From the IMG/VR virus record IMGVR_UViG_3300025030_000224, positions 1 through 41,231 of that record: a stretch of DNA of 41,231 bases. One strand, given 5' to 3'. Source of the stretch: a virus. A program made the position numbers and the translations under genes. Below the pieces are notes generated by a model, which was not told the origin of the DNA, did not search any database, and saw only the letters and a program-made list of their open reading frames with translations. This document shows, in pieces, positions 1 through 41,231 of the stretch (positions are counted from its first letter, which is position 1; each line of letters begins with the position of its first letter).

Positions 1-19
1 TGTTTATGGTGAAGGGGGG

Positions 20-62
20 TGTCATAGGAAGTAGGCGAAAGATGTCATAAGGTAGTTGGCGA
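20..62 (+). repeat. Paired left-end repeats, probable transposase sites
   Basis: Two related direct repeats occur at 20-38 (TGTCATAGGAAGTAGGCGA) and 43-62 (TGTCATAAGGTAGTTGGCGA), 23 bp start to start. Mu-family transposases bind several repeated sites just inside each end, so these are good candidates for the left transposase-binding sites. A related pair in the opposite orientation is found at 41167-41210. The assignment is inferred from position, spacing and the shared GTCATAA core. Confidence 0.55.
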
Positions 63-186
63 TGGTTTACGGATGGGCTACAGGTGGGGGGAAAATCGGA
101 GGCGAATCAAAATGGTTTTGATGTTTTGGCCCTGAAAAAAAATCTTCCTTTTTGTCCTGGTGCACGACATGGTTTGGTGTCTGGAG

Positions 187-211
187 AGAGGCTTTTTTGC
201 CTCTTTTTTTC
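187..211 (+). terminator. Rightward intrinsic terminator at left end
   Basis: A hairpin (AGAGGC, loop of six T, GCCTCT) is followed by a run of T on the + strand. It would stop transcription entering from the left flank before it opposes the leftward lysogeny operon, which ends at 221. On the - strand no T-run follows, so it is not a good terminator for that operon. Confidence 0.6.
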
Positions 212-220
212 GTTTGTGGA

Positions 221-508
221 TCAGGGGCCCGGCGGCGTTGGCTTGCCGAGGATTAGTGTGGCTGTGGTCGGCGGCGGCTCGCTGACGATGCCCCAATAAT
301 GATGGACGATCTTCATGGCGGCGGTCGCGGCTGCTGGTGAGAGGTAGATGTCTACTACCTGGTCATTTACTGGTGATGAGTAAACTGCGATCGCCGGATC
401 GGGCTCGCGTTCACGGATCAGATCCCGCAGCTGGGCCAGCAGGCGCTCTGTTTTACCCTGCATTGCTTCTTCCTTGGTAAATCGCATTCTATACCAGCTC
501 TGGGTCAT
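221..508 (-). CDS. Small protein of lysogeny operon, unknown function
   Basis: A 95-aa protein starting MTQSWYRMRF. The start at 508 is chosen because an AAAGGAC ribosome-binding site precedes it and it lies only 13 bases after the lipoprotein stop. It has a charged, probably helical N-terminal half (Glu/Arg/Gln-rich around residues 12-35) and a Pro-rich C-terminus (EPPPTT, GKPTPPGP). No signal peptide, membrane segment or known motif is seen. As the last gene of a leftward series repressor-lipoprotein-this gene, it is probably expressed from the prophage. Function unknown; a partner of the lipoprotein in lysogenic conversion or exclusion is possible but unproven. Confidence 0.6.
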   Translation of the reverse strand: MTQSWYRMRFTKEEAMQGKTERLLAQLRDLIREREPDPAIAVYSSPVNDQVVDIYLSPAAATAAMKIVHHYWGIVSEPPPTTATLILGKPTPPGP

Positions 509-521
509 GTTTTGCCGTCCT

Positions 522-1016
522 TTAATGACTGGTCTCTTGTCTGAAGGCCACCATAAACTCCCTGAAGTTGTAAATAGCTCCTGACGGATCGTCTCTGAGG
601 GTCCCCTCGATGTAATCCTTGGTGAGGTCGAGGCGGTACATGACTTTGCTCCCGCTGACAATGGCGTCCACCAGCTCCGGGGTTATTTGATAGCTGTCCT
701 CGATCAGGGATTGGCTGCCGTAGGGGACAAGGGTCGGATGGCCGGCTGCTCTGAGGTCAAAAAGCTTGCCGTCGATATTAAAGTGGAGCGAATCCCCGCC
801 GGCCATAACTCCACCGTCAACTGCCGCGTCAAGGCGGATTCTGTCGGCGGGCATTTTTGAATTCCATGCCAATGTCAGATTGACTGCGCCGTTTTCGCAC
901 CAGCCGTATTTGGTGTTGATATGTGTGCTTCCATCGAAATCAGATTTGGTCACTTTGGCTCCGACACAGGCCGATAGTGACAACGCTATTAAAACTAAAG
1001 TAAGTGCTCTTCTCAT
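522..1016 (-). CDS. Lipoprotein, probable lysogenic-conversion gene
   Basis: A 164-aa protein with a short Arg-Arg N-terminus, a hydrophobic stretch and a lipobox (LSAC, Cys-17), which marks it for lipid attachment in the cell envelope. The mature part has no recognised domain; it looks like a compact beta-rich secreted domain with one further Cys at about 40. The start is supported by a strong GAGGGGGG ribosome-binding site. It lies 57 bases downstream of the repressor on the same strand, so it is probably made in lysogens. Phage lipoproteins in this position often block superinfection or alter the host surface; that role here is inference from position only. Confidence 0.75.
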   Translation of the reverse strand: MRRALTLVLIALSLSACVGAKVTKSDFDGSTHINTKYGWCENGAVNLTLAWNSKMPADRIRLDAAVDGGVMAGGDSLHFNIDGKLFDLRAAGHPTLVPYGSQSLIEDSYQITPELVDAIVSGSKVMYRLDLTKDYIEGTLRDDPSGAIYNFREFMVAFRQETSH

Positions 1017-1073
1017 TTATCCCCCCTCTGTTACTTCACATCGCACCGGTCCTTTTAAAATATCCGACCAGAT

Positions 1074-1571
1074 CTATTCCCTCTTTTTCCGGCGGGTTGC
1101 TGGTTCAGTTTTTGGCTTTTTATCCTTTTTTTCTGCCAGGAGACCTGCGAGCAATTTTCTTTCTTCGGCATATCTCAGGATATCCCGCTTTTGTTGTACT
1201 GTCATGGTAGCTAGAAGCTCGTTGATGATTTTACTCACCATTTCCGGATGAATATGCGCTTCCGGTTCATCAATAAGAATTAATGGCTCCTTCACTCCCG
1301 CTATATATCTTGCGCTGATCCGTAACTCATCATCGTAGTTGATCTGTTCTCGCGCCTTCTTCGCACCGGTCAGTATCCATTCCAACTCCAAATCAAATTC
1401 CCTACAAAAAGAAATCACCTGCTCATAGGGGATCGTATTCCTGAGCTTCCAGACGGCCAGCTTTTTAGGCGGCACCTTGAGTAAACGTGCGATATCAGCA
1501 TCATTTTTGGCGTCAGTCACCAGTTTGATGCGATCGAGTATCTCAATTATTGAAATGACTACATTTTGCAA
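1074..1571 (-). CDS. CI-type phage repressor with Walker-B-like insert
   Basis: A 165-aa protein. Residues ~7-70 match the helix-turn-helix N-terminal domain of the phage CI repressor family: an IIEILDRIKL helix, DADIARLLKV, then KLAVWKLRNTIPYEQVISFC and EWILTGA. It is the likely lysogeny repressor, in the usual position left of the early operon and facing away from it. The only in-frame start before this domain is a TTG at 1571, preceded by AGGGAA; an ATG seven bases inside is in another frame. Residues 97-110 read LILIDEPEAHIHPE, the Walker B/His signature of ABC and AAA-type ATPases, yet no Walker A is present. The C-terminus is very basic. Whether the insert binds nucleotide or is a relic is unknown. 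Confidence 0.8.
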   Translation of the reverse strand: MQNVVISIIEILDRIKLVTDAKNDADIARLLKVPPKKLAVWKLRNTIPYEQVISFCREFDLELEWILTGAKKAREQINYDDELRISARYIAGVKEPLILIDEPEAHIHPEMVSKIINELLATMTVQQKRDILRYAEERKLLAGLLAEKKDKKPKTEPATRRKKRE

Positions 1572-1610
1572 TTAAATTCCCTTGACAATGACTACAAAAT
1601 GAAATACTTT
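1554..1610 (+). promoter_or_regulatory. Early promoter with overlapping repeat operators
   Basis: TTGACA at 1582-1587, a 17-base spacer and TACTTT at 1605-1610 form a good sigma-70-type promoter facing the Ner-like gene and transposase operon. The decamer AATGACTACA occurs at 1554-1563 and 1587-1596, exactly 33 bases apart, with the second copy inside the promoter spacer and the first inside the repressor's 5' end. An inverted CATTTTG / CAAAATG pair flanks the interval. These are plausible repressor or Ner operators controlling both directions. Confidence 0.65.
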
Positions 1611-1688
1611 CGCGGTGCAGTTAATTACTGATTACGTTTTGAAAGGTTAACCATTTTGGCCGTAAACGGCCGTATTGAGAGGTGTCCC

Positions 1689-1931
1689 ATGACCAAAGAG
1701 GAACAGGCCCGCCAGGAACAATTTCGCCAGATACGGGGCGAGATGGTGAAGAACGGCATCACGAATGCGCAGATCGCCCGTGATGCGCAGGTCTCCACGG
1801 TGTACGTCTACTATGTCCTGACTGGACGGCGTGCCGGGTACCGCATCAGAAGGGCGATCGCTAAGGCCGTCCATCAGCCGGTCGAAAAGCTCTGGCCGGA
1901 TACTCCTCCTGCTTACAGGAGGGCGGCGTGA
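1689..1931 (+). CDS. Ner-like early DNA-binding regulator
   Basis: An 80-aa protein that starts at ATG 1689 behind a GAGGTG ribosome-binding site. Residues ~18-62 form a helix-turn-helix (NGITNAQIARDAQVS, then VYYVLTGRRAGYRIRRAIAKA), ending in the PVEKLWP motif typical of the Ner/Nlp family, where Ner of phage Mu represses early and repressor promoters. It is the first gene after the early promoter, the position of ner in Mu. Likely role: turning down early transcription after infection and competing with the repressor. Family call is from motif recognition. Confidence 0.75.
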   Translation: MTKEEQARQEQFRQIRGEMVKNGITNAQIARDAQVSTVYVYYVLTGRRAGYRIRRAIAKAVHQPVEKLWPDTPPAYRRAA

Positions 1932-1967
1932 AGCTCTCCGACGCTAAGATTGCCCTGATTGCTTCAA

Positions 1968-2153
1968 TCATGTACGGCTCTGGGAGATGTGGCCAGCAAG
2001 TATCTCAGCCACATCATGAGCTTTGTGAACCTCAGCATCCAGCTCTTCCTGAGTCAAAGGCCTGCCCGCTTGATTTTGTTGGACGATTATTCCCGTGTTC
2101 TGGGCAACCAGCATTGTCCACGCTAACAGCTGATCAAATTCAGATTGTTTCAT
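1968..2153 (-). CDS. Small antisense gene inside early operon, unknown
   Basis: A 61-aa protein on the strand opposite to the surrounding early genes. It begins MKQSEFDQLLAWTMLVAQNT with a near-perfect GGAGGT ribosome-binding site seven bases upstream, and has an ordinary soluble, helical composition (QEELDAEVHKAHDVAEILAG). The rightward frame opposite it has poor coding character after ~18 residues, so the leftward reading is preferred. Its transcript would be antisense to the early mRNA between the Ner-like gene and the next regulator. No family recognised; it could act as protein, as antisense RNA, or both. Confidence 0.55.
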   Translation of the reverse strand: MKQSEFDQLLAWTMLVAQNTGIIVQQNQAGRPLTQEELDAEVHKAHDVAEILAGHISQSRT

Positions 2154-2235
2154 GTCTGACCTCCGGGCGCTGCAGTCTATCAAAACGGGTTTGATTTTAA
2201 TAGTGGGAATTTTAACCGCTTGAAATGAGGGCGCA

Positions 2236-2667
2236 ATGTCGAAACGAATGACGAAAATAGATAGGGCTCTATCCACTCAACAGGGGCTGTTTGATACGAC
2301 TCTGGCCGAGGGGAGCCTGGACATGCTTCTGGGCCTGAAACAGCTGATGTCCAGGGAGATGAACGGGTCGGACCGCTACCTGGTTGCGGCGCAGATTAGC
2401 CGCTTGACGGGCCGCGATCTGTCCAAGGAGATGCTGGACAAGTATGTGGCGAGCGACGCTGCCTACCGCCCTCCCGCCGACATGCTGGTGGCTTTCTGCC
2501 ACGTAGTTAGCTCGGTCCGGGTGTTCAGGTATCTGCTGGAGCCCCTGGGGCGCGACGTGCTGGAACCTGAGGACAAAGACCTGGTTGATCTGGCCCGGCT
2601 GCAGGAGCAGCACAGGGATATAGAGTCGAAGATGTTGGAGATCCGCCGCAAGCGCGGACTGAAATAG
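2236..2667 (+). CDS. Putative phage regulatory protein
   Basis: A 143-aa soluble protein. The central part (residues ~38-85: SREMNGSDRYLVAAQISRLT, GRDLSKEMLDKYVAS, then RPPADMLVAFCHVV) resembles a helix-turn-helix-type segment shared by early proteins of Mu-like phages. The C-terminal ~40 residues are a charged helix likely to form a coiled coil (LARLQEQHRDIESKMLEIRR). It lies between the Ner-like gene and an IclR-type winged-helix gene, which supports a regulatory role. Exact function not known. A second in-frame Met lies four residues in and could be the true start. Confidence 0.5.
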   Translation: MSKRMTKIDRALSTQQGLFDTTLAEGSLDMLLGLKQLMSREMNGSDRYLVAAQISRLTGRDLSKEMLDKYVASDAAYRPPADMLVAFCHVVSSVRVFRYLLEPLGRDVLEPEDKDLVDLARLQEQHRDIESKMLEIRRKRGLK

Positions 2668-2678
2668 GGAGATATCGG

Positions 2679-2975
2679 ATGGCTGAAACAACGTACAGAC
2701 GGATTGAGGCGGTAGCAAAGGCGATCGCGATCCTTGAGTTCCTCGCCACCCAGAAGCATCCGGTGGGCGGGCCGGAGATTGCCAGGGCAGTGGATATGCC
2801 GGTGGCAACGGTGATGAGCCAGATCATCACGCTGCAGGATCACAACTTCGTGCGCAACCTGGGCGCGGGGTTCGAGCTCGGCATGGGCGCGGCACTGATC
2901 TGGGCTCGCAAGAAATCGCTCCTCGAGGGTGAGCGGTCCCGCATAGACAACGAAATTACCAAACTGGAGGGCTGA
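2679..2975 (+). CDS. IclR-type winged-helix DNA-binding protein
   Basis: A 98-aa protein almost entirely made of an IclR-like winged helix-turn-helix: AVAKAIAILEFLATQKHPVG, then PEIARAVDMPVATVMSQIITL and a wing (HNFVRNLGAGFELG). Full IclR regulators are ~250 aa with an effector domain; here only the DNA-binding half is present, followed by a short charged helix (residues 78-97). It starts 11 bases after the previous gene and is followed by the next one after a single base, so it belongs to the early operon just upstream of the transposase. Probable early DNA-binding regulator. Confidence 0.65.
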   Translation: MAETTYRRIEAVAKAIAILEFLATQKHPVGGPEIARAVDMPVATVMSQIITLQDHNFVRNLGAGFELGMGAALIWARKKSLLEGERSRIDNEITKLEG

Positions 2976-2976
2976 G

Positions 2977-4095
2977 ATGCCAAAAAGAGCTTGCAACGCT
3001 GAGGACTACAACTGGCTGGTTAATACACCCGCCTCTGACGGGAACTTTAAGGCTGCGCTGGAGCGCTCAAGCGAGGCCACTATCAAGAAGGCGGTGGAGT
3101 TCGTGGAGGGGAAAGAGGGGGAGAAAACCAAGGAACTGGAGCTGCGCCGCAGGCTGCGCAAGTTCAATACGGCCAGAGTCGTGCCGCGTGCCGATGTCGA
3201 TACCAGCACGGCTCTGGCCTTGATGGCAGAGGAAAAGAGCGTGGCGGATACCGCACGGATGCAGGTTGAAGAGCGCGAGCGCAGCATAGCAAACGCATAC
3301 GAGACAGCCGGCATCATCAAGACTCTTAACTTTGTCGGGAAAGTGGTGACCGTCACCAGTTTGGTCCAGCTGGACAAGGTCAAGAAGTCAAAGAGCTATA
3401 AGGGTATCGGCACATGGGATGAGTATTGTGAATACACGGGCTTAGACCGTCACTCGATAGACCAGCAGCTGCTCAGTCTCAACACTTTCGGACAGGAGTT
3501 TTTGGAGACGGTCACCAGTTTTGGAGTTGGTTACCGCGAGATGAGGAGGCTACGCCAACTCTCCAACGATGGGGACATCACCATCGTAGATAACTGCGTC
3601 GAGATCGGCGGCGAGAGTATCCCCCTGGACGCGGACCATAAAGAGGATCTGCAGGCGGCTCTTGAGCGGGTGCTCGACGAGAAGGCCGAAGCGCTTGAGG
3701 ATGCCCACGCCACGGTGAAGGCCAAGGACCGCGTCCTGGGCTCGAAAGACGAGGTGATCAAGAAGCAGGAGAAGGAGCTGCGCAAGCTCTCCCGCGAGTC
3801 GGCATCCCGCGACCTCCCCCCGGCTGAGGACGCCTTCCTGCAACGCATGGAGAACACCCGCATCTCCTTCGACGGCTATCTGATGAAAGCGGATCCCGAC
3901 TTCGTCATGAACGAGTTCAATGACCTGGGCGAGGTCACCCCGCGCATGCGGGCGGCGCTCATCTCGACGCTGCATTACATGAAGATGCAGGTGCTGGCGG
4001 CCTACGATACCGCTGTCACCAACTACGGCGATCCGACCATGAATCCCGAGATCCTGGATGGTTTCGCAAACTGGGAAAAGCAGCAGAACTCGTAG
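2977..4095 (+). CDS. Early coiled-coil protein, unknown function
   Basis: A 372-aa soluble protein. Residues ~1-100 are charged and helical. Residues ~110-190 (KTLNFVGKVVTVTSLVQLDK, TWDEYCEYTGLDRHSIDQQL, GVGYREMRRLRQL) resemble DUF3102-like helix-turn-helix segments of phage replication or regulatory proteins. Residues ~220-285 are a long coiled coil (LERVLDEKAEALEDAHATVK..VIKKQEKELRKLSRE). The C-terminal ~90 residues form another helical domain. It starts one base after the previous stop. Placed directly upstream of transposase A, it may act in DNA binding or partitioning around replication; no function is established from the sequence. Confidence 0.55.
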   Translation: MPKRACNAEDYNWLVNTPASDGNFKAALERSSEATIKKAVEFVEGKEGEKTKELELRRRLRKFNTARVVPRADVDTSTALALMAEEKSVADTARMQVEERERSIANAYETAGIIKTLNFVGKVVTVTSLVQLDKVKKSKSYKGIGTWDEYCEYTGLDRHSIDQQLLSLNTFGQEFLETVTSFGVGYREMRRLRQLSNDGDITIVDNCVEIGGESIPLDADHKEDLQAALERVLDEKAEALEDAHATVKAKDRVLGSKDEVIKKQEKELRKLSRESASRDLPPAEDAFLQRMENTRISFDGYLMKADPDFVMNEFNDLGEVTPRMRAALISTLHYMKMQVLAAYDTAVTNYGDPTMNPEILDGFANWEKQQNS

Positions 4096-4147
4096 TTTCA
4101 TTGCCTGCATGAAGTCTTGTTATCTCATTTAAATTCAGGGGGCCACC

Positions 4148-5866
4148 ATGTGGCAGCGGCAATTGGTCATCGAGCTGAAAGAGGCAAAATCGCGTGAGAG
4201 AAAAACGGTGCTGGAGCGGTACCAGGGAATGTACGGCTACAGCAAAGAGCATCTCTACCGGATAGCCCGCGAGTTCGGTTTCGTGTCGGGCCGTAAAGAG
4301 CGCGAGGACAAGGGGCTGTCGGTCCTGGCCGAGGAGCAGATCGATTTCGTCGCTGCCTTCATCAATAAGTCGGCCCGGGAGAACAAGGGGTCATTCATGC
4401 CGGTGGAGAACGCCATGGAAATCGCCATAGACAACAACATCCTGCAGCGCGGGGAGATATCGGTGGGCGGCATGGGGCGCATCCTGCGCGACCGCCAGAT
4501 GGACGCCAAGCGGCAGAACGCTCCTACCCCGCACACGGAAATGCGCTCGCTGCATCCGAACCACGTGCATCTGGTCGACTCCTCGGTCTGTATCCAGTAC
4601 TACCTGGCCGACGGCGGGCTGAAGATCATGCGCGAGGACGAGTTCTACAAGAACAAGTTCGAAAATTTCAAAAAGGTGAAGGAACCCCTGCAGCGTTATG
4701 TACTGACCGATCATTTTTCCAGTTCCCTCTTCGTCAAATACTACGTGGCGGCGGGCGAGACGGCCGAGAACCTGTTCGACTTCCTGGTCTGCGCCTGGGA
4801 AGCCAAACAGGATGAGCGCTTCCCCTTTCGCGGGGCCCCGCTGAAGATGCTGATGGACGGCGGCTGCCACGCCAAGGCCCGCGCCATGGGCGCCGGATTC
4901 TGGGACGGGCTGGACATCGATATCATCCCGGGAAAGACCGGAAACTCGCGGCGCCAGGGGGCCGTTGAGGTGCATCACAACATTTGGGAGATGTGGTTCG
5001 AGACCCGCCTGCGCTTCGATCCGGCCTCCACGGTGGAGGAACTGAACCTGAAGGCACGCGACTTCTGCATCTGGTTCAACGCCACCAGGAAGCATACGCG
5101 GACCCAGATGACGCGGCTCTCCTGCTGGATGCTGATCAAGAGCGAGCAGCTCCGGGAGCTTCCGGAGCGCGCCGTACTGCAGGATTTGATGAACAAACCG
5201 GAAGAGACCCGCACGGTTACCAACCACATGATTTCCTACGAGGGCAAGTCGTTCAACCTCAAATTCGCCAACATCCCGCACGGTAGCAAGGTGAAGGTGA
5301 TCAAGAACATCTGGAAGTGGAAGGACTCCATCATCACGGTGTCCTACGATAACAATCTCTTCGATGTCCAGTCGGTGGAAAAGCTCCCCGCGGAGCTGGG
5401 CGGGTTCTCGGCGCATGCCGCGATCATCGGCGAGGAGTACAAGGCCCAGCCGCATACGGTGACCCAGCAGGGCATGAAGCGGGCGGAAGAGCTGGCCTAT
5501 GCCAACGTTCTTACCCCGGAGATGAAGCCCGAGGAGAAGGCCAAGGCGATCAAGAAGGCGACTCCTTTTGCCGGGATGAACGTGTTCGGCGGCTTCGCGG
5601 ACAAGCTGGGGAACATGGCCGCGCTGCCCAAGCAGGGCACGGTGATCGAGATGGGGCGCGAGATCGTGAGCCGGTCGATACCGATTACCGAGTTCTTCAA
5701 GCGGCTGCGCGACGAGGTCGGGCGGATCGCCCCGGATATGAACCGGGAGCTCCGCGCGATCTACGGCGAAGCCATAGATGCAGCCGAGGCGGCGCAGGTG
5801 ATAGAGCAGATTGCAAGCGGCACTTGGGCCGCGGGATGTGATACCCGGCAGGCACAGAACCTCTAG
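4148..5866 (+). CDS. A: Mu-type DDE transposase (gpA-like)
   Basis: A 572-aa protein, close in size to MuA (663 aa). It catalyses strand cleavage and transfer that integrates the phage and drives replicative transposition. The catalytic triad is visible: D144 (HLVDSS), D237 (LKMLMDGG) and E274 (GAVEVHHNIWE), with 36 residues between D and E as in retroviral-type integrases. The N-terminal ~120 residues are helical with a helix-turn-helix-like YSKEHLYRIAREFGF, suited to end binding; residues ~345-400 fit the beta-barrel that follows the catalytic core. The C-terminal ~80 residues match the region that contacts the B ATPase. It is followed after 30 bases by the B gene, the canonical Mu A-B pair. 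Confidence 0.93.
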   Translation: MWQRQLVIELKEAKSRERKTVLERYQGMYGYSKEHLYRIAREFGFVSGRKEREDKGLSVLAEEQIDFVAAFINKSARENKGSFMPVENAMEIAIDNNILQRGEISVGGMGRILRDRQMDAKRQNAPTPHTEMRSLHPNHVHLVDSSVCIQYYLADGGLKIMREDEFYKNKFENFKKVKEPLQRYVLTDHFSSSLFVKYYVAAGETAENLFDFLVCAWEAKQDERFPFRGAPLKMLMDGGCHAKARAMGAGFWDGLDIDIIPGKTGNSRRQGAVEVHHNIWEMWFETRLRFDPASTVEELNLKARDFCIWFNATRKHTRTQMTRLSCWMLIKSEQLRELPERAVLQDLMNKPEETRTVTNHMISYEGKSFNLKFANIPHGSKVKVIKNIWKWKDSIITVSYDNNLFDVQSVEKLPAELGGFSAHAAIIGEEYKAQPHTVTQQGMKRAEELAYANVLTPEMKPEEKAKAIKKATPFAGMNVFGGFADKLGNMAALPKQGTVIEMGREIVSRSIPITEFFKRLRDEVGRIAPDMNRELRAIYGEAIDAAEAAQVIEQIASGTWAAGCDTRQAQNL

Positions 5867-5896
5867 GTGCCAGGCCATTCAATGGAGGTGTGAACG

Positions 5897-7153
5897 ATGC
5901 GGAAACTGGAAAGCAGGGTGACTCCCTACACGATGGAATTTCAGCCGCTGATTCTGAAGCAGATCGCCCTGGACTGTGACGTGTCCCAGGGAGAACTGGC
6001 AAAGGCCACAGGCGTGAGCAGAACCTCGATGAATCTCTGCTTCAACAAGGGGTATATCCCCATGACGGTGCCGGGTTTCAAGAGCGACACCGAGGAGTAT
6101 CTGGCTACCAATCCACGTGCAACTCAGTGGCTCATGGAGCGCGGCCTGAAAATCTCGGACATCTGGAACACCGGCGAAGGGAAGGAGTTACGCCATGTAA
6201 TGCCGGCGGGAAACGGCGACCGGATGGTGCAGGGGAAGAAAGCAAAGCGGCAGGGTCTGGCGACAGGCTTGCCGGATCAGATTGTCATGAAATGGGAGGT
6301 AGAGATGATTTCCGAAGATACAAAGAGGCATTTCAAGCTGTTTCGTAACCCTTTTGTCGCAGATGTGGAGAAGAGCGGGGATATTTTCCGCTCGGATGAA
6401 CACCGCTACATCGAGATGGCCATGCTGGACGCCGCTAAAAACGGCGGTTTTCTTGCGGTTGTGGGCGAGGTCGGCAGCGGCAAAACGACCATGCGCCGCG
6501 AGGTGATGGAGCAGCTCCGCAAAGAGACCAACGTGATGGTGATCTTTCCCCAGATCATCGACAAGAGCCGGGTCACGGCGTCATCGATCTGCGACGCGAT
6601 CATCCTGGACCTGTCCGAGGAGAAGCCCAAGGTCAAGCTGGAGCAGAAAACGCGCCAGGTGCAGCGGCTGATGATGGACCGCTCGCGCGCCGGCTTCCAG
6701 GCCTGCCTGATCATCGAAGAGGCACACGACCTGAGCACCCAGACGCTCAAGTATCTCAAGCGCTTCAGCGAGCTCGAAGACGGCTACAAGAAGCTCCTGG
6801 GCATCATCCTGATCGGCCAGACGGAACTCAAGAACATGTTCAACGAAAGCCAGCATGTCGAGATGCGTGAGGTTATCCGGCGCGTCCAGGTGGCCGAGAT
6901 CCGCGGGCTGAACGGGAACCTGAAAGACTACCTGCGGCTCAAGTTCAAGCGGGTCGGCGGCGACATCGACAAGATCATGGATGAGGCTGCGATCGTCGCC
7001 CTGGGCAACCGGCTCACTATGAACGACTCCAGGAACAAGCCGGTTTCCCACGCCTACCCGCTCCTGGTGAACAACTACGTGGCGCGCGCCATGAACCTCG
7101 CTTGCGAGCTCGGCGAGACGGTCATCACGGAAGAAGTGGTGAACGGGATATGA
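5897..7153 (+). CDS. B: MuB-like AAA+ ATPase, target DNA activator
   Basis: A 418-aa ATPase. Residues ~15-60 hold a helix-turn-helix (DVSQGELAKATGVSRTSMNL) as at the N-terminus of MuB. The AAA+ domain has Walker A GEVGSGKT (190-197) and Walker B ACLIIEEAHD (269-278), as in ExeA/MuB-type ATPases. MuB polymerises on target DNA, activates the transposase and gives target immunity. It is longer than MuB (312 aa), mainly in the linker between the N-terminal domain and the ATPase. A GGAGGTG site precedes the start, and its stop overlaps the start of the next gene (ATGA). Confidence 0.9.
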   Translation: MRKLESRVTPYTMEFQPLILKQIALDCDVSQGELAKATGVSRTSMNLCFNKGYIPMTVPGFKSDTEEYLATNPRATQWLMERGLKISDIWNTGEGKELRHVMPAGNGDRMVQGKKAKRQGLATGLPDQIVMKWEVEMISEDTKRHFKLFRNPFVADVEKSGDIFRSDEHRYIEMAMLDAAKNGGFLAVVGEVGSGKTTMRREVMEQLRKETNVMVIFPQIIDKSRVTASSICDAIILDLSEEKPKVKLEQKTRQVQRLMMDRSRAGFQACLIIEEAHDLSTQTLKYLKRFSELEDGYKKLLGIILIGQTELKNMFNESQHVEMREVIRRVQVAEIRGLNGNLKDYLRLKFKRVGGDIDKIMDEAAIVALGNRLTMNDSRNKPVSHAYPLLVNNYVARAMNLACELGETVITEEVVNGI

Positions 7154-7695
7154 GCGGCGCCGGGGTGAAAGTCGGCGACCGGTTTGCGAATAAGGGTCAG
7201 ATTTCCCCGCGGCAGATCAAGATCATTCACACGCTGGTATCGGCACTTGGGATGGACCGGGAGAGCTATGTGGCGCTGCTCCAGCAGGTGGCAAACAGCA
7301 GCAAGGTGAAGAGCTCGAAGGAGCTCACCTGGAGGCAGGCGGAGAACGTAATCGACGACCTGCAGATCAAGAAGGGGTCTCCGGCCCCTGCCAAGGCCAA
7401 GCGGCCGCTGCCGTTCACCGACCTTGACGGTCGTCCCGGGATGGCGTCGGGCGCGCAGTGCAGGTTGATGGCGGCCTCCTGGAGCGAGGTCTCCCGGGCG
7501 GAGACTTCGGAAGCGAAAATGAAGGCGCTGGATAAGTTCGTCAAGCGGATCGTCGGGTGTGACTCGATCCGCTTCGTTAAGGGGTGGCAGGTGGAAAAGG
7601 TGATGAAGGCAATCACGGTGATGAAAACAAAGGGGGTAAGCGATGCTGAGACGACTACTGACGAGGTTGGTTTGCTGGTACCGCAGGGACCGTAA
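7150..7695 (+). CDS. gemA: GemA/gp16-like regulatory protein
   Basis: A 181-aa member of the Mu gp16/GemA family (DUF1018). Start at 7150 chosen for the ATGA overlap with the B stop. Family-like segments are SPRQIKIIHTLVSALGMDRE near the N-terminus and SKELTWRQAENVIDDLQIKK, followed by MASGAQCRLMAASWSEV and the C-terminal DSIRFVKGWQVEKVMKAIT. In Mu, GemA modulates early host gene expression and DNA topology; here that role is inferred from family and position only. The last 53 bases overlap a short reading frame in another frame. Confidence 0.85.
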   Translation: MSGAGVKVGDRFANKGQISPRQIKIIHTLVSALGMDRESYVALLQQVANSSKVKSSKELTWRQAENVIDDLQIKKGSPAPAKAKRPLPFTDLDGRPGMASGAQCRLMAASWSEVSRAETSEAKMKALDKFVKRIVGCDSIRFVKGWQVEKVMKAITVMKTKGVSDAETTTDEVGLLVPQGP

Positions 7696-7816
7696 CTACA
7701 GCTTGGCGCGCCACAGGTCTGGGACCAGGGCCGTGACCATGGCGGAGAGCTTGATCGGAACAGGGGTGCTACAGAGCAGCAGGATGACGGGGAACCCGCT
7801 GGTAAGAGAGACGTAA
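7643..7816 (+). CDS. Possible small basic protein overlapping GemA
   Basis: A 57-aa frame starting MLRRLLTRLVCWYRRDRNYS, preceded by a good AAAGGGGGT ribosome-binding site and overlapping the 3' end of GemA in another frame. It is highly basic and has no recognised domain. Coding is uncertain: the frame after residue 30 is Ser/Thr/Gly-rich and undistinguished. Three short GACGTAA units follow at its end (7811-7833), probably incidental. Confidence 0.35.
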   Translation: MLRRLLTRLVCWYRRDRNYSLARHRSGTRAVTMAESLIGTGVLQSSRMTGNPLVRET

Positions 7817-7885
7817 GGGACGTAAAGGACGTAAAGCGCGGCAGGGTCACTAAAAAGGCCACATAAAACAGGCAAGGAGGAATCA

Positions 7886-8383
7886 ATGGCAAGGAAGAGA
7901 CTGGAAGGTACCCAGCTTGGTAGTTGGGAGGATGTTGATCAGGCGCTGCACAAAATCGGGGTGATAGATCGGGAACTAGCCGTTCTCGAGGCTGGGCAGA
8001 ACGCACGGATAGATGCAGTCAAAAAGGAGACGAAAGAGGCGGCCCAGCCGCTCCAGGAGAAGAAATCGGGCATTGAACTCGCGGTCAAGGATTACTGCGA
8101 AGCGAACCGTGCGGAGTTTGTTAAGACAAAGAGCAAGCAGCTGACCTTTGGCGAAGTGGGGTTCCGCCTCTCCACCAGCATACTCATCAAAAAGGTGGCG
8201 GAGACGCTACAAGCGCTGAAGGACCTGCAGTACTTCACCTGCATCCGGACCAAAGAGGAGCCCGACAAGGAGTCCATGAAGTCCCTTACCGATGAGGTGC
8301 TGGCTGAGGTAGGGGCCTCGCGTAAGACGGTAAACACCTTTGGCTATACCCTCGACGTCGAGAAGATCCGAGAGGCCTCGTGA
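7886..8383 (+). CDS. gam: Gam-like host-nuclease inhibitor
   Basis: A 165-aa protein, near the usual ~175 aa of Mu Gam. Gam is a Ku-like dimer that binds the ends of linear double-stranded DNA and protects them from exonucleases. Family-like features: DVDQALHKIGVIDRELAVLE at the N-terminus, a long helix, VKDYCEANRAEF at ~65-75, then beta strands with FGEVGFRLSTS and FTCIRTKEEPDKESM, and a C-terminal VNTFGYTLDVEKI. It starts behind a GCAAGGAGGA site and follows GemA and B, a common early order in Mu-like phages. Confidence 0.85.
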   Translation: MARKRLEGTQLGSWEDVDQALHKIGVIDRELAVLEAGQNARIDAVKKETKEAAQPLQEKKSGIELAVKDYCEANRAEFVKTKSKQLTFGEVGFRLSTSILIKKVAETLQALKDLQYFTCIRTKEEPDKESMKSLTDEVLAEVGASRKTVNTFGYTLDVEKIREAS

Positions 8384-8388
8384 AGTTG

Positions 8389-8445
8389 ATTGACCATTGA
8401 AGTCTTGGCCGGGGGGTTCCTCCGGCCACTTCTTCAACAGTCAAT
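8389..8445 (+). ncRNA. Extended intergenic stem-loop before 8462 gene
   Basis: A long imperfect hairpin fills the gap after Gam: outer arms ATTGAC / GTCAAT, middle GAAG / CTTC, and a strong GGCCGG / CCGGCC core around a short loop. No T-run follows, so it is not an intrinsic terminator. It ends 16 bases before the next start codon, so it may be a 5' control element or an mRNA-processing or stabilising structure. Confidence 0.5.
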
Positions 8446-8461
8446 TACCCAGGGGGGACTT

Positions 8462-8782
8462 ATGGCGAAGGTGTTTAATCCGGAGCAGGAGTTGGAAGCC
8501 GCAAGCTTGTATAACGCGCTGAAAAAGTATGACTCTGCCGCGTTGGCTATGGAGTTGTCAGGCCTTGTAGTCGGAATCGGGTTCAATGCCGCTGTCATAG
8601 AAAGCCTCATAGAAAGCGTCAAGAAGAATTCAGAGCTGGTTCGAAAGAATAAGGCAATAAGTGCCAGGAATAACAAGGTCGCCAAGCTCAATAAACTCGC
8701 CGGGAAAAAGAAGCTCACCGCTGCTGAACGACTGGAAGCTGGAAAGCTTATGAAAGCACTGGAGAAGTCCCATGCAAACTGA
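8462..8782 (+). CDS. Small early protein, helical, unknown
   Basis: A 106-aa protein starting MAKVFNPEQELEAASLYNAL at an ATG with AGGGGGG upstream. It is helical with a hydrophobic segment (ALAMELSGLVVGIGFNAAVI) too short and mixed to be a clear membrane span, then a strongly basic Lys/Asn-rich stretch (residues 60-95). Its stop overlaps the next start by 11 bases. No family recognised; the basic tail would suit nucleic-acid binding. Confidence 0.55.
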   Translation: MAKVFNPEQELEAASLYNALKKYDSAALAMELSGLVVGIGFNAAVIESLIESVKKNSELVRKNKAISARNNKVAKLNKLAGKKKLTAAERLEAGKLMKALEKSHAN

Positions 8783-9068
8783 TGCCACTGAGAAGGGAAC
8801 CATCCATTACGCACAGTACGAGCAGAGCGAGCGGCTGCAGCGGTTGCTGAATTTCATGCTGGACGGTCTGCCGCATAGCACTATGGCGATCATCAACGGC
8901 GCGGGGATCTGCGCGGTGAACTCGGCGGCCTGCGAGTTGCGCAAGAATGGTTTCCGCTGCGACTGCATCAAAAAGGCCGGCCCGGCTATCTACCAGCTGT
9001 TCGATGTCGAGGGGGCCAGGGAGCTCTCCGCGCAGCTGCTCGCCAAACGGGAGGTGGCGCGTGGGTAA
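8772..9068 (+). CDS. Small winged-helix-like early protein
   Basis: A 98-aa protein. The segment SERLQRLLNFMLDGLPHSTM, INGAGICAVNSAACELRKNG, FRCDCIKKAGPAIYQLFDVE reads as a winged helix: a regulator-like helix pair followed by a beta wing. This arrangement is common in small early phage proteins that handle ordering or repression of genes. It overlaps both neighbours by a few bases, implying translational coupling. Specific target unknown. Confidence 0.55.
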   Translation: MQTDATEKGTIHYAQYEQSERLQRLLNFMLDGLPHSTMAIINGAGICAVNSAACELRKNGFRCDCIKKAGPAIYQLFDVEGARELSAQLLAKREVARG

Positions 9069-9225
9069 GATGGTGGAAAAGCCCAGGTGCAATGTCTTCA
9101 CTTTCCGAACCGACGATGAGGCGGCGACGCTGATCAGGGAGGCGGCGAAGGGAATTTCTGTCAGTGATTTCCTGCGCGAGGCGGCTGATTGGTGGGCTAA
9201 GCGGCTCAAGGAGGGGAAGCTATGA
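9061..9225 (+). CDS. Small ribbon-helix-helix-like protein
   Basis: A 54-aa protein with a GTG start at 9061, chosen because GGAGG lies eight bases upstream and the frame overlaps the previous stop. The pattern NVFTFRTDDEAATLIREAAK, ISVSDFLREAADWWAKR looks like a beta strand followed by two helices, the ribbon-helix-helix fold of small DNA-binding proteins. It is followed by an ATGA overlap with the next small gene. Confidence 0.55.
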   Translation: MGKMVEKPRCNVFTFRTDDEAATLIREAAKGISVSDFLREAADWWAKRLKEGKL

Positions 9226-9389
9226 TGACTCCTATGTCGGCTTTCGAGGCTGTTCTGATGACGCAGGTCCGGGAGCTCAAGGAGGAGGTTTTGGAGCTGA
9301 AGGTCCGGAATCTTAAACAGCTGACAGTTATCCATGAGCTCCGGGCGCAGTTGTCTGCGGCGATGGAGCAGAGCCAGGTGGCGGCGTAA
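9222..9389 (+). CDS. Small coiled-coil protein
   Basis: A 55-aa protein (begins MMTPMSAFEAVLMTQVRELK) sharing ATGA with the previous stop, after a GAGGGG site. Most of it is one amphipathic helix with Leu heptads (LKEEVLELKVRNLKQL), typical of a short coiled coil. No function can be assigned; it is probably co-translated with the ribbon-helix-helix-like protein. Confidence 0.5.
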   Translation: MMTPMSAFEAVLMTQVRELKEEVLELKVRNLKQLTVIHELRAQLSAAMEQSQVAA

Positions 9390-9432
9390 AAGGGAAGGAT
9401 ATCGGCGAAACTACAATGGAGGTGGGCAGCGC

Positions 9433-9867
9433 ATGAATCATCCGAGAGTATCGACATTGCAGATTGTAGAAGCGGTTGCACCGCGGATTTTGGGTGCAAA
9501 ACTTTGCCCCTATTGCGGCGGCGACCAGATGTACCAGGACTCGATGCTGATTGACGACAGCGACGTTTTCTTTCTGGTCTGCAGGGCTTGCGGAGCGGAA
9601 GGTCCCTCCTCCTCGCTCCCGGATGTGGCGCGCATGCTGTGGGACGTCCGGTATGACTCGCCGGTTACGGAGCAGCTGGCTCAGGGCCGGTTGGAGACGA
9701 TCAGGAACCTGACCGCGTTTGTGAACTCTATCGCGGATGCGCTGGGAACCCCGGTGCCGGTGACGGAGATCGAGGGCGTCGGGACTTGCTTCGATGTGGT
9801 GATTGCTATCCGGCAGTTGACAGCTGAAAACGCCGAACTCAAGGCGGCAGAGGCGGCGCTACTATGA
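9433..9867 (+). CDS. Lar-like zinc-ribbon protein
   Basis: A 144-aa protein with an N-terminal zinc ribbon: KLCPYCGG (Cys at ~25 and 28) and VCRACGAEGPSSS (Cys at ~51 and 54), then a helix with a conserved-looking Trp (ARMLWDVR). This is the pattern of the Lar restriction-alleviation family, in which small phage proteins reduce type I restriction. Here the protein is about twice as long, with an added helical C-terminus ending in AENAELKAAEAALL. Restriction alleviation is inferred from the ribbon only. The start follows a TGGAGG site; the stop shares ATGA with the next gene. Confidence 0.6.
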   Translation: MNHPRVSTLQIVEAVAPRILGAKLCPYCGGDQMYQDSMLIDDSDVFFLVCRACGAEGPSSSLPDVARMLWDVRYDSPVTEQLAQGRLETIRNLTAFVNSIADALGTPVPVTEIEGVGTCFDVVIAIRQLTAENAELKAAEAALL

Positions 9868-10016
9868 CGACGCGCCGATATCTGGTCTACCCATCAGCGT
9901 CGGCTCGGCAGTTTATGTGCGTTTGTGCTGCCAGGGATGGACGCCACGCACTGCAAATAGCGCGTCGATTGTTCCGCCTGGAGCGGGGTGCATATGCCCG
10001 GCTGGAATCGGTTTAA
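9864..10016 (+). CDS. Small basic early protein, unknown
   Basis: A 50-aa protein starting MTTRRYLVYPSASARQFMCV in an ATGA overlap with the Lar-like gene. It has ordinary coding composition, a Cys-x-Cys in the middle and an Arg-rich helix (ALQIARRLFRLERGAYARLE). The tight overlap on one side and a ribosome-binding site for the next gene immediately after it support it being real. Function unknown. Confidence 0.5.
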   Translation: MTTRRYLVYPSASARQFMCVCAARDGRHALQIARRLFRLERGAYARLESV

Positions 10017-10030
10017 GGAGGAGATGCTCC

Positions 10031-10444
10031 ATGCAACCATCACTGTTTGAGCAACTGGAAGCTGAGAATGATGCGAAGAAGGTACTGAAGACCCGGCAAT
10101 GGAAGCGGCAAGAAAATAGGCGCTACGGTAAAAGACATAGGCGTTTTCCAGCTTACGACCCGTATAACCCAAGGGTACTCAAACAGCGATTATTGGAACT
10201 CATAGGAACTGAATCGTGGGTCGGTTTTATCGGCTTAGCTAGCAAAGTACATATGCCTGCGGAAGATGTAGACCACATGCTGGATAAGCTGATCAAGTGG
10301 GGATACTTGGAAGAAGCGCCGCTGTATTTTCGTAATGACGCCCATCTTTTCCCTGAGTTTCGGTTGGAAAAGCCGGACATGAAAAATTATAGGGGCTTTG
10401 AGTTTGGATATCGGCGGTTTGAAAGTAAGCAACCACGTTATTAG
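10031..10444 (+). CDS. Early protein with winged-helix-like domain
   Basis: A 137-aa protein; start at 10031 selected because AAGGAGGAG lies just upstream. The N-terminal ~45 residues are very basic (KTRQWKRQENRRYGKRHRR). Residues ~55-100 (LKQRLLELIGTESWVGFIGL, VHMPAEDVDHMLDKLIKWGY) have the spacing of a winged helix as in MarR/PadR-type domains. The C-terminus is aromatic and charged. Probably nucleic-acid binding; no specific role known. The first copy of a repeated two-hairpin leader begins right after its stop. Confidence 0.55.
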   Translation: MQPSLFEQLEAENDAKKVLKTRQWKRQENRRYGKRHRRFPAYDPYNPRVLKQRLLELIGTESWVGFIGLASKVHMPAEDVDHMLDKLIKWGYLEEAPLYFRNDAHLFPEFRLEKPDMKNYRGFEFGYRRFESKQPRY

Positions 10445-10450
10445 CGGAAC

Positions 10451-10504
10451 CAAGCTCAAGCGGAGCTTGCAGCGCCAGGTTAAACCCTGGCAAGGAGGGA
10501 TTGG
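10451..10504 (+). promoter_or_regulatory. Two-hairpin leader, copy A
   Basis: Directly after the previous stop come hairpin 1 (CAAGCTC loop AAGCG GAGCTTG, 10451-10469) and hairpin 2 (GCCAGG loop TTAAAC CCTGGC, 10474-10491), then AAGGAGGGATTGG and the ATG at 10505. The layout matches copies B and C: two hairpins, a TTAAAC loop in the second, then the ribosome-binding site. Stem sequences differ from B and C but pairing is kept. Probable translational control element. Confidence 0.55.
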
Positions 10505-10669
10505 ATGGAATGCCCGAAATGTACAGCACAGGTCAGCATGAGCGCCGCAGAAGCTGCTCACGATTCATCCATGATCGAAGTATTGGTCGAATGTGATAAC
10601 CCTGACTGCGAATGGATCGGTTACACGTTCGTCAGCTCTAGCGATTTGTGCAGCGGCGAGTCGGTTTAA
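10505..10669 (+). CDS. Small zinc-ribbon protein
   Basis: A 54-aa protein: MECPKC at the N-terminus and VECDNPDCEW near residue 30 give four metal-ligand cysteines (C3, C6, C30, C35), the layout of a small zinc ribbon. An AAGGAGGG site and the copy A leader precede it. Small zinc-finger proteins such as Com of Mu bind mRNA leaders, so an RNA- or DNA-binding role is plausible but inferred. Confidence 0.65.
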   Translation: MECPKCTAQVSMSAAEAAHDSSMIEVLVECDNPDCEWIGYTFVSSSDLCSGESV

Positions 10670-10692
10670 TTATTATTTGTCCTGCCAAGCGT

Positions 10693-10742
10693 AAAAAAGG
10701 ACCCCGCATCCAGGAGGGATAAGCGGGGTCAAAAGCAACCAC
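10693..10742 (-). ncRNA. Predicted leftward small RNA with anti-SD loop
   Basis: On the - strand a stem GACCCCGC / GCGGGGTC (10730-10700) is followed by C and six T, a textbook intrinsic terminator with no leftward gene above it. About 20 bases upstream of the stem lies TTGCTT, 16 bases, TAGATT (10775-10748), a possible promoter. The predicted transcript is ~50 nt. Its loop region reads AUCCCUCCU, the exact complement of AGGAGGGAU in the ribosome-binding site of the 10505 gene, and seven bases match the site of the 10856 gene. A trans- or cis-acting translational repressor is inferred. Confidence 0.4.
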
Positions 10743-10800
10743 GCTTAAATCTAACACTTGCCAATAATTAAGCAACTCAAAGATGCCACCGGAAGAAAAT

Positions 10801-10855
10801 AACGAATTTAGCTCAGCGCTTGCGCTGGAGCGGGTGTTAAACCCGCAAGGAGGGG
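10801..10855 (+). promoter_or_regulatory. Two-hairpin leader, copy B
   Basis: Bases 10801-10847 match copy C (11433-11479) at 46 of 47 positions. Hairpin 1 is CAGCG loop CTTG CGCTG; hairpin 2 is GCGGGT loop GTTAA ACCCGC. The only difference from copy C falls in the loop of hairpin 1, so pairing is preserved. The leader runs into AAGGAGGGG and the start at 10856. The 10670-10800 stretch before it holds the small-RNA candidate and no gene. Confidence 0.65.
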
Positions 10856-11434
10856 ATGGTGGAAGGTAAGTTGCTTGAACTTAACGATGCAATCACTGCC
10901 ATGAATCAACGAGACAAACGTGGGTACATCGGCCCCGAATACCAGCATCTGCACGGATTGGTACGCGAGGTGTTTACCGAGGTGGAGCGGTTGACCGCAG
11001 AATCTGCCACTTGGAAGAACTATGCAGACCAGGAGATAGCACGGCTGACAACTGATCTAAACATCCAGATGGAACGGCAGCAGCGCATGGTGTTTAAGTC
11101 TGATTATGATGCCGACGTGAAGAAACTTACAGATCTGATCCGTGAAGCCAACGAGTACCTGAACACCAATAAATTGACCAATATCGGTCACGGCAGCATC
11201 TTACACCAGAAACTGGCAGAGGCGGTGCGGCCACCTAGCCACGATTTTTTTAGCAGGGAGTCGGAAGCTATGCTGGCAGGGTCGTATGACTGCAAGTGGT
11301 CCATACTGGAAGACCAGAGCACCTTCACGCACTTTACGTCCTGCGGAGAATACATACGGGTTAAGATTGTCCCCTCTGTTGGGTGTGCATGTCCCGTCTG
11401 TGGCAAACAGGTTGTCCTGGCCAAGCCGGTTTAA
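10856..11434 (+). CDS. Early coiled-coil protein with C-terminal zinc ribbon
   Basis: A 192-aa protein. The first ~115 residues are helical and probably coiled coil (FTEVERLTAESATWKNYADQ, IARLTTDLNIQMERQQRMVF). The C-terminus has an aromatic patch (SILEDQSTFTHFTSCGEYIR) and a zinc-ribbon half CACPVCGK, with other Cys (FTSCG, YDCKW) that could complete the site. It resembles the 11489 gene in design: helical stalk plus terminal ribbon. The copy B leader precedes it; the AAGGAGG site is unusually close to the ATG (about two to five bases). Function unknown. Confidence 0.6.
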   Translation: MVEGKLLELNDAITAMNQRDKRGYIGPEYQHLHGLVREVFTEVERLTAESATWKNYADQEIARLTTDLNIQMERQQRMVFKSDYDADVKKLTDLIREANEYLNTNKLTNIGHGSILHQKLAEAVRPPSHDFFSRESEAMLAGSYDCKWSILEDQSTFTHFTSCGEYIRVKIVPSVGCACPVCGKQVVLAKPV

Positions 11435-11488
11435 CGAATTTAGCTCAGCGTTTGCGCTGGAGCGGGTGTTAAACCCGCATGGGAGAGG
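11433..11488 (+). promoter_or_regulatory. Two-hairpin leader, copy C
   Basis: Begins inside the stop codon of the 10856 gene. Same two hairpins as copy B, with loop TTTG in hairpin 1 in place of CTTG. It ends in GGGAGAGG just before the start codon at 11489. The one-base difference from copy B in a loop is the pattern expected for a conserved RNA structure. Confidence 0.65.
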
Positions 11489-12079
11489 ATGATGGTTAGG
11501 GACTGGCACGGTTTAGGGGACATCAGTGGGCTGGAACGCAAAGCTGCTGAACGCATGGCTGGGGATGCTGCCACGATTGCACACATGACAATGAAGGTAA
11601 TCAACGATCTAAAATACCTCAGCGGCTGCGTTGCGCGCGGTCGCGGTGAAGACATTGACGCGGCTCATCCTGGTCGGAACGTCTTTGAGTACATCAAAGA
11701 GATAGAGCAGAAAAATGCCAAACTCCTGGAGATGCACACCAATGCTCTGTCCGAGGTAGAGCGGCTGACGGCTGCACTCAGCGGCGCACTGGACGCATTC
11801 CGGCAAATTGCCTTGACGCCGACATTTATTGCTGAGGGGTGCCCTGGCGTGCAGCGGACTCGTTACGTGGTCGGAAAGGAGGTGAAGGAAATTGCCGTCG
11901 AGGCTGCGAAGTTGTTAGAAGGGGCTGCGCCGTGCCCTGGGTGCGGAGGTACGATACATGCTGACCGCACCGGCGAATTTAACGAGGATTTGCCATATGA
12001 GCGGGTTTGCTATGAGTGTGGGTGGTTTGACCCTCAGCGGTATGCAACCAGGCAAGCGGCAGAGGAGGTGCGGCCATGA
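11489..12079 (+). CDS. Early helical protein with C-terminal zinc ribbon
   Basis: A 196-aa protein. A helical N-terminal part includes KKAAERMAGDAATIAHMTMK-like content and a coiled-coil segment (EYIKEIEQKNAKLLEMHTNA, EVERLTAALSGALDAFRQIA). The C-terminal ~50 residues hold a zinc ribbon: PCPGCGG and VCYECGW. The segment VERLTA is shared with the 10856 protein, which suggests the two are distant paralogues. An alternative start is the next ATG three bases on. It shares ATGA with the following small zinc protein. Specific function unknown. Confidence 0.6.
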   Translation: MMVRDWHGLGDISGLERKAAERMAGDAATIAHMTMKVINDLKYLSGCVARGRGEDIDAAHPGRNVFEYIKEIEQKNAKLLEMHTNALSEVERLTAALSGALDAFRQIALTPTFIAEGCPGVQRTRYVVGKEVKEIAVEAAKLLEGAAPCPGCGGTIHADRTGEFNEDLPYERVCYECGWFDPQRYATRQAAEEVRP

Positions 12080-12201
12080 GCGATGAAACATGTGAATTGT
12101 GCGAGAGCGATGAAAATGTGATTTTCTGTGAATGCGAGGGTTGCCGAGATCAAGAACCCGAGATAGGCGGCAGATGGTTATGTGAAGCTTGCCGTAACTG
12201 A
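12076..12201 (+). CDS. Tiny Cys-rich zinc-binding protein
   Basis: A 41-aa acidic protein with seven cysteines arranged as CELC, CECEGC and CEAC, preceded by GAGGAGGTG and overlapping the previous stop. It is almost certainly a metal-binding mini-finger, possibly a cross-brace of two zinc sites. It is the third small zinc protein in this early cluster. No direct relative is recognised. Confidence 0.6.
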   Translation: MSDETCELCESDENVIFCECEGCRDQEPEIGGRWLCEACRN

Positions 12202-12337
12202 CATCGGTTTAACTACTGATTATGCCGCCACTCGGCGGGATAGCAGCGGAGGGCGATCAACCCGCAATCCCGCGCCAGTGCTGTAGCAGCCTTGGATAAT
12301 GAAAACGCAAAAGCCGCCATAGAAAAGAGGACTCCAA
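12202..12337. other. Early intergenic gap, no gene
   Basis: 136 bases between two early genes. It holds one short hairpin (CCGCC loop ACTC GGCGG, 12223-12236) and an AAGAGGAC ribosome-binding site for the 12338 gene. A 25-codon frame is present but lacks a ribosome-binding site. No promoter is obvious. Confidence 0.4.
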
Positions 12338-13117
12338 ATGCAACTGATTTGCCCTTGCTGCCATACTCGCTACCCGATCGATGCCGCTAACCAGGATGAG
12401 GCGGCTCGTGATTTGCTCGCTTTGCGCGGCTCCTTGCCGCCTCGCTGCTGGGTCCCGCTCATCGCTTACCTTGGGCTGTTCCGTTCGGAGTCCAGGGCGC
12501 TGGCTTGGGACCGGGCGCTCCGGCTGGCCCGTGAGGTGATGGAGCTGAACGCGGATCCCGATCGGCTTGAGAACGCGCTGGCTGAGACGGTGGAGTCGCT
12601 GCGCAATAAGGGTGGCCAGCCGCTGAAAAACCACAACTACCTTAAGCGGGTGATCGAGAATTCCCCCTCTCCCCAACCCTCTCCCACAAGGGGAGAGGGA
12701 GCTGTTGAGGTGAGAGGGGCTGCTCCCGGGGGGAAACGGGCGGCGGCTCTCTCTGCTCTGGCTGTCTGGGCCGGTGAGGACTGGCTTCGCATCGAGATCT
12801 GCGCCGGGCTGCAGGGGCTGGTGGCACAGTCGCTGAAGTTTACTCCGGCCGCGGAAATGATCACGCTGGCTGCTGATATCTGGTATGTCGCTCTGCGCAA
12901 ATCCGCCGACATCCAAGAGGTCGACACGGTCCGGATCCGGACGGGGTTCGAGAGGCTTTTCCCGACCGTGACCGAGTGGCCGGCGCCGAAACAGTTGCTG
13001 GCGCTGATGCCGAGTCGGCCGCCCAGGGTGACGCTCCCTGAGCCTAAACCGTCCGATGAACACTATGAGCAGGGACTGCAGGCGGTACGCAAATTGTCGG
13101 AGAGCTATAAGAAATGA
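12338..13117 (+). CDS. Early zinc-ribbon protein with in-frame repeat insertion
   Basis: A 259-aa protein starting MQLICPCCHTRYPI (a CPCC zinc knuckle). Residues ~20-105 are a compact helical domain (PPRCWVPLIAYLGLFRSESR, LRNKGGQPLKNHNYLKRVIE) typical of early DNA-binding proteins of Mu-like phages. Residues ~108-133 (SPSPQPSPTRGEG...) are encoded by a palindromic repeat of the type dispersed in many bacterial genomes, inserted without breaking the frame. The rest (~134-259) is helical with VWAGEDWLRIEICAGLQGLV and VRIRTGFERLFPT. The stop shares ATGA with the next gene. Role unknown; the knuckle suggests nucleic-acid binding. Confidence 0.6.
   Translation: MQLICPCCHTRYPIDAANQDEAARDLLALRGSLPPRCWVPLIAYLGLFRSESRALAWDRALRLAREVMELNADPDRLENALAETVESLRNKGGQPLKNHNYLKRVIENSPSPQPSPTRGEGAVEVRGAAPGGKRAAALSALAVWAGEDWLRIEICAGLQGLVAQSLKFTPAAEMITLAADIWYVALRKSADIQEVDTVRIRTGFERLFPTVTEWPAPKQLLALMPSRPPRVTLPEPKPSDEHYEQGLQAVRKLSESYKK
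12663..12720 (+). repeat. REP-like palindromic repeat inside a gene
   Basis: A perfect 10-bp stem CCCTCTCCCC (12665-12674) / GGGGAGAGGG (12690-12699), with an internal second CCCTCTCCC (12677-12685) that can pair with the same arm, then GTGAGAGGGG. This matches the CTCTCCC...GGGAGAGGG dispersed repeats common between genes of bacterial chromosomes. Here it sits in the coding region of the 12338 gene and keeps the frame open. Confidence 0.65.
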
Positions 13118-13431
13118 CCCAACTGGAGCAGGCAGAGGAAAAGCTGAAGGGGATGCTCGCGGCGGCACAGCTGCCGCGCAAAGCCTCTTACAACCCGGGG
13201 GAGGTCTGCACCATCCTTGGGGTTGTCGATCGCACCTTCTGGCGCCTGCTGAGCCAGTACGAGCGCGACGAACGCGGCACTCTGCGCCGGCCCGACTGCC
13301 TTGACTCGATTACCCTCTCCCGCCACCGGCGCGTCCTCTACGACGAGCTGGTGGCGTTTATGCTGCGCAACAATTCCTACGAGCGGGCCCACGCGGTTCA
13401 TCCGGACCAGATGGACCTTTTCGCTTCCTAG
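13114..13431 (+). CDS. MerR/excisionase-like DNA-binding protein
   Basis: A 105-aa protein sharing ATGA with the previous gene. Residues ~25-90 contain a winged helix as in MerR or excisionase-type domains: ASYNPGEVCTILGVVDRTFW, then a basic wing and SRHRRVLYDELVAFMLRNN. It ends the early operon and lies next to the early/late junction, so it is a candidate for the middle or late switch protein; no Mor/C-type activator was recognised elsewhere in the window. This role is inference from position. Confidence 0.55.
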   Translation: MTQLEQAEEKLKGMLAAAQLPRKASYNPGEVCTILGVVDRTFWRLLSQYERDERGTLRRPDCLDSITLSRHRRVLYDELVAFMLRNNSYERAHAVHPDQMDLFAS

Positions 13432-13540
13432 CTTGACAACTATGACCGTTTAATAGTACACAGGCAGAATTGCCGCATCCCATCCTCTTTTTCTCTCCTA
13501 AAAAAATCACATCCCCTTAGAAAGACTGACAAATGCTGAC

Positions 13541-13568
13541 AAAACCGCGCGAGCTTTCGGGCGGTTTT
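13541..13568 (+). terminator. Intrinsic terminator ending early operon
   Basis: AAAACCGC (13541-13548) pairs with GCGGTTTT (13561-13568) around an inner CGA-GCTT-TCG mini-stem; the T-run closes the right arm. It lies ~110 bases after the last early gene. Upstream, TTGACA at 13433-13438 could be part of a promoter, but no good -10 box sits at the expected distance. Confidence 0.7.
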
Positions 13569-13641
13569 CGCTATTTTACAGCCTGCGTTGCAGCTTCGGT
13601 TTTCGGTTCTTCATCGGTTCAGGCAGTACCTCCATGTTATT

Positions 13642-13682
13642 GGCCGACCCCGGGACTCGTCACCTCGGGGCGGCCGCTTTTT
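13642..13682 (+). terminator. Second terminator-like hairpin before lysis genes
   Basis: GGCCG-A-CCCCG (13642-13652) pairs with CGGGG-CGGCC (13666-13675), followed by GC and five T. It stands only ~25 bases before the endolysin start and leaves no room for a promoter between it and the gene. Either late transcription reads through (antitermination) or it attenuates a late transcript that starts at 13569-13641. Confidence 0.6.
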
Positions 13683-13707
13683 CAGCTTGCAGTTCCAGGG
13701 GGAATCA

Positions 13708-14298
13708 ATGGAGCAGGGCCACCTCGTCAAACTCTTCACCGCGGTTATCGTCGCCAACGAGCTCGACAACGATCTCGCCTACGCTCTCAAGTTCACCGAT
13801 CCGGACGGCGTTCGCAGCGGCAAGAGCGGCTACTCGTTTGCCGTCTGCCAGTTCGACATCGCCAATAACCCGGTAGCTGCTGCCTGTCTGAGGGCCTGCG
13901 GCTTCACTCCGGAGGAGATTGCCGGGCTCAAGGCCCAGTGCATCCCGGTCCGACCGCTGGAAGCTAAGCTCAGGAAAAATGCCGCCCTGGTCGAGAAATA
14001 CAGCTCGATCCAGCTGCGCGACTGCCTGACGCGTGCCACAGGCATCCTGCGCCGCCGCGGCATCAACGCTGCGGACGACACGGCACTGCTGGCGGTCGCG
14101 GACTATCACAACCAGTACTACCTCTCCGATATCGACCGTCCGGGTTATCTGGTCCACTACCTGGGCGAGCTGGTACAGCCGTTCACCGCCCAGGATGTGC
14201 TCGATTTCAAACTGGACCACACCCGCTACGGCAAGACTCACCCGGGGGATTGCCAGCGCCGCTACAACAACCTGATCGACATCGTAGCCAAGGGCTAA
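13708..14298 (+). CDS. Putative endolysin, lysozyme-like muramidase
   Basis: A 196-aa protein; start at 13708 behind AGGGGGAA. The pattern of a Glu in IVANELDNDL, then KSGYSFAVCQFDIANNPVAA, resembles the active-site region of lysozyme-like muramidases and lytic transglycosylases (a catalytic Glu followed by a GxSxGxxQxD-type strand). No signal peptide, so release would depend on the holin encoded next. It is the first gene of the late or lysis block. A different cell-wall hydrolase family cannot be excluded. Confidence 0.55.
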   Translation: MEQGHLVKLFTAVIVANELDNDLAYALKFTDPDGVRSGKSGYSFAVCQFDIANNPVAAACLRACGFTPEEIAGLKAQCIPVRPLEAKLRKNAALVEKYSSIQLRDCLTRATGILRRRGINAADDTALLAVADYHNQYYLSDIDRPGYLVHYLGELVQPFTAQDVLDFKLDHTRYGKTHPGDCQRRYNNLIDIVAKG

Positions 14299-14331
14299 GG
14301 CCCCACTTCTCACGGTCCAAGGAGGATCAAT

Positions 14332-14922
14332 ATGCGTTTAGGTCTGAGGTTGTTCACTGTCATGCTGGTTGCTGTTTCGTGCCTCTCGGCCGTCGCTGGG
14401 TTCGCTGCCGAGATGCTCCCGGCTCACCTGCCGTCGGAGCCGGTTTCCGCCGCTCCCGCAGCGCTTGAGACCTTTCTCCGGGATTCCCTCTTCCCGCTGC
14501 TCGGCGCGCTGCTCATGGGAGTCATCACCCCGCTGATCTACCGGGTCGCTGCCAAGCTCAAGCTCGACTCGTTGATGCAGAAGAACAACTGGCTGGAGCG
14601 CGCAGCCTTCCAGGGGATAGCCCTGGCAGAGGAACGCGCGGCCCAGCTGGCAGGCTCGAAGCTGGCCATCTCGGGGAACCAGAAGCTGGATGTTGCCATT
14701 GCTCACGTCCTGGGCGTCATGCCGAAGGTCAGCGCTGAGCAGGCCGATGCCATGGTGCATGCGCTGCTGGCTCAGATCCCCAGCTTGGGCGCGTCGGGCG
14801 AGAAAGCGGTGGCTTCTCCCGGGAGAGCCGCAGCTGCTCCTGCCATCAACTTTCTCCCTAGTGAGGCTCTGCTCTTCGATTCGGCGCCGCTTCCGGCCGC
14901 TCCCCCCGCAGCAGACCGGTGA
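14332..14922 (+). CDS. Holin-like membrane protein
   Basis: A 196-aa protein with an N-terminal signal-like hydrophobic stretch (residues ~5-25, ending AGFAAE) and a second membrane segment (DSLFPLLGALLMGVITPLIY, ~50-70). The following helical region (WLERAAFQGIALAEERAAQL, and DAMVHALLAQIPSL) resembles phage LLH-type holins of superfamily 6. The C-terminus is Pro/Ala-rich. Position right after the endolysin supports a holin role: pore formation that releases the endolysin. AAGGAGGATCA precedes the start. Confidence 0.6.
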   Translation: MRLGLRLFTVMLVAVSCLSAVAGFAAEMLPAHLPSEPVSAAPAALETFLRDSLFPLLGALLMGVITPLIYRVAAKLKLDSLMQKNNWLERAAFQGIALAEERAAQLAGSKLAISGNQKLDVAIAHVLGVMPKVSAEQADAMVHALLAQIPSLGASGEKAVASPGRAAAAPAINFLPSEALLFDSAPLPAAPPAADR

Positions 14923-15140
14923 CAGCCTCTCTTGCCACCTCGATCCTGTCGCTTCTGGCCTACCTGCTCCCGATCATCATCGAGGGGGTCAAGGCGTACC
15001 AGGAGCGGCAGAAAGGAGCGAACCATGAAGCGAATATCCAGAACTACCGCAAAGCGCTTGGCAAGGGAGATCCTGCAGCTCTCGCTGCTTATCACGCTGA
15101 TCAGCACGATCGGGTGCGCGCGGCGCTTGGTGGTGGTTGA
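14919..15140 (+). CDS. Small membrane protein, spanin-like inner partner
   Basis: A 73-aa protein with a GTG start overlapping the holin-like stop. An N-terminal membrane span (ILSLLAYLLPIIIEGVKAY) is followed by a charged periplasmic-type helix. The lipoprotein gene at 15025 starts inside it in another frame, as in Rz/Rz1 lysis pairs. It is much shorter than a typical i-spanin (~150 aa), so the assignment is tentative; a second small holin is the alternative. Confidence 0.45.
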   Translation: MTASLATSILSLLAYLLPIIIEGVKAYQERQKGANHEANIQNYRKALGKGDPAALAAYHADQHDRVRAALGGG

Positions 15141-15243
15141 TGGCGGGGCCACGGTCTCTATAAAAAAAAGCGACCTGGACGTGCTGCATTCGGATAACGA
15201 AAACCTTTTGAACGCGCTGGAGGAATGCCGCGGTGGCAGATGA
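15025..15243 (+). CDS. Overlapping small lipoprotein, o-spanin-like
   Basis: A 72-aa protein nested out of frame in the 3' half of the previous gene, with an AAAGGAG site before its ATG. It has an Arg/Lys-rich N-terminus, a hydrophobic core and a lipobox (STIGC), giving a ~40-aa mature lipoprotein that ends in a short helix (VLHSDNENLLNALEECRGG). Small outer-membrane lipoproteins embedded in an inner-membrane gene are typical of spanin pairs that fuse the two membranes during lysis. Its stop overlaps the next start. Confidence 0.55.
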   Translation: MKRISRTTAKRLAREILQLSLLITLISTIGCARRLVVVDGGATVSIKKSDLDVLHSDNENLLNALEECRGGR

Positions 15244-15451
15244 GATAGACATGGCGCAGGAGAGTTACGAGCGCATCCTGACCAGCGCGTTGGCGCAGCG
15301 GCTGAACTATCAGCCTGCCGGTGAGAGCTTGTCTCACTGCAACGAATGCGGGGAAGAGATACCCGAGGCGAGGCGCAAGGCGTCGGCAGGCTGCACCAGG
15401 TGCGTAAAGTGCCAAGAATCGTTTGAACTTCTAACCTACTGGAGGAGCTAG
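15233..15451 (+). CDS. TraR/DksA-type zinc-finger protein
   Basis: A 72-aa protein with a GTG start behind GGAGG. A helical N-terminus (MAQESYERILTSALAQRLNY) is followed by a C4 zinc finger CNECGEEIPEARRK...CTRCVKCQ, the signature of the DksA/TraR family. Such short phage proteins bind the secondary channel of RNA polymerase and alter promoter choice. Located in the lysis block, it may adjust host or late transcription; this is inferred. Confidence 0.75.
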   Translation: MADEIDMAQESYERILTSALAQRLNYQPAGESLSHCNECGEEIPEARRKASAGCTRCVKCQESFELLTYWRS

Positions 15452-15789
15452 TGACACCTGATCAGATCGCAGCCTTGACGGCAATATCGGCCATCATGGC
15501 CAAGGTAGGTACTTGGCCCATCGGCTCCATCGTTACGGCCATCGTGTTCGGCCCCTGGGTGGTCATGGGGCTACTCTCCCGGAGCATGGAGAAACGTCAC
15601 GAAGCTGCCCTCAAGATGTACGAGGAGAACGTCAAGCTGGTGATCAACTACGAGAAGGTGGCGGAGGGGTTACAAGACATCATCATACTCTCCACCCAGA
15701 CCATGACCCAGGTGAGAGAGCGTATCGACGCCAACCTCTTCTGCCCGATCATGCGGAAGGATAAAAAAGTGGAGATCCACCCATCATGA
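15451..15789 (+). CDS. Small membrane protein, possible second holin
   Basis: A 112-aa protein starting with GTG at 15451, overlapping the previous stop by one base. One strong membrane segment (PIGSIVTAIVFGPWVVMGLL, residues ~23-42) is followed by a charged coiled-coil-like tail (MEKRHEAALKMYEENVKLVI). Membrane proteins of this size and place in Mu-like phages are often holins or lysis accessory proteins. The next gene shares four bases with it (ATGA). Confidence 0.5.
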   Translation: MTPDQIAALTAISAIMAKVGTWPIGSIVTAIVFGPWVVMGLLSRSMEKRHEAALKMYEENVKLVINYEKVAEGLQDIIILSTQTMTQVRERIDANLFCPIMRKDKKVEIHPS

Positions 15790-16037
15790 GTCTAAACCTC
15801 GAACGCGCCGCTATGCGGGGCAAACTGGCTGAAGCGCAGGATAACCAGCGCAAACTGCTCCTCAAGGCAGAAGGCCTCTGCACTTCTATCCGGCGGGGGC
15901 TCAACACGGCTTTGACGCCCTTCAATGAAATGGAGATCCCGCAGGTGGCCAGTCAGATGGACGACCTGGTCATGGCATGGGTCGAGCTGCAGAAGACGCA
16001 GAGCGACATGAACCGGCTTGAGCGGGAGCTGCGCTGA
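15786..16037 (+). CDS. Small helical protein before terminase genes
   Basis: An 83-aa all-helical protein (MSLNLERAAMRGKLAEAQDN, and DLVMAWVELQKTQSDMNRLE). Mu-like phages carry one or two such small proteins between the lysis genes and the small terminase subunit (compare Mu gp25/gp26); exact function is not known. Starts and stops overlap its neighbours by a few bases, so translation is likely coupled. Confidence 0.55.
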   Translation: MSLNLERAAMRGKLAEAQDNQRKLLLKAEGLCTSIRRGLNTALTPFNEMEIPQVASQMDDLVMAWVELQKTQSDMNRLERELR

Positions 16038-16531
16038 TGTGTGCGGTCAAGGGGGACAGAAGCCGGCTGGAGCCGGTGGCGCGGATGCTCTTCGTTGAGC
16101 AGGGGCGGACTCTGACCGATATCGAGGAAACGCTCGGGGTGTCGCGCCAGACGCTTTCCGAGTGGAAGGCGCGCACCAGGACCTACGGCGAAGAACTCGA
16201 CGAATGGGACAAGGCGCGCGCTGCCAAGGAAGGGTACGAGGCGCATCTGCTGGAGGTGCGCAATGCGATCATGGAGCAGATCAAGGCGGCTCCCCTTCAG
16301 GCGCTTTCCTACCTCGACTCTCTTTCCAAGGTGGAGGCGATCCTGGACAAGCGGTCCCGCAATGCCCGGGAGGCCGCCGAGCGGATCGCGCAGCAGAAGG
16401 GGGAGATGTTCCTTGCCTTCGTGCGGGACCTGATCGAGTTCGGCAACAAGGTCGATCCGGAAATGACCCGTGTGGTGGAAAACAATTTTGACGACCTGAT
16501 CCAGTGGGGCCGGGAGAAGTATGCAGCTTAG
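16037..16531 (+). CDS. Small terminase subunit (Mu gp27-like, DUF1804)
   Basis: A 164-aa protein with an N-terminal helix-turn-helix (LTDIEETLGVSRQTLSEWKA) followed by long helices (AHLLEVRNAIMEQIKAAPLQ, AILDKRSRNAREAAERIAQQ). This is the layout of DUF1804, the small terminase of Mu-like phages that recognises packaging DNA and regulates the large subunit. It overlaps the large subunit gene by 11 bases. Confidence 0.75.
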   Translation: MCAVKGDRSRLEPVARMLFVEQGRTLTDIEETLGVSRQTLSEWKARTRTYGEELDEWDKARAAKEGYEAHLLEVRNAIMEQIKAAPLQALSYLDSLSKVEAILDKRSRNAREAAERIAQQKGEMFLAFVRDLIEFGNKVDPEMTRVVENNFDDLIQWGREKYAA

Positions 16532-18224
16532 CGCGGCGAAAAGGAGGCTGTTCGACAAGGAAGTGGAGGCATTGCGTCAGGTGATCCAGGCGTCGGCCCG
16601 TCCCTTCCCGGACGATAAGGCGGCTCAGAAGATACGCAAGGCACGCGCCGAGCGAGACCTGGACTTCTTTAACCGCACCTACTTCCCGCACTACTTCAGT
16701 AAGCCGTCCAGCAGCCTGCATAAGTACTTTGCCGATCGCTTCCTGATGTTGATCAATAAGGCGGTCGAGACTGGCCAGGGAGACAAAGAAGCAAACGCCG
16801 CGCCGCGAGGCAACGCTAAAAGTACTGCCGGTACGTTTGGCTTGCCGCTCTGGGTTGCCGCTTTCAAGAAAAGGAAATATCCGCTACTGGTCTCGGAAAC
16901 TCGGGATCAGGCAGAGAGCTTTCTTAGCTTCATCACGATCGAACTGGAGACGAACGAAAGGTTAGCCCAGGACTTTCCGGATCTGGTCGGAGAGGGGCCT
17001 GTCTGGCGAACGGGCAAGATCATCACCAGAAACGGCATCAAGATTGAGGCTGCTGGTGCATCGCAAAAACTAAGGGGCCGCCGTCACGGCCACTGCCGCC
17101 CCGACCTGGTTATCGTCGACGACTTGGAAAACGATGAATCTGTCGAGAGTCCGGAGCAGCGCCGGAAGCTGGAGAACTGGTTCTTCAAGGCGCTGATGAA
17201 GATCGGACAGCCGGACACCGTGTTCATCGTGGTCGGAACCATCCTGCACTACGATTCGCTGCTCTCCCGTCTCCTGGTCAAGCCGGGCTGGAAGGGACGG
17301 AAGTGGAAGGCGGTCATCAAGTGGTCGCCTGCCGTGAAGCTCTGGGAGCGCTGGGAGCAGCTTTATGCCGACATCACGGTCGGCAAGGAAGAGGCGGAGC
17401 TCGCGGCCGACAACTACTTCGCCGCGAACGAGCGCGAGATGCTGGCCGGGACGGAAGTGCTCTGGCAGGAGATGGAGCCCTACTACTACCTGATGAAGAT
17501 GCGGGTGTCGGACGGCCCGGCCTACTTCGAGAGCGAGAAGCAGAACGAGCCGATCAATCCCGAGGATGCCATCTTCCTCGAGGAGTGGATCCAGTACTAC
17601 GACGATGAGGATGTCGACCTGGAGGGACTCAAGCACGCCGGGTCCTGCGACCCGTCCCTGGGGGGCAAGTCGAAGCACGCGGACCCCTCGGCGATCCTGG
17701 GCGGCAGGATGAAGGGCGGCGTGATCTACCTGACCGTAGCCGACATCGAGAAGCGCCACCCGGACCGGATCATGACCGACATCCTCACCTATCACGAGCG
17801 CGATCGCTTCGACGAGCTGGCGATGGAGGAGATCCAGTTCCAGGAGTTCTTCTCCAAGAGCTTCCAGTCTCAGGCCCACGCCAAGGGGCTCACCATCAAC
17901 ATCAAATCGGTGAAGCCGACCACGGACAAGGATCTGCGCATCATCACCCTGCAGCCCTGGATAAAAAACGGCTGGATCAAGTTCCGCCGGCACGGCATGG
18001 GCGAGCTGATCCGGCAGCTGATCTACTACCGCCCCAAAGGGAAAGGCGGGCATGACGACGGGCCGGACGCCTTGGACATGCTGAAGAACCTCCTGGAGGG
18101 AGGGCTGATCGTGGCGGCTTGCGCCAAGCCCAGGGATGAGGACAAGGAAGAGCGCCGCGAGGGGCTCATGGGGCGGATGACCAAAGGCATGGGCGGAATG
18201 TTCGGACGAAGGAGAGCAGCGTAA
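16521..18224 (+). CDS. Large terminase subunit
   Basis: A 567-aa packaging motor. The ATPase domain has a Walker A-like APRGNAKST (94-102) and Walker B LVIVDDLEND (196-205). The C-terminal nuclease domain shows acidic residues in GSCDPSLGG (~375) and DDGPDALDML (near 520). TerL pumps phage DNA into proheads and, in Mu-like phages, cuts headful from host-flanked genomes. Size and order (small terminase, TerL, portal, MuF-like) match Mu and D3112-type phages. Confidence 0.9.
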   Translation: MQLSAAKRRLFDKEVEALRQVIQASARPFPDDKAAQKIRKARAERDLDFFNRTYFPHYFSKPSSSLHKYFADRFLMLINKAVETGQGDKEANAAPRGNAKSTAGTFGLPLWVAAFKKRKYPLLVSETRDQAESFLSFITIELETNERLAQDFPDLVGEGPVWRTGKIITRNGIKIEAAGASQKLRGRRHGHCRPDLVIVDDLENDESVESPEQRRKLENWFFKALMKIGQPDTVFIVVGTILHYDSLLSRLLVKPGWKGRKWKAVIKWSPAVKLWERWEQLYADITVGKEEAELAADNYFAANEREMLAGTEVLWQEMEPYYYLMKMRVSDGPAYFESEKQNEPINPEDAIFLEEWIQYYDDEDVDLEGLKHAGSCDPSLGGKSKHADPSAILGGRMKGGVIYLTVADIEKRHPDRIMTDILTYHERDRFDELAMEEIQFQEFFSKSFQSQAHAKGLTINIKSVKPTTDKDLRIITLQPWIKNGWIKFRRHGMGELIRQLIYYRPKGKGGHDDGPDALDMLKNLLEGGLIVAACAKPRDEDKEERREGLMGRMTKGMGGMFGRRRAA

Positions 18225-19649
18225 ATGGGCATCAAGACTTGGGTGGTAGAGCACATTTTCGGTGCGGTCATAGAACAGAAGGTCCAGGAGCGTTTGCCGG
18301 CGGCATCTGCCGGGACCGAAACGGACATGAAGTGGCGCCGCCTGTCGGGTAACAGCGTCCGCGAGCTTCCGATCGCCGCGTGGGCCCGCCAGTGCGAGGT
18401 CTGCTACTGGCTCTGGAAGCTGAACCCTTTGGGCAACTGGCTGATAGAAACGCTGACCGCTTTCGTGGCCGGCCAGGGCTTTACCTTCACGGCTGAAAAC
18501 GATGATGTCAAGGAACTGATCCAGTCCTTCTGGGATGACCCGATCAACAACCTGGACCTGAAGCTGGAGGATAAGGTCCGCGAGCTGGGAATCTTCGGGG
18601 TGCAGTGCTGGCCGGTATATCGAGCCGAGCAGACCGGCCGGATCCGGCTCGGCATGATCGACCCGGCGCAGATTCAGCAGATCTACACCGACCCGCAGAA
18701 CGCGGAGCTGCAGATCGGGGTGAAGATCGCCAACCTGCACAACGGCACCTGCCGGCTTCTGAAGACGATCCTCGAGGCGGAGTCCGACTCGGTGATGAGC
18801 GACGATGCGCGGGAGCTGCGCGACACCTTCGTCGACGGCGAGTGTTTCCTCTTCTCCATCAACCGGGTCAGTAACGACCCCTGGGGGACTTCGGATCTCT
18901 TCGTCCTCGCGGACTGGCTCGATGAGTACGAGGACTTCATCTACAACTACTCCGAAAAGGCCCGCAAGCAGAACTCTTTCATCTGGGACGTGACGGTGGA
19001 CGGCGCCGATGAAAAGCTCTGCCAGGAAATCGCCGAGCAGTACCCGAAGCAGGGCGATGCAGCGATCCGGGTCCATAACGAGAAGATGAAGTGGGAGGCT
19101 AAGGCTCCGAACCTGCTGGCCATGGAGATCAAGGAGAGCGCTGCGGTTTTCCGCAACCACATCCTGGGGAACAAATCGATTCCCGAGCAGTGGTACGGCG
19201 GCGGCGGTAACGTGAACCGCGCCACGGCTTCGGAGAGCAACGAGCCGATCCTGGCGTTCATCCGCAGCCGGCAGAACCGGGTCAAGTGGATCTTGAAGTC
19301 GATCATCACCTACGTGATCCAGAGCGCCCTCGATGCGCGCTACCTGACCGTGCCGGAGGATGAGGCGTTCAAGTTCGCGATCCAGATGCCGGAGGCGACC
19401 AACAAGGACCTGACCAAGCTCTCCACGGCAGTGCGGGACATTGTCACCTCGCTGGCTGCAGCGCAGATGAACGGCTGGGTCGACAAGTCGCAGGCGATCA
19501 AGATCTTCGCCTTCGTGATCGCTCTGATCGGGTTCGAAATCGACACCGATGCGGTGCCTGACGAGGAGACCGGCGGGGAGGATTACCCGAACGGCAAGAA
19601 TGGGCCAAAAGTGAGTCCGGCACCCAAGGGTGCGGCAACGGGCCTCTGA
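18225..19649 (+). CDS. Portal protein
   Basis: A 474-aa protein starting directly after the TerL stop. It has portal-like features: N-terminal WRRLSGNSVRELPIAAWARQ, central LNPLGNWLIETLTAFVAGQG and YEDFIYNYSEKARKQNSF, then a stem and crown region with NRVKWILKSIITYVIQSALD. Portals form the dodecameric ring at one capsid vertex through which DNA passes and to which the terminase and tail attach. The C-terminus is Pro/Lys-rich and probably disordered. Position between TerL and the MuF-like gene supports the call. Confidence 0.85.
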   Translation: MGIKTWVVEHIFGAVIEQKVQERLPAASAGTETDMKWRRLSGNSVRELPIAAWARQCEVCYWLWKLNPLGNWLIETLTAFVAGQGFTFTAENDDVKELIQSFWDDPINNLDLKLEDKVRELGIFGVQCWPVYRAEQTGRIRLGMIDPAQIQQIYTDPQNAELQIGVKIANLHNGTCRLLKTILEAESDSVMSDDARELRDTFVDGECFLFSINRVSNDPWGTSDLFVLADWLDEYEDFIYNYSEKARKQNSFIWDVTVDGADEKLCQEIAEQYPKQGDAAIRVHNEKMKWEAKAPNLLAMEIKESAAVFRNHILGNKSIPEQWYGGGGNVNRATASESNEPILAFIRSRQNRVKWILKSIITYVIQSALDARYLTVPEDEAFKFAIQMPEATNKDLTKLSTAVRDIVTSLAAAQMNGWVDKSQAIKIFAFVIALIGFEIDTDAVPDEETGGEDYPNGKNGPKVSPAPKGAATGL

Positions 19650-19722
19650 AACCGTTGACACCCTGTTATAAACACGATTTCGCCGGTCCTACCACATGTG
19701 GCAACTGCAGCACGGGGAAAAT

Positions 19723-20613
19723 ATGGCACTGGAAGTCACCACGAAAATAAAAGAGCTTCTGTCGGCGCGGGACGCGAAGATCCTGTCCGGGGTGCAATAC
19801 GTCCAGGGAGTCCTCGATGAGTTGCAGAAGGAGATCCTCGCGGAGCTGGTTTCCATGCCTGCCGACAGCTACAGCGCCTTCTACCTGCGCCAGTCCCTGG
19901 CCAGCATCGAGCGCCACCTTGCCAGCTTCGAATCGGCGGCGCAGCGGGAACTCTCGGACGGCATTTCCGCCACCTGGGGGATGGGATCTGATTTGCTGCC
20001 TGCCGCGGCGCAGATCGCCGGGGAGACCGGCCTGTACTTCGGCACGGCTCACCTCTCCGGGAATGTGGTCGAGACTTTGAAGGAATTCACCTTCGGCAGG
20101 ATCAGCAATCTTTCCAGGGAAGCCTTTACCAGGATCAAGGGCGAGTTGACCATGGGGATACTCGGGCAGAAGACGCCGGCACAGGTTGCGGCGGAGATCG
20201 CGGGGAACCTGTCGGGGCCGAGCATCTTCAAGACGATCGGCGAGCGTGCCGAGGTCATCACCGGGCTTGAGATGGGGCGGGCCTTTTCCATCGCTACCGA
20301 GAGGAGCATCGCGGCCGCTGAGAGCGATCTCCCGGGACTGCAGCGGCTGTGGCTGCATGCGGGCCACCCGAAGACGCCCAGGGTGCCTCATCTGATGATG
20401 CATGGCCAGCACCGTAAGGTAGGCACCCCGTTTTATCGGACCAGCGCCGGCGAGCCGGTGATGTACCCCCGGGATCCGCAGGCACCCATCAAGGAGGTGA
20501 TCCGCTGCGGCTGCACCCATGTTCCTTATATGGAGCGCTGGGGGAGCGCGGAAGATTTCGCGGCAAGCTGGGACCAGAAGCAGTACCAGGTGAACATGAA
20601 AAAGGCGGCGTAG
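19723..20613 (+). CDS. MuF-like minor head protein
   Basis: A 296-aa protein; the ATG at 19723 is preferred to one 27 bases upstream because a GGGGA site precedes it. The N-terminal ~150 residues are helical; the C-terminal domain holds the MuF hallmark: HPKTPRVPHLMMHGQHRKVG, then a PRD..AP stretch and VIRCGCTHVPYMERW. MuF proteins sit inside the head near the portal and help head morphogenesis, sometimes being injected. It follows the portal as in Mu (gpF, gp30). Confidence 0.85.
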   Translation: MALEVTTKIKELLSARDAKILSGVQYVQGVLDELQKEILAELVSMPADSYSAFYLRQSLASIERHLASFESAAQRELSDGISATWGMGSDLLPAAAQIAGETGLYFGTAHLSGNVVETLKEFTFGRISNLSREAFTRIKGELTMGILGQKTPAQVAAEIAGNLSGPSIFKTIGERAEVITGLEMGRAFSIATERSIAAAESDLPGLQRLWLHAGHPKTPRVPHLMMHGQHRKVGTPFYRTSAGEPVMYPRDPQAPIKEVIRCGCTHVPYMERWGSAEDFAASWDQKQYQVNMKKAA

Positions 20614-20632
20614 CTCAAAAAGGAGGCCACGA

Positions 20633-21127
20633 GTGGCAAACAAAAATGTAGGGGCTGGAATCAGCGAAGACCGGGCAAGGGAACTGATCACGGAGGCGAT
20701 CCTGGGGCTGGCGACCGAGAAGAATGTCGTGCTGCTGATCGGCGCGGCAACCGAGGGGATCGGCAAAGAGCTGGCCCTGAAGCTTGCCGGGCTGGTGACC
20801 GAGGAACGGGTGATCGAGCTTTTGCAGGGGGCCGTGACCGAGGACCAGGTACGGCAGATGATCGGGGATGAGTTCTTCCCCCAGGGGCGGCTGGTACTAC
20901 TCGGGGATGATAACGAGGAGGGGGCGTTCGATCCGGCCTGGCTTGCTGGGCTGGGTTTCAAGGGGGCGAAGAAGGGGGGCAAAGCGGAGCCTGGTCAAAG
21001 GCGGCGCAACATCCCTTTCATCCGGCCGCTGACGCCGGAGGATGTGCTCTCCTTCCGGGAAACCGAGACCACCGTGCGAATCGTCGCTGCGGACGGCCAG
21101 TGCCACACGGTGCAGAAGAAGAACTAA
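20633..21127 (+). CDS. Head-block protein, unknown
   Basis: A 164-aa protein with a GTG start behind AGGAGG. The N-terminal ~80 residues are helical and acidic (DRARELITEAILGLATEKNV, EERVIELLQGAVTEDQVRQM); the C-terminal ~60 residues are basic then end in FRETETTVRIVAADGQCHTV. It lies between MuF and the protease/capsid gene, where scaffold-like or head-completion proteins are found. No family recognised. Confidence 0.55.
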   Translation: MANKNVGAGISEDRARELITEAILGLATEKNVVLLIGAATEGIGKELALKLAGLVTEERVIELLQGAVTEDQVRQMIGDEFFPQGRLVLLGDDNEEGAFDPAWLAGLGFKGAKKGGKAEPGQRRRNIPFIRPLTPEDVLSFRETETTVRIVAADGQCHTVQKKN

Positions 21128-21141
21128 GGCGGGGGTGACCG

Positions 21142-23499
21142 ATGGGGAAACGATTTAAAAGGGAACGCCTCCAGGCAGCCGCCGTGCCGGCCGCAACCGA
21201 GAGCCGGATGAGCTTCGGGGATATCCGCGACAAGGTCACCGCCGCACTTTGTGACCGGGAAGGGAAGGAGATCTACTGCTACATCGTGGAAACCTACCCG
21301 GATTCCGTGGTGTACCAGGTCGGCGGCTCCGAAGACCTGTTCCAGTGCAGCTACAGCATGGAGGGTGACAAGGTCAGCCTCGGCGAGCCGAAAGCAGTCG
21401 AGCGCGAAGTGACCTACGTACCTCTTTCCGCGGCAGGCGGCCAGCTGATGGCTGCGGTCGGGGATGCCGGCTCGGATGATTTCGGCTACACCTGGCGCGT
21501 GCAGATCTGCAAGTACGGTCAGGCAGTGGGACGTGCCATAAACTGGCCGAGGGAGCCGCTGGTTGCGGCGATCCCGCTTTACGAGGGCGCCCGGGTTTTC
21601 TGTTTGATGGATACCCAGCATGTGCAGGCCGCCGACCGCCCTTGCGGCAAGTCCGTTCGCGAGATCGTCGGCTGGACCGAGAATGTGACCGACGGCGGCG
21701 ATGCCCTGATCGGCGATTTCCAGATCCTGAAGAGCGCCAAGTGGCTGCGGGACATGGTGGTCGATTCTTTCGAGCGCGGCAAAACCGATTTGATCGGGTT
21801 CTCCCACGATGTAACCGCAATCACCACAACCCGGCTGCTGGCCGGCAAGAAGGTCAAGGAACCGGTAACCATCAAGTCTGTCGAGATCGATGTGGTTTAC
21901 TCACCTACCAACGAAGGGAAGTTCATTCGCATGGCCGCCGCTACCACGGCAGGCAAGGAGGATTCAGAGATGTTTGAAAAACTGTTGGTCGCAATTAAAA
22001 CGAAGCGTCCCGATCTGCACCAGCAGATCACCACGGGGATGCAGGCCGGTACCATGAGCGAGGACCAGGCGCTTCAGATGGTGGCGGCAGCGACGGTAGC
22101 GGAAGCCGGCGGAGACGCCGCGAACGCTACGCTGGTGGCCTCTGTAGTATCGAACCTGACTGCCGCATTCCAGGTGCAGTCCGAGCCGGCCGAGTTGACC
22201 GAGATGAGGTTGCTGGCCTGCAGTATGAGGCTCGATAACGAGTTGTCCGGGAGCCTGCTGCCGCCCGCCGCACAGACCAACATCCGTGAGCAGTTCGCGG
22301 GTAAGGTTTTCGAGCCCGCCACTCTCCAGGCGGCGATCAAGAGCACCAAGGTGATGGTGGACCAGCTCACCGCGTCCGGCAGGGTCAGCGGCGCCGGCGA
22401 CGTCCGGGTCGGCTACGAGAGCGGCGAGAAGCTGCAGGCCGCGATGGACCAGATGTTTGGCGTCAAGGTCGCCGACGAACTGAAGTCGATCGGGAAGTTT
22501 TCCTCGCTGCGCGCAGCCTACGTCGAAATGACCGGCGACACGGACGTGACGGGAGTTATGACCCCGGAGAACGCCCGCCGGCTGCAGGCCGCCTATGACG
22601 GCGCCACCTTCGCCTATGCGCTCGGCAATACCCTGTACCGCCGCGTTGCCCAGGATTACCGCGAGATGAGCGACTACGGCGTCTCCCGGATCGTCGGCAA
22701 CAACATCCGCAACGCCAAGGATTTCCGCAAGCTGGAAACCATGATCATCGGCTACTACGGTGATCTGCCGACCATCGACACCGACACCGACGATTACCCG
22801 GATCTGGGCGAGGTCGGCGACGAGATGGTGGAATACGCCCTGATGGAAAAGGGCGGCGTCATCACCATCAAGCGCAAGACCATCATCAACGACGATCTGC
22901 GCCTGGTCGACAAGATCGTGAGCCGACTCGGCCGCGGCGCCCGCCGTGGTCTGGCCCGCTCGGTCTGGACCCCGTTCCTCACCAATGCCATTTACAAGGG
23001 GGACGGCAAGGCCATTTTCCACGTCGATCACGGCAACCTGGGCTCTGCCGCCTACTCCATCCCGGCGGCTCTCGCCGGCAAGGTCGCCATGGCGAAGCAG
23101 GTCGAACCGGGAAGCGGCGAGCGTCTCATGCTGCGTCCGGTCACCGTGGCGTATCCTTCCGAGTTGTTTGGCATCGTGAAGAACGTGAACAACTTCAATC
23201 CGCAGGCGGTTGCGGTGGAGAACGGCAATGCCATGCACGGCTTCTTCCAGGAAGCGGGGCTCTTCGAGAACCCGTTCCAGACCGACGCCAACGACTGGAT
23301 GATGTTCGCCGATCCCAACGAGATCGAGATCGTGGAGCTTGCTTACCTGAACGGTCAGCAGGAACCCCAAATGTTCATCGCCAACAACCCGACCGCCGGC
23401 CAGATGTTCGTTAACGGCGGGATTCAGTACAAGATCCAGCACGATTACAACTCGGATGTGATCGACTTCCGCGGCGCCTACAAGTCCCAGGTAGCCTAA
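21142..23499 (+). CDS. Prohead protease / major capsid fusion protein
   Basis: A 785-aa polyprotein. Residues ~24-95 are a small beta domain often found ahead of phage head proteases. Residues ~115-262 read as an S14-like prohead protease: MDTQHV with His-160, LIGFSHD with Ser-221 and SVEIDVVYSPTNEG with Asp-250 as likely active-site residues. Residues ~275-420 are helical and probably act as scaffold. From ~430 the HK97/MuT-like capsid domain follows (FSSLRAAYVEMTGDTDVTGV, KLETMIIGYYGDLPTIDTDT, FIANNPTAGQMFVNGGIQYK). In Mu these are separate genes (I, Z, T). Self-cleavage would release the capsid subunit during head maturation. Confidence 0.85.
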   Translation: MGKRFKRERLQAAAVPAATESRMSFGDIRDKVTAALCDREGKEIYCYIVETYPDSVVYQVGGSEDLFQCSYSMEGDKVSLGEPKAVEREVTYVPLSAAGGQLMAAVGDAGSDDFGYTWRVQICKYGQAVGRAINWPREPLVAAIPLYEGARVFCLMDTQHVQAADRPCGKSVREIVGWTENVTDGGDALIGDFQILKSAKWLRDMVVDSFERGKTDLIGFSHDVTAITTTRLLAGKKVKEPVTIKSVEIDVVYSPTNEGKFIRMAAATTAGKEDSEMFEKLLVAIKTKRPDLHQQITTGMQAGTMSEDQALQMVAAATVAEAGGDAANATLVASVVSNLTAAFQVQSEPAELTEMRLLACSMRLDNELSGSLLPPAAQTNIREQFAGKVFEPATLQAAIKSTKVMVDQLTASGRVSGAGDVRVGYESGEKLQAAMDQMFGVKVADELKSIGKFSSLRAAYVEMTGDTDVTGVMTPENARRLQAAYDGATFAYALGNTLYRRVAQDYREMSDYGVSRIVGNNIRNAKDFRKLETMIIGYYGDLPTIDTDTDDYPDLGEVGDEMVEYALMEKGGVITIKRKTIINDDLRLVDKIVSRLGRGARRGLARSVWTPFLTNAIYKGDGKAIFHVDHGNLGSAAYSIPAALAGKVAMAKQVEPGSGERLMLRPVTVAYPSELFGIVKNVNNFNPQAVAVENGNAMHGFFQEAGLFENPFQTDANDWMMFADPNEIEIVELAYLNGQQEPQMFIANNPTAGQMFVNGGIQYKIQHDYNSDVIDFRGAYKSQVA

Positions 23500-23521
23500 G
23501 CCTCCGCGATCCAGCAACGTA

Positions 23522-23545
23522 GGGGCGCAGCCCAGGCTGCGCCCC
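23522..23545 (+). other. Perfect hairpin after capsid gene
   Basis: An 11-bp perfect stem GGGGCGCAGCC / GGCTGCGCCCC with a two-base loop lies 22 bases after the capsid stop. No T-run follows, so it is more likely to stabilise the capsid mRNA or partially attenuate downstream transcription than to terminate it. Confidence 0.7.
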
Positions 23546-23574
23546 GACAACAACATCATGAAAAGGAGTGAAGC

Positions 23575-24021
23575 ATGAAGCAGTTGAAGTTGTTAAGCGC
23601 CGTACTGATCGCCTGCATCCTTTGCCTTGGCGCCTTCGCCGCCACGGCCGCCACCCTCAATCCCTCCCCGGCATCCACCGGCTACCAGATCATGGTGCTT
23701 CCCATTCAGGGTACCTACAGTTCGACGGCGATTACGGCGGCGAAATTCAAGGCGCCGTTTCCCTATCGGGTCATTGCCGCCTCGGCTACGGCCAGGGATG
23801 TGACGGGGACCAACCCCACTCTCACCGTCGACGTCAAGACGGGGAGCACGTCCGTCTTCTCGACTCCGGTCGCGGTGACCGCCGGCGCGATCGCGGACGC
23901 CGTGCTGACAACCACGCCGAAACTTACCGATGAAGGGACGGTGTCGGTAATCCTGGCTGCGGGAGGGACCCTGCCGAAATGGCGGGACATAACGCTGACG
24001 CTGGTCCTTAAGAGGCTTTGA
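23575..24021 (+). CDS. Signal-peptide protein, decoration-like beta domain
   Basis: A 148-aa protein with a clear Sec signal (MKQLKLLSAVLIACILCLGA, cleavage near AATAA) and a ~120-aa beta-rich domain: VLPIQGTYSSTAITAAKFKA, PYRVIAASATARDVTGTNPT, LTVDVKTGSTSVFSTPVAV. That domain resembles phage head-decoration or structural beta-sandwiches; a Sec signal on such a protein is unusual in a structural operon. A strong GGAG site precedes it. Hairpins flank it on both sides (23522-23545 and 24058-24084), as with inserted 'moron' genes. It could be a secreted decoy or a surface factor; its real role is unknown. Confidence 0.6.
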   Translation: MKQLKLLSAVLIACILCLGAFAATAATLNPSPASTGYQIMVLPIQGTYSSTAITAAKFKAPFPYRVIAASATARDVTGTNPTLTVDVKTGSTSVFSTPVAVTAGAIADAVLTTTPKLTDEGTVSVILAAGGTLPKWRDITLTLVLKRL

Positions 24022-24057
24022 CAGAATAGCAATCGCCGCAGGGCGGAAGTGATCGAG

Positions 24058-24084
24058 AAAAGGGGGCGGGACCCGCCCCCTTTT
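24058..24084 (+). terminator. Intrinsic terminator in head/tail junction
   Basis: AAAAGGGGGCGGG A CCCGCCCCCTTTT is an almost perfect inverted repeat ending in TTTT, lying 14 bases before the next start codon. It should reduce or end transcription after the signal-peptide gene, so tail genes need read-through or a promoter not recognised here. Confidence 0.75.
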
Positions 24085-24097
24085 GAGAAGGGGAGCT

Positions 24098-24751
24098 ATG
24101 AACCTGGTCGAGCTGGTCAAATCGAAAGTTAAAGACGACAGCGGCAAGCTGACGGATCCGGATGATTACCTGACCGCGATCACTTCCGCGCTGAACCGCT
24201 ACAGCAAGGTGCGCCCCTTTCCCGTGGTGGTCGATATCCCGGGAACCGGCGCCAACGACTGCGAGCTGCCGAGCGACTGGCTGGACGGATTCTCCTCGGT
24301 CACCTCGGTCGAGTACCCGGTGGATCTGGTGCCTGAGCAGATTTTGGACCGCAGGGATTGGAAAATCTACGGCACTCCCTCTGGAAAGAAGCTGCGGCTT
24401 CTCAACATGAAGCTGCCGGCGTCAGAGGTGCTGCGCCTGACCTACACGGTTTGCCACACAGAGGACAGTGTTTCCGCGGTGGATCTGGAAGCGGTCTCCG
24501 ACCTTGCCGCATCGGTCTGCTGCAGCATGCTATCCGCGGCCAGCGGACAGAACAGTACTCCGACCATCCAGGCAGACAGCGTAGACTACGGATCGAAAAC
24601 CGATCAATTCCGTCGCCTGGCCGACTTCCTGGAGAGCCGCTACAAGGGGCATCTGGGCATCAAGGATTCGGACACGGTCGGCGCGGCCATGGCTAGCGCT
24701 GCGCCTCAGGATAGCGGCCGCACCCGGCTCACCCACGGGAGACGGGGATGA
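24098..24751 (+). CDS. Head-tail connector protein, gp6-like
   Basis: A 217-aa protein from the ATG at 24098 (GGGGAG upstream). A helical, acidic fold with LTDPDDYLTAITSALNRYSK and VCHTEDSVSAVDLEAVSDLA (residues ~110-150), then QFRRLADFLESRYKGHLGI, resembles the adaptor (gp6-like) proteins that sit under the portal. Its place after the capsid gene and before neck and terminator proteins fits. Shares ATGA with the following gene. Confidence 0.6.
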   Translation: MNLVELVKSKVKDDSGKLTDPDDYLTAITSALNRYSKVRPFPVVVDIPGTGANDCELPSDWLDGFSSVTSVEYPVDLVPEQILDRRDWKIYGTPSGKKLRLLNMKLPASEVLRLTYTVCHTEDSVSAVDLEAVSDLAASVCCSMLSAASGQNSTPTIQADSVDYGSKTDQFRRLADFLESRYKGHLGIKDSDTVGAAMASAAPQDSGRTRLTHGRRG

Positions 24752-25254
24752 ATCTAGTAGCGCGGTTAACGGTCAAGGGGCCGCTCCTGGAGGGAAAGGC
24801 GCCGGAGATCATCCGCCGCAACCAGGAGCTCGCTATCACCGAGATAGTGATGTTCCTCCTGCCGAAGATCAAGGCCGCTACCCCTCAGGGGGTCTACGGC
24901 GCCCAGGGCGGTCTGCTCGGCTCGATCCAGGCGGACTTCCAGGGCAAGGGAACGCCGGTTTTCAAGGGAGTGATCGCTACGGCCCACAAGTACGGCGCCG
25001 TGATCGAAAAGGGAAGGGCCGCTGGCAAGGGGATGCCGCCCAAGGGAAGCCTGGTCCGCTGGCTGGAAGTGAAGTTCGGGCTCGATACCGTGGCGGCGCA
25101 ACGCATCGAGTTCGTGGTGAGAAGGAAGATCGGTCAAAAAGGTTTTGAAGGGAAGCATATGTTTTCCAAGGGGCTCAAGGAAAACTGGGGTGCGCTGAAG
25201 GGCATCTCGGGGCATTACGGATTTCAGATGGTACGGGAGCTAAACGGTGGATAA
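24748..25254 (+). CDS. Neck or head-completion protein, HK97 gp10-like
   Basis: A 168-aa basic protein (MNLVARLTVKGPLLEGKAPE, ..VTQ-free helical start; then TPQGVYGAQGGLLGSIQADF and KYGAVIEKGRAAGKGMPPKG). The GxxxxxYxxxxExG-type core and the run of basic residues are typical of HK97 gp10/neck proteins that join head and tail. It overlaps both neighbours (ATGA upstream, 8 bases downstream). Confidence 0.6.
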   Translation: MNLVARLTVKGPLLEGKAPEIIRRNQELAITEIVMFLLPKIKAATPQGVYGAQGGLLGSIQADFQGKGTPVFKGVIATAHKYGAVIEKGRAAGKGMPPKGSLVRWLEVKFGLDTVAAQRIEFVVRRKIGQKGFEGKHMFSKGLKENWGALKGISGHYGFQMVRELNGG

Positions 25255-25735
25255 CTACCTGGCGATCATGGCGGACATCAAGGCGAAGCTCCTGTCGGTA
25301 GAGAACGTCGGGGTGGTGCACGATTACGAGCGGCAAGCCTCGACCGAGTCGAAGTTCCTCGAACTTTTCACCATACCCGGCCCGGACCACAAGAAGAGCG
25401 TTCTCGGCTGGGAGCTGACCAGGGCTTCCGCCCGGGAGACCAAGCGCGGCAGTACCTTTTTCCGGCATCACCGTTTCGTGGCCAAGGGGTACATGGGGCT
25501 CCAGGATGCGATCGAGACGGACAAGCTGTTCCAGGTCCTGATCGAGAAGATCGCCGCCAAGTTCCGCACCGCGGAGCCTGCCGGCGGAGATGCGGACCAC
25601 TGGTATTACATGGATGGTCTCAACCCTAACAACTCCTGCGTGCAGGCGGACCAGATCGATCAGCGCATGTTCGGCGGGGTCCTCTGCCACCACGCAGATG
25701 TCTATATCACCATCACGGAACAGATCATCGCCTAA
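25247..25735 (+). CDS. Tail terminator / tail completion protein
   Basis: A 162-aa protein starting with GTG at 25247 in overlap with the previous gene. An alpha/beta pattern with DNYLAIMADIKAKLLSVENV, a central strand region (RHHRFVAKGYMGLQDAIETD) and FGGVLCHHADVYITITEQI near the end fits tail terminators of non-contractile tails, which cap the tail tube. Position between the neck and tube genes supports it; sequence alone is weak. Confidence 0.55.
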   Translation: MDNYLAIMADIKAKLLSVENVGVVHDYERQASTESKFLELFTIPGPDHKKSVLGWELTRASARETKRGSTFFRHHRFVAKGYMGLQDAIETDKLFQVLIEKIAAKFRTAEPAGGDADHWYYMDGLNPNNSCVQADQIDQRMFGGVLCHHADVYITITEQIIA

Positions 25736-25744
25736 GGAGGGCAC

Positions 25745-25900
25745 ATGGAACGTGTACCTGGATCATTTATCGAAGAGGGCGAAGAGCTCGCCCCCAACCT
25801 GGGAGACGAGGCCATGGCGGCCCGGCAGGCAGCTGAGAAAACACCGGTACCCGATGCCGGCACAAAGAGCAAGTCAAGGGAGGTGAAGCGCGATGCTTAA
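25745..25900 (+). CDS. Small acidic protein in tail operon
   Basis: A 51-aa protein (MERVPGSFIEEGEELAPNLG...) that starts at an ATG behind AAGGAGG and overlaps the start of the tube gene by eight bases. It is charged and lacks obvious structure. The overlap and good ribosome-binding site make it likely real and coupled to the tube protein; its role is unknown. Confidence 0.5.
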   Translation: MERVPGSFIEEGEELAPNLGDEAMAARQAAEKTPVPDAGTKSKSREVKRDA

Positions 25901-26837
25901 GAGCAAGGCGGTAATACTGGCGAAGGTCGAGACGGTTTATGGGACGGACGCTGTCCCGGTGGCGGCTACCGACGCGCTCCTGTGCGAGAACCCTGAGGTC
26001 GAGCCGATCAGCAAGAAGCTCGAGCGGGGTAACGTGAAGCCGGCCTACGGCTCCAAGTCGTTCCTGGTCGTGGGCGAGGGTATCAAGATCGGCTTCCTGA
26101 CTGAGCTGAAGGGGAAGGGCGTTGCCCCTGCCGTCGCACCGCCCGAGATCGGCGTCCTGTTCCGCGGCTGCAACTTCACCGAGACCCTCGTCTCGACTGC
26201 CGGGTCGGAATGCGTCAAGTACAACCCGCATTCCAGCGAAGCGGGCGAATCGCTCACCATTTACTTCTACCGCCACAACCTGCTGCACAAGGCGGTCGGT
26301 TGCCGGGGCACCGGTCCGGAGCTGGAAGCGAAGGTCAACGAGTACGGCAAGGTCAAGTGGGAGTTCCAGGGGCTCTACGCCGGGCCTGTGGATCAGAACA
26401 TCCCGGCGTCTCCCGTCTTTAACACCACGAAGCCGCCGCTGTTCCGCAACGCCGCCTTCACCCTGGACAGCTATGCGGCGGTGATCGAGACCATCAAGAT
26501 CTCGGTGAAAAACGACATCGGCAGGCGATCCGATGCCAACGCGGCAACCGGGATCCTCTCCTACTTCATCAAGGAGCGCAAGGTGTCGGGAGAGATCGAC
26601 CCGGAGATGGTGTCCAAGGCGACCAAGGATTTCTGGGGCATGTGGGAGAGTTCGGCCCAGTTCGCCTACGGGGCCACCTTCGGCGCCGAAGCCGGCAACC
26701 GCTGCGTGGTCAGCGCCCCCGGGGTTCAGCTGGACCAGATGAAGTACGCCGACCGCGAGAACATCCTGACCCTGGGGATGCCGCTGGAATTCGTGCCGGT
26801 GAACGGCAACGACGAGATCGAGTTCAAGTTCAGCTAA
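25893..26837 (+). CDS. Major tail tube protein
   Basis: A 314-aa protein with the beta-rich repeats of siphophage tube proteins: KVETVYGTDAVPVAATDALL at the start, then PKPAYGSK-type strands (NVKPAYGSKSFLVVGEGIKI), a FRGCNFTETLVSTA loop and AAFTLDSYAAVIETIKISVK. A hexamer of this protein stacks to form the tail tube. No sheath gene accompanies it, which points to a long, non-contractile tail. Start overlaps the previous small gene. Confidence 0.8.
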   Translation: MLKSKAVILAKVETVYGTDAVPVAATDALLCENPEVEPISKKLERGNVKPAYGSKSFLVVGEGIKIGFLTELKGKGVAPAVAPPEIGVLFRGCNFTETLVSTAGSECVKYNPHSSEAGESLTIYFYRHNLLHKAVGCRGTGPELEAKVNEYGKVKWEFQGLYAGPVDQNIPASPVFNTTKPPLFRNAAFTLDSYAAVIETIKISVKNDIGRRSDANAATGILSYFIKERKVSGEIDPEMVSKATKDFWGMWESSAQFAYGATFGAEAGNRCVVSAPGVQLDQMKYADRENILTLGMPLEFVPVNGNDEIEFKFS

Positions 26838-26848
26838 GAGATCAAGAG

Positions 26849-26871
26849 TTGCCCCTTCTCTGAGGGGGCAA
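26849..26871 (+). other. Hairpin after tail tube gene
   Basis: TTGCCCC (26849-26855) pairs with GGGGCAA (26865-26871). No T-run follows. A short mRNA hairpin after a highly expressed structural gene, probably protecting the tube transcript or lowering read-through. Confidence 0.5.
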
Positions 26872-26906
26872 AGACCACAACAAACGACGGATGACAAGGA
26901 GATGCA

Positions 26907-27488
26907 ATGCGCGAACTGAAGAGCAGCGACAGAAACGTACTGACACTGAACGATGCCATGGGCGGCGGCAAAGTCGTTTTCTACTACCGCACGCCGACCA
27001 CGGTGGAGCGGATCAACTTCACGAAGAGCCAGACCAAGCGTCAGGGGAACAAGATCATCTCCAGGATCGCCGAGGCGAGGCTCAACTCCGGCTTTGCCAT
27101 CCTGACCGGCATCCGGACCGGCGATTTCGCCTTCGACGGCGCGGTTATCTCCTCGACCCCCGGTGAGGAGGGGTACCGCGCGGACTGGAAGGAACTGGTC
27201 TACCACAGCGCTTCCGACCTGCTGATGATTCTCGGCCAGCAGATCTTCGAGGGGGAACAGATCCTGCCGAACAGCATCGAGTTCGAGGACGATAGCCCCG
27301 AAGAGCCGGTCATCGCCCTAGCGGGCTCCGGGCCCGCGATCACCGGCCCCGCCGGGATTGCCGATGCTGATGAGCTCCTGGACAAGCTCGAGCTTCCCAT
27401 ACCGCTCGCCCCGGGGGAGGAAACCGCGCTCCTGGAGGAGAAGGGTGAAGCGGTCCCTTTAGCTTCCTCGCAGACCTCCGGCAGCTAA
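26907..27488 (+). CDS. Tail assembly chaperone G
   Basis: A 193-aa protein in the usual place between tail tube and tape measure. The N-terminal ~130 residues (MRELKSSDRNVLTLNDAMGG, YYRTPTTVERINFTKSQTKR, TGIRTGDFAFDGAVISSTPG) are compact; the rest is Pro/Glu-rich and probably flexible. In lambda-like phages this protein and its frameshifted GT form bind the tape measure and recruit tube subunits. A perfect slippery heptamer lies at 27455-27461, near its 3' end. Confidence 0.75.
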   Translation: MRELKSSDRNVLTLNDAMGGGKVVFYYRTPTTVERINFTKSQTKRQGNKIISRIAEARLNSGFAILTGIRTGDFAFDGAVISSTPGEEGYRADWKELVYHSASDLLMILGQQIFEGEQILPNSIEFEDDSPEEPVIALAGSGPAITGPAGIADADELLDKLELPIPLAPGEETALLEEKGEAVPLASSQTSGS

Positions 27489-27733
27489 GGAACGCCTGCA
27501 CTCCGGAGAAGAAAGCGGCTTGCGCTGAAAACTGCGGACCGGCCCTGCCGGCGGTCTGCAGTGCCTGCGAAGCCCGCGAGGTAAGCACTTCCACCTGGTT
27601 CAACCACATCATGTTTCTGCACTCCCTGCAGCAGGGGGGCTACCCATTCAGTCGCAACGAGCTGACCCTGGAAGAGTGGCAAGGGATAGGCCAGCTGAAA
27701 AGCGAACTGGAAGTCGTCAAACACGATAAGTGA
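26907..27733 (+). CDS. Tail assembly chaperone GT by -1 frameshift
   Basis: Slipping back one base at CCCTTTA (27455-27461) joins residues 1-185 of the G protein to 90 residues in the -1 frame (27461-27733), giving a 275-aa fusion. The downstream frame is open from 27449 to 27733 and its tail (FNHIMFLHSLQQGGYPFSRN, LTLEEWQGIGQLKSELEVV) looks like the T domain of lambda GT, which binds the tape measure. No good independent start is seen in that frame. Cysteines are frequent in the junction segment (four CxxC-like pairs, e.g. CSAC), which is unusual. Confidence 0.75.
27455..27461 (+). promoter_or_regulatory. Slippery heptamer for -1 ribosomal frameshift
   Basis: CCCTTTA in the frame C-CCT-TTA is an exact X-XXY-YYZ slip site. 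It falls inside the only stretch where the G frame and the downstream T frame overlap (27449-27488). A possible stimulatory stem begins 14 bases on (CTCCGGCAG at 27476-27484 with CTG..CCGGAG at 27496-27508). Confidence 0.8.
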
Positions 27734-27739
27734 GAGCAC

Positions 27740-30700
27740 GTGGCCAACGAGAATACCGTATCAATTGAATACAGCGCCGACGGCAGCGCGGCGATCGCCA
27801 CGGCACAGAGCATCGTGACGGAGCAGGGCGCGGCAATGGACCGGGTGGCCAAGGTCACCCGTGACGCCACTGCCGGCATGGCCAGCACCTGGCGCCAGTT
27901 CGTGGCGGAGCGCATGGGCGAGTACATGCGCCTCGAGGGTAGCCATGGCGCGGCCATGAAGCGGATGAGCGAGGAGTGGCAGGCGTACAAGGCATCGGGC
28001 GCCAGGGCGGTGGCTCAGGTTGAGACTGCCACTATCGGTTATCTGGACCGGGTGACCAACCAGGCGCGGACCACCTCGGCAACTATGGCAACGGTCAACA
28101 AAGCCCATCACGACGCCGTTCAAAAGCTGATTGACCAGAGCAGCAAGTACGAGCTGGCAGGGGTCAAGGCTTCGCAGTCGGTGGCTAAGGCTATGGACAG
28201 CCAAACGGCTACCGTCGACCGCCTGACGGCAAAAATCAGGAGCCTGGTAGCGGAAGCGGCCGGGATTTTCGGCGCCTTCAAGCTTTTGGAGAGCGGCAAA
28301 GATGCCACCATGTTCGCCGCGAATGTGGAAATGGCCGAGCGCGCCCTGGGAGTGGTCGGCAACGCCACCGGCCGGACCGTCGCGCAAATGGCCAGATACC
28401 GGGACGGCCTGAAAGACGTCAATATCACCTCGATGGCAGCTACTTCCACCATCGCCATGATGGCACGCGCCGAACTGGATCTCGAACAGGCCGTGCCACT
28501 GGCCAGGCTGTCACAAGGTGCGGCCCGCATGGCCTCGCTTACCGGCGAAACCATCTCATCCTCGGAAGCTCTGAACCGCTTGATCAGGGGGATCATCACC
28601 CTGCAGCCGGAGATCCTGAACACCCTCGGCATCACGGTCACCCTGGAATCGGCGATGCGCGATTACAAGCAGACCACCGGCAAGTCGGCCGAATCCCTGT
28701 CGCAGCAGCAGAAAGTGCAGCTGTTGTTCAATGCAGCGCTGGTCAACGGTCGGCCTCTGCTGGACCTGTACGTAAAGAGTATGGACCTGGCTGCGGCCAA
28801 AATCTCATCCTCTGCACGTCCGGTGGAAGAGTTGAAACTCGCCTTCGGTCAGCTTTTCCTTCCGGAGCTGACGGCGGGAGCCACGGCCTTCTACGGCACC
28901 GTTTCTGGCGGGATGCGGCTGGTGAGAGAACATACCGCAGAGCTTGAGGCGGCCAAGATGATGATCAAGGTCTTTTCCGAAGGGCTTCTCTACGGCGCGG
29001 CGATCCTGGGCGTGTACTCTGCCGCCATTGTCGTGGCGACTGCGATGACCGGGGGACTTGCCGCGGGCGCGGGGATCTTCTCCGGAGTACTCGCCACGAT
29101 GACTATGCAGCTGAGCCTGACCGGTGCTGCAGCCGTGGTAACCTCGGCCAAGGTAGGGCTTATGGGCGAGTCCGTGATGGCGTCCAGCACGGTAGCGACG
29201 GCCGGGCTCATGTCGGTGAAGGTCGCCATGGGAGTGCTCTCGGCCTTCGTGATCGGCTGGGAATTCGGGAAGATGCTGAACGCGCAGTTCCAGTCGGTGC
29301 GGGATTTCGGCACTGAGGTGGTCTGGGGGCTGGCGGTCGCGTGGCACAGCCTGGTGGTCATCTGGCAAGCGGGGGCGGCGGTCCTGGGGAACCTGTTTGA
29401 CCCGGCCGCAATGGGCCAGGCGCTCGAGCAGATCGAGGTGCAGAGGATTGCCTGGCAAAAGACCTGGGACGAAACGAGAGCGGAGCAGCTCAGGGAAAAT
29501 GCGGTCGGGCCGGTTGCCGCCGCTGCCGCCGCGCCAAGGGGCGACGACAAGGCCGCTATCCAGGCGGCGCTACAGGCCAAGAAGGAGCGGCTGCGCCAGG
29601 AACAGGAGATGCAGGACCGGGCGGCGGCTACCGCGGCGGAAAAGGAGCGCAAGCGGCAGGCGGATATCACGGCGACCCTGGTGGGTATCCGCGAGCGCGA
29701 CCTGATGATCGGGAAGGAGAAAAACGACCGGGAACTGATCCAGCTGGATATGAAACACCAGAAGGAGATCAACAGCCTGCTGTCGCATAAGGCTACCCGG
29801 GCGCAGCTCGACGAGGCGTACCGGCTGCAGAAGAAGGAACGCAACGATCTCTTCGACGACATGGTGGTCGAGAAGGCCTATGCCATTGCCGCGGCCGAAG
29901 CACAGATCGCACAGAAGAACTTCCAGGAGCAGGCCGCGTGGCTCGACAAGCTGGATGCCTACAAGCTGAAGACGGGCCAGATCTCGGAGGAACAGGCGCT
30001 GGGGAACCGCTACGAGCGGCAGCGCCAGATCCTCACCCTGCAGCAGCAGGGCCTGGATATCGACCGCGCCCACGAAAAGGACCAGGTGAAGCGCAACGCG
30101 CTGCAGGCCGAGTCCCTCCGGCTCCAGCTGCAGATAAACGGTTCCAAGGTCGAGGAGGCCAACGAGACGGCACTGTTGCTGGCCAAGGAGGAGGATCTCG
30201 CCTTCGCCCACGCTATGCAGATGGAGGCGATCCGCCGCACCGGGGAAGAGGCGACGCTGCACTTCCTGGGACAGGAGCAGGGCGCCCTGGCCGCTCATTA
30301 CGCCTGGAAGCAGGAGGAGCTGGACCGGCAATACGCCTATGACCTGGGCAGCCTGACTCTGTCGACTACGCAGAAACTTGCCAAAGAGCGGGAATACCTG
30401 CAGAGGTCCCTGCAGCTCTCGATAGACAAGAGCCAGAAGCAAAGAGAGCTTGACCGCGCCGAGTATTATGCCAAGGCGTCTTATGCCCAGACGGCCTTCG
30501 CCAACATGGCCAGTGCTGCAGACATCTTTTATGCCCTGTCCGGGCAAAAAAGCCGCGCCGCCTTCCGTGCCTACCAGATCATGAAGTCGGGCGAGACGGT
30601 GATCAGCACGGCATCGGCTGCCATGAAGGCGTTTGACGACGGTGCCAAAACAAGCTACTGGCTGGGTCTTGCTTACGCCGCGGCGACCGTGCTGTACGGT

Positions 30701-30961
30701 GGCGCCCAACTGGCCCAGATCTGGTCCGCCAGTCCGGACAGCAGTAGCTCCTCGGTCAACAGCGCAGCTTCGGCCGGAGTGTCGGCATCGATCTCCGGAG
30801 GCTCCGGGGCCGGCGCTTCCGGCGCGCAGGGGACGCAAGCGGCGCCGGCCCCTATCTACAACGTGCATCTCTACGGTATCAACTTCGGCGTGGATGAAGA
30901 CAAACTGGCCCGCGCCATCTACCCCGCCATGCGCCGGGCTGCAAACGACGGGGTGCGCTGA
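27740..30961 (+). CDS. Tape measure protein
   Basis: A 1073-aa protein, the longest in the window, with a GTG start and a position after the G/GT chaperones that define the tape measure. It is largely helical: an N-terminal coiled coil, a Leu/Ala-rich central part with hydrophobic membrane-like segments (EGLLYGAAILGVYSAAIVVA, MTGGLAAGAGIFSGVLATMT, ~435-475) and a long Arg/Lys/Glu/Gln coiled coil (~620-950). The C-terminus is Ser/Gly/Ala-rich. Length sets tail length; the hydrophobic part may form a channel in the inner membrane during DNA entry. The stop and the next start share one base. Confidence 0.9.
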   Translation: MANENTVSIEYSADGSAAIATAQSIVTEQGAAMDRVAKVTRDATAGMASTWRQFVAERMGEYMRLEGSHGAAMKRMSEEWQAYKASGARAVAQVETATIGYLDRVTNQARTTSATMATVNKAHHDAVQKLIDQSSKYELAGVKASQSVAKAMDSQTATVDRLTAKIRSLVAEAAGIFGAFKLLESGKDATMFAANVEMAERALGVVGNATGRTVAQMARYRDGLKDVNITSMAATSTIAMMARAELDLEQAVPLARLSQGAARMASLTGETISSSEALNRLIRGIITLQPEILNTLGITVTLESAMRDYKQTTGKSAESLSQQQKVQLLFNAALVNGRPLLDLYVKSMDLAAAKISSSARPVEELKLAFGQLFLPELTAGATAFYGTVSGGMRLVREHTAELEAAKMMIKVFSEGLLYGAAILGVYSAAIVVATAMTGGLAAGAGIFSGVLATMTMQLSLTGAAAVVTSAKVGLMGESVMASSTVATAGLMSVKVAMGVLSAFVIGWEFGKMLNAQFQSVRDFGTEVVWGLAVAWHSLVVIWQAGAAVLGNLFDPAAMGQALEQIEVQRIAWQKTWDETRAEQLRENAVGPVAAAAAAPRGDDKAAIQAALQAKKERLRQEQEMQDRAAATAAEKERKRQADITATLVGIRERDLMIGKEKNDRELIQLDMKHQKEINSLLSHKATRAQLDEAYRLQKKERNDLFDDMVVEKAYAIAAAEAQIAQKNFQEQAAWLDKLDAYKLKTGQISEEQALGNRYERQRQILTLQQQGLDIDRAHEKDQVKRNALQAESLRLQLQINGSKVEEANETALLLAKEEDLAFAHAMQMEAIRRTGEEATLHFLGQEQGALAAHYAWKQEELDRQYAYDLGSLTLSTTQKLAKEREYLQRSLQLSIDKSQKQRELDRAEYYAKASYAQTAFANMASAADIFYALSGQKSRAAFRAYQIMKSGETVISTASAAMKAFDDGAKTSYWLGLAYAAATVLYGGAQLAQIWSASPDSSSSSVNSAASAGVSASISGGSGAGASGAQGTQAAPAPIYNVHLYGINFGVDEDKLARAIYPAMRRAANDGVR

Positions 30962-31722
30962 TGGCTAAACCGATCATCCTGGCTGATAACCGCTTCCTCG
31001 ATGCGCCGCCGACTGCCTCAGGTACCGCTGCAGGCTTCGACGCGCTGCACATCGCCGACGGCCGCTCCTACACATTCTGGCAGGCTCCCGCGGCAGGGAC
31101 CTGGTATCTGACGGTGCAGTCCCCGGCGGCTGCCAAGGCCGATTGCCTGGGGATCATCGGCCACAACCTGGGCAGCGCGGCGGCGCTCGTTTCGGTGGAG
31201 CGCTCCATGGACGGGGCGACCTGGTCGACTGTGATCGCCCCTTTCAAGCCGGTTAACGACAAGGCGCTGCTGAAGAACTTCACGTCTAGATACGGCCTTT
31301 ACTGGCGACTGAAGATCGTCACTGCCGGCAGCGCCCCTTATCTGGCGGTTGCCATGATCGGCTCCCGGATCGAGTTCCCCTTCCCCCCCAACTCGCCGTT
31401 TGTGCCGTACTCGGCAAGCGTTGTCGAGGAATCGGCCACCTCCAAAACCGGCAACCCGCTCGGGACGGTGGTGCGCTATTTCCCAATCGATATCCTGCCT
31501 GCCTTTTCCCTGATCGATCGCGTCTGGGTGGAGCAGACCTACCGGCCCTTCTGGGAGGGACACGCCCGGTACCGCCGCTACTTCTTCTGGGCCTGGGACA
31601 CCGACACCTATCCGGAGATGGTCTTCTTCGTGAAGGATATCGGGAAATACGACCCTTCCGTGTCGGTGCTGGCTTACTACGACTCGCTTAAGCTGCAGCT
31701 GCAGGGGGTGATGGAACTGTGA
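30961..31722 (+). CDS. Tail-tip protein, distal-tail-like beta domain
   Basis: A 253-aa protein whose first half reads as a discoidin/galactose-binding-like jelly roll (DALHIADGRSYTFWQAPAAG, TWYLTVQSPAAAKADCLGII, VSVERSMDGATWSTVIAPF). The second half has aromatic-rich strands (VWVEQTYRPFWEGHARYRRY, TDTYPEMVFFVKDIG). Proteins in this spot in D3112/B3-type phages form the distal tail ring and connect the tube to the tip. The next gene begins with a GTG overlapping its stop. Confidence 0.6.
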   Translation: MAKPIILADNRFLDAPPTASGTAAGFDALHIADGRSYTFWQAPAAGTWYLTVQSPAAAKADCLGIIGHNLGSAAALVSVERSMDGATWSTVIAPFKPVNDKALLKNFTSRYGLYWRLKIVTAGSAPYLAVAMIGSRIEFPFPPNSPFVPYSASVVEESATSKTGNPLGTVVRYFPIDILPAFSLIDRVWVEQTYRPFWEGHARYRRYFFWAWDTDTYPEMVFFVKDIGKYDPSVSVLAYYDSLKLQLQGVMEL

Positions 31723-33488
31723 CCTATCTCGCCAACCTCACAGCGCCATGCCGCGTGCCGATCACCCTGGTCAGGGTCACCCTGGACTTTTGTTCCCGCT
31801 CCTTCGGGGTGGCGCCCTGTACGGGAGTCGGCGAGCCCTGCTACAACACCTATCACACCTGCAAGGTCGCCGCGGCCTTTGACAAGAGCAGCAAGATCTA
31901 CGAATTCAGCTCGGCCGATGCGCCGATCCCGTGGCCAGGCCCCAGACCGTATCTCAGCTCGGTGAGCTACCTCCCTACCGAGATCACCAACACGGTGACG
32001 GTGACCGGACGAATCAAGATCGATTTGATCGACGAGCCTGACGGCGATATCGGCATCGATCCCTACGTGCAGCAGAGAGCGTCGGTCCAGGGAACCTACT
32101 TCAAGAAGCTCATAGCCCGTAACCCGAACTACAAGGGTCGGCTGCTGGAGATATACGAGGGATTCCTGGGCGACAGCTTTGAGCAGTTCCAGTTGCGGGC
32201 CAACGAGCCGCTGGAGCTGGTGACGGTCCGGGGGGAGATCACGACTCTGCAGACCGTCGATCTGCTGAAGGGTATCGGCGACATCGAGGTCCCGCCACAG
32301 CAGGATACCAAGCTGTTGGGGGATATCGCCGGTGACGCGCTGGAGATGATCCTGGACGATACCGCCGATGTGCCGCTGCTGCCTGATGCCGGGTACGTCA
32401 AGATCGGCGAGGAGATCATCCAGTACGCCGCGATTGACCGGGCGCAGCGCCGGCTCCACGGATGCACCAGGGGAGTGATGGGAACCATCGCCCTGGGGCA
32501 CGGCGCGAAGGATGCCGTGCAGATCTGCCGCTATTACCCGCCGGCCAACCCTTTCGACATCCTGAAGGAGCTGCTCCTGGTCGACGCTGCACTCCCTCCC
32601 GGACAGGTCGACAGCGCCGCGATCGATCATTGGCGCGACTGGCCCGGCGGCGAGGTCGCTATGACCGCGTTCCTGGACAAGCCGACCAAGCTCTCGGATT
32701 TGCTTTTGGGCGTCAACTCTCAGTCGAAATCCCTTTCCAGCTCGACCGATTTGCCGCCGGAAAGCTTCGGCCTGGTCGATCTGCTTGACTGCAAGATCTG
32801 GGTTGCCGAGAACCTGAAGGTGACCCTTTCCCGCAACATCCCGAACGCACCTGGGCGCAGCTACCGGAGCGTTACCGATGCGGCGACCGTGGTCTCCGGC
32901 TCTGCCAGCGTGGACATGAACGAGAAGATCCGGGTGACCAGGTCGGTGCTCTACTGGGACAAGGACGTGCTGGGCGCGGTCGACACCGCTGAGAGCTACG
33001 TGCAGCGCGACGTCGGGGTGAACCTCGATGCGGAGCGGGAATACGCCGCGACCATCACGGAAAGAATCTATTGCCGCTGGCTGAAGAGCGGGATCATGCA
33101 GGAGGAGATCCTCGCCGACTACATCAGGGATCTGCTGGCGCGCCGGCTCTTCAACCGCCGGGACGCAGCGCCGGTCATCACGCTGTCGGTCGAGCTGAAG
33201 GACAGCGAGATCCTGACGGGTAGCTTTGTCACTCTCTTCACCGACGAGCTGCTGCAGCCGGACGGCACGCCGATCCACACGCGGGCACAGGTCATTTACC
33301 GGGAACCGCGGGGGAGCAAGATAGACCTGAAGGTGCAGCGGCTGAACGTGCGGCGGTCGGCGTTCTATGCGCCTGAGGATGCTCCGGTGTACCAGGATGC
33401 GACGGCCGCGCAGCAGGAATACGGCGGGTTTTATTGCGATGACCTGGGCAAGATGCCCAACGGTGACGTGGGCTTTTTTTATTACTGA
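31719..33488 (+). CDS. Tail hub protein with conserved Cys motif
   Basis: A 589-aa protein starting with GTG 31719. Residues ~25-50 hold CS..FGVAPCTG then EPCYNTYHTCK, the Cys pattern seen in tail hub proteins of siphophages and gene transfer agents, where it can hold an Fe-S or zinc centre. The central and C-terminal parts are beta-rich domains (YVKIGEEIIQYAAIDRAQRR, LHGCTRGVMGT; later VLYWDKDVLGAV). It probably forms the hub at the tip of the tail. The metal is inference; the Cys spacing is visible. Confidence 0.7.
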   Translation: MTYLANLTAPCRVPITLVRVTLDFCSRSFGVAPCTGVGEPCYNTYHTCKVAAAFDKSSKIYEFSSADAPIPWPGPRPYLSSVSYLPTEITNTVTVTGRIKIDLIDEPDGDIGIDPYVQQRASVQGTYFKKLIARNPNYKGRLLEIYEGFLGDSFEQFQLRANEPLELVTVRGEITTLQTVDLLKGIGDIEVPPQQDTKLLGDIAGDALEMILDDTADVPLLPDAGYVKIGEEIIQYAAIDRAQRRLHGCTRGVMGTIALGHGAKDAVQICRYYPPANPFDILKELLLVDAALPPGQVDSAAIDHWRDWPGGEVAMTAFLDKPTKLSDLLLGVNSQSKSLSSSTDLPPESFGLVDLLDCKIWVAENLKVTLSRNIPNAPGRSYRSVTDAATVVSGSASVDMNEKIRVTRSVLYWDKDVLGAVDTAESYVQRDVGVNLDAEREYAATITERIYCRWLKSGIMQEEILADYIRDLLARRLFNRRDAAPVITLSVELKDSEILTGSFVTLFTDELLQPDGTPIHTRAQVIYREPRGSKIDLKVQRLNVRRSAFYAPEDAPVYQDATAAQQEYGGFYCDDLGKMPNGDVGFFYY

Positions 33489-33502
33489 ATGAGGAGCAAC
33501 TG

Positions 33503-34486
33503 ATGGCGTGGGATCCTATTGAAGAGACCGAGCTGACTCCCGGGTACCCGGTGCTAAAGCATATGCGGCAGGCCTGGAACTCGCTGAAATTTCTCTATGG
33601 CCAGATCGGGACCCTGGCCGCCAGCGGCATCCCGAACGGCTCGTTCGAGGTGGACTCCGACGGCAACGGCCAGCCGGACAACTGGACCCTGAACACTTAC
33701 CCGGGCGGCTCCGGTTCCCTCGTGACCGACGTGCCGGCACACGGTGCCACCGCGCTCAAGATCGTGCATCCCGGCGGGGTTGGAAACGGCGGCGGCTATT
33801 ACGAGAGCGACTACTGCGCCTGTTCGCAGGTACAGAAGAGCGTCCTCAGCTTCATCCACTGGGCCACTGCCGCAGGGATGCACAACATGGTACAGGTGCG
33901 GTTCTTTAGTAAGGCGAAAGTTTTCATCTCCACCTCGGTACTGTACGAAAGCAGCGCCAATCCAACAACTCCGACCTGCTTCGTTACCTCGTTCACTCCT
34001 CCGGCCAATGCACGGTATTACAAACTCGATCTGGTAGGGGGGCATTCCGACACCAACGTTGCCGGCACGGCATATTTCGACGGTGTGGGGCTTGCCGGGA
34101 TCGAGGCGCTGGCTGCGCGATCGACGCCGATTACCATCGCTTCGGCATCTATCGGCGGGAATGCCTGGGCCGATGTAGGTTCTGCGAATATTCAAGTCCC
34201 CTTTTGCAGCATACCGGTAGTGCTGTCGCTGACGGCGTCCCTTAGTGGTTCGGGTACGGAGTTCGAAGATTTTCAGACTGCCTATCAGAGATTCAGGGTC
34301 GGTACCTCTTACAGTAATGAAGTCGCATCTCCTTATCCGGTGCTTTCCAATTTCTTGCTACCGCTGCAGGTGGGCACCCAGGGTTTGCAAACCATCACGG
34401 TGTTTATGCAGCTGAAGGCGAAAAATGCAGGCACTGCCGTCGGCAGTGTGTCTGACGCTGCTGCATGTTGCCGGATAAATATCTAA
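33503..34486 (+). CDS. Tail-tip protein with carbohydrate-binding-like domain
   Basis: A 327-aa protein. Residues ~1-40 may dock to the tail (DPIEETELTPGYPVLKHMRQ). Residues ~42-205 resemble a carbohydrate-binding jelly roll (GIPNGSFEVDSDGNGQPDNW, then ALKIVHPGGVGNGGGYYESD). The rest is a Ser/Gly-rich beta domain (SIGGNAWADVGSANIQVPF). Probable receptor or surface-contact protein. AGGAGC site upstream. Confidence 0.55.
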   Translation: MAWDPIEETELTPGYPVLKHMRQAWNSLKFLYGQIGTLAASGIPNGSFEVDSDGNGQPDNWTLNTYPGGSGSLVTDVPAHGATALKIVHPGGVGNGGGYYESDYCACSQVQKSVLSFIHWATAAGMHNMVQVRFFSKAKVFISTSVLYESSANPTTPTCFVTSFTPPANARYYKLDLVGGHSDTNVAGTAYFDGVGLAGIEALAARSTPITIASASIGGNAWADVGSANIQVPFCSIPVVLSLTASLSGSGTEFEDFQTAYQRFRVGTSYSNEVASPYPVLSNFLLPLQVGTQGLQTITVFMQLKAKNAGTAVGSVSDAAACCRINI

Positions 34487-34497
34487 AGGGAGCAGGT

Positions 34498-34725
34498 ATG
34501 ACTAGGATTTTGGTTATCAAAAACGTCGCACAGATTCTGGCATGGCTGGTTGGTGAGTCTGCCGAGTCGGCAGAGCTGCACATCAAGAACGGCTACCCGG
34601 AGCTTTTGCCGGCATGGGAGGCCGGTGAGGTAACCGCAGTCGAGGTAGAGGTGTCGGCAGGTGATGAGTATCACCCTGAGAGGTTTGAAGTCACTCCGGA
34701 AGGGATAAGGAGACGCAGCGCATGA
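34498..34725 (+). CDS. Small tail-cassette protein
   Basis: A 75-aa protein; start at 34498 chosen for the GGGAGCAGGT site and because it follows the previous stop closely. It has a short alpha/beta fold (MTRILVIKNVAQILAWLVGE, VTAVEVEVSAGDEYHPE) and shares ATGA with the next gene. No domain recognised; probably a structural or assembly partner of the adjacent adhesin. Confidence 0.5.
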   Translation: MTRILVIKNVAQILAWLVGESAESAELHIKNGYPELLPAWEAGEVTAVEVEVSAGDEYHPERFEVTPEGIRRRSA

Positions 34726-35003
34726 ACATCCTTGAACTGACCGCCGGCGACACCAAACCGACGAAATGCCAATACACCGAGAACCTGACAGGCCACGTCA
34801 TCGTGCTGCAGATCGGCTACCCGACCCCGCTGCAAAAGGTAGCCGTCATCACCTCAGCGATCGGCGGGACATTCGAGTTTCCGTGGGCGATCAACGACCT
34901 GCAGCAGGGCGAGTGGGACGCCGACCTGATCATCACAGATGCAGACGGAAAGATGGAGACCACCGATAAATTCAGGATCAACATCGAGGGGAGGATAGCA
35001 TGA
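34722..35003 (+). CDS. Small beta-rich protein, baseplate-type domain
   Basis: A 93-aa protein (MNILELTAGDTKPTKCQYTE, then VAVITSAIGGTFEFPWAIND and GEWDADLIITDADGKM). The start-to-end strand pattern resembles the N-terminal attachment domain of phage upper-baseplate or receptor-binding proteins (BppU type), often used to mount fibres on tails. It overlaps both neighbours by four bases, so it is translated together with the Thr-rich protein and may anchor it. Confidence 0.5.
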   Translation: MNILELTAGDTKPTKCQYTENLTGHVIVLQIGYPTPLQKVAVITSAIGGTFEFPWAINDLQQGEWDADLIITDADGKMETTDKFRINIEGRIA

Positions 35004-36514
35004 GCCGGATGGTAGCGATCAGCTCTTCACGCCCGTCCGTGAGCATTGACCCGCGCACCGGGATCTTGATGGTTCGGGGATTCGGTAGTGAGCCCGGCCT
35101 GACAGTCGGCGAAGCCTATAGCCAGGCAGAGGAAAACGCTTTTTTTGCCGCCGGGTACAGCATGGTGATACGTATGGATCTGCTGGTAGCAACCACAACT
35201 ACAGCCGCGCCTGGTACCACGACCGCAGTGCCGACTACTACGACTACGACTGCTGCGCCTGGGACCACAACGACCACAACGGCAGGGCCGGATACAGTGC
35301 CAAACTCCTTCAGTTTTAGCGACGTGAACAACATCTCGGTGAGCACACTATACATATCCGACACTATAACCATCTCTGGTATTAATGCGGCTGCCGCGAT
35401 TTCAATTGCCGGGAATGGAGGGGAATACCGGGTGAACGGCGGTGCCTGGAGGAGTACCTCAAGCACGGTAAGCAATGGCGACACTGTGACTCTCCGTATG
35501 ACATCGTCTCCGTTCAATTCCGCAATAAGCAGCACCACACTGACCATCGGCACTGTATCTGACGTTTGGAGCATGACGACCGAAACTGCGGCAACGACCA
35601 CTACGGCAGCGCCGACGACTACGACTGCCGCTCCGACAACCACGACTACGACCGCTGCTCCGACAACTACGACCACCACGACAACCACTGTCGCTCCGAA
35701 TGTCGCGCCCACTTCGACGATCGTATTCAGCGACTTCTCTGAACCTGTTACGACCACGACTACTGCGGCGCCGACAACTACGACCACGACGGCAGCTCCG
35801 ACCACGACTACCACCACGGCGGCTCCGACAACCACGACTACGACCGCGGCTCCGACAACTACGACTGCTGCTCCGACAACTACGACCACCACGACAACCA
35901 CTGTCGCTCCGAATGTCGCGCCCACTTCGACGATCGTATTCAGCGACTTCTCTGAACCTGTTACGACCACAACTACTGCGGCGCCGACAACTACGACCAC
36001 GACGGCAGCTCCGACCACGACTACGGCGGCTCCAACGACTACGACCACCACGACCACTACTACGACTACCGCAGCGCCGACAACGACGACCACGACTACT
36101 ACGGCCGCGCCAAATGTGGCCCCGACATCAACTATAGTTTTTAGTGATTTCAGCGAGTCTGGCGGCACTACTACGACAACATCAGCGCCGACGACAACCA
36201 CGACCGCTGCGCCTGGCGACATAACGCCAAATACTTTCAGTTTCAATCCTGCTTATGATCAGAATTTCAGCACTCTGATCGAGTCGAACTCTATTGCCAT
36301 TGCGGGCTTGAGTTCCACTGCGGCTGTCTCCATCTCCGGAGGCTCGTACTCGAAAAATGGCGGTGCCTATGTCAGTTCGGCGGGTACCGTAACTAACGGT
36401 GATACCTTGAAGGTAAGGGTTCTAACTTCCGGTGGCTATGATGAAACGACCACTGCAACGCTCACTGTCGGAACGTTTTCAGCTCCTTTCAGTGCAACGA
36501 CATATTACGAATAG
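35000..36514 (+). CDS. Thr-rich mucin-like adhesin or fibre protein
   Basis: A 504-aa protein. Residues ~1-62 form a small N-terminal domain (SVSIDPRTGILMVRGFGSEP). Two similar Ig-like beta domains flank the middle: ~100-195 (NSFSFSDVNNISVSTLYISD) and ~407-504 (NTFSFNPAYDQNFSTLIESN). Between and before them lie long Thr tracts of TTTTTAAP type, with the block APNVAPTSTIVFSDFSE repeated three times. Such Thr/Pro/Ala tracts look like mucin O-glycosylation targets and stiff linkers. There is no signal peptide, so it should be part of the virion. Probable phage adhesin and likely substrate of the 39381 enzyme. Confidence 0.6.
   Translation: MSRMVAISSSRPSVSIDPRTGILMVRGFGSEPGLTVGEAYSQAEENAFFAAGYSMVIRMDLLVATTTTAAPGTTTAVPTTTTTTAAPGTTTTTTAGPDTVPNSFSFSDVNNISVSTLYISDTITISGINAAAAISIAGNGGEYRVNGGAWRSTSSTVSNGDTVTLRMTSSPFNSAISSTTLTIGTVSDVWSMTTETAATTTTAAPTTTTAAPTTTTTTAAPTTTTTTTTTVAPNVAPTSTIVFSDFSEPVTTTTTAAPTTTTTTAAPTTTTTTAAPTTTTTTAAPTTTTAAPTTTTTTTTTVAPNVAPTSTIVFSDFSEPVTTTTTAAPTTTTTTAAPTTTTAAPTTTTTTTTTTTTAAPTTTTTTTTAAPNVAPTSTIVFSDFSESGGTTTTTSAPTTTTTAAPGDITPNTFSFNPAYDQNFSTLIESNSIAIAGLSSTAAVSISGGSYSKNGGAYVSSAGTVTNGDTLKVRVLTSGGYDETTTATLTVGTFSAPFSATTYYE
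35654..36024 (+). repeat. Duplicated Thr-codon repeats
   Basis: A 104-bp segment (35654-35757) recurs without change at 35867-35970, 213 bases on; with one mismatch the match continues ~50 bases further. The unit encodes Thr/Ala/Pro tracts and the block ending TSTIVFSDFSEPV; a third, diverged copy of this block lies near 36110-36165. The exact match points to recent duplication, and the 213-bp offset equals 71 codons, so the frame is kept. Confidence 0.8.
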
Positions 36515-36523
36515 GAGGATTGT

Positions 36524-37519
36524 ATGGATGCAAAATTGACGGGTGCAGTTAGCGGAATTCAGTCCGGGGATGCAGTGACGCTGATTGAGATAGTGTGGAA
36601 GCTGGGAGGCGAGACTGAAGCAGCAGCGCAAGCCGCAGGCCGGGGATGGATACTAACAAGTTATGCCAACAGAGCCGCGCTGTCTGCAGCGATGACAGCG
36701 GCGGGAAATACCCTCCCAGCAGGAATGACGGATTCCTTTATTACATACGGTGACCCTGGGATCGCTGCAATAGCCGCATTTCCAAGCGCGGGATATGCGC
36801 TGTCTTCAGTAAACCTCGTCTCAGGACAGACCTATACGCCTGCTGTCAGGGTGACAGAGAGCAGAAGCGGATCTGGTGCTTATGCTGGAGGGTGGTCTGC
36901 AGCTTCACCGTTTATTGTTTGGTCTGTTTATGACAGCTTCACAGACACTGATGGCACACTCCTAAACAATCACATCAGTAACACCGGGCATGGGTGGGTG
37001 AAATACCTGAAGTCTGGCGCCGCGAATGCTGAAGAACCAGGAACAGCCGTTATTGCATCTGGCGTTCTGAAAATGGGAGATGTTACAAATTGGTCTTCCT
37101 ACTACAACGGCTGGACACCTCCAAGTGCAAACTATACGGTTCAGCTAGTTTTCACGATCAGTACATTAGGGAACAGCGCTGGGGGCGTGATGGGTAGAGT
37201 GGATCCCGCTACTGGCACTTTTTATGGTTTTCAGCTGATGGGGCAAAGCGCAGGAAATTACTACCTGTTTAAGAACGTGAATGGCGTGCAGACTGTATTG
37301 GCGACAGGAACTATAAGCACCCCCGCTGTCGGCAACTATACCGTAGCTCTGGTCATGAATGGCACGTCTATCGTTGGCAAAATAAACGGTACGGTTATAG
37401 CTTCCGTTACTGATGCATCGATAACTGCTGCGGGCAAAGCTGGTATCAGAGGCGATTGGACAGGTGTGGCTCCTGCGGGGATAACGCATATTGATTCCTA
37501 CATGGTTTTTACTAACTAG
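36524..37519 (+). CDS. Concanavalin-like receptor-binding candidate
   Basis: A 331-aa protein behind AGGAGG. Residues ~1-130 (KLTGAVSGIQSGDAVTLIEI, GYALSSVNLVSGQTYTPAVR) form a fibronectin-like or fibre-mount part. Residues ~135-330 read as a concanavalin/LamG-like jelly roll (VYDSFTDTDGTLLNNHISNT, TVQLVFTISTLGNSAGGVMG, YYLFKNVNGVQTVLATGTIS). Such domains bind sugars. It is clearly less GC-rich than the head genes, a sign of recent exchange. Likely host receptor binder. Confidence 0.6.
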   Translation: MDAKLTGAVSGIQSGDAVTLIEIVWKLGGETEAAAQAAGRGWILTSYANRAALSAAMTAAGNTLPAGMTDSFITYGDPGIAAIAAFPSAGYALSSVNLVSGQTYTPAVRVTESRSGSGAYAGGWSAASPFIVWSVYDSFTDTDGTLLNNHISNTGHGWVKYLKSGAANAEEPGTAVIASGVLKMGDVTNWSSYYNGWTPPSANYTVQLVFTISTLGNSAGGVMGRVDPATGTFYGFQLMGQSAGNYYLFKNVNGVQTVLATGTISTPAVGNYTVALVMNGTSIVGKINGTVIASVTDASITAAGKAGIRGDWTGVAPAGITHIDSYMVFTN

Positions 37520-37593
37520 GCGCATCCATAAAAAAGGTGTTAATGTGCGTTTTGCGGTAGTCCTGGTATTTCAGTAACCATAGGTGGTTCTGT
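37520..37593. other. Gap before SGNH gene
   Basis: 74 AT-rich bases. A six-A run and a TAATGTGCG stretch are seen, but no strong promoter or terminator. It separates the fibre-type genes from the lipoprotein gene and may mark a module boundary. Confidence 0.3.
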
Positions 37594-39393
37594 ATGAAAT
37601 GTATCCTTGCGTTATTTGCTGTGCTGTTTGCACTGGCGGGATGTGGAATAACCATCCCCATTTTGACCAATGACGTAATAAAACCACGCTATGAGGATAA
37701 ACTGATGCAAACTTTCTTAGCTAATGACTCAGGTATAACATATATCGGCAGGTGGACTGATACCATGTCAGGGGGCAGCCCAATAAGAGTTGCTATCTCC
37801 AGTGGGTGTCGCATTAGGCTCCGATTTACTGGTACCTCTTTGGCGCTCAACTTTGCGGTATGGGCCTCTCCAACTGGACCAAACTTTATTGAATATGCCG
37901 TAGACGGTGGAGCTTGGATCAGAACATCTATCAATGGCCTTTCGACGCTGTCACTGGCCTCTGGATTACCCGATACGGAACATACCGTCGAAATCTGGTC
38001 TATTGCCGGTAGCTATTATAGGTGGGACACTTTAGAAGGGGTCCGGGTCAAAAGTTTTAGTATCGATGACGGCCGGACTATATCACCATGGCCCACTGGC
38101 CTCCCTAAAATGTTGACTCTGGGAGATAGTATCGCTAATGGTGACCTAGTGCTCGCGGACGGCGGCACTAGCGGACGTTTATCTGTTTCAAATCAGCTGG
38201 CAGCGATATTAGGTTATGAGAACTGGAACCATGCCGCCGGGGGGACAGGGTTCTACGGTACTCAACCAGCTAATGGATACCCTGCCACTCAGATCAATTA
38301 CCTCTATAAGTCCGCAGGGGTAGTACACTCTGATCCTGTATTTGACGTTGTGTTCATTGAAGCGATCCAAAATGATGGCACTGCTAACAGGTACGCTGAA
38401 TACACTACTTTGCTGTCTCGAATTATAGCGGATCAACCGACAGCTAAAATTTTCTGCCTGGGTCTAATTTTCCCCGACCCGCAGGAACAGACCTCAGTTC
38501 AGGCCGCAGCAGCCGCTTATGGGGCCACCTATTTGGCGACTAGCGGATGGGTCTTTTCCCACCCCGAAGCTATCAATCAAAAACATCCCGACGTCCAAGG
38601 CGCTGCTACTATCGCGGCGTATATCAAGCCGACTGTTGAATCTGTGACAGGAGTGATCTCTACAACCACTACTGGTGCTCCGACCACTACGACCACGACC
38701 ACCGCGGCGCCAACCACGACCAGCGCGGCTCCGACCACGACGACAGCGTCTCCGACTACTACCACGACCACCACGGTGGCACCGGTAATTGAAGCCCCAG
38801 TTCTAACCACCGTAGTCGCTGGCAACGGCCAGATCACCGTTAACTGGACCCACAGCGGCGCCAACTTTTTCACAGCATACCTCTCCACCGAGGCCGCCCC
38901 GACCTCTACAAGTTACGAACGTCGGGTGCAGAATCTGCATACTTCTGCTCGCAGCTACACTTTTACAGCTCTAGCAAATGGTGATCTCTGCTATGTAAGA
39001 GTGTCGGCAATGATCAACGGGCTCGCTAGTAGTTTAAGTAATACTTTGACTGCCACTCCCGTCGGGGCAACTACAACCGCATCTCCCACTACCACGTCAG
39101 CGCCGACCACGACAACAACGCCTGCTCCAGCCACGACCACTGGTGCTCCGGCCACAACGACTACTACGACAACGTCCACTCCAACCACCACTACGACAGC
39201 ACCGACCACGACCACGACTCTGCCTCCCGTCAAGCCGATCCGCTTCAGTATTGGAGGCTACACCATTCAGATAACCAAAAACGAATCAGGCTCCCTCCGG
39301 ATTAAGACTTCCGATGGGGTGATCGGCGTCTCTTTGAACGACACCGGTCCGATAAAGATCAAAACAAGCGCGGGGACAAAATGCCTAGGTTAA
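37594..39393 (+). CDS. SGNH hydrolase lipoprotein with Thr-rich linkers
   Basis: A 599-aa protein. A lipobox (FALAGC, Cys-17) indicates export and lipid attachment. Residues ~40-155 form a jelly-roll N-terminal domain as in carbohydrate esterase family 2. Residues ~170-350 are an SGNH/GDSL hydrolase: LTLGDSIANG (Ser-179), GGTG (~216) and IQND (~260); the His is in NQKHPD (His-331), but the usual Asp three residues before it is Asn-328. Then come Thr/Pro/Ala tracts (~354-400), a fibronectin III domain (~400-487), more Thr tracts and a ~55-residue C-terminal domain. It may deacetylate host surface sugars. The next gene starts inside its last codons. Confidence 0.7.
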   Translation: MKCILALFAVLFALAGCGITIPILTNDVIKPRYEDKLMQTFLANDSGITYIGRWTDTMSGGSPIRVAISSGCRIRLRFTGTSLALNFAVWASPTGPNFIEYAVDGGAWIRTSINGLSTLSLASGLPDTEHTVEIWSIAGSYYRWDTLEGVRVKSFSIDDGRTISPWPTGLPKMLTLGDSIANGDLVLADGGTSGRLSVSNQLAAILGYENWNHAAGGTGFYGTQPANGYPATQINYLYKSAGVVHSDPVFDVVFIEAIQNDGTANRYAEYTTLLSRIIADQPTAKIFCLGLIFPDPQEQTSVQAAAAAYGATYLATSGWVFSHPEAINQKHPDVQGAATIAAYIKPTVESVTGVISTTTTGAPTTTTTTTAAPTTTSAAPTTTTASPTTTTTTTVAPVIEAPVLTTVVAGNGQITVNWTHSGANFFTAYLSTEAAPTSTSYERRVQNLHTSARSYTFTALANGDLCYVRVSAMINGLASSLSNTLTATPVGATTTASPTTTSAPTTTTTPAPATTTGAPATTTTTTTSTPTTTTTAPTTTTTLPPVKPIRFSIGGYTIQITKNESGSLRIKTSDGVIGVSLNDTGPIKIKTSAGTKCLG

Positions 39394-41057
39394 CCATAGG
39401 AATGGCGTCATACAACAACTTCCAAGAGGTCTGGTTCACTCTCCAGGCGCTGCGCATGTACCATGACCTTACCGACACCGAGGTATTGGTTATCGACAAC
39501 TACGGCGACGACACCCTGCGCGACTTCATCGCCAGTTGGCTGAGCCCGCAGGTGCGTTACGAGCGGTACACCGAGCGCCAGGGGACCGCCGCCCCTCGCG
39601 ACCAGGTATTTGCCCAAGCCCGAGGAGAGTGGGTCATGTGCATCGACTCCCACGTTATGCTTCCCCCTGGCGCAGTAGCCCGGTTCCGGGAATGGTGCGC
39701 CGCACATCCGGATTGCCGGGACCTGCTGCAAGGTCCGATGCTCTACGATGATCTTTCCCAAATGGCAGACGCGTTTCAGGATAAGTGGGAAGGCAGCATG
39801 TGGGGGACCTGGCGCGGAGCGCAAGTCTCGACTGAGCAGGAACCATACGAGATAGAGATGATGGGCCTCGGCCTCTTTGCCTGTCGCAAAGACGCCTGGC
39901 TTGGCTTTAATAAGGATCACCGCGGTTTCGGTGCCGAGGAAGGATACATCCACACCAAATTCCGGCAAGCCGGCCAGCGCACCCTTTGTCTCCCCTTTCT
40001 GCGCTGGGTGCATTACTTCCATACCAGGAACGGGAAGGTGACTTGTCCTTACACTCCTACTCAGGAAGACAAGATCCACAACTACCTAACCGGTTTTGCC
40101 GAGCTTGGCCTAGATCCCGCCCCAGTCTACCAGCACTTCGGGATAACCCCGCCGCCGCGAGCCGTGAAGATCACAAACATCCAGATCGACCCCAACGCGA
40201 ACTGTGGCAGTAAATGCTGGTTTTGCCCGGTGCGTTATACCATGCGACCAGCAGGGCAAATCATGCCTCAGCCCCTCTTCGAGCGTCTCCTGGACGGCAT
40301 ACTCGACGGCATCCAGCAGGGAAGCATTGCGGAAGACTTCACCCTCTGGCTTAGCTCCTACAACGACATCCTCCTAGATCCGCTTCTTGCCGAGCGTCTG
40401 CAGGCCCTTCGCTCCCGCGGTATGAAATTCTGTTGCCTGACTAACGGGATCGGATTGCTGAAGCACCACGAGCTTTTGCACGAGTACCGCGACGTGGTCG
40501 TATGCTACTCGGTCGATCTCCCAGCAGGCAATGCGGAGAGCTACGCCGCCCACACCCTGAACTCGGCAGCGACGTTTGATCAGATCATCAAAGGCCTACG
40601 AGCCCTGCACGCGCTCGACCCCGCCCATTACAGCCAAGCCGTCCACGTCGGAGTCAACGGGGCCCACGATGCCGACTGGAGCCGGAAGCAGATCCTCTAT
40701 GACCTCCTTGAAGGAGATACCGACCGACAGCTCCATGAGTTGCAGACCCTGCTCCCGATATATCCACGCGTCGAGGCGATGAGGCCCCTCTGTGATCGCG
40801 CTGGGCACCTGAGTCAGCACGCCATCGATAACGCCGTCGATCGTCCCGGAACAGCAGGCTGCAATCGCCTGACCGAATGGCTGCACGTCAACAGTTTTGG
40901 TCAAGCTTACACCTGCTGCCAAGACTACCTGGAGGAGCACAAGTTTGCAGATCTGAGTGAGCTGACAGTTCACGAAGCACTCACATCCGCTCCATCTGAG
41001 CTGTTTGATCGGACACGGCGAGAACTCTGCAGCAAGTGCACGTTTAGCGCGCAATAG
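39381..41057 (+). CDS. Glycosyltransferase / radical-SAM SPASM fusion
   Basis: A 558-aa two-domain enzyme. Residues ~1-235 are a GT-A glycosyltransferase: TIGMASYNNF, TEVLVIDNYGDD, then MCIDSHVMLP with Asp-89 and His-91 (DxH motif as in mucin-type polypeptide GalNAc transferases), and GFGAEEGYIHTKFRQAG near 182-198 as the acceptor/base region. Residues ~258-558 are a radical-SAM enzyme: CGSKCWFC (C275, C279, C282) binds the SAM cluster; CNRL, TCCQ and CSKC at the end (C494, C512, C513, C550, C553) form a SPASM-like domain. It overlaps the SGNH gene by 13 bases. I infer it modifies Thr-rich tracts of phage proteins; substrate and sugar are unknown. Confidence 0.7.
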   Translation: MPRLTIGMASYNNFQEVWFTLQALRMYHDLTDTEVLVIDNYGDDTLRDFIASWLSPQVRYERYTERQGTAAPRDQVFAQARGEWVMCIDSHVMLPPGAVARFREWCAAHPDCRDLLQGPMLYDDLSQMADAFQDKWEGSMWGTWRGAQVSTEQEPYEIEMMGLGLFACRKDAWLGFNKDHRGFGAEEGYIHTKFRQAGQRTLCLPFLRWVHYFHTRNGKVTCPYTPTQEDKIHNYLTGFAELGLDPAPVYQHFGITPPPRAVKITNIQIDPNANCGSKCWFCPVRYTMRPAGQIMPQPLFERLLDGILDGIQQGSIAEDFTLWLSSYNDILLDPLLAERLQALRSRGMKFCCLTNGIGLLKHHELLHEYRDVVVCYSVDLPAGNAESYAAHTLNSAATFDQIIKGLRALHALDPAHYSQAVHVGVNGAHDADWSRKQILYDLLEGDTDRQLHELQTLLPIYPRVEAMRPLCDRAGHLSQHAIDNAVDRPGTAGCNRLTEWLHVNSFGQAYTCCQDYLEEHKFADLSELTVHEALTSAPSELFDRTRRELCSKCTFSAQ

Positions 41058-41101
41058 AATGGCTGGACATGGCATCAGCAATGCTGCTACAAAGGACAAA
41101 A

Positions 41102-41132
41102 AAAAGGGAGAGCTGATTTAGCTCTCCCTTTT
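41102..41132 (+). terminator. Late operon terminator
   Basis: AAAAGGGAGAGCT loop GATTT AGCTCTCCCTTTT: a 13-bp stem with A-run before and T-run after, 45 bases behind the last gene. It works in both directions and closes the phage transcription unit near the right end. Confidence 0.85.
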
Positions 41133-41231
41133 GCTATCAAATCAAAGTTGATATCGTCAACTGTTTTGGCGCGGCGGTTTATGACGTGTCTGCGCGGTCA
41201 GTTTTGACGTCGCGTTTCAGCCACGGAGGAC
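41133..41231. other. Right phage end with paired repeats
   Basis: Non-coding. In reverse orientation, ACGTCATAAACCGCCGCGCC (41187 to 41168) and ACGTCAAAACTGACCGCGCA (41210 to 41191) form a pair about 23 bp apart, mirroring the left-end repeats, which also have a GTCA-type start. The last bases, read backwards, show GTCCTCCGTGGCTGAA; the left edge has TGTTTATGGTGAA, which is loosely similar. The right end is probably at or one to a few bases beyond 41231. Confidence 0.5.

Follow-up and report, generated by a model that had tools for sequence, protein, structure and literature searches.

In a Mu-like transposable phage, the immunity repressor carries a 14-residue segment, LILIDEPEAHIHPE (residues 97-110), that resembles the Walker B motif of OLD/AbiEii-type ATPases together with the His segment after it. 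The segment is probably (at roughly two chances in three) a lone resemblance that came about by drift or chance in the fast-evolving linker of an ordinary repressor. Functional or domain-level explanations are unlikely because the motif is unconserved and the residues flanking it give no ATPase signal. The phage DNA analysed, referred to here as the window, comprises positions 1 to 41,231 of IMG/VR record IMGVR_UViG_3300025030_000224 (41,231 nucleotides), and the features discussed are listed in Table 1.

Table 1. Location of the repressor gene, its parts and the operator-like repeats in the window
Feature	Position	Strand	Basis or remark
CI-type repressor gene	1074..1571	-	165 aa, TTG start, AAGGGA ahead; PF07022 E=6.8e-10
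HTH DNA-binding domain, residues 11-73	1353..1541	-	PF07022; AlphaFold2 pLDDT about 86-96
Variable linker, predicted disordered, residues 72-108	1248..1358	-	pLDDT<50 over 72-106; unconserved in relatives
Walker-B/His-like segment LILIDEPEAHIHPE, residues 97-110	1242..1283	-	Profile matches, lost on masking
C-terminal helices, residues 109-150, common to relatives	1122..1247	-	Family HMM; helices 109-122, 125-150
Operator-like repeat 1, AATGACTACATTTTG	1554..1568	+	Repeat search
Operator-like repeat 2, AATGACTACAAAATG	1587..1601	+	Repeat search; L002 counterparts
Operator-like repeat 3, ACTGATTACGTTTTG	1627..1641	+	Repeat search; 3 mismatches, weakest

An ordinary repressor with candidate operators

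The N-terminal domain belongs to the Phage_CI_repr family (PF07022), scoring 39.6 bits against a curated cut-off of 22. The best Foldseek match in the PDB, CI of phage 186, is weak (E=0.012) and agrees with the HTH assignment. Like 186 CI and other CI-type repressors, the protein pairs an HTH with a divergent early region bearing repeated operator-like sites, which in the window are predicted. In contrast to 186 CI, it possesses neither the 186-type C-terminal domain nor an S24 peptidase domain; instead, AlphaFold2, run on an alignment of 13 rows, predicts a confident HTH, a disordered stretch and two helices. The GC content of the gene (~44%, against 58.5% for the window) is about even along its length.

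The same layout is found in the short HTH-linker-helix repressors L042-L054 from temperate phages, which share with the window repressor both the HTH and a C-terminal module of the form LL..M/LD...RD.LR.AEEK. An HMM built from the C-terminal modules of these relatives gives the window protein 23.1 bits; 2000 shuffled versions of residues 111-165 all stay below that value (best shuffle 12.0), and the alignment, with small gaps only, starts around residue 93 and ends near 141. Judged by this profile, residues 111-141 correspond to the C-terminal helices of the repressor family itself and not to ATPase sequence. The helices probably serve as an oligomerisation module.

Three direct repeats resembling AATGACTACAWWWTG are found at the start codon and upstream of it, beginning at 1554, 1587 and 1627. 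Two of the three are exact and cluster by the start codon, although three matches of this kind are unremarkable across the entire window. The closest relative, L002, has two counterparts in the same place and relative orientation, separated by 31 bp compared with 33 bp in the window, and the repeats are good candidates for operators read by a recognition helix that both repressors share. Their position at the start codon and the conservation of two of them in the closest relative point to an ordinary HTH-linker-helix repressor, the immunity repressor of its phage. Within the early region, a small protein with an IclR-type HTH is encoded at 2679-2975 (+), and a similar 98-aa gene occupies a comparable place in L002.

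The HTH, the predicted linker disorder, the common C-terminal module and the conserved operator-like repeats are computed features. From them we infer a simple mode of action in which the CI-type HTH would repress the divergent early genes by binding repeated operators in the interval that separates them from the repressor gene. A flexible linker would follow, and then the two C-terminal helices, probably holding the multimer together. The 14-residue motif probably arose by drift within the unconstrained linker.

A likeness limited to fourteen residues

The sequence-only reading had described a Walker-B-like segment in a CI-type repressor that has no Walker A. Both observations are borne out: profile searches show the Walker B and His segment of PF13304 at residues 97-110, which correspond exactly to window positions 1242-1283, and no Walker A P-loop occurs anywhere in the 165-aa ORF. 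Pfam AAA_21 (PF13304) matches residues 91-121 with E=1.4e-5, covering about 31 of its 304 profile positions, at a score of 25.7 bits that falls under the gathering threshold of 27 and so does not make the protein a member of the family. AAA_15 is matched at E=0.0028, and among NCBIfam models the retron Eco8 effector profile reaches E=1.2e-5. The PADLOC library, whose content of defence proteins only limits what it means that its best matches are defence ATPases, gives AriA as the top match (E=5.4e-7) along with many GajA, PtuA and Old models, some of them reaching across residues 82-120. For a single protein, matches of this strength lie well above chance. These dozens of ATPase family matches are not independent, as all of them read one short motif.

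Masking defines how far the likeness extends. Replacing residues 97-110 with X leaves the protein with zero Pfam or PADLOC matches up to E=10, and thus no similarity to PF13304 beyond the motif. Residues 70-96 alone have no match in either library, and the same is true of residues 111-165 alone. A 21-residue peptide spanning the motif retains most of the ATPase matches. The ATPase likeness therefore depends on the 14-residue motif, to which neighbouring helix residues add weak support. An apparent alignment of residues 61-118 to the ABC signature and Walker B of 4u00 is not significant (E=0.14).

Compared with OLD/AbiEii/AriA-type ATPases (PF13304, PF13175), the repressor shares 14 residues of Walker B and His segment but lacks Walker A, the signature motif and any Toprim or nuclease domain, and no P-loop fold is predicted. 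Lacking both Walker A and a P-loop fold, it is considered to have no ATPase function. Of the earlier proposal of a gene-fusion relic, the part concerning a sizeable piece of ATPase is rejected as unsupported, since masking residues 97-110 abolishes all matches and the downstream helices are those of the repressor family. As had been proposed, a DNA-binding domain and a linker precede the motif; the linker is unconserved, and the residues after the motif form the family's helix module.

Variation of the linker among relatives

Relatives were gathered from IMG/VR by protein pattern and by way of this phage's transposase. Closest among the repressors is L002/L036, with 55% identity over residues 1-78 followed by a long low-complexity linker. 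In L042-L054 the linker spans about 20 residues and has no Walker-B-like motif, unlike that of the window repressor. Linkers of the relatives thus vary in both sequence and length. Some consist of acidic/Pro strings such as VLTIEPATQNFSPADL, which can be aligned with LILIDEPEAHIHPEMV without large gaps. The 14-residue segment itself covers part of the linker as well as the first C-terminal helix's N-cap, and on this alignment IDEPEAHIHPEM is not remote from relatives' acidic/Pro linkers that end in a helix N-cap.

In a scan of the 13-member family, ATPase matches were confined to the window protein (0/12 relatives), though the HTH is kept in all. The 12 relatives scanned have unrelated residues where the window repressor has the motif, an outcome that the sequence-only reading had named as telling against it; the weak profile match named alongside was not found. 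The pattern WKxR(N/G)T(V/I)PYE yields one further repressor, L176, which also has no Walker-B-like motif. With 8-mer patterns, the sole repressor relative in viral contigs is again L002 (55% in the HTH), and an exact 8-mer scan of bacterial genomes returned real ATPases only and no repressor relative. None of these searches found a repressor homologue more than 55% identical in the HTH, and thus none over 60% identical that might document the motif arising step by step.

Other phages bear on the surroundings of the gene. Those with a 56-68% identical transposase (L007-L026) mostly encode non-homologous repressors, and on this comparison the immunity module is swapped among Mu-like relatives. 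A further contig, L175, encodes a 100% identical MuB-like protein and stops just short of the repressor side; it probably represents this phage, or one almost identical to it, from another sample. Towards the right end, the window phage encodes tail-end proteins in which long low-complexity runs of TTTTTAAPTTTT type occur (35000-36514 and 37594-39393, both +) and, as an unusual cargo gene, a 558-aa protein with glycosyltransferase family 2, radical SAM and SPASM domains (39381-41057, +).

Chance and the alternatives

By composition, the odds of four hydrophobic residues followed by DEPExHxHP are about 2.4e-12 per position. The DEPExHxHP codon pattern occurs in 114 stretches of IMG/VR, and among the 80 of these that were listed, 77 resemble ATPases or fragments and the other three are stray frames without the hydrophobic strand. 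The full motif outside ATPases was thus not seen elsewhere among those 80. By these counts it is rare in a non-ATPase, and a database of this kind would be expected to contain fewer than one instance. Given such low odds, an origin by chance needs the many proteins and motifs of a genome scan. The motif was indeed a post hoc choice among the many conceivable ones in a large number of proteins, and some protein among 1e5 would reach the per-protein Pfam value of E=1.4e-5 by chance. Of the three origins first proposed for the segment (fusion relic, interaction mimic, chance convergence), chance is favoured.

A short illegitimate insertion, in which the linker received a copy of 14-30 codons from an OLD/AbiEii-type ATPase gene, is possible but unlikely. 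Such a captured fragment would suit the profile E-values of 1.4e-5 to 5e-7, the profiles that cover residues 82-120 and a linker about 20 residues longer than that of L042-L054; a genuine phage ATPase, L058, has the similar IAGEPRIILIDEPEAFLHP. The flanks, however, carry no ATPase signal once the motif is masked, and the linker of the closest relative is even longer and unrelated in sequence. A search of phage and plasmid DNA for a donor gave no significant match to an ATPase gene (lowest E-value 0.04, spanning about 40 bp), and a motif scan of Mu-like relatives found no ATPase gene of this type adjoining the repressor from which the motif could have come.

Lower still is the probability of a functional mimic, in which the linker peptide would bind, titrate or sense a defence ATPase of the host or a prophage (AriA, GajA, PtuA, Old) and so tie repression to defence status. 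An exposed disordered linker could present a peptide, and the top profile matches are defence ATPases, drawn from a library that holds nothing else. No relative conserves the segment, however, and an isolated Walker B peptide is an unlikely ligand, as Walker B forms a buried strand in ATPases. A literature search of limited coverage returned nothing relevant, and the interaction proposed earlier gained no positive evidence. The fuller claim, that the linker mimics Walker B of an OLD/AriA-type ATPase and by binding or titrating it couples lysogeny to host defence, is very improbable. Equally doubtful is that an S24/LexA-type cleavage region has left a remnant here: the AG of residues 91-92 and the EPLIL that follows recall AAGEPLL of LexA, and related phages such as L015 have an HTH+S24-like repressor, both by eye only, but no S24 match appears at E up to 10 with the whole protein or residues 70-96 alone, which rejects both a cleavage-site relic and membership among cleavable repressors.

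Were the linker a mimic after all, it would constitute a new route for a prophage repressor to talk to defence ATPases. Lying in the linker of an ordinary immunity repressor, the segment illustrates that a 14-residue motif can give E-values of 1e-5 to 1e-7 over dozens of ATPase profiles without domain homology.

Follow-up and report, generated by a model that had tools for sequence, protein, structure and literature searches.

A glycosyltransferase joined to a radical-SAM/Twitch enzyme in a Mu-like phage, a candidate for mucin-type O-glycosylation of Thr-rich tail proteins

The fusion gene and its radical-SAM half

The DNA analyzed here (the window) is the whole of virus record IMGVR_UViG_3300025030_000224, 41,231 nucleotides long. 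Its MuA- and MuB-like transposition genes and Mu-like gene order place it among the Mu-like transposable phages, with a phrog_310 transposase, phrog_296, Mu Gam, terminase (TerL), portal, head, and tail genes all present. The left end (positions 1 to 240) opens with TG and contains recurring GTCATA-like words, a pattern that would fit the ends of Mu-like phages. The final gene starts with ATG behind a GGGGA-like ribosome site 5 to 6 nt upstream and encodes a glycosyltransferase (GT) domain and a radical-SAM enzyme in one continuous frame (Table 1). Three Pfam domains were identified in its product, each exceeding its gathering cutoff: Glycos_transf_2 (residues 6 to 105, 1.5e-13), Radical_SAM (residues 274 to 432, 5e-9), and SPASM (residues 494 to 554, 2e-6). 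The earlier note on this DNA had described a GT-A domain with a DxH motif and a CxxxCxxC motif in a single chain, an arrangement confirmed by the Pfam matches, the motifs, and the unbroken frame.

The same fusion, at full length and with 86% identity, is found in a second virus record (L002). With synonymous sites near saturation, dN/dS between the two is 0.055 overall, 0.028 for the GT half, and 0.084 for the radical-SAM half, indicating that both halves are maintained by purifying selection. This relative and the dN/dS values rule out a chance arrangement or a frame artefact. A scan with the radical-SAM half recovered the L002 record only, no relatives of the fusion were found among isolated phages and plasmids, and 398 Pseudomonadota genomes yielded no fusion. 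In the literature that we searched, no GT/radical-SAM fusion is described for a phage.

Table 1. Features of the fusion gene and the neighboring tail genes in the window
Feature	Position	Strand	Basis or remark
Tail protein marking the tail cassette	31719..33488	+	phrog_11439, 3.9e-48
Thr-rich tail protein, 504 aa, 163 Thr, TTTTTAAP and NVAPTSTIVFSDFSE repeats	35000..36514	+	phrog_4924 short tail fiber, weak
Tail-fibre-like protein between the two Thr-rich genes	36524..37519	+	Lectin-like C-terminal part, weak (sub-threshold Pfam)
Thr-rich protein, 599 aa, 108 Thr	37594..39393	+	Overlaps GT start by 13 nt
C-terminal tag, ~56 aa, two G-x-[LIV]-x-I-x-T-x-x-G units	39223..39390	+	Shared among upstream Thr-rich proteins
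Bifunctional GT/radical-SAM-Twitch enzyme, 558 aa	39381..41057	+	Single frame; final gene of the Mu-like genome
GT-A domain, aa 1-254, GalNAc-transferase-like	39381..40142	+	Pfam, fold model, ~25 relatives
DxH motif D89-S-H91	39645..39653	+	D and H invariant in 24 aligned sequences; aligns to GALNT10 DSH
H211 of WVH	40011..40013	+	Invariant; aligns with third Mn ligand (VGH) of GalNAc-transferases
Radical SAM core, aa 274-432	40200..40676	+	Pfam; CX3CX2C at C275/279/282
Twitch-type auxiliary Fe-S domain, aa 494-554	40860..41042	+	Pfam SPASM; CX12GX4C...CX2C
Intrinsic terminator-like hairpin and T run closing the operon	41106..41132	+	Read directly in the sequence

The CX3CX2C motif lies inside the Radical_SAM match, as expected of the radical SAM superfamily. 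The auxiliary domain has the cysteines C494-X12-G-X4-C512 ... C550-X2-C553, and the protein ends five residues later. SPASM domains are defined by a seven-cysteine motif, CX9-15GX4C-gap-CX2CX5CX3C-gap-C, and Twitch domains are truncated versions with ligands for one auxiliary cluster (PMC6231123). By this definition, the four cysteines of the fusion make its C-terminal domain a Twitch type, with ligands for one predicted auxiliary cluster; the "SPASM-like" cysteines of the earlier note are thus where it placed them, within the Pfam match, but they are only four of the seven that a SPASM domain has. Sequence searches gave weak NCBIfam similarity to the peptide-modifying enzyme CbpB, and the only PDB sequence match was to BtrN, at a nonsignificant E value of 0.16. 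The structure prediction proposed earlier gave a poor AlphaFold model for this half (pLDDT < 60), yet its viral fold matches include a phage radical-SAM protein. On a Nocardia plasmid (L203), the gene cluster around a distant radical-SAM/SPASM relative (24%) also encodes a GT, a class I methyltransferase, and an arylsulfotransferase, an arrangement that is no more than suggestive.

The GT domain and its partner domains

Structure prediction was more informative for the GT half (pLDDT about 90), and Foldseek returned GT27 polypeptide GalNAc-transferases as all of the best 50 folds in the PDB, several of them peptide bound (best E value, 1.1e-12). In the HMM alignment to GALNT10, DSH pairs with DSH, FGGEEG with WGGEQYE, and WVH with VGH, and D89, H91, E186, W209, and H211 are invariant among 24 aligned members of the GT family. 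In GalNAc-T2, manganese is bound by Asp224, His226, and His359 (PMC4432651), so that the alignment points to D89, H91, and H211 as the Asp-His-His metal ligands of the phage enzyme. The assignment made from the letters alone, a DxH GT of the polypeptide GalNAc-transferase type, is borne out by the fold search, the GALNT10 alignment, and this triad. The GT-A fold is most like GT27, although the profile also matches GT2 enzymes: the N-terminal third finds ordinary GT2 enzymes as its best PDB sequence matches, and Pfam likewise reports a GT2 type, whereas the PDB sequence matches that span the whole domain are GalNAc-transferases. The C-terminal half alone matches only GALNT7 and GALNT10, weakly, and there is a weak profile match to SunS (E value, 7e-4). 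The ricin-type lectin domain characteristic of GT27 has no Pfam match in the fusion, where the radical-SAM/Twitch part stands in its place. Because this lectin domain is absent from the GT family, we call the enzyme GalNAc-transferase-like, one that would work like GT27, without classing it as a member.

About 25 relatives of the GT domain were collected from about two dozen virus contigs and five MAG contigs, with identities of 32 to 90%; none was found in records of isolated phages. The domain at the C-terminal side of the GT varies. It is a second GT2-like domain in L003 and L028 and a methyltransferase-like domain in L008 and L023 (in both cases below the Pfam gathering score), a GT-like domain by eye in L021, and a domain with EHDVLYP or EDDVLYP motifs in L004 to L007, L009, and L011, which stays unclassified after AlphaFold modeling of the L005 type (pLDDT, 48.6). 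In other relatives, the GT stands alone. Second GTs and methyltransferases are glycan-tailoring types, suggesting the same role for the radical-SAM partner.

Thr-rich proteins encoded beside the GT

The Thr-rich proteins that the earlier note placed just upstream of the fusion are indeed encoded there, one of them overlapping its start (Table 1). The product between them resembles the L002 protein at 5052-6113 in its N terminus. To define Thr tracts across loci, a mucin-like window was taken as 24 residues with at least 11 Thr and at least 20 T/S/P/A. Such windows occur in 19 of 26 GT loci, including 13 of 13 fusions with any partner, compared to 1 of 44 random viral loci of about equal total length. 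All 108 are on the same strand as the GT and none on the opposite strand, and the closest is usually 220 to 750 bp upstream of it. The seven GT loci without them all have stand-alone GTs, some on short contigs. Tracts of six Thr are likewise found in 15 of 22 GT records but only 2 of 27 related Mu-like records that lack the GT (Fisher P = 1e-5) and 1 of 44 random records (P = 9e-9); with close relatives merged, the values are 8e-5 and 2e-7. In the opposite direction, the GT was found in only 3 of 80 records with TTTTTAAPTTTT repeats, many of which are fragments, plus one weak match, meaning that Thr tracts do not in general require the GT. The co-occurrence survey proposed earlier thus reveals a strong directional link, with the qualification that Thr repeats are common without the GT. 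Both records of the radical-SAM fusion have a Thr-rich partner, contrary to the widespread occurrence without one that the earlier note had named as evidence against its reading.

Several further observations were made on these tracts. A repeated PTSTIxFSxFSE motif between them is present in three GT-bearing loci (window, 35700-36250; L002, 4600-5039; L008, 4751-5578) and in 0 of 80 other Thr-repeat loci. In L024, L026, L027, L034, and L037, several short virion-type genes close with a TTTTTAAP-like stretch, which looks like a glycosylation tail added to different proteins. Three records found via Thr repeats alone, L118 (G076), L112 (G070), and L103 (G061), hold a more distant GT subfamily (TIGMATYDDYDGV...). 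On a Thermomicrobiales chromosome, a stand-alone GT of this family is preceded, at a distance of ~180 bp, by the gene for a Cys-rich protein that has several Thr tracts and a Tat-like N terminus (L040, 5478-8822).

At ten loci, the gene before the GT encodes a Thr-rich protein and runs 4 or 13 nt past the start of the GT gene. At least eight of these ten upstream proteins share the C-terminal tag, and two more have it in weaker form. The tag pattern was detected in 8 of 26 GT loci but in none of 80 Thr-repeat loci. A second scan, which used the tag as its query and favors close relatives, returned GT-bearing records only. The region before the Thr tracts varies, with an SGNH hydrolase in the window, L006, and L007 and none or an unclassified region elsewhere. 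The overlapping protein of the window is composed of a lipobox-like signal (MKCILALFAVLFALAGC, behind an AGGTGG ribosome site), a CE2_N/SGNH hydrolase part, Thr tracts, and the tag. This layout of carbohydrate-active domain, Thr-rich stalk, and tag recalls enzymes with O-glycosylated linkers. A lipobox-like signal is unusual for a phage tail or virion protein. The tagged protein of L006 also has a signal-like start, which is absent by eye from the other complete tagged proteins (L002, L005, L007, L008, L011, L021, and L023). A match to phrog_7918, a virion neck/appendage family, was also recorded.

Function of the enzyme and comparison with known systems

Taken together, these data strongly suggest that the GT glycosylates Thr, and its acceptors are fairly likely to be the stalks of phage tail proteins. 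The predicted metal site of D89, H91, and H211 would allow the GT-A domain to move a sugar from a nucleotide-sugar onto Thr residues of the TTTTTAAP tracts that the phage's own tail proteins contain, with the overlapping, tag-bearing protein as the first candidate and the tag as a putative docking or assembly element. The radical-SAM/Twitch half may then modify the glycan, for example by oxidation, epimerization, or dehydration of a sugar carbon, a tentative assignment made by analogy with the GT and methyltransferase partners. We give the combined scheme, a phage mucin-type O-glycosylation enzyme whose radical-SAM half tailors the attached glycan, roughly even odds. The earlier interpretation is partly supported: it stands in its GalNAc-transferase-like GT and its link to Thr-rich partners, but not in the SPASM label, and the tracts it relied on also occur without the GT.

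Two alternatives retain glycosylation of a Thr-rich protein. Does the radical-SAM/Twitch half modify the polypeptide, at Thr or its neighbors, in the manner of RiPP maturases? Many Twitch/SPASM enzymes act on peptides (PMC6231123), and the CbpB similarity points the same way; given that the other partners in this position are GT- or methyltransferase-like and that no RRE-type peptide-binding domain was matched by Pfam in the fusion, we consider peptide modification unlikely. A comparably low probability is given to an acceptor that is not part of the virion but an exported Thr-rich lipoprotein on the surface of the lysogen, which would receive its sugar in the cytoplasm ahead of export. The lipobox-like start behind its ribosome site, the CE2_N/SGNH domain, and the signal-like start in L006 would fit such a protein, but the remaining complete tagged proteins show no such signal by eye, the genes are located in the tail operon, and phrog_7918 is a virion family.

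Other readings uncouple the enzyme from the Thr tracts and appear less probable still. The right end of Mu-like genomes is a usual site of accessory genes, and the position of the fusion there, its GT2-type sequence matches, and the CE2/SGNH domain of its neighbor would suit lysogenic conversion, in which the enzyme alters a host surface glycan (LPS or capsule) and has no part in the function of the Thr-rich tail genes beside it. Such a role accords poorly with the GT27-like fold, with a GT start that overlaps a Thr-rich gene bearing a conserved tag, and with a Thr-tract link that spans unrelated phages. Alternatively, the tracts could be flexible linkers that travel with the GT in exchangeable tail modules with no enzyme-substrate relation, as the many phages with Thr repeats and no GT would allow (GT in 3 of 80 such records). 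This idea, about as improbable as lysogenic conversion, is at odds with Thr windows in 13 of 13 fused members, with a tag and gene overlap specific to GT-bearing loci, and with a GT near a Thr-tract protein even on the Thermomicrobiales chromosome. As for a role in DNA modification, no hypermodification gene was identified among those larger early genes that were compared with Pfam and PHROG.

O-glycosylation of virion proteins has, to our knowledge, barely been studied in phages, and mucin-type initiation is regarded as eukaryotic. The fusion enzyme probably decorates the tail of its own virus with modified sugars, something that is not known to have been described in this form. It is possible, if somewhat doubtful, that tailed phages hold a whole family of mucin-type O-glycosyltransferases with GalNAc-transferase chemistry, tag-paired Thr-rich tail-spike stalks as substrates, and swapped tailoring domains that diversify the glycan. 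Such a family could account for some Thr-rich tail stalks of environmental phages. The enzyme is compact and encoded beside its likely substrate, and its partner domains are swapped in nature, so that the question can be tested directly. Should the radical-SAM half act on the glycan, the glycosyltransferase would contain a radical tailoring step of its own, of use for making new glycopeptides.

The phage enzyme shares with GT27 (GalNAc-T2, T10, and others), whose members transfer GalNAc to Ser/Thr and build mucin in animals, the GT-A fold, DxH motif, third His ligand, and GGE segment, and Thr/Pro/Ala-rich, mucin-like candidate acceptors are encoded nearby; it differs in being phage encoded, lacking the ricin-type lectin domain, having only ~15 to 19% identity, and being fused to a radical-SAM enzyme. 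SunS of prophage SPbeta, a peptide S-glycosyltransferase, is likewise a prophage-derived GT that modifies a peptide, but it acts on Cys of a bacteriocin and has neither a radical-SAM domain nor Thr tracts. BtrN-type Twitch dehydrogenases have the same CX3CX2C motif and a four-cysteine Twitch auxiliary site, while the fusion shows no significant homology to BtrN and has its radical-SAM part joined to a GT. For virion glycosylation itself, the nearest comparison is with mycobacteriophages Che8 and Rita, where, according to the citing account (Freeman et al. 2023, cited in PMC11256854), phage-encoded glycosyltransferases are also linked to glycans on phage structural proteins; the proteins described there are those of the capsid, in contrast to the tail Thr tracts, DxH GalNAc-transferase-like enzyme, and swapped tailoring domains of the phages studied here.
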